Assembly (NCBI GenBank): GCA_013298565.1
Contig: JAAFIC010000017.1
Location: 1-44,071 of the forward strand
Reading direction: 5' to 3'
Length of the DNA: 44,071 bases
Source: Alphaproteobacteria bacterium
GTDB taxonomy: Bacteria; Pseudomonadota; Alphaproteobacteria; Elsterales; Elsteraceae
In this document: positions 1 to 44,071 of the stretch, one piece after another
Layout of the letters: every line of letters begins with the position of its first letter
How positions within the stretch are numbered: the first letter of the stretch is position 1
Notes under the pieces: model-generated
Told to the model about the DNA's origin: nothing
Seen by the model: only the letters and a program-made list of their open reading frames with translations
The model's database searches: none
Made by a program: the position numbers and the translations under genes

Positions 1-2
1 CA

Positions 3-665
3 GCCGCGCAAATCATGGCGGGAGATCTTGTCGTTGGGCATCCGCTCTGGTGGCGCTCGTTTGCGGCAGCGGGCAGTGTGTGCGCGCCCGCGCTTGGGTT
101 GGTTTCGACCGCCCCTTGCCCCCCAGAAACAGCGGCGGCAGTGCGGGCAACGGGCCTTGCGCGCTTGATCGAAATTTATGGCTCGACCGAAACCGCCGGG
201 GTCGGCTGGCGGGAGGCTGGGGGCGGTGACTTCACTCTGCTCGATACGTGGCAGCCGGGCGCAGACGGCAGTCTTGTGGACGATCAGGGGCAGGCGGTGT
301 CTCCGCCCGATTGGCTCGATTGGCAGACGGCGCACAGCTTCACGGTACGCGGGCGCAAAGATGGAATTGTTCAGGTCGCGGGCGTGAATGTCGATCTTAC
401 GGAGGTCCGTACTCGCCTGCGGGCAGTCCCAGGCGTTGCCGATCTTGCCGTGCGCGTGGGGGAGACGGGGCGGTTGAAGGCCTTCATCGTCCCGCACCGC
501 GCGGGGGAGGAGGCTGAGGTGCGACAGGCGCTGCACGCGCAGGCACTGCACTTACCAACAGCAGCCCGCCCGGCAAGCTGGACGTTTGGGGCAAGCCTGC
601 CGCGCTCAGAGGCCGGCAAGCCCGCCGATTGGCCGGTTGTGGCGCGCGGCGGGCCTTGGGATTAG
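3..665 (+). CDS. AMP-forming acyl/aryl-acid ligase, C-terminal part (5' truncated by window edge)
   Basis: This is the C-terminal part of an ANL-superfamily adenylating enzyme. It would activate a carboxylic acid with ATP and pass it to CoA or a carrier protein. The reading frame is open from the window edge, so the N-terminal half lies outside. Visible motifs are the core IYGSTETAGVGWR near residues 57-69 of the visible part, a hinge-like FTVRGRKDG, and LPRSEAGKPADW near the end, whose Lys fits the catalytic A10 position. The GSTET...WR signature resembles the AMP-ligases of aryl-polyene and other lipid-like biosynthesis clusters, but the upstream genes are not visible, so the substrate is unknown. 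Family assignment is firm; the specific role is open. Confidence 0.85.
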   Translation, partial: AAQIMAGDLVVGHPLWWRSFAAAGSVCAPALGLVSTAPCPPETAAAVRATGLARLIEIYGSTETAGVGWREAGGGDFTLLDTWQPGADGSLVDDQGQAVSPPDWLDWQTAHSFTVRGRKDGIVQVAGVNVDLTEVRTRLRAVPGVADLAVRVGETGRLKAFIVPHRAGEEAEVRQALHAQALHLPTAARPASWTFGASLPRSEAGKPADWPVVARGGPWD

Positions 666-687
666 AGCGTTTTCTGTTCGCCGAGGC

Positions 688-1020
688 TCACTCTGCCGCT
701 TTCGGTGAAAAATATTTCTCGAACTTACCTTCGACGTTCTTAAACTCATCGGCATCGGGCGGGGCGGCGACTTGGCGGTTGATGTTCGGCCAAACTGCGC
801 TGTACTCGCGGTTCAACTCGATCCATTTTTCCGCGCGCGGGTCGCTATCGGGCAGAATCGCTTCCGCCGGGCATTCGGCTTCGCACACGCCGCAGTCGAT
901 GCACTCATCGGGATTGATGACCAGCATGTTTTCGCCGGCATAGAAGCAATCGACCGGGCAAACTTCAACGCAGTCCGTGTAACGGCACCGAATGCAGGCA
1001 TCGGTAACGATATAGGTCAT
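688..1020 (-). CDS. fdxA: 7Fe-8S ferredoxin FdxA
   Basis: Small soluble electron carrier of 110 residues, the usual length for FdxA. Cys9, Cys17 and Cys50 fit the [3Fe-4S] cluster ligands. Cys21, Cys40, Cys43 and Cys46 fit the [4Fe-4S] cluster, by comparison with Azotobacter ferredoxin I. The long C-terminal tail ([12 protein letters not shown] region) is typical of the alphaproteobacterial FdxA family. The start ATG is preceded by an AAGGGAG-type ribosome site about 11 bases upstream. The gene faces the AMP-ligase across a 22-base gap and is divergent from the DUF938 gene. The redox partner cannot be told from the neighbours. Confidence 0.95.
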
Positions 1021-1162
1021 GAGGGGCAGGCTCCCTTCCCGAGCAATCTAGAATAGGTGCGATTCTTATGCACCTTCTTGGCGGGCCGTATCATAGTCGG
1101 CTGGTTTCAGGACACAAGCCCGGCTTCGGCATATCTCAATTCACGGTTGGAATTTGTTAATA

Positions 1163-1792
1163 ATGGATGATTCTCTTGCAAAACGCCTGGCCCAACAAAG
1201 CGCTCCTGCCGCTCTACGGAACCGCGCGGCGATTCTGGACGTTCTCACCCCACACCTGCCCCCCGACGGTCTGGTGTTGGAGCTTGCCAGCGGCACGGGG
1301 GAGCACGCGCTGTTTTTTGCCGAAGCGCTGCCCGCTATAACTTTCCAGCCAACCGATTACGACCCGTCCGCGCGCGCGTCGATAGAGGCCTATGCCGAAG
1401 CAGCGGGCCTGCCCAATCTACGCCCGGCCCTGTTCCTCGATGCAACCCAGCCCGATGAATGGCCGCTGGATCGGGCGGATGGGGTGCTGTGCATCAATAT
1501 GATTCACATTTCCCCCTGGACGGCCACCGTGGGCCTGATCGCAGGCGCGGCGCGCGTGTTGTCTTCGGGCGGCAAGTTGATGCTGTACGGGCCGTATGTC
1601 CGTGATGGGGTAGAGACCGCGCCGAGCAATCTGGCGTTCGACCAGTCGCTCCGCACCCGCAATCCGGCCTGGGGGCTTCGACGGCTGGAGGCGGTGGCGG
1701 AACTAGCCGCGAAAGCCGGGTTTTCAGCCCCGGAGGTAACCGAGATGCCTGCGAATAATCTCACGGTGGTTTTTGTGCGGGGTGTCGGCTAA
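1163..1792 (+). CDS. DUF938 family SAM-dependent methyltransferase-like protein
   Basis: A 209-residue class I Rossmann methyltransferase-like protein of the DUF938 family. Motif I is LVLELASGTGEH at residues 38-49, followed by the family-typical PTDYDPSARASIEAYA and a conserved INMIHISPW stretch. The length is normal for the family. An in-frame TTG at 1154 would add three residues; ATG 1163 is preferred because DUF938 proteins start close to this point, though neither has a strong ribosome site. The substrate is unknown for the family. The gene stands alone, divergent from fdxA. Confidence 0.85.
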   Translation: MDDSLAKRLAQQSAPAALRNRAAILDVLTPHLPPDGLVLELASGTGEHALFFAEALPAITFQPTDYDPSARASIEAYAEAAGLPNLRPALFLDATQPDEWPLDRADGVLCINMIHISPWTATVGLIAGAARVLSSGGKLMLYGPYVRDGVETAPSNLAFDQSLRTRNPAWGLRRLEAVAELAAKAGFSAPEVTEMPANNLTVVFVRGVG

Positions 1793-1863
1793 TCGAGGCT
1801 TTAGAATTGGGCGTATCATGCCAATATGGTGTTATCATGGGTTAGGTTTCGATGGAGGCAGCC

Positions 1864-2064
1864 ATGCGTATTCGTCTCAATCACAAAGAAATCGCGGGCT
1901 ATCATATCATCACGTCGCCCGATATTCGGGGGTTGCATGTAGCCGCCCCATCGCTCGACGATGTTCTGAACGAGCTTCCTAAAGCGGTATCCTACCTGAT
2001 GAGCGTGCGCGGCCTTAAGCACAGTCCCGTTCCATCCGCGATGGAATTCACCGAGGTCGCATGA
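1864..2064 (+). CDS. HicB/DUF1902-like small protein (putative antitoxin)
   Basis: A 66-residue protein with the partial RNase H-like HicB fold: a short beta stretch (GYHIITSPDIRGLHV) followed by a helix resembling the L..L..LP.AV.YLM pattern of HicB/DUF1902 proteins. ATG 1864 is chosen because GGAGGC lies about four bases upstream; an ATG at 1852 would bury that site. It lacks the C-terminal DNA-binding domain of longer HicB antitoxins. The stop overlaps the next start by four bases (ATGA), so the two are translationally coupled. The order is antitoxin-like first, then HicA-like, the reverse of classical hicAB. Function is inferred from fold resemblance and pairing. Confidence 0.6.
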   Translation: MRIRLNHKEIAGYHIITSPDIRGLHVAAPSLDDVLNELPKAVSYLMSVRGLKHSPVPSAMEFTEVA

Positions 2065-2285
2065 TCCATTGTGTCAAACTGGCCGATGTTCGTCGTTGGC
2101 TAATATCACTTGGAATGACGTTGGATTTTAAGCGGGGGCCTACTGAATACTGGCGGAAAGCCGATCAAATCGTCATGCTTCCGCCCGGAAATGTAAACGA
2201 TGATATTCCTGAAGAAGTTCTTATCTCCGCTTTATTAGAAGCGTTTCTTAATCCGCCCAATTTTACGACGCATTGGTGTGATTGA
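2061..2285 (+). CDS. HicA-like small protein lacking the catalytic histidine (putative toxin partner)
   Basis: A 74-residue protein coupled to the HicB-like gene by an ATGA overlap. Its layout recalls the double-stranded-RNA-binding-like HicA fold: an N-terminal helix (VKLADVRRWLISLG), a strand-turn-strand KRGPTEYWRKADQIVMLP, and a C-terminal helix DIPEEVLISALLEAF. In HicA toxins the turn normally reads like GSHHIY, and its His is catalytic for mRNA cleavage. Here the positions read GPTEYW with no histidine. It may therefore be an inactive or functionally different relative. Base composition is visibly more AT-rich than the neighbours, suggesting transfer. The gene is certain as an open frame, but the family call is tentative. 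Confidence 0.5.
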   Translation: MIHCVKLADVRRWLISLGMTLDFKRGPTEYWRKADQIVMLPPGNVNDDIPEEVLISALLEAFLNPPNFTTHWCD

Positions 2286-2427
2286 AGACTTTATAGGGTA
2301 TCCAAGTGGCCAAAGTGTCTTGAGCAATCTATGACAAGACCAAGACCGTCTATGCCAATTCCCCCAAATCCTCATTCGGCCTTGATGAGTTTTTCCACTG
2401 CAATCGTTGCAGCAACCGAAGCTCTGG

Positions 2428-3702
2428 CTAGGCCAACAAAAACCAATCAATCAGAAACAACACCAGCCCCGCCAACGCGCCCACACAGGTGCCATTGATG
2501 CGGATAAACTGCAAATCCCGCCCAACGGCCCCTTCAAACTGTTCTGTTACGGCCCTGTCATCCCAGTGCGCCACGGTTTCGGCGATGTAGCGCACCGCAA
2601 CCGGGCGGTAGCGGGTGATGAGCGCGCGCACGAGGGTTTCGGCCTGAGCGGTCACGCGGGCGCGCACCTTAGGATCGTGGCGCAGCCGGTCGGTGAAGCG
2701 TTGGGCATGGTCTGCGATCAAGGCTTCCAGCGCCGGGCGGGCTGCTGGAAGCCCCGCGCTAATATCGTCCATCACTTGATCCCACAGCCCGGCAAAGCGC
2801 GGCCCGAACCGCTCTTCCGCCAAAAGATAGTCTTTGAGGCGGGCGATATTGGCGGCCCACGCCCCCGACTCCGCTAAGCTATGGGCATTCTGGAGAAGAT
2901 AGGCATGGGCCTGATAGCGTAACGGGCTGCCGGGCGTGCGGAGTTCTTCCAGCCGGGTCACAGCATCGGCCAAAATCGCGTCAGCCAGTTCGTCGGCGAG
3001 CCATTTGGCGATTTTACCGTCGGCCAGCGATTTCGTGTCGAGGCGCAGCAGGCGGGTTAGGCCGCTGTCCATCTGCCCAGCGAGATAGGTCACGGCGCGC
3101 TCTTGCAGAAAGGCTTTGATGCGCGGTGCTTCCGCTGCGAGTTTGGTTAAGGCCCAATCGGCGGCCTTATCGAGCAAGGGTAGGTGGCCGCCGTGCTCCA
3201 CCAGCCCAACAAGCCCGCGCTGCGTGATCCCGGCAAAATCCTGCCCGCGCAACCAGTCCGCCACTTTGGCCTGAACCGGGTCGCGTACGGGTGGGTCTTT
3301 CAGCGCGGCCACCACGCCCGGCAAGACCGAGAGAGCGGCAGCAGAAATCCCGCTCCGCACCTCGGGGTCATCAAGCCACGTCGCAAGCTGCCCTGGCAAA
3401 TCGGCCTCGGTCAGCTTTTGAGCGAGGGTATCTGGATCGAGAAACTTCTCCCCCACAAACTGCCCCAGCCGCGCGCCGATGCGGGCCTTATTGCGCGGTA
3501 GCAGGCCCGTATGGGGAATCGGTAGCCCCAGGGGGCGTTTGAACAGGGCCGTGACGGCGAACCAATCAGCGAGTGCGCCAATCGTCGCCGCTTCCGCCGC
3601 CGCCCGCGCGGCCAGAATCCACACATTCGGCGCGGGCCAAAAGCTGAGGCCGACGAAGAGACTGGCCGAGCCGACCAAAAGCCCGGTTGCCCAGCCTTTC
3701 AT
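2428..3702 (-). CDS. DUF445 (YjiN-like) membrane-anchored protein
   Basis: About 424 residues matching DUF445/YjiN: an N-terminal hydrophobic segment (roughly residues 5-25) followed by the family signature AAEAATIGALADWFAV and LFKRPLGLPIPHTGLLP, a long helical central region, and a C-terminal membrane segment ending LVLFLIDWFLL. The protein is probably an inner-membrane protein with a large helical domain between two end anchors; its biochemical role is not known. A TTG at 3708 also opens the frame, but ATG 3702 is the likelier start. It begins only nine bases after the AMP nucleosidase stop, so the two are probably co-transcribed. Confidence 0.85.
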   Translation of the reverse strand: MKGWATGLLVGSASLFVGLSFWPAPNVWILAARAAAEAATIGALADWFAVTALFKRPLGLPIPHTGLLPRNKARIGARLGQFVGEKFLDPDTLAQKLTEADLPGQLATWLDDPEVRSGISAAALSVLPGVVAALKDPPVRDPVQAKVADWLRGQDFAGITQRGLVGLVEHGGHLPLLDKAADWALTKLAAEAPRIKAFLQERAVTYLAGQMDSGLTRLLRLDTKSLADGKIAKWLADELADAILADAVTRLEELRTPGSPLRYQAHAYLLQNAHSLAESGAWAANIARLKDYLLAEERFGPRFAGLWDQVMDDISAGLPAARPALEALIADHAQRFTDRLRHDPKVRARVTAQAETLVRALITRYRPVAVRYIAETVAHWDDRAVTEQFEGAVGRDLQFIRINGTCVGALAGLVLFLIDWFLLA

Positions 3703-3711
3703 CGCCAATGC

Positions 3712-5187
3712 CTAGCGGAAACTGGGTTCATCGAAGCTCCGTAATTTGCGGGAGTGCAGTTTGCGAACCCCCTCGGCCCGGAGAATATCGACCGTCTCGA
3801 TGCCGATTTCCAGATGCTGTGAAATCCGCTCCCGGTACATCGCGTTGGCCATGCCGCGTAGCTTGATTTCGCCATGCAAAGGCTTGTCCGACACACAGAG
3901 CAAGGTTCCATAGGGCACGCGGAAGCGGAAACCGTTGGCGGCAATGGTCGCCGATTCCATATCGACGGCAATAGCGCGAGACTGATTGAGGCGCGCGTAA
4001 ATATCCTTATAGCGCAGCTCCCAGTTCCGATTGTCGGTGGTCAACACTGAACCTGTCCGCAGGCGGCTTTTGAGATCGGCCCCGTCCAGCCCCGTGATTT
4101 TGGCGACGGCTTTTTGAAGCGCCACTTGCACTTCCGCAATCGGTGGCACCGGCACGAAGGGCGGCAGGTCGTTATCCAGCACTTGATCGTCGCGCACGTA
4201 GCCGTGGGCCAGCACGTAATCGCCCAAGAACTGACTGCGGCGTAGCCCCGCGCAATGGCCCAGCATCAACCAGCAGTGCGGGCGCAACACCGCGAGATGA
4301 TCGGTGATGGTTTTGGCATTCGAGGGGCCAACCCCGATATTGATGAGCGTAATCCCCAGCTTATCGGGCCGGGTAAGATGATAGGCCGGCATCTGCGGCA
4401 GGTTCACCAAGGGCGCGCCGCTGGCCGGCAAGTCGGTCAGGCGCGGGTTGGGGGTGAACACGTCGCCCGGCTCGACAAAACTATCGTAGGTCTCGCCGTT
4501 TTGAACCTCGCGTTGGGCGTAGGCGCAAAACTCATCCACATAGCGCTGATAGTTGGTGAGCAACACGAAGCGCTGAAAATGCTTTGGTGCGGTAGCGCTG
4601 TAATGGCTGAGGCGGGCAATCGAATAATCAACCCGTTCCGCCGTGAAGAGCGATAGCGGGCGCGGCAGATCATCGGCGGGCAGGTAGGTTCCGTTGGCGA
4701 TGCTATCGTCGATCACCGCCAGATCGGGCAGCGCGAAATACTGCGTCATTTCCCGCACTTGAGTTTCGGTCACGTCCGCTGTGGCGTTTTCGATCACGAA
4801 GGGCAGCGGAATGGCCCGGCGGCTCGTGCCGACATAGACCGGCACCTGATGATGTTGCAGCAGCAACGCAATCTGATCGCGGTAATAATCCGCCAACAGG
4901 GCAGGGCGGGTTAGGGTCGTGCCATAGGCACCGGGATCGACCGCAGCCCCATAGGCGAAGCGCGCGTCCAGGTGCAAGTCGGCGGCAGTCACCGTAATGC
5001 CAAGATAGGGATAGCGGGCAACGCGGGGGGCATTGGCCTCGCCCTTCGCGAGCGCCGCAAAGCCTGCGCGAATACTCTGCGCCGACTGTTCGTAAATTTC
5101 CGAAATCCGTGCTAGGGCAGCATCGGCATCGGTAAAGCCCTCTAAACCGTCGGCGACGGCTGCGTGTGGAGTCCGAGGATCCATCAT
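3712..5187 (-). CDS. amn: AMP nucleosidase
   Basis: A 491-residue enzyme that hydrolyses AMP to adenine and ribose 5-phosphate, helping to set adenylate levels. The N-terminal AMP-nucleosidase domain covers about residues 20-190, and a PNP/UDP-phosphorylase-like catalytic domain runs from about 275 to 470. Key stretches are NIGVGPSNAKTITDHLAVLR at 283-302, LGHCAGLRRSQ at 309-319, AVDMESATIAANGF at 407-420 and CVSDKPLHGEIK at 431-442. The length matches bacterial Amn. It is divergent from the SYLF gene and reads into the DUF445 gene with a nine-base gap. Confidence 0.96.
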   Translation of the reverse strand: MMDPRTPHAAVADGLEGFTDADAALARISEIYEQSAQSIRAGFAALAKGEANAPRVARYPYLGITVTAADLHLDARFAYGAAVDPGAYGTTLTRPALLADYYRDQIALLLQHHQVPVYVGTSRRAIPLPFVIENATADVTETQVREMTQYFALPDLAVIDDSIANGTYLPADDLPRPLSLFTAERVDYSIARLSHYSATAPKHFQRFVLLTNYQRYVDEFCAYAQREVQNGETYDSFVEPGDVFTPNPRLTDLPASGAPLVNLPQMPAYHLTRPDKLGITLINIGVGPSNAKTITDHLAVLRPHCWLMLGHCAGLRRSQFLGDYVLAHGYVRDDQVLDNDLPPFVPVPPIAEVQVALQKAVAKITGLDGADLKSRLRTGSVLTTDNRNWELRYKDIYARLNQSRAIAVDMESATIAANGFRFRVPYGTLLCVSDKPLHGEIKLRGMANAMYRERISQHLEIGIETVDILRAEGVRKLHSRKLRSFDEPSFR

Positions 5188-5292
5188 CGTCTTTCTCTCT
5201 TTTTGTTTCAGTGTCGTTCTATAACATCGAAACGGGGTGCTGTTAACCCGCCGCTAGCAATCGAGACTGACCCAAAAAACGTGTGAGCGCGT

Positions 5293-5318
5293 TGAACCTA
5301 TTGGCACCTTCAAGCGTT
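5293..5318 (+). promoter_or_regulatory. Candidate EcfG-type general-stress promoter of the SYLF gene
   Basis: TGAACC at 5293-5298 and CGTT at 5315-5318 are separated by exactly 16 bases. The alphaproteobacterial EcfG/PhyR-regulon consensus is GGAAC(C) with a 16-17 base spacer and CGTT, so there is one mismatch. Transcription would start near 5325 and give a leader of about 80 bases before ATG 5405. This is a pattern match only. Confidence 0.5.
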
Positions 5319-5404
5319 CTCATATCCAGATGCCTTATATTCGTCTCATTACTAGGCTAATAAAACGCAGTCTAAGAGATGCAGTCCGTTCAAGGAGAAG
5401 AGCA

Positions 5405-6082
5405 ATGTTCCGCATAACCGCCCTGGCCGCGAGCCTGATGCTTGGCCTGATGATGGTCGTAAAGCCCGTGATGGCCAACGATCAGCAGGAGCTGGTGGAT
5501 CGCGCTAAGATTAGCGTTGATAGCCTGCGCTCCGATCCAAACCTGGGGAAGCCGATCAATCATCTCTTGAAGCGCGCTTATGGCGTGATGGTGTTCCCGA
5601 ACCTCTTCAAGGCCGGGTTTATTCTGGGCGGTGAGGGCGGTAACGGCGTGTTGATGGTGAAGGGGCCGGACGGCACTTGGTCCTCGCCCGCTTTCTTCGG
5701 CATGGGGTCCGGCTCCGTCGGCCTGCAAATCGGCGTGCAGCAGTCGGAAGTCATGCTCATTATTATGAACGAGGGCGGCCTTCGCAAAATTCTTAATAAT
5801 TCGATGAAGCTCGGGGTTGATGCGTCGGTCGCCGTCGGCCCCGTGGGCGCGGGCATCGAAGCCTCGACCACCGCCAATATGTCGTCGGATGTCTATAGTT
5901 ACAGCAAGGCCGCTGGTTTGTTCGGCGGTGGGTCGTTTGAAGGCAGCGTGCTGTCGCCGCGTGAGGAGTGGAACACGGCGTATTACGGCAGCGGTTCGAC
6001 CACGCGGGCGATTGTGGTGGAGCGTAAGTTCGAGAATTATGGCTCCAACCCCTTAAAGGCCGCCCTTAACAGCAAAGAATAA
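5405..6082 (+). CDS. Secreted SYLF-domain (Ysc84-like) lipid-binding protein
   Basis: A 225-residue protein with an N-terminal signal peptide (MFRITALAASLMLGLMMVV, probable cleavage after PVMA) and a SYLF domain filling the rest. Typical segments are AYGVMVFPNLFKAGFILGG, GFFGMGSGS-like FFGMGSGSVGLQIGVQ, and VGAGIEASTTANMSSDVYSY. SYLF domains bind phosphoinositides in eukaryotes; the bacterial exported forms are poorly characterised and probably act at the envelope. ATG 5405 is chosen because AAGGAG precedes it; an upstream in-frame ATG at 5330 would add 25 basic residues in front of the signal peptide. A probable EcfG promoter upstream suggests stress induction. Confidence 0.88.
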   Translation: MFRITALAASLMLGLMMVVKPVMANDQQELVDRAKISVDSLRSDPNLGKPINHLLKRAYGVMVFPNLFKAGFILGGEGGNGVLMVKGPDGTWSSPAFFGMGSGSVGLQIGVQQSEVMLIIMNEGGLRKILNNSMKLGVDASVAVGPVGAGIEASTTANMSSDVYSYSKAAGLFGGGSFEGSVLSPREEWNTAYYGSGSTTRAIVVERKFENYGSNPLKAALNSKE

Positions 6083-6084
6083 TG

Positions 6085-6121
6085 CCCCCGGCCCTGATGC
6101 TGGTGGCGCAAACACCGGGGG
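6085..6121 (+). promoter_or_regulatory. Hairpin whose 3' arm covers part of the next gene's ribosome site
   Basis: CCCCCGG at 6085-6091 is complementary to CCGGGGG at 6115-6121. The 3' arm overlaps the G-rich ribosome site before ATG 6126. It could limit translation of the downstream gene, or be a weak intergenic stem between two co-oriented genes. No T-tract follows, so it is not an intrinsic terminator. Confidence 0.3.
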
Positions 6122-6125
6122 TAGG

Positions 6126-6998
6126 ATGACCCGCTTCGATACGTTGGTAATGATTGATTGGAGCGCAGCCGCCACACCAAAAACGGGCGCAGATAGCCTG
6201 TGGATGGCGGTGCTTCGGCAGGGGGAGAGCGTGCGCCTGTGGAATCCACCGACTCGCGCCGCCCTTTATGCCGATCTCGTGACGCTCCTCACTGGGGAAG
6301 CTCAGGCCGGGCGGCGGGTGCTGGCGGGGTTCGATTTCGCCTTCGCCTATCCTGCCGGGTTGGCCCGCGCGCTTCAGCTCGATGGGCCGCCGTGGTCGGC
6401 AATTTGGGCTTTGTTGGCGCGCGCCATTCACGATGGGCCGGACAATAGCAACAACCGCTTTACGGTGGCAGCAGCCCTCAACCGCCGCATCGGGGCCGCG
6501 CCGGGGCCGTTTTGGGCGTGCCCACCGAAAGCCGCGCGCCCGGATCTCACCTCTACCCGCCCACCGTGGAACCCGGCTTGGGGGCTAACCGAAACGCGGC
6601 TAACGGAAAAGCTCGGCAAGGCCCATTCCCCGTGGAAGCTCTATACCACCGGCAGCGTTGGCGGGCAGAGCTTGATGGGCATTCCTTTCCTCTACCGATT
6701 GCGCCACGACCCCAGCCTTGCGCCGCACTGCCGCGTTTGGCCGTTCGAGACCGGCTTTGTCGTTCCTTGCGCGCAGATTACCCTTACCGAAATTTTCCCC
6801 TCGCTCCTCCCCGTTCCCGCTGAACGGCCCGATTTGGGGGCCGCCGGGCGGGTGAAGGACGCGCGGCAAGTGGCGGGGCTGTGCGATTGGGCGGCGCAAA
6901 CCGATCTCGCCCCCTATTTCACGCTCGACGGCCTGCCTGGATCGGACCGGGAGCGCGTTCAGCGGGAAGAAGGGTGGATTTTTGGGGTTTTGCCCTAA
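6126..6998 (+). CDS. Uncharacterised RNase H-like (DUF429-like) protein
   Basis: A 290-residue cytoplasmic protein that I cannot place firmly. It opens with a strand carrying MIDWSAAATPKTG, has a second acidic strand LAGFDFAFAYP near residue 65, a conserved-looking FWACPPK and TGSVGGQSLMGIPFLYRL in the middle, and RVWPFETGF later. Acidic residues in the first, second and a late strand are what DUF429 and related RNase H-fold proteins show, so an RNase H-like core is suggested. Some alphaproteobacterial homologues carry names linked to cofactor synthesis, which I would not trust. It starts 43 bases after the SYLF gene and may share its transcript. Confidence 0.45.
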   Translation: MTRFDTLVMIDWSAAATPKTGADSLWMAVLRQGESVRLWNPPTRAALYADLVTLLTGEAQAGRRVLAGFDFAFAYPAGLARALQLDGPPWSAIWALLARAIHDGPDNSNNRFTVAAALNRRIGAAPGPFWACPPKAARPDLTSTRPPWNPAWGLTETRLTEKLGKAHSPWKLYTTGSVGGQSLMGIPFLYRLRHDPSLAPHCRVWPFETGFVVPCAQITLTEIFPSLLPVPAERPDLGAAGRVKDARQVAGLCDWAAQTDLAPYFTLDGLPGSDRERVQREEGWIFGVLP

Positions 6999-7705
6999 TA
7001 GGCTGTTATTGGGCAGAAGACGTTCTCGGTAAAGATGTTTTTAATGCCAAAACTTGGCTTAGAGTTGCGTGCGATTAACCGGACTCGGCTCTAAAAGCAG
7101 CATCAGGCGTGTTTGACACGCCAAGCGTGTCGGGTGAGGTTGCGGCCAAGGGCGCGGATGCGCCCGGCCAAGCGCTTGGCGTGTCAAACGTACCGGGCGG
7201 TGAGGGCTAAGATAAAACTAGAGCGTCTTGCGTCAACCTTTACGCAAGACGCTCTAAAGCGTAAGCGGCGGGGGTAACCCCGCCATCTGTTTGGCTCCCA
7301 ATCGAATCCGACACACAGAACCGGTGTCTGCTGTGACAAGATTATCGTTAAATCATTAAAAAAACTCTTATGGATGAATATGCTGCCCTAATTTACAACC
7401 AAGCGCTACAACCGGAACCGCGATGCTGTCATCCGAAAATTCTTCGGATGACACTATAAACTGTAGATATTTTAAGAAGCTGCACGGACATGCGTTCGGC
7501 AGAATTTACGCTTAGAGGCGTATTAGCTTAGGGGGGCAAGAATTATCTTGTTTTCCTTGAGTTTTTGGTTGGGTTGCGGCATTGTGGCGCACACATTGGT
7601 GTGCGGGCTTGCTTGTCCTGTTTCCAGGATGCTCTTTTAGTTTAGGGGCTTTCTTTAGGATTAAGAGGTTTGCACTGAATCAAATGACAATAGGAACCTC
7701 GGATA
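6999..7705. other. 707-base gene-free, hairpin-rich region
   Basis: No convincing coding frame is present on either strand. The left third holds one copy of the dispersed repeat (7087-7256). Further right are perfect stems: 7267-7273 with 7278-7284 closing a GTAA tetraloop; 7427-7437 with 7443-7453 (11 base pairs, 5-base loop); 7588-7594 with 7599-7605 (7 base pairs, ATTG loop); and 7616-7620 with 7625-7629 followed by a T-rich stretch. The right half is more AT-rich. It could hold a small RNA or a long regulated leader for the RHH gene; the sequence alone does not decide. Confidence 0.5.
7087..7256. repeat. Dispersed intergenic hairpin repeat, copy 1 (long form)
   Basis: The core 7144-7166 and the tail from about 7200 to 7256 recur almost identically at 28556-28578 and 28584-28639. 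The tail ends in a perfect 15-base inverted repeat (7219-7233 with 7242-7256, 8-base loop). This copy also has a perfect 17-base inverted repeat, 7111-7127 with 7173-7189, enclosing the core; that repeat is absent from copy 2. No coding capacity is seen, so it is probably a small non-autonomous palindromic element. Confidence 0.75.
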
Positions 7706-8152
7706 GTGACCACCAGTGATAGTGATGAGGGTGCCCGCCATCGTCGGACTGTAATTGTATCGGGGCGGCGAACCAGTATCAGCGTTGAAGTCGCTATCTG
7801 GGATGCGCTAACAGATGTTTGTAAGCGCGAAGAATGCACGCTGTCTGATCTGCTAACCCTTGTGGATCAGCGCCGCCTGGGCGCGAGTCTTGCTTCGGCG
7901 ATCCGGGTTTTTTCCATTTTCTACTTCCGCGCTTTGGCGGGTATCGGGATGCAAGCCCCCCAGATGGCGCAAGGTTTGTCCGAAACGCCCGCCCCCTTCG
8001 AGATTCCGACGGCAGGGTTTCAAACGGTCGTGCCGCCGGTTGCTGGGGGTGTTTCGCTGCTCGATCCGGTCTTAGAAGCGTTTGAAGCCAATCGCCGCGC
8101 CCGCCTGCAAGTCCTGGCCGAGGAGGGTGAGGAAGACGGGGCGAGGCTTTAA
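7706..8152 (+). CDS. Ribbon-helix-helix (RHH_4-type) domain protein
   Basis: A 148-residue protein with an N-terminal RHH_4-type domain at about residues 13-75. A strand RRTVIVSGRRTSISVEVAIW leads into a helix ALTDVCKREECTLSDLLTLV, then SLASAIRVFSIFYFR. This matches the alphaproteobacterial family in which the C-terminal helix reads SSALRVF.L.Y. The C-terminal 70 residues are proline-rich then acidic and of unknown function. GTG 7706 is the apparent start, with the AGGAAC stretch 10-15 bases upstream as a weak ribosome site. Such proteins are presumed DNA-binding dimers, and the target here is unknown. The long hairpin-rich leader in front is a possible control region. Confidence 0.75.
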   Translation: MTTSDSDEGARHRRTVIVSGRRTSISVEVAIWDALTDVCKREECTLSDLLTLVDQRRLGASLASAIRVFSIFYFRALAGIGMQAPQMAQGLSETPAPFEIPTAGFQTVVPPVAGGVSLLDPVLEAFEANRRARLQVLAEEGEEDGARL

Positions 8153-8301
8153 GGTTAAGATCAGCCTCCAATCCCCTGCCTTACCTTATGAAAATATAAA
8201 ACCCCCGCTTTGTTCTGATTGACGCGCGAATCGGTATGACTTAAAAAAGTCAGCAGGTTATAGCGTATTCTTGCGGTAATGACGGTCAGGGGTAGCGGGG
8301 G

Positions 8302-9126
8302 ATGACACTCGATCGACGGCAGTTTTTGAGGCAAGCACTCCTCATCGGCGGCACCGCTCTGATGGCGGAGGAGGCGTTTGCTCAGGCCGCCCAGCAGTTG
8401 ATTACCAATGCGTCGGCGGGCAAAATCAGCAAAAAACCTTTAATTATTCCGAAAAAAATCATTGCGATCGACGCCGGACACGGCGGTAAAGACCCCGGTG
8501 CGATTGGCGCGCACGGCACCTATGAAAAGCAAATAACCTTTGCTGTCGCGCGCGAGTTGGCTCGCCAGCTTGAGGCGACCGGCCGCTACACGCCAGTTCT
8601 GACCCGCCGGAACGATAGTTTTGTGGCCCTAGGCCAGCGCGTTGTGGCCGCCCGTAAGGCAAATTCAGCGCTTTTCTTGTCCTTACATGCCGATTCCGTT
8701 CCGAATAACCCCGACGCACGCGGATTCTCGGTCTATACCTTGTCTGATAAAGCTTCGGACAGCATGACCGCTGCGCTGGCCGACCGCGAGAATGCGGCTG
8801 ATTTTGTCGGCGGGCTTGATCTCTCGCACCATTCCCGGCAGGTGAAAACCATTCTACTGGACCTGATGCACCGGGAAACGACGAATAGTTCTCTCGCGAT
8901 GGCCCACGCGACCCTTTCGAAGATGGCCCCGAGTTTTGTTCCGCTGCAAAAGCCGCACCGGCAAGCCAATTTCGCCGTACTCCGCTCCCCCGATATTCCG
9001 TCGATCTTGGTCGAAATGGGGTTTTTATCGAATAACGACGACGAAAAGGCCCTGCGGGAAGAGGCTTATCAGCGCAAGCTCGCCAGCCGTCTGACCCTAG
9101 CGGTGGATGCATTTTTCAGCGCTTGA
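8302..9126 (+). CDS. Tat-exported N-acetylmuramoyl-L-alanine amidase (Amidase_3)
   Basis: A 274-residue zinc amidase that removes the stem peptide from murein in the periplasm, as AmiA/AmiC do in cell separation. The N-terminus DRRQFLRQALLIGG with an AFA cleavage site is a twin-arginine signal (Arg5-Arg6). The Amidase_3 domain fills residues 52-272. Expected zinc ligands and catalytic residues are present: His60 in AIDAGHGG, Glu75, His129 in LSLHADS and Glu238 in LVEMGFLSN. There is no AMIN domain, so septal targeting is not encoded here. The short length is within the range of single-domain amidases. Confidence 0.93.
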   Translation: MTLDRRQFLRQALLIGGTALMAEEAFAQAAQQLITNASAGKISKKPLIIPKKIIAIDAGHGGKDPGAIGAHGTYEKQITFAVARELARQLEATGRYTPVLTRRNDSFVALGQRVVAARKANSALFLSLHADSVPNNPDARGFSVYTLSDKASDSMTAALADRENAADFVGGLDLSHHSRQVKTILLDLMHRETTNSSLAMAHATLSKMAPSFVPLQKPHRQANFAVLRSPDIPSILVEMGFLSNNDDEKALREEAYQRKLASRLTLAVDAFFSA

Positions 9127-9320
9127 TGCGTCAGTAATTTGAGGAGATAGTGCAAAAATTTTCTATTTCAGCGTGCTTTTTAACAAAAATTCCGAAAAAT
9201 TTGAGAAGAAATGTGATATTTTATTCTAAACACTCTCTAAGGTCTGCCTGAATCACGCGGTGAGTGATATTTTTCCTTTCGGAACCCCGCTCAGTTTGTT
9301 AATTTAACGAAGAATCAGAG

Positions 9321-9353
9321 AACCCTTCTTTTATTAAGAAAGAAGGGTTTTCG
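9321..9353 (+). terminator. Probable rho-independent terminator
   Basis: An 11-base stem (9321-9331 with 9339-9349, 7-base loop) is followed by a short T-rich run. It lies about 195 bases after the amidase stop and 44 bases before the chemoreceptor start. It may end amidase transcription or act in the receptor leader. The 270-base gap is otherwise AT-rich with no gene. Confidence 0.6.
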
Positions 9354-9396
9354 TTTGACCGCTTAGAATCATAAAAACTTAACAAGAGAGATACCA

Positions 9397-11082
9397 ATGG
9401 TTAGCAATTTGAGTGTTCGGGGTAAGTTATTGCTCATTCTTGCCCTAAGTTGCATCTCCACTGTGATTATTTGTGGGGTGATTTTAATGGTTATGCGCGG
9501 CCAAATGATGGATGACCGTTTCGCCAAATTGCGGGCGGTTGTGGAAGTGGCACACGGGCTAGCACAGTCTTTCGAGGCCGATGTCGTGGCCGGGAAAACG
9601 TCTCGCGAGGACGCGCAGAAGCAGTATCGCGAGCGCCTGTATGCCATGTGGTACGATGATAAAACGAGCTATGCTGCAACGGCGAGCATGGCCGGGGTCA
9701 TGCTGGCTAACCCTGCGAACCCAAAGCTTGAGGGGCGCAACCTCATGGAGCTAAAGGACGCGACGGGCAAGCTTATTATTGCACCCCAAATTGAATTGAT
9801 GAAAAAACAGTCTGAAGCAACATTTGATTTTTATTTCCCGAAGCCAGGCGGAACGGAGCCACTTCGGAAAATTAATTATCTCAAAAAGTTTGAGCCGTGG
9901 AATATGTTTATCGCTTCAGGCGTTTATGTCGATGATGTTGAAGATCGTTTCTTAAAGTTTAGCTTGGAAATTGCAGGGCTAGCGGCTGTTTTAATGGCTC
10001 TTGCGGCTTTTACTATGCTAATTATTGCGAAGAACATTGCAACTCCACTTGCTCTTATCAATCAACACATGAACACACTGGCGAGCGGAAACCTGGACGT
10101 GCCGATTGATGTCGCCGCGCGCCGGGATGAAATTGGCCGCATGGCCGAAACTTTGCGGGCGTTTCAGGGGCAGTTGCAGTCTGCCGAGCATCTTCGGGCA
10201 GAGCATGAGCGCGATCAGCAGCGTAAATTGGCCCGCGCGGAGCAGATTGAACAGAGCATTGCCACTTTTGAACACTCCATTGGTGCGATCATCAGTCGGG
10301 TGAATCAGGCGGCGATGGAGCTTGAGCAAACCTCTGGCGCTATGGCTGCAACATCCACACAAACGTCCCGTCAGTCGGTAGAAGTATCGAGTTCGGTCGA
10401 ACAGGCGACGCAGGGAATTCAAACTGTTGCCGCCTCGGCGGTCGAATTGACGGCCTCGATTGATGATATTGGTCATCGCGTGTCTGAATCGACTCGCATG
10501 ATCGAGCAGGCGGTTGAACAAACCACGGGTAGCGATCAACAGGTGCGTGCACTGGCTGCGGCAGCCGAGAAAATCGGGGCAGTCGTGCAGTTAATTGCTG
10601 AAATCGCAGGGCAAACCAATCTCTTGGCTTTGAACGCCACCATCGAAGCTGCCCGCGCGGGTGACGCCGGTAAGGGCTTCGCGGTGGTCGCGAGTGAGGT
10701 TAAGGCTCTCGCAAGCCAGACCGCAAAAGCAACTGACGATATTACCGCGCAGGTTCAGGCGATCCAGCAGGCTACACAAAGCTCCGCCCACGCCATTCAG
10801 CAGGTTGTGGCCACTATGCTTCAGGTCAACACGTCAAGCGGGCAAATTGCTGACGCTGTGATCGGGCAAGGGGCGGCGACGCAGGAGATTGCGCGTAATG
10901 CACAACAGGTCGCCCATCGAACCGGCGAAGTCTCGAGCCGCGTTAGCGATGTTTCCGACGCGGCGCAAGGTTTGCGTGCTTCGGCTGAAACCGTTCTGTC
11001 TTCAGCCGCGCATTTGCGGGGCAGTAGCCGCAGCTTGGAAGAGCAAGTAAGTCTCTTTTTACAGCAAGTTCGTAGCAGTTAA
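9397..11082 (+). CDS. Methyl-accepting chemotaxis protein with sCache_2 sensor
   Basis: A 561-residue chemoreceptor. A membrane helix at residues 11-33 is followed by a periplasmic sCache_2-type domain (about 38-188) with [19 protein letters not shown], the [13 protein letters not shown] stretch and the closing [15 protein letters not shown] second membrane helix spans about 190-213, then HAMP (214-265) and the cytoplasmic signalling coiled coil with the hairpin tip [20 protein letters not shown]. sCache_2 receptors often sense small organic acids, but the ligand cannot be read here. There is no C-terminal CheR pentapeptide (it ends QQVRSS). The next gene begins 33 bases downstream on the same strand, suggesting one transcript. 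Confidence 0.95.
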
Positions 11083-11114
11083 CGCCCCAAATTTTGGCAG
11101 AAGGAAACTTTATC

Positions 11115-12395
11115 GTGCTTGTTGATTTCAATCATTCCAATTTTTCGCTGCGCGGGTACGACGCATGGAAAGCCCGAGCCGATACAGCAAAAATTGCTTT
11201 TGCGCCTTTCGGCGGCGGCCCCTATTACGGGTATGAAGTGGGCGTGATCGACGCGATGCAAGAGCTAGGGATTCTTCCCGATGCTATTCTGCCTGGCTGT
11301 GTCGGCAATTTCGTTGGTCTTTATCACCTCATGGCGTTGGTGGAGGGTAAGCCTGGGCCACACTACGTCGATCAATTTTCGGCACACGGCCTGATGAAAG
11401 AAAAAGACTATCTGAAAGCACCGATTCCGCCTTTATTTCCGATGCGTCTTTCGGCTTGGATGCGCGGTTTTGTTGAATACTACCAAAAGCCCGAAGCCTA
11501 TAAGGATATTTATGCGCCGGAACTATTTCCCGATGTGGTGAAAGCCGGGATGACGTGGCTTGCAAGCCCGACTGAGCGTAATTATGCACAATGGCTGCGG
11601 AATATTCTGGTCTGGAGTCCTGTCACGCGGCTTGGTCTTGGCGGCTATTTCTTTGCCCCCATCGGCCCTTTTGGCGAACTGTATGATTACACTAACCCGG
11701 AAGGTTGGATCGCCCCGGCCATCGACTGGAAAAGCGTTTATACTGATGAAGCCCCGGTTTACATGATGAGCCTGCTGCGCGTTGGGGCTGATGATGTAAC
11801 GGTAGCCACCAACTGCGGCGACCACCCAGCCTTCGTTCCGGTGGACGGGCGACGCCTTGCATCGGCGAGCAATCTGCCGTGGCTGATTGCGGAAACCAAA
11901 ATCAATGGCGAATGGTACCGGGAAAGCGCTGTGCGCGATGCGGCAACCTTAACGCCTGTTGCGCTTGAGTGCTTGCCGGAACTAGAGGTTATGATTGCGG
12001 TGCAGATTATGGCGTCTCCGGCAACCGGGCACCTTTCGATCCAACAGGGTAATCATAACAATTACTCTCTACAAGTAACCGAGATGGTCGCAACGATTGG
12101 TGATGACGATATTCACCAAGCCAAAGATTTTTTTAAGCAAAAAGGCCAAGATGTTGAGTGGATCACTGTTGAGGCAACTGCCGACAGCAATCCTTATTGG
12201 ACTTTTGAGAATATAAACCGTTGCCGTGCTCAAGGGTACGCTAGCGCAATGCGGCAATTCTTAAATAGCCCCAAACTCGCCCCCTACATCAAGCGCTGGC
12301 CCGATGCTGGAAAGAAAACGCCTGCTACGGCGGCTTTAGAGGGGGTTAATCAACTCGCGACGACCCGCAGCAATCGGCGCGCTGCCACATCCTAG
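11115..12395 (+). CDS. Patatin-like protein with Cys/Glu in place of the Ser/Asp dyad
   Basis: A 426-residue protein with a patatin-like alpha/beta layout. A Gly-rich oxyanion loop FGGGPYYGYEVGVIDAM (about residues 32-48) is followed by the nucleophile-elbow position ILPGCVGNFVG, where Cys62 sits instead of the Ser of GXSXG. Further on, the SASNLPWLIAETKINGEWYR stretch aligns with the usual SCAIPG...IDG..YVDGG region, but YRESA replaces the catalytic DGG, placing Glu270 there. GTG 11115 is chosen because AGAAGGA lies nine bases upstream; a TTG at 11094 would swallow it. It is therefore either a thiol-type acyl hydrolase or a pseudoenzyme that binds acyl chains. Its position 33 bases after the chemoreceptor gene suggests co-expression. 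Confidence 0.65.
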   Translation: MLVDFNHSNFSLRGYDAWKARADTAKIAFAPFGGGPYYGYEVGVIDAMQELGILPDAILPGCVGNFVGLYHLMALVEGKPGPHYVDQFSAHGLMKEKDYLKAPIPPLFPMRLSAWMRGFVEYYQKPEAYKDIYAPELFPDVVKAGMTWLASPTERNYAQWLRNILVWSPVTRLGLGGYFFAPIGPFGELYDYTNPEGWIAPAIDWKSVYTDEAPVYMMSLLRVGADDVTVATNCGDHPAFVPVDGRRLASASNLPWLIAETKINGEWYRESAVRDAATLTPVALECLPELEVMIAVQIMASPATGHLSIQQGNHNNYSLQVTEMVATIGDDDIHQAKDFFKQKGQDVEWITVEATADSNPYWTFENINRCRAQGYASAMRQFLNSPKLAPYIKRWPDAGKKTPATAALEGVNQLATTRSNRRAATS

Positions 12396-12433
12396 TCCGG
12401 TTATTCCCCCCCAACCCGCAACACCGTCGGCGG

Positions 12434-12482
12434 CTTCCGCCTCCCGAGTTTCAAAAGAAATTCGATCGCCGGGAGGTGGAAG
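12434..12482 (+). promoter_or_regulatory. 13-base inverted repeat between the patatin-like gene and the DUF2491 operon
   Basis: Positions 12434-12446 pair with 12470-12482 over 13 bases with one G-T wobble, leaving a 23-base loop. A second stem follows: GCCCCCG near 12488-12494 with CGGGGGC near 12512-12518. No T-run follows, so it is either a rho-dependent boundary structure or a control element ahead of the PspA module. No sigma-54 type promoter was recognised. Confidence 0.35.
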
Positions 12483-12561
12483 ACACGGCCCCCGTTCTTA
12501 AGTATAGTATGCGGGGGCGATCTTGTTCGCCTCAAGCGATGCAGTGGGGGAGTAGGGGCGG

Positions 12562-14142
12562 GTGCCGATCTTGCGTCAAGGGCTAGTGATTTTCCTGGCC
12601 GGTCTCGTGGCCCTCACACAGCCGCTTCCCGCTGTCGTTGGCGTGCGTGCGCTAACAGCAGCCCTCGTGCTGGCCGCGCCCGTCACCGCTTCTCTGTGGA
12701 GCGAGGCGGCGGAAGCGCGCAGCCGCAGCGGCGGTTATTCCCGCTCCGGCGGCAGTAGCTCGCGCACGCCCTCGTTTTCCGGGGGCAGCGGTGGCGGCTC
12801 TAGCGGTTACAGCCGCCCCAGCACAGCGCCTAGCGCACCCAGCCGCACCCCGTCGCTGTCGTCGAGCGACCGCGATGCGTCGCGCGGGGCGTCGCGTCAA
12901 GGCTTGTCGGATTTCCAGGCAAAGCAAGCGCCTCCCCCCTCAGCCCTTTCCTCAGCCCCTCGCAGCGGCGGTAGCGTTCCGAACGCGGGCGGCAGTGCTG
13001 CGAGCGGCAATAGCTACACAACAGGCAGCGGCTTGCGGGTTCCGCGCCAAACACCGGCCTATCAAAATTCTATGCCGCCCGCTTATGCCGGGCCATCGCG
13101 CTTCGGCATGATGGACGCGGCCATGCTGTTCTTCATGATGAACTCGCTTAGTACGCCCAGCCACGCCGCCTTTTTCCACAATCGCGCCCAAGACCCAGGC
13201 TATCTGGCGTGGCGCGCCGAAGCCGATAAGCTGGCGCAGACCGACCCGGAGATGAAGGCCAAGCTGGCGGAAGTGGATAAGTCGATTGCCGCCCAGGCCG
13301 GCAAACCACGCGATCCAACCTACCTACCCCCTGATGTTAAGGCCGAGGACAGTGGCGGCTTCGGTTGGGGCTGGGTGATCGTGCTGTTGGTGGTTGGCGG
13401 CGCGGTTTATTGGTTCATTCTGCGGCGGCGTAACCAACCCGCCGCCGCTGGGGAGAGTAATATGGGATCGACACCGTTCGGCCTGGGCAAAAGCATTCTT
13501 AAAAATAAGGTCGCGGGGAAAACCTCGTATCGGCCCGATTATCTGCGCTTAGGCATGGGGCTAACCCTCGATCCCTCGTCTTTCATTCTGCTGGGTCCAA
13601 CCTCTCCGGTGCCGCCCCCGGCCTATGGCGGTGGCCCTGTGAGCGTGACGGCGATCAGCACGCTTGCGGGGGAAAAAGACAGCCCGACTGCTCCTAGCCG
13701 CGCGTGGCTGACGATTTCCGACACCAGCTTCGTCGAAGTCGCCATGACCGCCCAAGGCGCCCCCGAAAACGCCCGCTATTTTGCCAAGATTGATGAAGTC
13801 TTCCCAGCCGATGCCGACGAATGGGCCTTCTGGTTAGGCGAAGAAGACGGGATGATCGGCTGGCCCGAATTTCAAACCAAGGCAGGCCATACTTACGCGC
13901 GCCAATGGTTGCCCGGCGAGCGCAGGATTGCGCCGCGCCGCTTGACCGAAACGCGCGAACAGCCGGACGGCGTGATGGAACGCACGGTATCGGCCATGCT
14001 CTATGCGCGCGATACTGGCCTTGCCGCCCCCGCGCCTGCCGCAGAATATCTGCTGGTCTTCGCCGCCGAAACCCCGGATGAAGCCTGGGTAGAACTCTAC
14101 CTCGGGATTGATTTGCCCCCCTCCAGCTTGGGACTTGCGTAA
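12562..14142 (+). CDS. DUF2491 (YjfK-like) protein with signal/anchor and Ser/Gly-rich region
   Basis: A 526-residue envelope protein. The N-terminal 50 residues hold two hydrophobic stretches (signal or anchor), then a low-complexity Ser/Gly/Arg-rich segment to about residue 160, a membrane helix at about 268-287 followed by RRRNQ, and a C-terminal DUF2491 domain (about 320-525). The domain carries the hallmark EDGMIGWPEFQTKAGHTYAR and RRLTETRE. E. coli YjfK is a shorter DUF2491 protein in a cluster with a PspA paralogue and a DUF350 protein, the same partners as here. The start is GTG 12562. The stop shares one base with the next start (TAATG). The molecular role is unknown. Confidence 0.85.
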   Translation: MPILRQGLVIFLAGLVALTQPLPAVVGVRALTAALVLAAPVTASLWSEAAEARSRSGGYSRSGGSSSRTPSFSGGSGGGSSGYSRPSTAPSAPSRTPSLSSSDRDASRGASRQGLSDFQAKQAPPPSALSSAPRSGGSVPNAGGSAASGNSYTTGSGLRVPRQTPAYQNSMPPAYAGPSRFGMMDAAMLFFMMNSLSTPSHAAFFHNRAQDPGYLAWRAEADKLAQTDPEMKAKLAEVDKSIAAQAGKPRDPTYLPPDVKAEDSGGFGWGWVIVLLVVGGAVYWFILRRRNQPAAAGESNMGSTPFGLGKSILKNKVAGKTSYRPDYLRLGMGLTLDPSSFILLGPTSPVPPPAYGGGPVSVTAISTLAGEKDSPTAPSRAWLTISDTSFVEVAMTAQGAPENARYFAKIDEVFPADADEWAFWLGEEDGMIGWPEFQTKAGHTYARQWLPGERRIAPRRLTETREQPDGVMERTVSAMLYARDTGLAAPAPAAEYLLVFAAETPDEAWVELYLGIDLPPSSLGLA

Positions 14143-14555
14143 TGACAGATATTCTCGCCGGACTCGCCGTAGGCTTGCCGCTCTTGGTGATGCATTTTGC
14201 GATAACGGCCCTCATGCTGCTCATCGGCGTCGGCTTGCACGCCCTCCTGACCCCAATGAAAGAGCGGGAGTTGGTGGCGGCGGGCAATAGCGCGGCGGCG
14301 GTCACGCTGTCGGCGGCTACTATCGGCCTCGCATTGCCCCTGGCGGCAACCCTGGCGACGGCACAAGCAACCCTCGATATTCTCATTTGGGGCGCGATTG
14401 GTGTTGCGGTTCAAGTGGCGATTTTCGGCGTTGCCCGTCTCGTCAGCCCGTCCTTGCCCAGCCGTATCGAGCGTGGGGAAATGGCTAGCGCCATTACGCT
14501 TGCGGGCTGGCAAATCGCCATCGGTCTCTTAAATGCCGCAGCTTTAGTCGGCTAA
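14142..14555 (+). CDS. DUF350 (YjfL-like) integral membrane protein
   Basis: A 137-residue hydrophobic protein with four predicted membrane helices: about residues 5-30 (AVGLPLLVMHFAITALMLL), 47-70, 77-100 and 115-135. The acidic/basic loop TPMKERELVAAGNSAAAVTL between helices one and two is typical of DUF350. It is translationally coupled to the DUF2491 gene by a TAATG junction and followed 21 bases later by pspA. DUF350 proteins accompany PspA-type proteins in the E. coli yjf cluster and elsewhere, so an inner-membrane stress role is inferred. No biochemical activity is established. Confidence 0.88.
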   Translation: MTDILAGLAVGLPLLVMHFAITALMLLIGVGLHALLTPMKERELVAAGNSAAAVTLSAATIGLALPLAATLATAQATLDILIWGAIGVAVQVAIFGVARLVSPSLPSRIERGEMASAITLAGWQIAIGLLNAAALVG

Positions 14556-14576
14556 TTTCTAACAGGGGAAAAGAGC

Positions 14577-15368
14577 ATGTTCGCGTTCATCAAGAATCTG
14601 CTGGGTGTAAAGGCCGATCAGGCGATTAAAAGCGGTGTCGAAGCGCTCGTGCGTTGGGATCCGAAAGCGGCAACCGAGGCCGAGTTGCGAACGATGGAAC
14701 AGCATCTCGACCAGTTGGGCCGCGAAGTGGCGCAAGCCCGCATCGCACTCGATAAGGAAGAGAAAGAGGCGGAGGCGATTGTCGCGCTCTACACGCAGCG
14801 CCTTGCTGCCGCCGAGCATCTGGGCGGGCAGTCTGCTGCGGAAACCGATCCGGCCAAAAAAGCCGCTATCGAAAAAAGCCTCACCACGCTTCTCGATATG
14901 CTGGAGCAGATGAGTCCCGACATCGAACGCGAAAAACAAGACGCGGTAGATGCTGAAGAGTTTCTGCGGATGCTGGAACAAACTTACGCCGATGCCGGTA
15001 GCAAGCTGCGGAACGCCCGCGCCGATCTGGAACGCGCCCAACGCGACCTAAACCGCGCCGAACAGCAACGCTCGGTCGCCGATCGTCAGGCGGAAGCCGC
15101 GCGCCGGGCCGCAGGGCTTGCCAGCACCACCGATGGTCTCGGCACGGCGCTGAAAGCGATGAAGGAAAGCGCCGAGAAGGAAAAAGTTTCAGCAGAAGCC
15201 CAACTAGCCAAAGCCAAGCTACTCTCGCTCGGCAAGCCCGAAAAAGAAGACCCCAACATCGCCGCGGCCCTGGCTGCTGCCAGCGGCAAGTTGCCCTCTG
15301 CTAATGCCGATGTGGGCGCGCGGTTGGCGGCCTTGCGCGGGCCGCAGAAGGCCCTGCCGTCGGGTTAA
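14577..15368 (+). CDS. PspA/IM30 family membrane-remodelling protein
   Basis: A 263-residue, almost entirely helical protein of the PspA/Vipp1 (bacterial ESCRT-III-like) family. An amphipathic N-terminus (MFAFIKNLLGVKADQAI) precedes long charged coiled-coil segments from about residue 35 to 215 and a short C-terminal region. It would polymerise on the inner membrane under envelope stress. It resembles YjfJ-type paralogues by context (DUF2491-DUF350-PspA). An AGGGGAA ribosome site precedes ATG 14577. Its TAA stop shares the TTAA at 15365-15368 with the stop of convergent queG. Confidence 0.9.
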   Translation: MFAFIKNLLGVKADQAIKSGVEALVRWDPKAATEAELRTMEQHLDQLGREVAQARIALDKEEKEAEAIVALYTQRLAAAEHLGGQSAAETDPAKKAAIEKSLTTLLDMLEQMSPDIEREKQDAVDAEEFLRMLEQTYADAGSKLRNARADLERAQRDLNRAEQQRSVADRQAEAARRAAGLASTTDGLGTALKAMKESAEKEKVSAEAQLAKAKLLSLGKPEKEDPNIAAALAAASGKLPSANADVGARLAALRGPQKALPSG

Positions 15369-16516
15369 GCTCCTCGCCATTCGGCCTGAACCTCCGGGTT
15401 CGTTTCGGTGTCGGCAAGACGTGCGTGCGCGTCTAGCCGCGCCGGGGCGAGGCGGCGCAAGGCCCAGACGGCCATACCGCGCACGAGAGGGCTGTCGTCC
15501 GCAAGCAGGCGTTCGGCCACTGGGGCAAGTTCCGGCAGAGCGCTATTACCCAGCGCGATCAGCACATTGCGAACAAAGCGAGCGCGGCCCGTGCGTTTCA
15601 CCGGCGAGCCTGCGAAAAGGCGACGGAAATCGGCCTCGTCCAATAAAGCAAGCTCCGCCAAGCGCGGGGCCGTGAGTTCGATGCGGGGGAAGAACGCCGC
15701 CTCCCGCGTCGCCTGCGCGAATTTATTCCACGGACAAACGGCCAAACAATCGTCGCAGCCATAGATGCGGTTGCCCATCAGCGGGCGCAGGTCTGCGGGG
15801 ATAACACCCTTATGCTCGATGGTTAGATAGGCCACGCAGCGCCGCGCATCCAACTGGTACGGCGCGGGAAAAGCCGCTGTGGGGCAGGCGGTTAGGCAGC
15901 GGGTGCAGCGCCCGCAATGGTCCGCCTCGGTCGTGTCCGGTGCCAGATCGACCGACAGAAACAACTCGCCCAAGAACAGCCAAGAGCCGAAATCCCGGCT
16001 GACCATATTGGTATGTTTGCCCTGCCAGCCTAGGCCCGCCTGCACCGCCAGCGGTTTTTCCATCACGGGCGCGGTATCGACGAAGAGTTTCACGTCGCAC
16101 TCCAGCCCTAGGCGCGCCGCCTCCCCCATCGCTTTGCCCGCGAGAGTGCGGAGGCGGGCTTTCATCAGGTCGTGATAATCCTTGTTGCGCGCATAAACCG
16201 ACACCGCCCCGCGCTCCGGGTAGTCCAGCAGCGCCAGTGGATCGTGACCCGGCGCGTAATTCTGCCCGACAACGAGGACTGACCGCGCCTCCGGCCATAG
16301 CGTTTGCGGATCGGCCCTGCGGTCGGCGTGGGCGTCCATCCACCCCATATCGCCATGACGACCCTCGGCCAGAAAGCCGCGTAAGGCTTCCGAAGCGCGC
16401 GCGGGTACGGAGGCGGGGGCAAAGCCAACCGCATCAAAGCCTTCCGCCAGCGCCGCCCCGCGCAGAAAGGCGCGGAAAGCGTCTTTAGGGGAGGGTGAGA
16501 GTGGCGATAAAGTCAT
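15365..16516 (-). CDS. queG: Epoxyqueuosine reductase QueG
   Basis: A 383-residue iron-sulfur and cobalamin enzyme for the last step of queuosine synthesis in tRNA. Key features are VDTAPVMEK with the catalytic Asp near residue 147, GWQGKHTNMVSRDFGSWLF, two ferredoxin-like clusters (CGRCTRCLTACP near 201-212 and CDDCLAVCPWNKFA near 254-267), and a C-terminal HEAT-like repeat tail. Start ATG 16516 (MTLSPLSPSP) overlaps the 3' end of the upstream DUF4139 gene by 32 bases. A longer frame to 16627 exists only as a shadow of that gene. It is convergent with pspA, and their stop codons overlap by four bases. Confidence 0.95.
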   Translation of the reverse strand: MTLSPLSPSPKDAFRAFLRGAALAEGFDAVGFAPASVPARASEALRGFLAEGRHGDMGWMDAHADRRADPQTLWPEARSVLVVGQNYAPGHDPLALLDYPERGAVSVYARNKDYHDLMKARLRTLAGKAMGEAARLGLECDVKLFVDTAPVMEKPLAVQAGLGWQGKHTNMVSRDFGSWLFLGELFLSVDLAPDTTEADHCGRCTRCLTACPTAAFPAPYQLDARRCVAYLTIEHKGVIPADLRPLMGNRIYGCDDCLAVCPWNKFAQATREAAFFPRIELTAPRLAELALLDEADFRRLFAGSPVKRTGRARFVRNVLIALGNSALPELAPVAERLLADDSPLVRGMAVWALRRLAPARLDAHARLADTETNPEVQAEWRGA

Positions 16517-18458
16517 CGCGCTCTTTCTTCGCGGCGTCGACGGCGAGCTTGGTCTGATCAATGCGCCGTTGCAATTCCGCGAGCTTATCTTCCAGCGCCA
16601 GCAGATCCTTGATGTAGCGCTTGCCAAGCTCGCTCTTATCGGTCGTCGCCGTCAAACTATCGCGCAGGCGCTTCTGCTCGGTGACGGTTGCGATCCGAGC
16701 AGTTTCGATATTTGCGAGGCTGATCTGTGCTGCATCGACCTTGGCGTTAGCTTCGATCACCTTTTCTAGCGCCGCGCGGATTGGCGCGGGTATATCGCCC
16801 TTGTCTTGCGTGAAGCGCACCCAGTCGATTGTGGCGCGGCGAATATCAACCACGGTTGTGCCGGTGCGTTGGCTCACGATGTCAAGCTGCCGGTCGGTGC
16901 CGCCGGACAGGCTGAACCGATAGCCTTGCGGGGTTTCGCGTACGCCGTTGGTGGGGGCGACCAGCCTGCCGCCGTCCACGACGCGGGGGAAATCGACCAG
17001 AATCGGGCGGGTATCGCCCTCTTTCAAGAAGGCCCGCAGCGTGGTGCGGGTTTCGATCAACTCGCTCTGCGTTGCCACGCCCCGCAGTAGGGTGATGCCG
17101 ATGCTCTGGGTTGTCGCACTTTCCTGGCGCGTTAGCCGCGCCTGAACGTCACGGGCATAGGCAATGAAGCGGCTTTCACTCTTGGGAAACAGGTCCAGCC
17201 GCCCATCCCCCACAAACCCCCGCGCGCCTTCGTAGAGGGCAACCGCCCCTGGTGGCAGGCTACTGTCACTGGCATTGGTCAGTTCAACGGCAGAGTGCAG
17301 CGCGGCAGACCCGTCCCGCGTATTCCAAACTAGCACCTGTTGGGCCGGAATCTCGCGATCAATAATCGGCACGGATAAGGACTGCCCCGCTGCCACGCTA
17401 ATCTTGTGCGGTAAGGTTAACTTGATTTGCGTTAGGGAGTCGTTTGCTGTTGCGGTGGAAACTGGCGTGAAGGGTTGTGCGCCCCCTTGATCTTCGGCTT
17501 GCGCCTTGGCCATCCGCATCGGGGCGATCGACGGCACCGGAGCCATCGCGGCGCTACTCGTTGCTACCGCGCCGCGATCTACTTCCAGCGGCCTTACCTT
17601 CGCCACGCTCAACGGCACTTCCGGGCGGTCCACCCAGGCGGAGGCGTAGAGCGGTTGGCGGAAGGTTACGGGTTGCCCGGAGGACAGCGTGAGGCGGATA
17701 TTTTTCCAATCCCTTCCCGTGCGGTTTTCCAGCACCGCCCAGCCTTGCAGGCGCGCGGTTTTACCACCTGGGGCCAGATCGAGCCGGTAGGTGGCTTTCC
17801 ACACGGGGGCCGCGACCACGTAGGCGAGCTTCACCACGCGCTCACCCTGGCCTGCGATGGCAATGGCGAGAGTGCGGGCGCTCCTGTCGCGGCCCTCGGC
17901 GAGGCTGGCGAGCGCGCGGTCTAGCCGTGCTTGCAGGGCCTTATCCGCCAGGCGCACAGTAGCGCCCGGCTCTAAAACGGCTTCGGTCAACCCGGTTTCG
18001 GTGAGCAGGGACAGGACGAGGCGGCGCACGGGTTCGGCGCGGTCTTTAAGCTGCGGCTCCTCGCGCTCGGTCACGGCCATCAAACGGCCTTTTTGCGTGC
18101 GGAGGGTATTATCGATTTCGATGGGATGGCCCACTAAGGCTTGCAGCAGCGCTGCCGTGCTGGTGAGGGCTTCCGGCGGCACGGGCAGATCGGCGAGCGC
18201 GCTATCGTCGCTGCTGCCCGTTAGCGTTACTCGTTGCACCGCGCCGGCGGGATCGAGCACAATCAGGCTTTTCAGCACGTCATCGACTTGGCTAAACGGC
18301 ACCGTAAGATCGAGCGTATCATCGCCCTTCGCTTTAGCCTCTTGCTCCACAGTGGCAACGCCTGCCTGCGTGAGCAAAACCGCCGTTACCTGCGGCTCTA
18401 CGGCCCAAACCGGCAGGCTTAAGAGGAGGGCGGGGGCGAGCAGCAGGATAGGGTGCAT
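16485..18458 (-). CDS. DUF4139 domain protein, exported
   Basis: A 657-residue protein with a signal peptide (MHPILLLAPALLLSLPVWA) and a large DUF4139 beta-rich domain: VVAAPVWKATYRLDL near residue 220, and later AVELTNASDSSLPPGAVALY and RLDLFPKSESRFIAYA. It ends with a coiled-coil tail of about 90 residues. DUF4139 proteins are sometimes named mucoidy inhibitor A-like, but their role is not established. ATG 18458 follows a GGAG ribosome site; an upstream in-frame ATG at 18542 would place 28 residues before the signal peptide. The 3' end overlaps queG by 32 bases, so the two genes are probably co-transcribed. Confidence 0.85.
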   Translation of the reverse strand: MHPILLLAPALLLSLPVWAVEPQVTAVLLTQAGVATVEQEAKAKGDDTLDLTVPFSQVDDVLKSLIVLDPAGAVQRVTLTGSSDDSALADLPVPPEALTSTAALLQALVGHPIEIDNTLRTQKGRLMAVTEREEPQLKDRAEPVRRLVLSLLTETGLTEAVLEPGATVRLADKALQARLDRALASLAEGRDRSARTLAIAIAGQGERVVKLAYVVAAPVWKATYRLDLAPGGKTARLQGWAVLENRTGRDWKNIRLTLSSGQPVTFRQPLYASAWVDRPEVPLSVAKVRPLEVDRGAVATSSAAMAPVPSIAPMRMAKAQAEDQGGAQPFTPVSTATANDSLTQIKLTLPHKISVAAGQSLSVPIIDREIPAQQVLVWNTRDGSAALHSAVELTNASDSSLPPGAVALYEGARGFVGDGRLDLFPKSESRFIAYARDVQARLTRQESATTQSIGITLLRGVATQSELIETRTTLRAFLKEGDTRPILVDFPRVVDGGRLVAPTNGVRETPQGYRFSLSGGTDRQLDIVSQRTGTTVVDIRRATIDWVRFTQDKGDIPAPIRAALEKVIEANAKVDAAQISLANIETARIATVTEQKRLRDSLTATTDKSELGKRYIKDLLALEDKLAELQRRIDQTKLAVDAAKKERDDFIATLTLP

Positions 18459-18575
18459 CGGAGTCTCCGGTTGAAACAGGCACTTTTTGGGATACATCGG
18501 CATTGCGGCAAGACGGTGATCGCTAGAAAAGTTTATGGGCAAAGTTTCCGCCCCTATTGAAAGGCAATCGCAGCA

Positions 18576-19163
18576 ATGGTTCCTGCTTTCTACAATGATC
18601 TTGCGCTGACGGAAACCGAAGCCTGGGCGCTTCTAGCGCGCGGGGCGGTAGATCGCAAAAGCCCCTATCATCTGATGCAACTCGCCAGCCTTGCCCAAGA
18701 TACCTTGGGGGACGCTGAACCGCGCCTGCGAACGGTTGTGCTGCGCGGCGTGGCGCGGGCAGAGAGGCGGTTGCGGTTCCATACTGACGTGCGTTCCCCC
18801 AAAGTAGCCGAACTCGCGGCCTGCCCGCGCGTGCAGGCACTGTTCTACGATCCTGGTCATAAGATTCAACTGCGCCTGAAGGCAACAGCCGCCCCAGCCT
18901 CCGAAACTGTACGCGCTGAGGCGTGGGAGAAAACCGGGCGGTTGGGCCGCGTCTGCTATGCTGTGACCGCCGCGCCGAGTGCGCCGCAACCCGGCCCCGC
19001 CGCCGCCTTTGCCGACGAGGCCGATCCTGCCGTCTTCCAGCCGATGATCTTGACTGTGACCGCCTTGGACTGGCTCTATCTGGCGGGTGACGGCCACCGC
19101 CGCGCGGCTTTTACCTATGGACCTGCGGGCGATCTTACAGCGGCAAGCTGGCTCGTTCCCTAG
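18576..19163 (+). CDS. Pyridoxamine 5'-phosphate oxidase-like flavoprotein (Alr4036-type)
   Basis: A 195-residue protein of the PNPOx-like split-barrel FMN-binding superfamily. The FMN-site region reads LRTVVLRGVARAERRLRFHTDVRSPK (shown here as two segments, residues 50-75), followed by KIQLRLKATAAP, and the end LDWLYLAGDGHRRAAFTY is typical of the Alr4036/YwhB-type subgroup rather than of true PdxH, which has a different C-terminal motif. The substrate is unknown. It opens a two-gene unit with the GNAT gene 12 bases downstream and is divergent from the DUF4139 gene. Confidence 0.8.
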   Translation: MVPAFYNDLALTETEAWALLARGAVDRKSPYHLMQLASLAQDTLGDAEPRLRTVVLRGVARAERRLRFHTDVRSPKVAELAACPRVQALFYDPGHKIQLRLKATAAPASETVRAEAWEKTGRLGRVCYAVTAAPSAPQPGPAAAFADEADPAVFQPMILTVTALDWLYLAGDGHRRAAFTYGPAGDLTAASWLVP

Positions 19164-19175
19164 ACTGGATTATGA

Positions 19176-19661
19176 ATGACACTGCTTCAACTCATCCCTG
19201 CCTCCGATGCCGATTTCGCCTGGCTGCTCGCCCCGCAGACCGCCCATCCCGCAGGCATGACCGTGCCGCCCGGCGGGGTGGAGGCCGCACCGATTTTGAG
19301 CCTGCTGCGCGCGGTGGCGAATAGCGTCCGTGCGGCGCATCCGCCGGGAATGTGGTTGATGGTTGCAGAGCGCGAGATCGTTGGCTTGATCGGCTATAAA
19401 CTAGCCCCCGACTCGGAAGGCCGGGTTGAAATCATCTACGGCGTTGCCGCCAGCCGCCAGCAGCGGGGTTTGTGTACTCAAGCGGTGGCAGAACTCGTGC
19501 GGATTGCCGTGCAAGATCAGGGCATCCACCTGCTCTATGCCGAAACCGCCGTAGCCAATCAGCCCTCGCAAAAAGTGCTGCGCGCCAATGGGTTCCAGCA
19601 GACCGCAACCCGCCAGGATGCCGAAGACGGCGCGCTGTTCTGCTGGTCGCGGAAGGTTTAA
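19176..19661 (+). CDS. GNAT-family N-acetyltransferase
   Basis: A 161-residue GNAT. Acetyl-CoA-binding motif A is visible as IYGVAASRQQRGLCTQAVAE (around residues 88-107), preceded by strand VGLIGYKLAPDSEGRVEI and followed by LYAETAVANQPSQKVLRANGF, typical of RimJ/RimL-like acetyltransferases. The substrate is unknown. It sits 12 bases after the PNPOx-like gene. Its TAA stop shares TTAA 19658-19661 with the stop of the convergent lipoprotein gene. Confidence 0.85.
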   Translation: MTLLQLIPASDADFAWLLAPQTAHPAGMTVPPGGVEAAPILSLLRAVANSVRAAHPPGMWLMVAEREIVGLIGYKLAPDSEGRVEIIYGVAASRQQRGLCTQAVAELVRIAVQDQGIHLLYAETAVANQPSQKVLRANGFQQTATRQDAEDGALFCWSRKV

Positions 19662-20518
19662 CCCTTCGGCTTCAGCGGCGGGGCTTTCTCCAGCAGCGCT
19701 GCCAGCCCCTCGAACGCGCCTTCGGCGGCAAAAATCGCGGCCTCGCCCCAGGTTTTATCCAGGCTTCCCGCCGGGATTTGATTTTCCTGCTCGACCGTGC
19801 CGAGTTCGGTGCCGTCCGGCATCAGCAGCACCCAACGCAGGCGGATCAGTTGCACGCCGTTGACCGGCTTCGCCAAGCTCACGGCACCGCTTACCACCAG
19901 GGCTTCTGGCGTGTCGCGTTCGACAATCGGCACGCCGTTTTCGCGCAAGATAAACTCCAGCGCGCGTCTCAGGGCAAAGCCGCCGTCGCCGGGTGCGCCG
20001 TCGATTCCCCACACCGAGACGCCGCGCAAGCCTTGCGCTTCTGCCGCGTTCGGGTTCAGCATTGGTAGCAGCGCCGTGGTGACGCCGCGCGCGATACGGT
20101 CCAGTTGCGGCACCGTAGGGCGCTGGGATTGACCGCGCGGAATAGCGTCGCGGCGCACAAAGCTGCGAACACTCCCCCCATCGGGGGGCACCAGGAACCA
20201 GGAAATCTGTACTTCCTCCTCCTGAGCCGAAAGCGGGCTAAGGCTGGCTTCTCCCCGCAGCAAAAACGCGCCGCGATGGCCAACATCGACGGCGGCGGGA
20301 ATATCCTCATCCCGCAACCGCTGAGCCACCGCCGCGCGCAGCGGGCCGGAGAGCGCTGACGGCAGGCCGCTCACGTCGAGAACGGAAACGCCGTGGCTAT
20401 CTTGCGGCAGCAGCGCCACGGCGGCCCCTTTGTCCCGCGCGGTCGGCTGAAAGGGTTGCGGCAAGGGCTGGCACGCTTGGACTAAGACCAGCGCGGCAAG
20501 GGCTAGAAGGCGATACAT
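19658..20518 (-). CDS. Putative lipoprotein of unknown function
   Basis: A 286-residue exported protein with a lipoprotein signal: MYRLLALAALVLVQACQPLP, with the lipidated Cys at residue 16. I recognise no named domain in the body. It alternates strands and helices and contains two similar segments, roughly residues 50-150 (ISWFLVPPDGGSV) and 160-265 (LRWVLLMPDGTELG), which look like an internal duplication of one fold. It closes the minus-strand series after pgeF. The 22-residue frame just upstream overlaps its start. Confidence 0.7.
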   Translation of the reverse strand: MYRLLALAALVLVQACQPLPQPFQPTARDKGAAVALLPQDSHGVSVLDVSGLPSALSGPLRAAVAQRLRDEDIPAAVDVGHRGAFLLRGEASLSPLSAQEEEVQISWFLVPPDGGSVRSFVRRDAIPRGQSQRPTVPQLDRIARGVTTALLPMLNPNAAEAQGLRGVSVWGIDGAPGDGGFALRRALEFILRENGVPIVERDTPEALVVSGAVSLAKPVNGVQLIRLRWVLLMPDGTELGTVEQENQIPAGSLDKTWGEAAIFAAEGAFEGLAALLEKAPPLKPKG

Positions 20519-20571
20519 CCGACCATCGACAGCAAAAAGGCCAGCGCGAAGAATTGGAAGAGATAGGGCAT
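20503..20571 (-). CDS. Candidate 22-residue hydrophobic small protein between pgeF and the lipoprotein gene
   Basis: A short frame begins three bases after the pgeF stop and encodes a single hydrophobic helix (MPYLFQFFALAFLLSMVGC then IAF). It overlaps the first 16 bases of the lipoprotein gene in another frame. No clear ribosome site precedes it, so it would depend on reinitiation after pgeF. It could be a coupling peptide or chance. Confidence 0.25.
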   Translation of the reverse strand: MPYLFQFFALAFLLSMVGCIAF

Positions 20572-20574
20572 TGC

Positions 20575-21363
20575 TTAAGCCGTTAGCGCGATGGCGGAGA
20601 TCAAGCGGCCATAATCGGCGGGCGCGCCGCCGTTGGCCAGCGTCTCGCGCCGATAGCTGAAAAAGCGGCTGGGGTCGGCCAAAGTATCCTCCCCCAACAG
20701 TTCCGCCGCGCCAATGCGGAGTTTTTCCAAGCGGTGCAGCAGATAGCCGCCGAGATCGAACAGGGCGTGCCCATCGCGCCCCCCCGGTTCAAAAAAATCC
20801 ATATTATCGGCGTCGGCTTCCATGAAGGTGGCGACGAACGCATCGGCGACTTCGTAGGATTCAGGCCCGATGCAGGGTCCGATAACGGCACTGATGCGGG
20901 CGCGTTTCGCCCCTTGCGTCACCATTGCTTCGACAGTCGCCTGCGCCACGCCGCCAATCGCCCCGCGCCATCCGGCGTGACACGCGCCAATAACCCCAGC
21001 TTCGGCATCGGCGAAGAGAATCGGCGCGCAATCGGCGGAGAGCACGCCGAGCACCAGCCCCGGCTGTTTCGTGACCAGCCCATCGACCTGCGGAGCCTTG
21101 CCCGGCGTCCAGGGTGTGCTGACGATTTCGACGGCTTTGCTATGAACCTGATGGCCGGTCACAAGGTGGCTGCCGCCGGTAGCGTTTAAGAATTTCGCCA
21201 CGCGGTCGCGGTTTTCGGCCACGGCGGCGGGGTCATCGTGCGAGCCAAACCCAGCATTCAGGCTCCCGTAAATCCCTTGCGAAACCCCGCCCGCACGGGT
21301 GAAAAACCCATGCCGAAGGCTGGGCGCGTCGAGCAACTCGGAGGTTAGCGGGGTAAGGCTCAT
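20575..21363 (-). CDS. pgeF: Laccase-domain (YfiH/PgeF) polyphenol oxidase-type protein
   Basis: A 262-residue YfiH/DUF152 family protein. The copper/zinc-site motifs are HGFFTRAGGVSQGIYGSLN near residue 18, HQVHSK near 71, ADCAPILFAD near 110 and GVIGACHAGWRGA near 124. Family members have been described as purine nucleoside phosphorylases with adenosine deaminase activity and as editing factors in peptidoglycan synthesis. Which applies here is not visible. The gene lies in the lgt-midA-pgeF order common in alphaproteobacteria, though here a GNAT is inserted. Confidence 0.9.
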   Translation of the reverse strand: MSLTPLTSELLDAPSLRHGFFTRAGGVSQGIYGSLNAGFGSHDDPAAVAENRDRVAKFLNATGGSHLVTGHQVHSKAVEIVSTPWTPGKAPQVDGLVTKQPGLVLGVLSADCAPILFADAEAGVIGACHAGWRGAIGGVAQATVEAMVTQGAKRARISAVIGPCIGPESYEVADAFVATFMEADADNMDFFEPGGRDGHALFDLGGYLLHRLEKLRIGAAELLGEDTLADPSRFFSYRRETLANGGAPADYGRLISAIALTA

Positions 21364-21384
21364 CGTTAAAATCCTGTAGGTCTG

Positions 21385-21861
21385 TTACGCGGGCATCCCG
21401 TCGAACGCGAGTGGCGTCGCCATTTCGCTCGTGGTCGCCCAGCCGAGCCGCTCATAGAGCTTGCGACCATTCGACGTGGCGTGCAGCGTGGCGTAAGACA
21501 GGCCCCGGCGCGTCATTTCCCCCTGGGCCTCCATCATGAGACTGCGGGCAATGCCGCTGCGGCGATGAGTAGGCTCGACGTAAAGGTTCAGCACATAGCC
21601 ACGCCGATCGTCGTGAGGATGGGAGGGGTGCGGGGGCCATGTGAGTTCCAGCAGCCCGATGCCACCAACCGTGCGGCCATCTTCATCGACCATAAAGCCG
21701 AAGTAGCGCTCATCGGCGAGGCGGGGGGCCAGCCACTCGCGGAATGGTACGGCCATAGTGGCAATCGCCATCATATCCCATCCGGCTTCGCGGAACATGG
21801 CTTCACGGTGACGGCAGACGAGCGTCAAATCGGCAGGGCAAACGGGTCGTAGACTTCGCAT
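21385..21861 (-). CDS. GNAT-family N-acetyltransferase
   Basis: A 158-residue GNAT with motif A LNLYVEPTHRRSGIARSLMM (roughly residues 91-110) and a C-terminal LHATSNGRKLYERLGW, the standard GNAT ending. The frame can open at TTG 21897, but ATG 21861 (MRSLRPVCPADL) matches where GNAT domains begin and is preferred. It is placed between midA and pgeF on the same strand, 21 bases before pgeF. The substrate is unknown. Confidence 0.85.
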   Translation of the reverse strand: MRSLRPVCPADLTLVCRHREAMFREAGWDMMAIATMAVPFREWLAPRLADERYFGFMVDEDGRTVGGIGLLELTWPPHPSHPHDDRRGYVLNLYVEPTHRRSGIARSLMMEAQGEMTRRGLSYATLHATSNGRKLYERLGWATTSEMATPLAFDGMPA

Positions 21862-21938
21862 AGGCGCATCTTTATCACCCTCGGCGGGCGTGTCCAAGGG
21901 AGATCAAGCGCGCCGTGCGCGTTGGAGCGCGGCGACTG

Positions 21939-22014
21939 GCCCATTGAGGGCCGCGCACCCGTGTGCGCGAAGCCAAGCGAGCGGATGCGAGCGCCCGGCG
22001 TTTGAGGCTAAAAA
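21939..22014. repeat. Dispersed intergenic repeat, degenerate copy 3
   Basis: This segment shares CATTGAG, GCCAAG, GCGGATGCG, GCCCGGCG and a GAGGCTAA-A-AAACTA end, in the same order, with copies at 7087-7256 and 28530-28639. It lacks the terminal 15-base inverted repeat and is interrupted by extra bases. It fills the gap between midA and the GNAT gene and abuts the midA stop codon. Confidence 0.5.
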
Positions 22015-22015
22015 A

Positions 22016-23161
22016 CTACGCGACAAAGCCAGGGAGGGCCGATAGACCCAAAGGGCCGAGGCCGATAACTTTGAAGAGGTTGCCCATGCGATCAGGGGCG
22101 ATCAGCCGGTGCATTCCCTCCACTAAGTCCTTGGCTTTATCGGTGTCGGCATCGCGCACCAGCCGTTGTGCCCGCTCGACAATGCCAAGGCGGGTGAGGA
22201 ACGCGCCTTGTTCGATGGGGCCATGCACATCAATACCGCTTAAGCGCGCGGTCGCCCCGATGGCGCTGAAATCCACATGGGCGGTTAGGTCTGCCTCGCC
22301 GGGGTCTTGCAGAACGGGGTGATACTGGTGGCGGCGCACGGCTTGCAGCGAATCGCCCGCCGCCGGGTTGGCATAGCCGTAATCAATGAAGAGCGCCGCG
22401 CCGCCATAATGGGCCAAGCGTCGGCTAATCGCAGAGACAACACCTCGGATCGCGGGCGACACTTCGGCGATGCTGGCCTCTGGCGCATCCGCCACGGCAG
22501 GCAACAGGAGGCGCGCGAGGGGGGAGGCGATTTTGCCCGCTTGAAAGCCGAAATCCCCCGCCTTGGTCAGCGCCACTTGGCGTTCGCGCCACTGGCCGCC
22601 CTGCTTAATCAGTTGGTGGATCGGGAGTGCATCGAGAAACTCATTGGCCAGCAGAATGAAAGGGCCGGACGGCAGATCGGTCAGGCGCTCGTGCCATTCA
22701 ACCGCCTCACCCTCCAACGTCTTCGCCTGCCGGGCGCGCAAGACCGGGCTGGTTTCGACCAGATGAACGCGCAGCGCCGCATGAAACCCCGGCGCGACGA
22801 GGCGGACGGCGCGCAAGGCATCGGCCATCATCGTGCCGCGCCCCGGCCCAAGTTCGACCAAATTCACGGGATCAGGCTGGCCCAGCAGCCCCCAAACATG
22901 TGCCGACCAGAGGCCGAGGAGTTCGCCGAACATCTGCGAGCATTCGGGCGCGGTCACGAAATCGCCGCCCGCCCCGGCAACCGTTGGCAGCCCGCCCCCT
23001 CTCATATGCGGCGCCCCCCCATCCGGCGCGCCGCCCAGCGGGTCGCGCGTGCGATAGTACCCCAAGGTTGGGTGGCCCAAGGCGAGGCGCATATAATCGG
23101 CGACCGTAATCGGGCCGAGTTCGAGCCGCCGCCGCAGCAAAACGTCTAGCGTATCGGTCAT
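22016..23161 (-). CDS. MidA/NDUFAF7-family SAM-dependent methyltransferase
   Basis: A 381-residue protein of the COG1565 (DUF185) family. Motifs are TVADYMRLALGHPTLGYY near the start, GGDFVTAPECSQMFGELLGL, the SAM-binding LVELGPGRGTMMADALR, and ILLANEFLDALPIHQLI. The eukaryotic homologue NDUFAF7 dimethylates an arginine in a complex I subunit; the bacterial substrate is not established. ATG 23161 overlaps the lgt stop by four bases (ATGA), so the genes are translationally coupled. A longer frame upstream runs within lgt. The lgt-midA-pgeF cluster is conserved in alphaproteobacteria. Confidence 0.9.
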   Translation of the reverse strand: MTDTLDVLLRRRLELGPITVADYMRLALGHPTLGYYRTRDPLGGAPDGGAPHMRGGGLPTVAGAGGDFVTAPECSQMFGELLGLWSAHVWGLLGQPDPVNLVELGPGRGTMMADALRAVRLVAPGFHAALRVHLVETSPVLRARQAKTLEGEAVEWHERLTDLPSGPFILLANEFLDALPIHQLIKQGGQWRERQVALTKAGDFGFQAGKIASPLARLLLPAVADAPEASIAEVSPAIRGVVSAISRRLAHYGGAALFIDYGYANPAAGDSLQAVRRHQYHPVLQDPGEADLTAHVDFSAIGATARLSGIDVHGPIEQGAFLTRLGIVERAQRLVRDADTDKAKDLVEGMHRLIAPDRMGNLFKVIGLGPLGLSALPGFVA

Positions 23162-23982
23162 GCGGGGCGCGCGGCGGCCATCGTTTGCGGTTTGGCGCGC
23201 ACCATGAGCCAAACGCCCACCAGGATCATCGGCACGGAGAGCAACTGCCCCATCGTTGCCCCGGCGATCAGGAACCCCAGGAAAGCATCCGGCTGGCGAA
23301 ACAGCTCACCGACACTGCGGGCAATACCGTAGCCCGCCAAAAACGCCCCGCTCAAAAAGCCAGGGCGGTCGCGGAAACCCTTCGTTTCCAGCAGGCGTAG
23401 CACGATGAACAGCAGCAGCCCTTCAAGGCAGGCTTGATAGAGTTGGCTGGGGTGGCGCGGCTCCGGCCCGCCGGAGGGGAAGATGACCCCCCAGGATACA
23501 TCGGTCGCCCGGCCCCAAAGCTCGCCATTGAGAAAATTGGCAATCCGCCCCAGCCCCAGCCCGATAGGCACAACGCCAACGAGCAAATCCCCAAACGGGA
23601 GCAGCGGCAGCTTGCGGCGACGGGCGAACAGAATAAGGGCGACAATCACCCCTAACGCACCGCCGTGAAACGCCATGCCGCCTTGCCAGACCTGCAAAAT
23701 CTCAGTCGGATTGGTAAGATAATAGCCGGGCTTATAGAAGATCACATACCCAAGCCGCCCGCCGAGAATAACCCCCAACGTCGCCCAGGTTAGGAAATCG
23801 TCAATATCGACGCGGCTCACAATTTTTGGCGCGCGGCGGGACAGAGCCAGCATGTAGCGCCAGCCCAGCACAATGCCGACGATATACGCGAGCGCATACC
23901 AGCGGATCGCCAGCGGCCCAATCGCAATCGCGACCGGATCAATGGCCGGAAACATTAACGCCGGAAGAACACTCAGGCTCAT
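23158..23982 (-). CDS. lgt: Prolipoprotein diacylglyceryl transferase
   Basis: A 274-residue integral membrane enzyme that moves diacylglyceryl from phosphatidylglycerol to the lipobox Cys of prolipoproteins. Several membrane helices are visible. The family signature GRIANFLNGELWGR sits near residues 145-158, with HPSQLYQACLEG following, plus YARNK-like R residues in the N-terminal half and the periplasmic GGMAFHGGALG stretch with its conserved His. Length is typical. It follows hldD by 12 bases and overlaps midA by four. Confidence 0.97.
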   Translation of the reverse strand: MSLSVLPALMFPAIDPVAIAIGPLAIRWYALAYIVGIVLGWRYMLALSRRAPKIVSRVDIDDFLTWATLGVILGGRLGYVIFYKPGYYLTNPTEILQVWQGGMAFHGGALGVIVALILFARRRKLPLLPFGDLLVGVVPIGLGLGRIANFLNGELWGRATDVSWGVIFPSGGPEPRHPSQLYQACLEGLLLFIVLRLLETKGFRDRPGFLSGAFLAGYGIARSVGELFRQPDAFLGFLIAGATMGQLLSVPMILVGVWLMVRAKPQTMAAARPA

Positions 23983-23994
23983 CGCACTCTATCC

Positions 23995-24981
23995 TTAGGC
24001 ATAGGGATCGTCTTGCAGCAGATAGTCTTGCACATAGGCGGCCACGCCGTCGGTAAGCGTGGTTAACGGGCGATCATACCCAGCGGCGCGCAAGCGATCC
24101 ATGCGCGCTTCGGTGAAATACTGATATTTCGCCCGCAGGCTTTCGGGCATGTCGATAAACGCGACATCGGCTTTCTGGTTCATTGCGGCGAACACGGCGT
24201 GGGCGAGATCGAGAAAGCTGCGCGCCTGCCCGCTGCCCGCGTTAAACAGGCCGCTGACGTGCGGGTGGTCATAGGCCCACAGCATCATCTCGACAATATC
24301 GCCAACCCAGACGAAATCCCGGAGTTGCCCACCATCGGCATAGGCGGGATTGTAGGATTTGAACAGTTTAGCCCGGCCCGACTGTTGAATCTGCGGCACA
24401 ATATGGGCAACGACGCTCTTCTGCCCACCCTTATGGTATTCGTTCGGCCCATAGACGTTGAAGAACTTCAGCCCAAGCCACTGCGGCGGCACGGGGCCAT
24501 CGCCCGCCACCAGCCGCGCAATGCGGCGGTCGGTCGCGTGTTTCGACCAGCCATAGGCATTGAGCGGGTGCAGTTTGGCGAGCGCATCAATGCGGGCATC
24601 ATCCTCGAACCCCTGCGCGCCATCGCCATAGGTGGCGGCGCTAGAGGCATAAATGAACCGCGCCCCGCGCCAGCAGCACCAGTCCCAGAGTTTCAACGTG
24701 AGGGTGAAGTTCGAGTGAGCGATAAGGTCCGCATCCGTTTCGGTGGTGCTGGAGATTGCGCCTAAGTGAAAAATCGCGTCGATCTCGGCGGCATGGGCAT
24801 CGAGAAAGGCGAAAGTTTCTTCCGGCGGTACAAGGGCCGCAAGCTCGCGTTTGGCGATATTGCGCCATTTATCGTCCTGCCCCAGCCGATCGATGACGAC
24901 CAGATCGCGCAAACCCCGGCGCTCTAAGCCCCGCAGCAAATTGGAGCCGATAAACCCAGCCCCCCCGGTGACGACGATCAT
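23995..24981 (-). CDS. hldD: ADP-L-glycero-D-manno-heptose 6-epimerase
   Basis: A 328-residue short-chain dehydrogenase/reductase that converts ADP-D-glycero-heptose to the L-glycero form for the lipopolysaccharide inner core. The NADP-binding loop is GGAGFIGSNL at residues 6-15. LGAISSTTETDADLI near 73-87 is the HldD-specific SSTTE signature, and the catalytic Tyr143 and Lys147 lie in YGWSK. Length matches the family. It heads the minus-strand series that continues with lgt and midA, which groups envelope genes together. Confidence 0.95.
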   Translation of the reverse strand: MIVVTGGAGFIGSNLLRGLERRGLRDLVVIDRLGQDDKWRNIAKRELAALVPPEETFAFLDAHAAEIDAIFHLGAISSTTETDADLIAHSNFTLTLKLWDWCCWRGARFIYASSAATYGDGAQGFEDDARIDALAKLHPLNAYGWSKHATDRRIARLVAGDGPVPPQWLGLKFFNVYGPNEYHKGGQKSVVAHIVPQIQQSGRAKLFKSYNPAYADGGQLRDFVWVGDIVEMMLWAYDHPHVSGLFNAGSGQARSFLDLAHAVFAAMNQKADVAFIDMPESLRAKYQYFTEARMDRLRAAGYDRPLTTLTDGVAAYVQDYLLQDDPYA

Positions 24982-25202
24982 GCCTCAACGCCCTCTCTCT
25001 TAAGTGCTCCGGTTATAGGCGAGGCGGCGACAGGCGGCAATGCGGGCATTCGCGCAAACGACTGGCAGGTGCTCCGCAAACGCTGTGGCCTGGGTGCTTG
25101 AATTAGCCTTTCCCGTCATAAACATGTGATACGTCTTACCCTGCTTGCCGCCCGGCGATGGGCACGGCATGGTGAGGTTTGAGAGATAAGGAGGCAGTCC
25201 CG

Positions 25203-25535
25203 ATGCGACAGCAAGGACGGTTTTTCGAAGATGGCGCGCGGGTTGCTGGGGGTGCCTTGGGTGCTCTGGCCGGGTTGCGGGCAGAGGTCAACGGTTTGGC
25301 GCGCGGCAGGCTGGAGCGCCTGCTGGCCGATCTTAACCTGGTTACGCGGGATGAGTTCGAGGCAATGCGCGATGTAGCGGTGCGGGCTAGGGAAGCCCAG
25401 ACGGCGTTGGAAGCGCGTTTAGCCACGCTCGAAGCCCAGGTGGCCGCGTTTACTATAGCTCCGAAATCCGATGAAGCTCCTCCCGCTAAACGACCCCGTG
25501 CAAAGGTAAAATCGGCGTCGGACACCGCAGTTTAG
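25203..25535 (+). CDS. ubiK: UbiK-type accessory factor (BMFP family)
   Basis: A 110-residue protein of the BMFP/COG2960 family. An N-terminal amphipathic helix is followed by LLADLNLVTRDEFEAMRDVA and a C-terminal coiled coil with REAQTALEARLATLEAQVA, a layout shared with E. coli UbiK, a trimeric accessory factor for aerobic ubiquinone synthesis that interacts with UbiJ and membranes. A basic tail (KRPRAKVK) closes the protein. ATG 25203 follows a strong AAGGAGG; an in-frame ATG 24 bases upstream would overlap that site. The 220-base gap upstream separates it from divergent hldD. Confidence 0.85.
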   Translation: MRQQGRFFEDGARVAGGALGALAGLRAEVNGLARGRLERLLADLNLVTRDEFEAMRDVAVRAREAQTALEARLATLEAQVAAFTIAPKSDEAPPAKRPRAKVKSASDTAV

Positions 25536-25720
25536 TTGGGTTTTTGGCGGAAGACTTTCAGGCCTGGGGTTACACCGGGCTTGCCTTTTTAGGTTTTGCC
25601 CGGTATCGCTGCGTTAGGAGCTTTGCTTGAAAAGGCTTGGCTTTCGGTGGCGAGGATACTAGCCGTTTCGTTTGGGCTTAAGCCTCGTTCTTTATTTTGG
25701 TTCGCCCGGAGGCGACAGGT

Positions 25721-26227
25721 ATGACCACCCTTCGTGAGACAACTCCCGATCTTCCGTCCCATCCGCTTGACATTGTCGAAGACATTGTAACTGCGAATGA
25801 GTGGCCGTTTGACCGTGCGAGCGACGACGAGCTGATCGCAGAACTACGCGGTCGGTGGTGCGATTATCGCTTGTTTTTCGTGTGGCGCGACGATGTGAGC
25901 GCGCTGCATTTTTCGTGTGCGTTCGATGCCAAGGTGCCGGAAACCCGCCGCCGCGAAATCTACACGCTGATGGCGCTGATTAACGAGCGCCTGTGGATTG
26001 GCCACTTCGAGGTGAGCCTGGAAGACGCAATGCCGTTGTTCCGCCACACGCTGCCGCTGCGGGGCTTGCTCACGGGCGCGTCTTTGGAGCAGTTGGAAGA
26101 TTTGGTCGATGCCGCCTTCACCGAGTGCGAGCGCTTCTACCCAGCATTCCAACTGGTGATCTGGGGCGGTAAATCGGCGGAAGAAGCGCTGGAAGCCGCC
26201 CTGTTCGAGACGGTTGGCGAGGCGTAA
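25721..26227 (+). CDS. YbjN domain protein
   Basis: A 168-residue protein of the YbjN family, which has a type III secretion chaperone-like fold. Typical elements are the N-terminal DIVEDIVTANEWPFDRASDD, WRDDVSALHFSCAFD, EIYTLMALINERLWIGHFE and the C-terminal helix LVDAAFTECERFYPAFQLV. In E. coli YbjN affects motility, stress responses and surface traits; no biochemical activity is certain. ATG 25721 is preceded by CGGAGG. The gene is followed three bases later by proC, so the two form an operon. The 185-base gap in front has a 7-base stem (25574-25580 with 25598-25604) but no gene. Confidence 0.88.
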   Translation: MTTLRETTPDLPSHPLDIVEDIVTANEWPFDRASDDELIAELRGRWCDYRLFFVWRDDVSALHFSCAFDAKVPETRRREIYTLMALINERLWIGHFEVSLEDAMPLFRHTLPLRGLLTGASLEQLEDLVDAAFTECERFYPAFQLVIWGGKSAEEALEAALFETVGEA

Positions 26228-26230
26228 GCT

Positions 26231-27046
26231 ATGGGCCTTGCGCTGCTGCTGCTCGGATGCGGCAAAATGGGCGGGGCGATGGCGCGCGGCTGGCTGGCGT
26301 CGGGTGCCATAGATCGCGTGATGATCGTCGATCCCCACCGTCCAAACGATCCTGTTATCGCGACCGACTCGCGCGTGTTCTGGGTGTCCGAGGCTGCGGC
26401 GTTGGATGAGCTAGGGGCGCTGGACGCTGTGGTTCTTGCGGTAAAACCGCAGATGATGGACGTGGCGCTAACCGCCCTTGCCTCCAAACTCACCGGCACG
26501 CCGTTGATCTTATCCATCGCCGCCGGCAAAACCATCGCTTACTTCCGCCCGTATTTCGCTGCCACCGTGCCGCTGGTGCGCGCCATGCCGAATTTGCCCG
26601 CCGCGATTGGCCGGGGGGTGACGGTATGTGTTGCCAGCGACGGCGTGACGGCGGCCCATCAAAAACTTGCGACCGATCTTCTCTCGGCCTGCGGGGCGGT
26701 GGAATGGGTTGAGGATGAAAAGCTGATTGATGCCGTTACCGCGCTCTCGGGCGGTGGTCCGGCTTATGTGTTCGCGCTGATTGAAGCGATGACCGAGGCG
26801 GGAGTCGCCGTGGGTCTTGCGCCCGATCTTGCCAGTCGCCTCGCCCGTGTCACCGTGGCTGGGGCGGGGGAGTTGGTCCATCAGTCCGAGCTTTCTGCCA
26901 GTACCTTGCGCGAGACTGTGTGTAGCCCCGGCGGCACCACCCTTGAGGCGATCAAAGTGCTGATGGAACCAGACGACGGCTGGCAGCCGATCATTACCCG
27001 CGCCATTGCTGCCGCCGCACGCCGCGCCCAAGCGCTGGGGTCATAA
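26231..27046 (+). CDS. proC: Pyrroline-5-carboxylate reductase
   Basis: A 271-residue NAD(P)H enzyme for the last step of proline synthesis. The Rossmann motif LLGCGKMGGAMARGW opens the protein, followed by DAVVLAVKPQMMD, VRAMPNLPAAIGRGVT (around 115-130), and the C-terminal signature ALSGGGPAYVFALIEAM and LRETVCSPGGTTLEAI. Length is normal. Start ATG 26231 is three bases after the ybjN-like stop, so translation is probably coupled. Confidence 0.97.
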   Translation: MGLALLLLGCGKMGGAMARGWLASGAIDRVMIVDPHRPNDPVIATDSRVFWVSEAAALDELGALDAVVLAVKPQMMDVALTALASKLTGTPLILSIAAGKTIAYFRPYFAATVPLVRAMPNLPAAIGRGVTVCVASDGVTAAHQKLATDLLSACGAVEWVEDEKLIDAVTALSGGGPAYVFALIEAMTEAGVAVGLAPDLASRLARVTVAGAGELVHQSELSASTLRETVCSPGGTTLEAIKVLMEPDDGWQPIITRAIAAAARRAQALGS

Positions 27047-27133
27047 TATCATCTTTTTGGTTGGCAGGATTCCCCCTGACCAACCGAAGGGATTTCTGAT
27101 AGTTTATCGTCCTGCGAGGGAGAGTCTCAACCG

Positions 27134-27739
27134 ATGACCGATCCGGTGCTTCTGGCGGTAAGCCGGGCCATTGCCGAAACTGGCTGGTCGAACGTGCCGA
27201 TGGCCGATTGGGCCGCGCGCGCCGAAGTGCCATTGGCAGAGGTGCAGGCGCGCTTTCCCACCAAACTCGCGGTGCTGTTGGCCTGGAACAAGGCCGCCGA
27301 TCAGATGATGCTCACCGATCTTTCTGCCGACGAGCAGGATGGCCCCGTGCGCGACCGTTTGTTTGCGCTGCTCATGCGCCGCATCGACGCGCTGGTGCCG
27401 GGGCGGGAGGCGTTGGCCTTGTTGCCCGATCCACGCCGGGGCGCACCGCATCTGCTGGTCGCCGTCTTACCGCACCTGCTGCCGTCAATGGTATGGACGC
27501 TGGAAGCCGCCAAGCTCGCGACAGGCGGAGCGATGGACGCGATGCGCGCCAAAGCCCTCGGCCTTGCTTATGGGTTCACGCTGCGGGCTTTCGTGGTCGA
27601 CCCAAGCCCGGATTTATCGGACACGATGAAGGCGCTGGATCAAGCGCTAAAACGGCTTCAGGGCTGGCCCTTCGCGTTGCCGACAGCGGCTGCCCCGGTT
27701 TCAGAGCCTGCCCAAAGCCCCGACCAAAACCCCGATTAA
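27134..27739 (+). CDS. COQ9/TetR-fold protein
   Basis: A 201-residue helical protein. The N-terminal 50 residues look like a TetR helix-turn-helix (AETGWSNVPMADWAARAEVP, then ARFPTKLAVLLAWN). The rest resembles the COQ9 family: RDRLFALLMRRIDALVPGRE, the ALALLPDP segment, and VVDPSPDLSDTMKALDQALK near the end, like the D.SP.. .DT..FLDRR pattern. COQ9 proteins share the TetR fold but bind isoprene lipids in ubiquinone synthesis. With ubiK nearby a quinone role is possible, but a transcriptional regulator of the adjacent phasin cannot be excluded. A GGGAG ribosome site precedes ATG 27134. Confidence 0.6.
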   Translation: MTDPVLLAVSRAIAETGWSNVPMADWAARAEVPLAEVQARFPTKLAVLLAWNKAADQMMLTDLSADEQDGPVRDRLFALLMRRIDALVPGREALALLPDPRRGAPHLLVAVLPHLLPSMVWTLEAAKLATGGAMDAMRAKALGLAYGFTLRAFVVDPSPDLSDTMKALDQALKRLQGWPFALPTAAAPVSEPAQSPDQNPD

Positions 27740-27781
27740 ATCTCTCTAAATCCGTTGGAGAGAAAGGGGGTGCGAAAATTA

Positions 27782-27854
27782 TGCTGCACTGCACAAAATG
27801 CCTTGCGTCCAGGCTGCAACTGTGAGAGATTGTGCTCATGTTGCATCGCAGCAA
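27782..27854 (+). promoter_or_regulatory. Candidate PhaR operator region in front of the phasin gene
   Basis: PhaR repressors of PHB-producing bacteria bind TGC/GCA-type sites. Here TGCTGCACTGCACA lies at 27782-27795, TTGC...GCAA at 27803-27819, and TTGCATCGCAGCAA at 27841-27854, the last 27 bases before the phasin ATG. This is a motif match only; no phaR gene is in the window. Confidence 0.4.
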
Positions 27855-27881
27855 TTCCCTTAGCTCTTCAGGAGAAACCCC

Positions 27882-28307
27882 ATGGCCCAGAACCCACTGT
27901 TCGATTTCGATTTCACCAAGATGATCGCCGACTACAAGCTGCCCGGCGTGGACGTGGAAGCGCTCGTATCGGCCCAGCGCCGCAATATCGAAGCGATCAC
28001 CGCTGCAAACCAGCTTGCGTTTGAAGGCTTCCAGGCTGTTGGTCGCCGTCAGGCCGAAATTCTGCGCCAGACGCTAGAAGAAGCTGCTGCCGTGATGCGC
28101 GATAGCGTGGCTCAAGGTTCGCCGGAAGAAAAAATCAGCAAGCAGACCGAACTTGCCAAGCAAGCCTTTGAAAAGGCCCTTGCCAATATGAAGGAACTGG
28201 CTGACCTGCTCACCAAGTCGAACCAAGAAGCCGCTGCCGTTATTAGCGCACGTGTTACGGCAAGCATCGAAGAAGTAAAGGGCGTTTTGGCGACTATGAA
28301 GAAGTAA
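27882..28307 (+). CDS. Phasin family protein
   Basis: A 141-residue, nearly all-helical amphipathic protein with the Phasin_2-type pattern: DVEALVSAQRRNIEAITAAN (residues 25-44), then AFEGFQAVGRRQAEILRQ and a long coiled helix to the end. Phasins coat polyhydroxyalkanoate granules in the cytoplasm, so the organism probably stores PHB. An AGGAGAAA ribosome site precedes ATG 27882. PhaR-like motifs lie upstream and a strong terminator follows at once, so it is probably a single-gene transcript. Confidence 0.92.
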   Translation: MAQNPLFDFDFTKMIADYKLPGVDVEALVSAQRRNIEAITAANQLAFEGFQAVGRRQAEILRQTLEEAAAVMRDSVAQGSPEEKISKQTELAKQAFEKALANMKELADLLTKSNQEAAAVISARVTASIEEVKGVLATMKK

Positions 28308-28337
28308 TTTCAACTTCGGTTGATAATATTTTAAGAT

Positions 28338-28375
28338 TGGGCGCTCTTTATAAAGAGCGCCCATTTGTTATTTTT
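28338..28375 (+). terminator. Rho-independent terminator after the phasin gene
   Basis: A perfect 26-base palindrome (28338-28363, 13-base arms; in practice a stem with a small AT loop) is followed by a T-rich tail, 30 bases after the phasin stop. Confidence 0.85.
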
Positions 28376-28697
28376 CAAAAATCTTAAATTAGAAATACAG
28401 TTAGCGCATTTTCCGTTCGCCTCGACTCATGGTGAAGACTCCAATGATTTTTATTCAAAAAAAGCTAGGCGCGGGTGATTTTATGCGTTTGGGATTTGCC
28501 CTAGAGCCGTGCGCCTTAACTCTGGCGCGGCTCTATAAGCCGCCATTGAGGCGGCGGCCAAGGGCGCGGATGCGCCCGCCCGGCGAGGGCTAAGATAAAA
28601 CTAGAGCGTCTTGCGTCAACCTTTACGCAAGACGCTCTAGTCAATGGCGAGAGCAAATCCCATAGCCTTTAACGCTGCGCTTGGGTATAGACAGATC
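28376..28697. other. Gene-free region before pcrA, mostly repeat-derived
   Basis: No coding frame is supported. The segment starts with a stretch near 28400-28430 that resembles one at 662-690 (both read TTAG..C.TTTTC.GTTCGCC), continues with a stem at about 28501-28535 (TAGAGCCG and CGGCTCTA arms), and ends with dispersed repeat copy 2. The promoter for pcrA must lie within or after the repeat. Confidence 0.55.
28530..28639. repeat. Dispersed intergenic hairpin repeat, copy 2 (short form)
   Basis: This copy matches copy 1 at the core 28556-28578 (23 of 23 bases) and the tail 28584-28639, which ends in the same perfect 15-base inverted repeat (28602-28616 with 28625-28639). The left flank GGCTCTATAAGC also resembles copy 1. 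The 17-base arms found in copy 1 are missing. It ends five bases before an in-frame ATG of the pcrA frame. Confidence 0.75.
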
Positions 28698-30983
28698 ATG
28701 AACGATTTCTCTGATCTGCCCGAACCTGGCGCGCCCGATGCCCTTCCCGCCTATCTTGTCGGGCTTAACCCGCCGCAGCGCGATGCGGTGGAAGCCACGG
28801 AAGGGCCGGTTCTGGTGTTGGCCGGGGCTGGCACGGGGAAAACCCGCGTGCTCACCTCGCGTCTCGCCCATCTCATTCTCACGCGGCGGGCGCAGCCCTA
28901 TCAAATTCTCGCCGTTACCTTTACCAACCGCGCGGCGCGGGAAATGCGGGAGCGGGTTTCGGCGCAAATCGGGCCGATGGCGCAAGATATTTGGCTGGGG
29001 ACTTTCCACGCCCTCGCCGCCCGGCTGTTGCGCCGTCACGCGGAACTGGTGGGGCTGAAAAGCAGCTTTTCCATTCTCGATACCGACGATCAACTGCGGC
29101 TGCTGAAGCAGATTCTTCAGGCCAATGCGGTTGATGAAAAGCGCTGGCCCGCCAAAATGCTGCTTGGTACCATCGAGCGCTGGAAGGATCGTGGCCTCAC
29201 CCCCGATAAGCTCTCGACTGACGAATTATCTGCCAATGGGGCCGGGGAGATGGCGGGCGGTAGGCTGGTCGATCTGTATCGGCAGTATCAGGACCGGCTG
29301 AAGATTCTGAACGCCTGCGATTTTGGCGATTTGCTGCTGCATATCGTCACCATCTTCCAGCAGCACTCGGATGTTCTGGCCGAATATCATCGTAAATTCC
29401 GCTACGTGCTGGTCGATGAGTATCAAGATACTAACGTCGTGCAATATCTTTGGTTGCGGCTGTTGGCCCAGCAGAGCAAGAATATCTGCTGTGTCGGCGA
29501 TGACGACCAGTCGATCTACGCTTGGCGCGGCGCGGAAATCGAAAACATCCTGAAATTCGATAAGGATTTCCCCGGCGCAAAAATTGTCCGTCTAGAGCAA
29601 AATTATCGTTCCACTGCGCCGATTCTCGCCGTTGCCGGGCATCTTATTGCCCATAACGAAGGCCGCTTGGGCAAAACCCTGTGGACCGCGCAAAACGGCG
29701 GCGCGCCCGTCAAAGTGCGCGGCGTTTGGGACGGGTCGGAAGAGGCGCGCGAGGTCGGCGACGAAATCGAAAGCCTGCAACGGGAAGGCCAGGGCCTCGG
29801 GTCGATGGCGATTCTGGTGCGCGCGGGGTTTCAAACCCGCGAGTTCGAGGAACGGTTGCTTACCTTGGGCGTGCCTTACCGGGTTATCGGCGGTTTGCGC
29901 TTCTATGAGCGGGCGGAAGTGCGCGATGCTATCGCCTATCTGCGCCTCATCGCCCAGCCTGACGATGATCTGGCCTTCGAGCGCATCGTAAACCTGCCCC
30001 GGCGCGGTATTGGCGATGTGGCGCTTCAAACGCTGCACCGCGCGGCGCGGGCGGCGGGCCTGTCGCTCAGTCTCGCAGCGTATGCGGTGGTGGCGACCGA
30101 TGAGTTGAAGCCAGCGGCGCGCAAAGCCGTTTCGGGCTTCCTTACGGATATCGACCGCTGGCGGCAACTCTCCCAAGGGCTGTCGGCGGCGGAATTGACC
30201 GAGCAACTGTTGGAGGATTCGGGCTATACCGCGATGTGGCAGGCCGATAAATCGCCCGAAGCGCCGGGCCGTTTGGAAAACCTGAAGGAGTTGGTGCGCG
30301 CCGTTGAAGAGTTCGAGACTCTGCCCGCGTTCCTGGAGCACGTTAGCCTCGTGACCGAGCGCGCCGAGAATAACCCGGAGGAGCAAATCACGCTGATGAC
30401 GCTCCACGCCGCCAAAGGGCTGGAGTTCGATACCGTGTTTTTGCCCGGCTGGGAGGAGGGCGTGTTCCCCAATCAACGCAGCCTCGATGAAAGCGGCGCG
30501 CGCGGGTTGGAGGAAGAGCGTCGCCTGGCCTACGTCGGCCTAACGCGGGCGCGGCAACGGGCGTATATTTTCCACGCGGCCAATCGGCGCATTCATAACC
30601 AGTGGCAATCCTTGCTGCCGTCGCGTTTTCTCAGCGAACTGCCGCAGACCGAGATTGATCTGTCTGCTGTGACCGGCCTTGCCGGGGCCTACCGCAAAAG
30701 CGCGACAGAAACCTATAGCGGCGCAAGCTATGGGACGGGGGAGAGCAACGGCGACCGTTGGGCGGCGCGCAAAGCGGCACCCAGCCGTGGCCCCGTGATC
30801 GAAGGCCGGGCTACGCGCCTTGTCACCGGCACGTCGCCGCGCTTTCAGGTGGGGGATCAGATAGTCCATCAGAAATTCGGCGCTGGAACAGTCGATATTG
30901 CCGATGGCGATAAACTTCAGGTTACGTTTGAGTCTGCGGGCGTGAAACATGTCATGGCTGCATTTGTCGAAAAAAGCGGCTAA
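28698..30983 (+). CDS. UvrD/PcrA-type superfamily 1 DNA helicase
   Basis: A 761-residue 3'-5' helicase acting in repair and in clearing proteins from DNA. All SF1A motifs are visible: Walker A GAGTGKT at residues 43-49, motif Ia ILAVTFTNRAAREM, motif II VDEYQDTN, motif III GDDDQSIYAWRGA, motif IV LEQNYRST, motif V LMTLHAAKGLEFD and motif VI EERRLAYVGLTRARQ. A C-terminal Tudor-like segment (FQVGDQIVHQKFGAGTV) is the part that binds RNA polymerase in PcrA. ATG 28698 fits the family start; a longer frame to 28644 would begin next to the repeat. Chosen between UvrD and PcrA only at family level. Confidence 0.95.
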   Translation: MNDFSDLPEPGAPDALPAYLVGLNPPQRDAVEATEGPVLVLAGAGTGKTRVLTSRLAHLILTRRAQPYQILAVTFTNRAAREMRERVSAQIGPMAQDIWLGTFHALAARLLRRHAELVGLKSSFSILDTDDQLRLLKQILQANAVDEKRWPAKMLLGTIERWKDRGLTPDKLSTDELSANGAGEMAGGRLVDLYRQYQDRLKILNACDFGDLLLHIVTIFQQHSDVLAEYHRKFRYVLVDEYQDTNVVQYLWLRLLAQQSKNICCVGDDDQSIYAWRGAEIENILKFDKDFPGAKIVRLEQNYRSTAPILAVAGHLIAHNEGRLGKTLWTAQNGGAPVKVRGVWDGSEEAREVGDEIESLQREGQGLGSMAILVRAGFQTREFEERLLTLGVPYRVIGGLRFYERAEVRDAIAYLRLIAQPDDDLAFERIVNLPRRGIGDVALQTLHRAARAAGLSLSLAAYAVVATDELKPAARKAVSGFLTDIDRWRQLSQGLSAAELTEQLLEDSGYTAMWQADKSPEAPGRLENLKELVRAVEEFETLPAFLEHVSLVTERAENNPEEQITLMTLHAAKGLEFDTVFLPGWEEGVFPNQRSLDESGARGLEEERRLAYVGLTRARQRAYIFHAANRRIHNQWQSLLPSRFLSELPQTEIDLSAVTGLAGAYRKSATETYSGASYGTGESNGDRWAARKAAPSRGPVIEGRATRLVTGTSPRFQVGDQIVHQKFGAGTVDIADGDKLQVTFESAGVKHVMAAFVEKSG

Positions 30984-31083
30984 GAGGGTTAGGAAGCAGC
31001 TCGTTCCAACGCTTAATTCTCATTCTGTTAATAAGTGTTGAGCCAAGATATAGGCCGCATATCGGCAGGGAAAGAGGGGGAGC

Positions 31084-31713
31084 ATGATCGGTCGTCCAAA
31101 CGCCAAAGCCGGGGCTGCCCGCTCGAAAGTGCGCGATAAGCGGCTGAACGTGCCAAATATCTTCATAGATTTGCGCGATAAAGTGTACCGCACTAAAACC
31201 TGGGCACCCGGCAAACTCATTCTGTCGGACTATGAGGGGGAGATTGCGACGGGCGAAGATTTTTCTGGCGTCCTCAAAATCGGCGGTAGCCCGAAGGTGT
31301 TTTTGTTCGACGGGCACGCGGCGCGCGTCGATTACATCAATAAAAAAATGGCCGCGAGCTTCGAGCTGCATTCGGCGGAAGCACACGAGTTGCTGGCGAA
31401 ATACTATGCGGTGAAGGAAACCAATCCTGCCGCCGACCTGCCGCCGCTGCTGTTCAGCCTCGCCTATCGCACGGTCAACTGGTCGCTGTCGGGGTTTCTC
31501 ATCGGCGGTTACGGCGGTAAGCTGAAAATCGGTCAGCAATTTTCTGGAATGATCCGCTTGGATAAAACCACGAAAGCCGGGTTCTTTCGCGCTGAAGTTA
31601 AGCGGTACGTCGGCTCAGTGCGCGGTCTCGGCGCGCAGTTTCTCAGCCTGACACCGGAAACCTTCGAGATGTTTGAGATTGCCATGAAAAAGTCTGAGAG
31701 CGCGAACAGTTAA
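31084..31713 (+). CDS. Tandem PilZ-like domain protein
   Basis: A 209-residue cytoplasmic protein that appears to hold two similar beta-barrel units: about residues 38-100 (APGKLILSDYEGEIATGEDF, then SGVLKI) and 135-200 (NWSLSGFLIGGYGGKLKIGQ, then FSGMIRL). The second has the N/D-x-S-x-x-G motif (NWSLSG) of PilZ domains that bind cyclic di-GMP. The first is degenerate at that motif, and no RXXXR is obvious at the right place, so nucleotide binding is uncertain. The GGGGGAG ribosome site before ATG 31084 is strong. A 100-base gap after pcrA holds a 9-base stem without a T-run. Confidence 0.55.
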   Translation: MIGRPNAKAGAARSKVRDKRLNVPNIFIDLRDKVYRTKTWAPGKLILSDYEGEIATGEDFSGVLKIGGSPKVFLFDGHAARVDYINKKMAASFELHSAEAHELLAKYYAVKETNPAADLPPLLFSLAYRTVNWSLSGFLIGGYGGKLKIGQQFSGMIRLDKTTKAGFFRAEVKRYVGSVRGLGAQFLSLTPETFEMFEIAMKKSESANS

Positions 31714-31781
31714 ACTGGCTTTCCCCTAACGGCAAAGCGCTTTACGGTGCGGGCGGCATCGAAACGCGGGTAGGGTTCAGC

Positions 31782-32657
31782 ATGGCGCAAGACTATAAAA
31801 TCATCCTCATCGTCAAAGAAACCTCAGTGCAGCCGTTCGCCGATGCTCTCGATGATCTGTCGGTCGCGATTGCCGCGTTCGAGATCGTGCCGGGCGGCGA
31901 TTGGCGCGTTGAAGCCTATGCAACGGAAGCGCCGGACGCGGCGATTGTGGCCGAGCGCTTGATCTTGGCCGCTACCGCTCACGGGTTGCCGCTGCCAAAG
32001 TTCGAGATCGAAGCCCTACCGCAAACCGATTGGCTGGCGGAAAACCGCCGCTCGTTCCCCGCGCAAACGATTGGGCGTTTCTTTATCCACGGCTCGCATT
32101 TTGAAGGCCCGCCGCCCGCAGGCTCGATCCCGCTGCTGTTGGATGCCGCCACGGCGTTTGGGTCTGGGGAGCATGAAACCACACGCGGCTGCCTGATCGC
32201 TATCGACCGGATCGGCAAGCAGCGCCGCCCGAAAACGCCGCTCGATGTTGGGTGTGGCTCGGGCATTCTCGCGCTCGCTATGGCCAAACGCTACCGCCGC
32301 AAGGTGATCGCGTCCGATCTCGACCGCGAATCGGTGCGCGTCGCCCGCGAGAATATGCGCCTTAACCGCGAAAGCGCGTGGGTGCGGGTAGAACACGGCG
32401 CGGGCTACCGGCTGCCAATTATCGGACGGAACAAACCTTACGATCTGATCGTGGCCAACATTCTGGCAAAACCCCTATGCCAGCTTGCCAAAGACCTGAA
32501 ACGGCACCTGGCGAAAGACGGCACGGTCATTCTCTCCGGTCTGCTGCAAGCGCAGGAAACGATGGTGCTCTCGGCTCACCGTCGCCAAGGCTTGCGGTTG
32601 GTGAACCGTCAGCGCCGCAAGGGTTGGAGCACCTTAACACTGGCAGCTCGGCGCTAA
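31782..32657 (+). CDS. prmA: Ribosomal protein L11 methyltransferase
   Basis: A 291-residue SAM enzyme that trimethylates ribosomal protein L11. An N-terminal substrate-recognition domain (about residues 1-85) is followed by the methyltransferase domain with LLDAATAFGSGEHETTRGCL, SAM motif LDVGCGSGILALAMAKRY (about 155-172), and the PrmA motif VANILAKPL near 225, matching the NI(L/V)A.PL signature. Length matches the family. It stands between the PilZ-like and msrQ genes, all on the plus strand with short gaps. Confidence 0.93.
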   Translation: MAQDYKIILIVKETSVQPFADALDDLSVAIAAFEIVPGGDWRVEAYATEAPDAAIVAERLILAATAHGLPLPKFEIEALPQTDWLAENRRSFPAQTIGRFFIHGSHFEGPPPAGSIPLLLDAATAFGSGEHETTRGCLIAIDRIGKQRRPKTPLDVGCGSGILALAMAKRYRRKVIASDLDRESVRVARENMRLNRESAWVRVEHGAGYRLPIIGRNKPYDLIVANILAKPLCQLAKDLKRHLAKDGTVILSGLLQAQETMVLSAHRRQGLRLVNRQRRKGWSTLTLAARR

Positions 32658-32720
32658 ACCCGGCTGTAACCTTTACCGGGGCGCGCACGAACTGAAGGAG
32701 AACCTGTTAGGAGCGATAGT

Positions 32721-33593
32721 ATGGCGGCCCCGTGGCGCACCCGAAGTGGGCAGATGTCCGCGCTCAAACTCGGCGTTTTCATCGCTCTCTTTCTGCCTGC
32801 TCTCTGGCTTGGAATGCGTTGGGGTGGGGTGGCCCCCGGCATTGCCCCAAACCTAGGGCCGCGCCCCCTTATGGAAACCATTCACCGCAGTGGCGATTGG
32901 GCCGTGCGCCTGTGGCTAATCTCGCTGGCGATTATGCCCTTCCGGCACTTGTTTCGCGTCGCCCCGCTGGTGCAGGTGCGGCGGATGGTGGGGGTGGCGG
33001 TCTTCGCGTATGCCGCGCTGCATGTCGCGCTGTATTGCCTCGATTTATCGGGCGATGTTGGCAAGATCGTCTCGGAAATCCTGCTGCGTTTTTATCTCAC
33101 GATTGGATTTGTAGCGCTGCTGGGCCTCGCAGCCCTGGCTGCAACCTCCACCGACGCCATGTTGAGGCGCTTAGGCGGGCGGGCGTGGCGAGGGTTGCAC
33201 CGTCTCACCTATCCCTTGGCGATTGTGGCGCTCGTGCATTTCGGCTTGCAGTCGAAGCTGGACGTGAGCGAGCCGATAGTGATGACGGGGTTGCTGCTGT
33301 GGCTGCTGCTGTTGCGTTGGCCGAAAGCCCGCACGGCTTGGGCGCTGATACCAGGGGTGATCGCCGTCACTCTCGCCACCGCCGGGCTTGAAGCGCTGTG
33401 GTATGCTGTGCGAAGCGGCGCGCCGTTGCTGGCGGTCGTGAGCGCGAATGTCTCCACCGACCTCGGCCTGCGCCCGGCCCACTGGGTTGCAATTTTGGCC
33501 GGAAGCGTCGCGCTCGCCGCCCTACTGCGGCAAGCGCGCCCGGTTGGGGTTACTCCCGGAAATTCTCGAACTGCAAAGGCTGCTCAATCTTAA
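32721..33593 (+). CDS. msrQ: MsrQ (YedZ) heme-binding membrane subunit
   Basis: A 290-residue membrane protein of the ferric-reductase-like family. It supplies electrons from the quinone pool to periplasmic methionine-sulfoxide reductase MsrP. Six or more membrane helices are visible. The YedZ signature runs from RRMVGVAVFAYAALHVALYC (His near residue 101 as heme ligand) to WRGLHRLTYPLAIVALVHF (His near 154 and 165). The AGGAG at 32709-32713 sets ATG 32721. It is longer than E. coli MsrQ by about 80 residues, with extra helices at the C-terminus. No msrP lies next to it. Its 3' end overlaps yajQ by 44 bases. Confidence 0.9.
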   Translation: MAAPWRTRSGQMSALKLGVFIALFLPALWLGMRWGGVAPGIAPNLGPRPLMETIHRSGDWAVRLWLISLAIMPFRHLFRVAPLVQVRRMVGVAVFAYAALHVALYCLDLSGDVGKIVSEILLRFYLTIGFVALLGLAALAATSTDAMLRRLGGRAWRGLHRLTYPLAIVALVHFGLQSKLDVSEPIVMTGLLLWLLLLRWPKARTAWALIPGVIAVTLATAGLEALWYAVRSGAPLLAVVSANVSTDLGLRPAHWVAILAGSVALAALLRQARPVGVTPGNSRTAKAAQS

Positions 33594-34035
33594 GCGTGCG
33601 GAGCAGGGCAATGGCTTCTTGCAGATCGTCGCGCTTTTTGCCGGTCACGCGCAGCTCATCACCCTGAATGGCAACCTGGACCTTCATTTTCGAGTCCTTC
33701 ACCGCGCGGGTGATCAGTTTCGCCACGTCCTGCGGAATGCCCTGCTTCACCGTAATCACCTGGCGCACGCTATTGCCCATGGCTTTTTCCACGGTCTTAT
33801 AATCGAGCGCGCTCGGCTCGATCTTGCGGCGGGTGAAATGCACTTTCAGCAACTCGTGCATTTGATCCAGCTTCAAAGCATCGTCGGCAAGAACGGTTAA
33901 ATCATTGTCTTTGCGCGTAATTTCACACTTCGAGCCTTTGAAATCGAAGCGGGTGCCGATTTCGCGGATGATATTGCCCAAGGCATTATCGACTTCGGCA
34001 ATATCGGTTTTCGACACAACATCGAAGGATGGCAT
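33550..34035 (-). CDS. yajQ: YajQ (DUF520) nucleotide-binding protein
   Basis: A 161-residue protein of the YajQ family, whose two ferredoxin-like halves bind nucleotides and, in Xanthomonas, cyclic di-GMP. The start MPSFDVVSKTDIAEVDNALG and the region DFKGSKCEITRKDNDLTVLA are near-invariant features. The end is LRTLKIEQPLQFENFR. ATG 34035 follows a GAGGAG ribosome site; a longer upstream frame is spurious. It converges on msrQ with a 44-base overlap of coding ends and is divergent from hsp20. Confidence 0.96.
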   Translation of the reverse strand: MPSFDVVSKTDIAEVDNALGNIIREIGTRFDFKGSKCEITRKDNDLTVLADDALKLDQMHELLKVHFTRRKIEPSALDYKTVEKAMGNSVRQVITVKQGIPQDVAKLITRAVKDSKMKVQVAIQGDELRVTGKKRDDLQEAIALLRTLKIEQPLQFENFRE

Positions 34036-34137
34036 AGCTCGCTCCTCATAACTCTCAAACGCTTGGCGGCATTGAAAGGCCGGATAGGGGGGCGGGGGCA
34101 AGTAAAAAATCTTGTTATGGAATCCGAATCTCATCCT

Positions 34138-34166
34138 CTTGAAGCCCGGATAGGCCCTTCCTATCT
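34138..34166 (+). promoter_or_regulatory. RpoH (sigma-32) type promoter of hsp20
   Basis: CTTG at 34138-34141 (within CTTGAA) is followed by exactly 18 bases and CCTATCT at 34160-34166. The alphaproteobacterial heat-shock consensus described for Caulobacter is CTTG, an 18-base spacer and CYTATNT. Transcription would start near 34173, leaving a leader of about 93 bases before ATG 34266. Confidence 0.7.
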
Positions 34167-34173
34167 CCAGTAC

Positions 34174-34268
34174 GTCGATGCCGAACTCGGGTCGATGCTG
34201 AAAATCGGATGCGCCCTTAAAGCGATCCACCTTCTTCCATGTTGCTTCTCTAGGAGAATATGGCCATG
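34174..34268 (+). ncRNA. ROSE-like RNA thermometer in the hsp20 leader
   Basis: The leader can fold into three consecutive hairpins. The first is about 34174-34194 (TCGA arms with CCG/CGG inside). The second is 34207-34228 (GGAT/ATCC plus CGC/GCG with a bulged G). The last masks the ribosome site: TTGCT at 34242-34246, loop TCTCT, and AGGA at 34252-34255. The U(U/C)GCU-to-AGGA pairing with one bulged G is the defining feature of ROSE elements, which melt with heat and expose the ribosome site of small heat-shock genes. No covariance data were available. Confidence 0.65.
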
Positions 34269-34730
34269 CGTACTTTGAATCTAACTCCGCTGTTCCGCTC
34301 CTCGGTTGGTTTTGATCGGCTCATCAATTTGATGGATGCCGCCCAGCGCGCAGACGAAACCAGCACCAGCTACCCGCCTTACAATATCGAAAAACTGGCC
34401 GATGATCGCTATCGCGTTACGATGGCCATTGCAGGGTTTTCGCAGAACGACATTACGATTGTGGCCAAGCCCAATCAGGTTACAGTGAGTGGTAAGGCAA
34501 AGCCTGATGAGGCGGGTGGCCAGTTTCTGCATCGCGGGATTGCGGGCCGGGCATTCGAGCGCAGGTTCGATGTTGCCGACCATATTCGCGTCGAAAGCGC
34601 GGCATTGGAAAACGGCTTGCTGCATATCGAGCTGTTGCGCGACCTTCCCGAAGCCATGAAGCCGCGCACAATTGTTATTACGACGCCTGCCAATACGGCG
34701 ACCCTGCCAACTCTGGCGGCGGCAGAATAA
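34266..34730 (+). CDS. Hsp20/IbpA-type small heat-shock protein
   Basis: A 154-residue alpha-crystallin chaperone that holds unfolding proteins in the cytoplasm. The start MRTLNLTPLFRSSVGFDRLI is almost the IbpA-class start. The alpha-crystallin domain runs from about residue 35 to 125, with RVTMAIAGFSQNDITIVAK, FLHRGIAGRAFERRF and the closing LENGLLHIELLRDLPEAMKP, ending in an IXI-like tail. ATG 34266 has AGGAG nine bases upstream; the ATG at 34260 is only three bases from it. Control by an RpoH promoter and a ROSE-like leader is suggested by the DNA upstream. Confidence 0.93.
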   Translation: MRTLNLTPLFRSSVGFDRLINLMDAAQRADETSTSYPPYNIEKLADDRYRVTMAIAGFSQNDITIVAKPNQVTVSGKAKPDEAGGQFLHRGIAGRAFERRFDVADHIRVESAALENGLLHIELLRDLPEAMKPRTIVITTPANTATLPTLAAAE

Positions 34731-34810
34731 CACTATCCCGCCTCGGTGCAGCGGCTTGCCCCGCTCCCTAGGTTGACACAGGCGTGGAAAGCCCGCCTAA
34801 AGTGATCCGA

Positions 34811-34848
34811 ACCCCCGCAGGTTTAACCGCCTGCGGGGGTTTTTTTTA
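34811..34848 (+). terminator. Strong rho-independent terminator after hsp20
   Basis: An 11-base GC-rich stem (34811-34821 with 34830-34840, 8-base loop) is followed by a run of eight or more T residues. It lies 80 bases after the hsp20 stop. The rest of the 244-base gap (34731-34974) holds no gene. Confidence 0.92.
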
Positions 34849-34974
34849 AGGTTAGGCGGGGTTTTCCGCATCTCTCGGGTGATTATCAGCGTATTACCGC
34901 AGAATCCTGTTGGGTCTCTGCAAACTATCCCGTAATTTATGGAATAGTCGGACATAAGGTCCAAAAAGAGGAAA

Positions 34975-36861
34975 GTGGTAGAAAGGCCGTTCGTTAGACG
35001 TATGCACGACGACATCTACGAACTACATGTCGCCGAAAGCGGGCGTTGGCATCTTCAGGAACGCTTTCGAGGGACGCAGAAGGACGAAGCCGTTGAGGAA
35101 GCGAAACGCCATTTCGCGTCGCCCTCGGTAGACGCTGTCCGCGTTATTCTGGAAAAATATGATGAGTCTGAACAGCTTTTTAAGCAGCGGACGATTTACC
35201 GTCAGTCGAAACAGAAGGTAGCTCCGCCGGTCACGCCGCCGGTTGCCGCCACCCCGCCGCGCCGAATTGCGGCCCCACCCCGCAGCGCGCCGATTTCGCG
35301 CACGGCACAAGCCCGCCCCCTCGGCACGGCAGCCTCGGTTCTTGCCGGCCGGCCCGTTGCGTCGCCCAAACCCGTTGCGGCGGTTGACGAGAAGCGCGGG
35401 CGCTCGCTCGCCAGCCGTTTGATGATGTCGGGGCTGGTGGCCATTGTGCTATCCGGGATGGGAACGCTGCTGCTCACGGGGGCTATGGGCGGCGAGCATG
35501 GGCCGTTATCCTCCGTTGATCCGCTGTTCATTTATCTGCTAACGGTTTTAGTGTTTGCAGCGGCTTTCGGCGTTTCGTTGCAAATGTTCAGCCGAACCGG
35601 TGGGCGGCGTCCCGCCCAAACCGTTGAGACGGAAGAGAGCGCCACCTCGGACGCAGACTCGTCGGAGCCAGGCAGCCCGAGCGCCACCAGTGCTACCCAA
35701 GATCAGCAGGCCCCGGATCAGCAACCCCCGGAGCAGCCGATGACTAAGGCAGAAAAAGTTCGATATGAGGCCGCGCAAAAAGCGATTGAAGAGCGCGGCT
35801 TGGCCGCAATGAACCTGAATGGCGCGCCAGAAGCTGCGCCCGCTGCCTTAGACGTACCCCTCCCCGCGCCTGAAGGTGGAGCGACCGCTCCGAAAGCGCC
35901 GGAGGTGAATGCGGCATCTGCAAGCCTTTTCAATGCCGATTATCTGCTAACTTTCCTACGCGACTCGCTGGTGAACCCCGCTATGCAGCCCTTTACCGGC
36001 AGTGGGTTGGATGGGCGCAACCGCTTCGCCTGTCACTTGTTTATGTTGGGGGCGGCAGAAGCGATCTTGGCGAAAACCAAGGCAAACCCGCCAGAGTTAC
36101 CGCTAATCATCGCGCCCGCCTTAGAAGTTTTGGGGACGACGACAGACCGCGCGGGCACGTTCCTCGCCCGTGCGGCGGATTATCACCGCGACGAAAAATT
36201 CCGTGCCGCGATCAATGCCGGACGGGCGGCGATGACGGTTCGCCTGCAAAAAGGCACCGGCGAGGTGGATAAACTTGGCAAGGCCTTGGAACATTGGAAT
36301 GGTATCGGTGAGGTCGCCCAAAAGTCCCTCGATATTGCTATTCTCTTCACCGATCTGGTCGCCTCGGTCGCCACCACGCAGCGCATTGGCGAAGAGCAGG
36401 CTATGCGCCTTGTTCAAAACCATAATCAGATTGTCGCGGTTGCCCTAAAGCGTAATCGCGGCCATCAGGTGAAGCATACTGGCGATGGGATTATGGCGGT
36501 CTTCCCGCGCGTTGCCGACGGGTTGGCGGCGGCGGTAGATATTCAGCGGCAGTGCCTGGAGCATAATCAGGTTACGCCCGGCGAGCAGATTATGCTGCGA
36601 ATAGGCCTTTCTGCCGGGCAACCCGTGCAGGAAGATAATGATTACTTCGGCACCATTGTGCAGTTAAGTTCGCGGCTATCCTCCTTGGGCGAGCCGGGAG
36701 ATATTCATTGTGGTGCCTTATTTGCCGATTATGTGAAGGGCAACGGGGCCGTTCCGTTAAGTGCGCCGTTCGATGTGCCGCTAAAAGGCTTTGCTCAACA
36801 GCAGACCGTTTACCGGGCCGAATGGCGTTCCGACGCGCCGATTGCCGAGGCATCGGAATAA
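34975..36861 (+). CDS. Membrane-associated class III adenylate cyclase
   Basis: A 628-residue protein. An N-terminal cytoplasmic segment (residues 10-80), a Pro/Ala-rich linker, two membrane helices (about 149-171 and 182-205), a long Ser/Pro/Gln-rich linker, a helical region (315-450), and a C-terminal cyclase domain (452-615). Metal-binding Asp460 (ILFTDLV) and Asp504 (HTGDG) are present. Lys500 and Asp556 fit ATP rather than GTP specificity, and Arg567 is kept. Gln563 stands where many class III enzymes have Asn (IVQLSSR), a variant I believe is common in some bacterial branches. Start GTG 34975 is close to an AGAGG site; ATG 35002 is an alternative. Confidence 0.88.
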   Translation: MVERPFVRRMHDDIYELHVAESGRWHLQERFRGTQKDEAVEEAKRHFASPSVDAVRVILEKYDESEQLFKQRTIYRQSKQKVAPPVTPPVAATPPRRIAAPPRSAPISRTAQARPLGTAASVLAGRPVASPKPVAAVDEKRGRSLASRLMMSGLVAIVLSGMGTLLLTGAMGGEHGPLSSVDPLFIYLLTVLVFAAAFGVSLQMFSRTGGRRPAQTVETEESATSDADSSEPGSPSATSATQDQQAPDQQPPEQPMTKAEKVRYEAAQKAIEERGLAAMNLNGAPEAAPAALDVPLPAPEGGATAPKAPEVNAASASLFNADYLLTFLRDSLVNPAMQPFTGSGLDGRNRFACHLFMLGAAEAILAKTKANPPELPLIIAPALEVLGTTTDRAGTFLARAADYHRDEKFRAAINAGRAAMTVRLQKGTGEVDKLGKALEHWNGIGEVAQKSLDIAILFTDLVASVATTQRIGEEQAMRLVQNHNQIVAVALKRNRGHQVKHTGDGIMAVFPRVADGLAAAVDIQRQCLEHNQVTPGEQIMLRIGLSAGQPVQEDNDYFGTIVQLSSRLSSLGEPGDIHCGALFADYVKGNGAVPLSAPFDVPLKGFAQQQTVYRAEWRSDAPIAEASE

Positions 36862-36903
36862 GATCGGGGGGGATTTCAGCCTCCCCAAATTTAGGAGAAA
36901 CAC

Positions 36904-38058
36904 ATGTTGCGCCCGCTTATCCCCACGGAAGTTTTAGCGGGCGGGGTTCTGCTGCTGGCCGCAATTGCCGCGCTCTTTGTCAGTAACTCCAGCCTATCGC
37001 CCCTGTACGATGCGTTGCTGGCAACGCCGGTAGGGGTGCGCGCGGGGGCAGCGGGTCTCGAAAAGCCGCTATTGCTGTGGATCAACGACGGGTTGATGGC
37101 GGTTTTTTTCTTTCTGGTTGGTCTCGAAATCAAGCGGGAGGCGCGGTTAGGCCATCTTGCGGATCGGAAAATTTTGGCCCTTCCCTTAGCGGCGGCTTTG
37201 GGCGGCATGGTGGTTCCGGCGGCAATTTATGTCGCGCTCAATGTCGGCAATCCGGCGGCGCTGAACGGCTGGGCGATCCCAGCGGCGACCGATATTGCCT
37301 TCGCGCTCGGTATTCTCGCCACTTTGGGCAAGCGCATTCCCTCGGCGTTGCGGTTGTTTCTGATGGCGCTCGCGGTGATTGATGATCTGGGCGCGATTGT
37401 GATTATTGCGATTTTCTACACCGCCGAGCTTTCGGGCATTGCCTTGGCCGGTGCGGGATTGCTGCTGGTGGCGCTGGTCGCGCTTAATTTTTCAGGCGTC
37501 CGCAAGCTCACGCCCTATGTGTTGCTGGGGGTAGCCTTGTGGGTGTTTGTGCTGAAATCCGGCGTTCACGCTACCTTAGCTGGGGTGGCTTTGGCCTTCG
37601 CCATTCCGCTGGCCGATAAAAACGGCGATACCGCGCACGGCCCGTTGCTGACGGCGGAACACGCCGTTTACCCCTGGGTTACGTGGGGCGTGCTGCCGGT
37701 GTTCGCCTTTGCCAATGCGGGCGTATCGTTCGCGGGATTGGGCTTCAGCGCCCTAACCGAAACCGTGACGTTGGGGATTGCCCTGGGGTTGCTCGTGGGC
37801 AAGCCGGTGGGGGTTATCCTCGCCTCCCGCCTCGCGGTGCGCGTGGGGGTGGCCGGGCTACCGGACGGGCTGAACTGGTCGCTGATCGCCGGCGCGGGGG
37901 TTTTGGCGGGGATCGGCTTTACCATGAGCCTCTTCATCGGCGGCTTGGCCTTTAGCGGCCCCGAGGCAGCAGCGCAGGTTCGTTTAGGCGTGTTGGTGGG
38001 GTCGGTCTCGGCGGCGGTTATCGGCTATCTTTATCTACGCCGGGTGGCTCCAGCCTGA
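36904..38058 (+). CDS. nhaA: Na+/H+ antiporter NhaA
   Basis: A 384-residue inner-membrane antiporter with about twelve helices, for pH and sodium homeostasis. LLLWINDGLMAVFFFLVGLE (56-75) and IKREARLGHL follow the family pattern. Asp130 in AATDIAFALG and the pair Asp160-Asp161 in AVIDDLGAIV correspond to the ion-binding Asp133, Asp163 and Asp164 of E. coli NhaA. A TAGGAGAAA ribosome site precedes ATG 36904. Its stop codon abuts, with no spacer, the stop of the convergent Bax-like gene. The 42-base upstream gap is too short for an nhaA riboswitch-type leader. Confidence 0.96.
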   Translation: MLRPLIPTEVLAGGVLLLAAIAALFVSNSSLSPLYDALLATPVGVRAGAAGLEKPLLLWINDGLMAVFFFLVGLEIKREARLGHLADRKILALPLAAALGGMVVPAAIYVALNVGNPAALNGWAIPAATDIAFALGILATLGKRIPSALRLFLMALAVIDDLGAIVIIAIFYTAELSGIALAGAGLLLVALVALNFSGVRKLTPYVLLGVALWVFVLKSGVHATLAGVALAFAIPLADKNGDTAHGPLLTAEHAVYPWVTWGVLPVFAFANAGVSFAGLGFSALTETVTLGIALGLLVGKPVGVILASRLAVRVGVAGLPDGLNWSLIAGAGVLAGIGFTMSLFIGGLAFSGPEAAAQVRLGVLVGSVSAAVIGYLYLRRVAPA

Positions 38059-39786
38059 TTACTCTGCTTCCGCAACAATGGTCCCTCGCAGGCGGGCGCT
38101 ATCGAGCATGTGCAGATTGTTATAGGCGAGCAGGTTATTCACGGAACGCACGTAATCTTGCCCGCGTTCGGAGTACCGCCCGAGCGAGGCCATGAGGTCT
38201 GGCCCCGAAACCGGCTTGCCGGTAAGCCGCATCCTGGCACGCTGATCGCGGAGTCCGGCATAGGCGAAATGGGTGTTGAGATTGCGGATGTACGAGGCCA
38301 CCCCTTCGGCCAAATCGGCATAGGGGCGTTGGCGGCGCACCGTTCGCCCGTCTGCATCGCGCACCCACATCACCATACCGAATAGAGCATTGCCGTCGCG
38401 CGCGAGGTTGGAGGTTCCCCAGCCGCTTTCCTCCGCCGCTTGGGCTAAGGCGAGCGACGGCGGAATGATATCGACGCGCTTCAGCAACTCCGGCAGGGAC
38501 CAGCGCTCCAACCGAAACTCGGTGAGCACAGCAGTAACGAAAGCGCGATCATCGTCGGTCAGATCACCGGACTCGACCCGGCCCGCGAGCTTCAAGACGC
38601 GCTGACGGGTTTCGAGAATATGGGCGTTCACGTGCAACAGATGCGGCAGCACCGAGCGCACGAAAATCCCCTTACGGGCTTGCGAGGCAACGGCGTGGGT
38701 CAGATCGTCGGGCAGGCGGGCCAGGAAGACGCCGGGAATATCGCCTTCCAAGGCCGTGTCGTAATCGTGCGCGTCGAACAGGGTGAGCAGTTTTGCCGTC
38801 GAGGGTACCGCTTGGCGCGACAGCAACTCAGGCTTGGGCGGGGAGACGGCGCTGACGGTAAAGGCCCCCGCAAACGGCTCGATCCCGAAGCGCGGCGCGG
38901 TCTTGTTGGGCCGCGCCTGCTGGCGCTGCAACTGGGTTTGGGCATAGTCGAACATCTCAAGACCCCGGAAGGCCGCAAGATCGTGATCGCGGTAGCCGCC
39001 CGGCACGAGCATATCGGCAATCAAGGCGCGGGCGCGGGCTAAACCATCAATCCCCGGCGGGCCGCCCTGCAAGTCTTCCCGCCATGCCACTAATTCGGTG
39101 AGAGCTTGCAAGGGTTCAGAGAAAGTCTGGGCTTCAGGCACTGGCGTAAGCTCCGCCAAGTCTTGCGTCGCGGCGTCGGGCAGTGGGTCGGCACGGTGGG
39201 AGAGTAGGAGCGGCACGAGATCGAAGAGGGGGTGCGTGCGCTCTAACCCCGGCTCCAGCCACGGGCTGAGGCTCCGTTCACTCTCGGGCGGCACGGCCAC
39301 CGCACGCGGGGCGGGATCAAGCCGATCTTGGGCCGCGAGCACCCAGAAGATTTCTGTCTCACGCGGGCGGGGCGGTGCCGCTACCCGATCCACCGGCAGG
39401 GCATCGGGCAGGCGCGCGGGCGGGTGGAGCGGGTCGCGGCGCGGTGTGAAGGGGGCAGGGGCGATGCGGTCCGCCGTCATCACCGAGGCGACAGGCTCGG
39501 TCAGCGGTTTTAGTCGCGCGAAAGCCTGCAACGGTGTGGGCGGCAGCGGCACTTTACGCTTTTGCGCCAGCGCTACCAGTTCGGACGGCGGCAGGGCATA
39601 AGCGTGTTGCGTAGGGCTGCGCGCGGGGGGAAGGTGAATCATCACGCTCTGCGGAGTTTTTGGCGGATTCGCGGCAATAAAAATCACCGTCGCCAAGGCC
39701 GACTCGAGCGCGAGCAACCCCAACAACGCTGTGAAAAACCGACGCCCAGTGAAGGAAATCGGCGGATTTTCAACCTCTGCCGCCAT
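38059..39786 (-). CDS. Bax-like glucosaminidase-domain membrane protein
   Basis: A 575-residue protein with an N-terminal membrane anchor (residues 12-34, FFTALLGLLALESALATVIF), a long poorly conserved Pro-rich periplasmic region, and a C-terminal glucosaminidase domain of the Bax type (about 425-570). The domain shows PPSLALAQAAEESGWGTSNL with the likely catalytic Glu, GNALFGMV, and YIRNLNTHFAYAGLRDQRAR. Bax-like domains are predicted to cleave N-acetylglucosaminyl bonds in murein. The protein is much longer than E. coli Bax because of the central region. It is convergent with nhaA. Upstream is a short stem at 39835-39852. Confidence 0.82.
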   Translation of the reverse strand: MAAEVENPPISFTGRRFFTALLGLLALESALATVIFIAANPPKTPQSVMIHLPPARSPTQHAYALPPSELVALAQKRKVPLPPTPLQAFARLKPLTEPVASVMTADRIAPAPFTPRRDPLHPPARLPDALPVDRVAAPPRPRETEIFWVLAAQDRLDPAPRAVAVPPESERSLSPWLEPGLERTHPLFDLVPLLLSHRADPLPDAATQDLAELTPVPEAQTFSEPLQALTELVAWREDLQGGPPGIDGLARARALIADMLVPGGYRDHDLAAFRGLEMFDYAQTQLQRQQARPNKTAPRFGIEPFAGAFTVSAVSPPKPELLSRQAVPSTAKLLTLFDAHDYDTALEGDIPGVFLARLPDDLTHAVASQARKGIFVRSVLPHLLHVNAHILETRQRVLKLAGRVESGDLTDDDRAFVTAVLTEFRLERWSLPELLKRVDIIPPSLALAQAAEESGWGTSNLARDGNALFGMVMWVRDADGRTVRRQRPYADLAEGVASYIRNLNTHFAYAGLRDQRARMRLTGKPVSGPDLMASLGRYSERGQDYVRSVNNLLAYNNLHMLDSARLRGTIVAEAE

Positions 39787-39898
39787 CTTGGTGCCAGTGT
39801 AGCGTGAAGAGACGGCAGAGTCTTGGTCTCAGACCGTAAGACACGTCTTACGATGTGAGTCTTAAGGGCCGAAGCGGCTTTGTTGCGCTGAGGGCTTT

Positions 39899-40462
39899 TT
39901 AAGCGACAGCCCGGACTTCCGAGACTTCCGGCACATAATGCTTCAGCATATTTTCAATGCCCATCTTGAGCGTCGCAGTGGAACTCGGGCACCCAGCGCA
40001 GGAGCCGCGCATCTTGAGATAAACGATGCCTTTATCGAAGCCTCGGAAAACAATATCGCCGCCGTCTTGGGCCACCGCAGGGCGCACGCGCGCGTCTAGC
40101 AGTTCCTTGATTTGATGGACGATGCTGGCGTCTTCTTCCGCGAATTCTTCATCTTCGGCCTGCTCGGCGGTATCGAGATCATGCAGCACGGGCGCACCGG
40201 ACAGGAAATGATCCATGATCGCGCCCATGACTAAGTACTTCAGCCCCGACCAATCCTCAGCCTCGGCCTTGGTGACGGTCACAAAATCATCGCCCAAATA
40301 AACGCTCGCAACGCCGGCCACGGTGAACACACGTTCAGCCAGCGGCGAGGAGACCGCGTCTGCCGCCGAGGTATATTGCACACTCCCCCGGCCCAAAACC
40401 GGACGCCCCGGCAGGAACTTGAGCGTAGCGGGATTGGGCGTAGTTTCGGTCTGGATGAACAT
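39899..40462 (-). CDS. NifU-like (Nfu-type) iron-sulfur scaffold/carrier
   Basis: A 187-residue Fe-S cluster carrier of the Nfu class. The N-terminal Nfu_N domain (residues 1-88, MFIQTETTPNPATLKFLPGR and VASVYLGDDFVTVTK) precedes the C-terminal NifU-like domain with VAQDGGDIVFRGFDKGIVYL and the cluster motif CAGC at Cys155 and Cys158 (SCAGCPSSTATLK). This two-domain form is typical of alphaproteobacteria and mitochondria. It lies 86 bases downstream of cysK on the same strand, linking sulfur assimilation and cluster delivery. An AAGGA site precedes ATG 40462. Confidence 0.94.
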   Translation of the reverse strand: MFIQTETTPNPATLKFLPGRPVLGRGSVQYTSAADAVSSPLAERVFTVAGVASVYLGDDFVTVTKAEAEDWSGLKYLVMGAIMDHFLSGAPVLHDLDTAEQAEDEEFAEEDASIVHQIKELLDARVRPAVAQDGGDIVFRGFDKGIVYLKMRGSCAGCPSSTATLKMGIENMLKHYVPEVSEVRAVA

Positions 40463-40548
40463 GGCAGGTTCCTTAAGCGTTCAGCAGGATATGGGACTAA
40501 TCTGGTCCTACTCCCACCAAAACGCAAGAGGTTGGGTTAACACTGATC

Positions 40549-41505
40549 TTATTCCAACCCATCGAACAGCGCGGTGGAAAGGTAGCGTTCGGCAAACGAG
40601 GCGATGATAACCACGATACGCTTACCCTTATTCTCGGGCCGCGCCCCCAACTCCAGCGCCGCTGCCAGCGCCGCGCCAGAGGAGATGCCGACGGGCAGAC
40701 CTTCGATGCGGGCAACGTCGCGGGCGGTGCGGAAGGCGGTGTCGTTACCAATGCGGATCACCTCGTCGATGATCTTCGTGTCGAGAATACCGGGCACGAA
40801 ACCCGCGCCGATGCCTTGGATTTTATGAGGGCCGGGCTGACCGCCCGAGAGCACGGGGCTATCTTCCGGCTCAACCGCAATAATTTTCACGTTCGGGAGT
40901 TTGGCTTTCAGCATAGACCCCAGGCCGGTAATCGTGCCGCCCGTGCCGACGCCGCTCACGACGAAATCCAGCTTACCCCCCGTATCGGCCAGAATTTCTG
41001 CTGCCGTGGTGTGGCGATGGGCTTCCGGGTTGGCCGGGTTCTCGAACTGCTGAAGCATGATGGCGTTCGGATCATTGGCCACAATGTCATTAGCCTGGGC
41101 AATCGCGCCCTTCATGCCTTGCGATGCGGGCGTGAGGCGCAGTTCCGCGCCCAACAGGCGCAGCATCTTGCGCCGTTCCACCGACATGGATTCCGGCATG
41201 GTTAGAATGAGCTTATAGCCCTTCGCCGCCGCTACGAACGCCAGCGCAATGCCGGTATTGCCAGAGGTTGGCTCCACCAAGGTTGCACCCGGCTTCAAGC
41301 GGCCATCGCGTTCGGCGGCTTCGACCATCGCAAGGCCGATACGGTCTTTCACCGAGGCAAGCGGATTGAAGAACTCCAGCTTCGCCAGAATCTCCGCCTC
41401 CACCTTCCGGTCTGTCGCCAGTTTCGAGACGCGCACGAGCGGCGTTGCGCCAATGGTATCGAGAATGCTGTCGTAAATGCGATTGCGGAATGGGCTGGCG
41501 GGCAT
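40549..41505 (-). CDS. cysK: Cysteine synthase A
   Basis: A 318-residue PLP enzyme that makes L-cysteine from O-acetylserine and sulfide. [18 protein letters not shown] opens the fold. Lys53 in [13 protein letters not shown] is the Schiff-base lysine, followed by [13 protein letters not shown] (78-90) for substrate carboxylate binding, the PLP phosphate loop [10 protein letters not shown] and the closing [12 protein letters not shown]. Start ATG 41505 follows a GGGGAGA site; a slightly longer frame upstream has no such site. It lies 84 bases after the rrf2 gene, with its own promoter-like and operator-like sequences in the gap. Confidence 0.95.
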
Positions 41506-41527
41506 GGACGGTCTCCCCGGAGTATTG

Positions 41528-41593
41528 ACCAAATGGCGAATTTACCAAATTACGATGCTATTTGTTTATATAACATCGTTTGATAAATGTTAA
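41528..41593 (-). promoter_or_regulatory. cysK promoter with candidate Rrf2 operators
   Basis: On the minus strand TTAACA (41593-41588), a 17-base spacer and TATAAA (41570-41565) form a near-consensus sigma-70 promoter. A palindrome with ACGATG arms (41552-41557 and 41574-41579) spans the -10 region. Two direct ATTTGGT motifs (read ACCAAAT on the plus strand at 41528-41534 and 41544-41550, 16 bases apart) lie just downstream of the expected start. This layout suits repression by the Rrf2 protein encoded just upstream. Confidence 0.55.
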
Positions 41594-42039
41594 ATGGTGA
41601 AATCAACAATTGCTGCCGCATGGGCCGGAATGCCAGCGATGCGGGCGCGCTCGCACAGGTCTTCCAGCGTGATCGATTCGAGCCGCGCCATCACTTCGGC
41701 AGTAAGCTCGATCCACAGGGGCTGCACCACGCGCGTGCCAAGATCGGACATGCTGGCTTCGGGGCCTTCATTCTCCTCCTCGCCGGTCACGAGGCGGATG
41801 ATTTCGCCCAAAGTGATGCGCCGCCGTTCCCGCGCCAATCGGTAGCCGCCGCGCGGGCCGCGCACCCCTGCCAGAATCCCGGCGCGGGTGAGTTGTTGTA
41901 AAATCGGCTCCAGCGAGCGCTTCGGAATGCCTTGCCGGGTGGTAATATCGCCCGATTGCACCGTGGTTCCCCCGGCGTGATAGGCGATATCCAACACGGC
42001 TTCGATAGCCAGTAGGGTTTTGCGCGGCAGACCGAGCAT
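41590..42039 (-). CDS. Rrf2-family transcriptional regulator (CymR-like, no Fe-S cysteines)
   Basis: A 149-residue winged-helix Rrf2 regulator. The DNA-binding region includes SGDITTRQGIPKRSLEPILQ and LTRAGILAGVRGPRGGYRLA, the latter being the wing signature of IscR/CymR/RirA proteins. Where IscR has its three cluster-binding cysteines, this protein reads EENEGPEASMSDLG with none, so direct Fe-S sensing is unlikely. Its place upstream of cysK recalls Gram-positive CymR, which senses cysteine status through CysK. ATG 42039 follows AAAGGA; a frame extending to 42075 would overlap dut. It is probably in one transcript with coaBC and dut. Confidence 0.9.
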   Translation of the reverse strand: MLGLPRKTLLAIEAVLDIAYHAGGTTVQSGDITTRQGIPKRSLEPILQQLTRAGILAGVRGPRGGYRLARERRRITLGEIIRLVTGEEENEGPEASMSDLGTRVVQPLWIELTAEVMARLESITLEDLCERARIAGIPAHAAAIVDFTI

Positions 42040-42052
42040 CGGGGGATGTCCT

Positions 42053-42520
42053 TTAAGTGGAAGGGGGGGAGGCAAGGCCCGTGGAGCCGAAACCGCCCGC
42101 GCCGCGCGCGGTTTCGCCTAGGCTTGCGACAGGGGTGAGCGCCGCGCGGGTAACGGGCGCAAGCAAGAACTGGGCGATTCGCATCCCCCGTTCTACAGTA
42201 AACGGCACGTCACTGTGGTTAATCAGGATCACCTGAACCTCGCCGCGATAATCGGCATCAATCGTGCCGGGGGCGTTCAGCACCGTCACGCCGTTCTTGG
42301 CGGCCAAGCCCGAACGCGGGCGCACTTGGCCCTCAAAGCCTGCCGGAATCGCAAACGCAAGACCTGTCGGCACTAAAGCCCGTTTGCCCGGCGCGAGCGT
42401 GATCGGCCCGGCCACAGCGGCGAGCAGATCGAAGGCGGCAGCCCCATCGGTGGCATAGGCGGGCAACGGCAGATCGGCCCCGTGGGGCAGGCGCAGCACG
42501 GGCAAAGCAGTTGTGGTCAT
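42053..42520 (-). CDS. dut: dUTP diphosphatase
   Basis: A 155-residue trimeric dUTPase that removes dUTP and supplies dUMP. All five motifs are seen: [12 protein letters not shown] (motif 1), [10 protein letters not shown] (2), [20 protein letters not shown] (3), [10 protein letters not shown] (4) and the Gly-rich [10 protein letters not shown] (5). ATG 42520 shares one base with the coaBC stop (TGATG), so translation is coupled, a pairing common in proteobacteria. It ends 13 bases before the rrf2 start. Confidence 0.96.
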
Positions 42521-43737
42521 CAAGCGTCTCTCAAAGTCGAAAAGTAAGTGGCGATAGCGTGGGTGAGGCGGCGCGCGGCCTCCGCTTTGGTCGCGTGCGG
42601 CCAAGGGGCGATTCCTGCCGCCGTAACAAGGCTTAGGCTGGTGTAATCGCCACCGAAGGTGCCAGTGGATGGGCTGACATCATTGGCCAAAATCCAGTCG
42701 CAGCCCTTCCGCAGCCGTTTGGCGGTGGCGTGTTCCAGCAGGTTTTCGGTTTCAGCGGCAAACCCCACGACCAGCGCCGGGCGCTTGGCATGATGGGCGA
42801 CGGTTTTTAGAATATCCGGGTTTTCGGTTAAGTGAAGCGCGGGCGGCCCGCCGTCGCCCTTTTTCAGCTTTTGATCCACCGCCGAAGCCATGCGCCAGTC
42901 GGCCACTGCCGCCGCGCCGATGAAGAGATCGGCGGGCAGAGCGGCTTCCACGGCGTTTAGCATCTGTTGCGCGCTTTCGACGGCCTGAAGCTTAACCCCG
43001 GCGGGCGTCGGCTCTTGCGTCGGCCCCGAGATCAGCGTGACGCGCATTCCCGCTGCCGCCAGCGCGCCGGCAATCGCGTGACCTTGCTTGCCCGAAGAGC
43101 GGTTGGCGATATAGCGCACCGGGTCAATCGGCTCGTGAGTGGGACCGGATGTGACGATAGCGCGCTTGCCAACCAAAGACGGCAGCGGGGTATTGGCTAA
43201 AAACGCCTCTTCCAGCGCGCTGATTAAATCCGGCACGTCCACCAGTCGCCCGGAGCCAACCTCGCCGCAGGCCAAATTCCCCGCTGCTGGGCCAATCACG
43301 GTTATTCCGCGCGCTTTGAGCGTGGCAAGGTTCGCTTGCGTGGCGGCGTGCTGCCACATGAAAAGGTTCATCGAGGGCGCAATCAGCACCGGCTTATCGG
43401 TCGCCAGCAGTGCCGTTGTTGCGAGATCATCGGCAATCCCGGCGGCCATTTTCGCCATCAGATTGGCGGTAGCGGGCGCGACCAGCACGACATCAGCCTC
43501 CCGGCTTAGGCGGATATGGCCCATTTCGCTTTCATCGGTCAGCGAGAAAAGCGCTTGATAAACCTTGTTCTCAGAGAGAGCGGCGACCGCCAGCGGCGTC
43601 ACGAACTGCGCCCCCGCCTCGGTCAGCACACAGCGCACATCGACCCCGCGATCCCGCAGACGGCGGATCAACTCCAACACCTTATAAGCGGCAATGCCCC
43701 CGCCGATGATGAGCAGCAGTCTTTTTCCCGAGAGCAT
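42520..43737 (-). CDS. coaBC: Bifunctional phosphopantothenoylcysteine decarboxylase/synthetase
   Basis: A 405-residue fused enzyme for two steps of coenzyme A synthesis. The N-terminal flavoprotein CoaC (about 1-185) has [20 protein letters not shown], the PSMNLFMW motif and [14 protein letters not shown] with the active-site Cys. The C-terminal CoaB synthetase (190-400) has [27 protein letters not shown] and a LKKGDG lysine-containing segment, then ILANDVS. Length is usual. It is the first gene of the coaBC-dut-rrf2-cysK minus-strand series. Confidence 0.96.
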
Positions 43738-43880
43738 CTGTTTGACCGCATAAAGAACAAGGTTAGTCTGGAAAATGAGTTAAATTTTCTAAGATTGCAA
43801 GGGGTATGTGTTTTCGATAAAAAAGGCGACTCCTTGAAAAAATGGCAGTGCAGGCGTAGATTGGGTTTGAGGAGATCGTG

Positions 43881-43997
43881 ATGGCACCGCATAAGCCACA
43901 TGTCATCGGATTTCAAAGTGCCCCCCAGACGCCCATTCTTGTTGAGCTGGACACCCGCAAAAACCCTCGCTCATTGAGCGGGGCTGTGATTCACTGA
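43881..43997 (+). pseudogene. Start of a gene probably cut off by an insertion
   Basis: GAGGAGA at 43869-43875 and ATG 43881 form a textbook start. The frame reads 38 codons (MAPHKPHVIGFQSAPQTPIL then VELDTRKNPRS) and stops at 43995-43997, just inside the sequence that looks like the left end of an IS. The last residues (AVIH) would be encoded by the inserted DNA. I do not recognise the protein. It may also be a genuine 38-residue small protein. Confidence 0.4.
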
Positions 43998-44071
43998 GGG
44001 CGTCGCTGCTTGGAGCCTGCCGATGGACCCTCAATCGCTTTTCAGTCTGAACGATCATCTTAAAGCCTTGA
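43981..44071 (+). mobile_element. Possible left end of an IS5-like insertion sequence with transposase start
   Basis: At 44023 a frame begins MDPQSLFSLNDHLKAL and runs off the window. It resembles the N-terminus of IS5-family transposases of the type LF.L.DRL.AL(S..GDPLE...). About 40 bases earlier GGGCTGTGATTC at 43981-43992 could be the terminal inverted repeat, directly after a 13-base palindrome (43968-43980). The right end and target duplication are outside the window, so this is an inference. Confidence 0.42.

Follow-up and report, generated by a model that had tools for sequence, protein, structure and literature searches.

The partners usually ascribed to bacterial chemoreceptors are adaptor, kinase and methylation proteins, and the CBASS proteins CapV and CapE are soluble patatins driven by an upstream signal. 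The locus described here joins a chemoreceptor gene to a patatin-like gene. Patatins of the Pfam family PF01734 (PlpD, patatin, CapV/CapE) share with its patatin-like protein a common fold, the GGG loop, the elbow turn and the DGG position. However, the window protein has cysteine in place of the serine, glutamate in place of the aspartate and linkage to a chemoreceptor, and it finds no Pfam match at E ≤ 1. CapV and CapE are, together with PlpD, among its nearest solved folds, but in the window protein the Ser-Asp pair is replaced and the partner is a receptor. On the receptor side, the closest likeness is the bipartite CetA2/CetB2 system of Magnetospirillum gryphiswaldense, in which a membrane receptor has a partner encoded adjacently (excerpt of PMC12442639). 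Both cases combine a membrane chemoreceptor (MCP) with a partner from a gene pair, a putative partner in the case of the window. According to the same excerpt CetB senses redox state through FAD (PAS), whereas the window partner has a patatin fold with a Cys-Glu site. PscD and McpP, which respond to C2/C3 carboxylates, are sCache_2 receptors like that of the window, yet four of the six PscD pocket residues described in the excerpt of the PscD paper are changed here. In the open-licence literature we found no description of a chemoreceptor-linked patatin or of a patatin with a cysteine nucleophile, which is no proof of absence; the word patatin is absent from the main text of the alphaproteobacterial chemotaxis papers that were checked.

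The window, i.e. the whole stretch of 44,071 nucleotides that was analysed, is contig C36 of a 3.0 Mb genome that is 97% complete. Its relevant features are:

9397..11082, plus strand: chemoreceptor (MCP) gene, 561 aa
9499..9966, plus strand: sCache_2 sensor region of the receptor (the sCache_2 domain itself at residues 37-188, Pfam E 1.7e-30)
Receptor residues 210-261: HAMP domain (Pfam E 1.2e-12)
Receptor residues 378-529: MCPsignal domain (Pfam E 5.4e-30)
11083..11114, plus strand: intergenic gap of 32 bases with an AAGGA ribosome-binding-like site
11115..12395, plus strand: patatin-like gene with Cys-Glu for Ser-Asp, 426 aa from GTG 11115
11211..11219, plus strand: oxyanion loop Gly33-Gly35, GGG in 47/47 relatives
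11298..11300, plus strand: Cys62 at the nucleophile elbow, codon TGT, Cys in 45/47 and Ser in 2/47 relatives
11922..11924, plus strand: Glu270 in the place of the DGG aspartate, codon GAA, Glu in 47/47 relatives

The patatin-like gene thus lies, as originally predicted, behind an sCache_2 chemoreceptor gene on the same strand, and the 32 bases between them were searched for terminator-like or promoter-like matches without finding any. Its open frame could also start at TTG 11094. We take GTG 11115 as the likely start, since the proteins of close relatives begin at the same place (MDVDFD...) and an AAGGA precedes it at short distance; all residue numbers of the patatin-like protein are counted from it. 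The membrane segments of the receptor were read by eye. The genome holds 36 MCP matches, and its CheW-domain matches are on contigs C51 and C94, i.e. on contigs other than that of the window. Further downstream, at 12562-15368, three consecutive genes encode a protein with DUF2491, a membrane protein with DUF350 and a coiled-coil protein that matches GrpE weakly (Pfam).

The patatin label could not be read from family searches with the window protein, since these gave no Pfam family at E ≤ 1 and, as best NCBIfam match, only RssA with E 0.16. Likewise, none of three window-type members matched PF01734 at E ≤ 10, a PHROGs search with the window protein as sole query yielded nothing usable, and phmmer against the PDB returned chance matches only. 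Relatives from another subclade did match PF01734 (E 5e-14, 3e-10 and 4e-14), and a profile of 32 relatives matched PlpD, whose structure is solved, with E 4e-16 in two stretches. AlphaFold2 run on the 32-sequence alignment produced a model of the window protein with pLDDT 82 and pTM 0.81, the confidence at residues 271-280 being only 64; a prediction from three sequences reached pLDDT 32. Placed with CapE, PlpD, patatin, CapV and cPLA2, the model obtained Z-scores of 16.5-20 (Foldseek, VIA-align), with CapE at 20.0, PlpD at 19.3 and patatin at 18.5 over 248-286 aligned residues. Together, the PF01734 matches of the relatives, the PlpD profile match and this model show that the protein encoded at 11115-12395 has a patatin fold. 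A defence role was considered and found no support: none of the four proteins searched matched a PADLOC family at E ≤ 1.

Close relatives of the window protein were found twice among nine genomes of its order, with distant ones in the class. The family as counted here is present in 36/248 genomes of one order and in 5/73 genomes of one family, four of which were already in the former set. Further members come from G000, G007, G008, G047, G332 and one Bradyrhizobium plasmid (G, L and C numbers are our handles for genomes, loci and contigs; g and f numbers denote genera and families), giving a total of 43 genomes or records, all Alphaproteobacteria. In a phylum sample, 3/398 genomes matched, all from the same class. 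A further search returned 13/385 genomes at E ≤ 1e-6, five of which were counted as family (G000, G007, G047, G050 and G332). The others were set aside by alignment as more distant patatins (G002 and G239 with Gly at the elbow and the Glu kept; G015 and G190 with GTSSG and DGG) or omitted as weaker matches outside the alignment (G046, G206, G227 and G289). Scans of genome contigs and of plasmids in which the window protein was the sole query found nothing; with the relative A1, two records were found among genome contigs and none among viral contigs. In genus g219, one of two patatin-like copies seems to be decaying. Short fragments of 155-161 aa, not counted as proteins, occur there in G446, G470, G489, G587 and G458; they are remnants of the first copy beyond the receptor (L124:5860-6327, L125:5700-6167, L126:5956-6423, L127:5855-6322 and L128:9720-10205), a place at which the copy is complete in G563 and G545.

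Alignment with PlpD places the serine of its elbow, GTSMG, opposite the family cysteine and the aspartate of its DGG opposite the family glutamate. In the model, Cys62 occupies the turn between the short strand 57-58 and the helix 64-77, which is the elbow. Among the 47 aligned relatives, serine replaces the cysteine in two, both from G047 (G047a and G047b); Glu270 and the glycines 33-35 are invariant, and Asp275, Arg172, Ser252, Trp362 and Asn366 are kept in 46-47. Compared with what defines PF01734, the window protein therefore has the oxyanion loop and neither the nucleophile serine of GXSXG nor the aspartate of DGX. The original prediction had put Cys62 at the serine position and Glu270 at the aspartate position of a patatin-like protein with an intact GGG loop. 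The PlpD profile alignment confirms both placements, model and alignment agree that Cys62 and not another serine is at the elbow of the predicted patatin fold, and the homologues, all with GGG, show conserved rather than random residues at both sites. In the receptor-linked clade the nucleophile is retained as Cys or Ser and is never Ala or Gly, which speaks against an enzyme that is simply dead. In a more distant clade the alignment shows an elbow Gly together with the retained Glu; if that clade does stand as outgroup, the glutamate would predate the cysteine in this lineage. We make no claim on the number of origins of the cysteine because the tree (40 rows, near-duplicates and the second patatin family left out) carries long-branch warnings.

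A survey for recurrence of the pair, proposed along with the prediction, found an MCP open frame within about 1.03 kb of the patatin-like gene in 36/42 genomes or records that could be judged, G007 being excluded since 24 bases separate the start of its gene from the edge of the contig. The two genes are on the same strand in 33 of the 36 linked cases. The MCP is divergent in G050 and G619, and in G515 it is convergent and of another type, so this last linkage may be due to chance. Within about 1 kb, no MCP was found in G580, G528, G404, G332, G008 and the Bradyrhizobium plasmid. Because genomes from the same genus are not independent of each other, genera were counted as well: linkage holds in 9/12 genera with MCP counts (22-66 MCP matches per genome), g348 through G515 only. 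Random placement would give 0.3-1.1 linked genera of 12, corresponding to P = 2e-13 for immediate neighbours, a definition under which the Cache gene of f156 strictly lies between, 4e-10 for 1 kb and 8e-8 for 3 kb. Adding the genus of G008 and Bradyrhizobium, both unlinked and outside that test, yields 9/14. The nearest copies of the window arrangement, in G484 (65% identity) and G522 (64%), have the receptor upstream on the same strand, and these receptors are sCache_2-HAMP-MCP proteins by Pfam. G647 (66-68% identity over the matched parts) also has a same-strand upstream receptor, followed by two patatin-like genes. Elsewhere the orders PAT-MCP-Cache, MCP-PAT, MCP-Cache-PAT, PAT-MCP-Cache-PAT, PAT-PAT-MCP-Cache and divergent pairs were seen, PAT denoting the patatin-like gene; no fusion of receptor and patatin-like protein was seen among them. 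As order and strand vary between families and the linkage stays, the adjacency has survived or arisen repeatedly. The divergent receptor of G050 and G619 (L037:6168-7580 and L097:175-1593) seems to be cytoplasmic; its signalling domain comes first, and its C-terminal ~200 residues are unassigned. Where the MCP is not adjacent, SBP_bac_3 proteins were observed near or beside the gene at L142:11368-12102 (G404) and at L007:3853-4626 and 7512-8507 (G008).

A second type of receptor is linked to the patatin-like gene in G047, in 13 f43 genomes and in 15 f156 genomes. In the two tested, from G598 and G572, its sensor is a four-helix-bundle domain (4HB_MCP_1); the linked receptor of G047 gave no sensor-domain match. 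In 29/29 such loci the second-type receptor is adjoined by a stand-alone protein of ~155 residues with, by eye, a signal-like start; the two such proteins tested match sCache_2 (E about 2e-12). Since the window-type receptor itself carries sCache_2, a Cache sensor, a signalling domain and a Cys-Glu patatin occur together in either case, as two genes or as three, and the set is larger than the pair of the original prediction in that it includes the Cache sensor. Behind the set in f43 comes a ParA-type ATPase (Pfam-checked), which was found beside 12/13 such loci with CheR in 11 of the 12, one stretch being cut. Past ParA in G598 come CheW, CheR, a protein resembling CheW, another MCP, CheA and CheB. 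Also the gene of G580, which has no nearby MCP, adjoins ParA and CheR. The CheW, CheR, CheA and CheB assignments, like that of a polyketide synthase in G002 mentioned below, were made by eye from the sequence. Across families the linked receptors have at least three layouts, and for this reason no single contact surface is obvious.

The PscD pocket, as described in the excerpt of PMC5062169, binds propionate via Tyr90, His103, Tyr143 and Lys156, with Trp92 and Trp145 sandwiching it. The window sCache_2 domain matches the corresponding entry 5g4y with E 6e-25 and keeps 2/6 of these residues, Tyr90 and Lys156; the remaining positions read W92->A, H103->N, Y143->F and W145->F. The receptors of G484 and G522 show the same N, F, F pattern, which a script matched in 3/4 receptors, G647 being the one unmatched. 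As aligned, the pocket is not that known for C2/C3 carboxylates, and with Tyr and Lys alone kept from the described PscD pocket the window receptor probably binds something other than small carboxylates. In the stand-alone Cache proteins all of these residues are present except Trp92, which is Ile (Tyr, His, Tyr, Trp and Lys kept; 20/29 proteins by script, the other nine by eye), and on this basis they may bind small carboxylates. Other sCache_2 domains bind L-lactate or pyruvate (excerpt of PMC12415202). Sensing of glycerol-3-phosphate was considered and dropped: the sCache_PC3 motif, as we read it in the excerpt of PMC12395807, needs His at the position of the PscD histidine, where the window receptor has Asn.

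These findings suggest that the patatin-like protein is an undescribed partner of bacterial chemoreceptors. Our preferred reading, to which we give somewhat less than an even chance, is that receptor and cytoplasmic Cys-Glu patatin form one chemosensory module with retained thioester chemistry through which acyl or lipid status reaches the receptor. The receptor would sense a periplasmic small molecule via sCache_2 and signal through CheA/CheW, with the patatin-like protein as its putative cytoplasmic partner. Cys62 and Glu270 would be the centre of a rebuilt active site that retains its oxyanion loop, and a thioester acyl-enzyme would most likely still be formed with an acyl ester, a thioester or a lipid. 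This acyl-enzyme state or its product would then convey acyl or lipid status to the receptor, as CetB works with CetA. What we infer here is co-transcription, contact between the two proteins, catalysis, the substrate and which way information flows. Against this reading count the six genomes or records that lack an MCP within about 1 kb, the possibly accidental linkage in G515, the absence of a fusion among the loci, the three or more receptor layouts and the low model confidence at residues 271-280. The original functional reading is partly supported: the residue placement, its conservation and the recurrence of the pair stand, and the fatty or polyester substrate and the role as pseudoenzyme or thiol acyl-hydrolase are conjectural. 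The link to polyesters was not kept, as no PHA gene was recognised by eye among the recurrent neighbours. A conserved receptor partner that has a lipase fold and an exchanged catalytic pair would imply either a new lipid or acyl input to chemotaxis or a new thiol chemistry of patatins. For proteins whose sole annotation is patatin-like phospholipase, the module also gives a hint of function.

The protein could instead be a pseudoenzyme, i.e. a lipid- or acyl-binding receptor subunit without turnover in which Cys62 and Glu270 shape a ligand site. The related Gly-elbow clade shows that the glutamate can persist without a nucleophile, and CetB provides a precedent for a soluble, non-hydrolytic sensor (excerpt of PMC12442639). 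However, one would expect drift in a dead site, whereas the elbow of the receptor-linked clade is only ever Cys (45 of 47) or Ser (2) and the oxyanion loop shows no variation. For these two reasons we favour retained acyl chemistry via a thioester over a dead enzyme and consider the pseudoenzyme unlikely. An ordinary metabolic thiol acyl-hydrolase, acting on a nutrient found by the receptor within a shared regulon and without contact, would agree with the fact that nutrients, C2/C3 carboxylates among them, are frequent signals for sCache_2 receptors (excerpt of PMC5062169) and with the SBP_bac_3 proteins that adjoin the gene instead of an MCP in G404 and G008. Yet the linked receptor types differ, no transporter or catabolic gene was recognised by eye among the neighbours shared by at least three genera, and in one family ParA, CheW and CheR lie next to the gene; we consider the metabolic enzyme about as unlikely as the pseudoenzyme. 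Inherited synteny without functional meaning is the least likely of the three alternatives and very improbable, for although a few genera supply many of the genomes (g219 15, g313 8 and g319 5), whose counts are not independent, the 9/12 linked genera far exceed the 0.3-1.1 expected and gene order and strand differ among families.

The module with retained thioester chemistry can be extended to a more speculative and rather doubtful proposal, a class of enzyme-coupled chemoreceptors in which a thiol patatin would form a slow acyl-enzyme with a membrane lipid or acyl ester, whose covalent state, kept next to the signalling domain of the receptor, would tune the chemosensory array. If true, a patatin fold would serve bacterial chemotaxis as a signalling subunit, and Cys-Glu would be a catalytic pair new to patatins.

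Two further groups of patatin-like genes were observed. The Gly-elbow proteins with the same glutamate are encoded at L045:5704-6720 in G002, which belongs to the window's own genus, and at L051:7542-8555 on pAB510d of Azospirillum sp. B510; both genes directly follow a polyketide synthase, annotated in B510 and named by eye in G002. A second patatin-like family has the elbow CTSGM and keeps DGA, with no Pfam match in the two members tested. Its genes lie at L007:4973-6118 (G008), L048:6861-7982 and L049:7556-8740 (G007), and L046:6618-7718 (G002). In G008 the second-family gene stands tail to tail with the window-type gene, and in G002 the next gene on its strand encodes a protoglobin MCP (L046:7816-9213).
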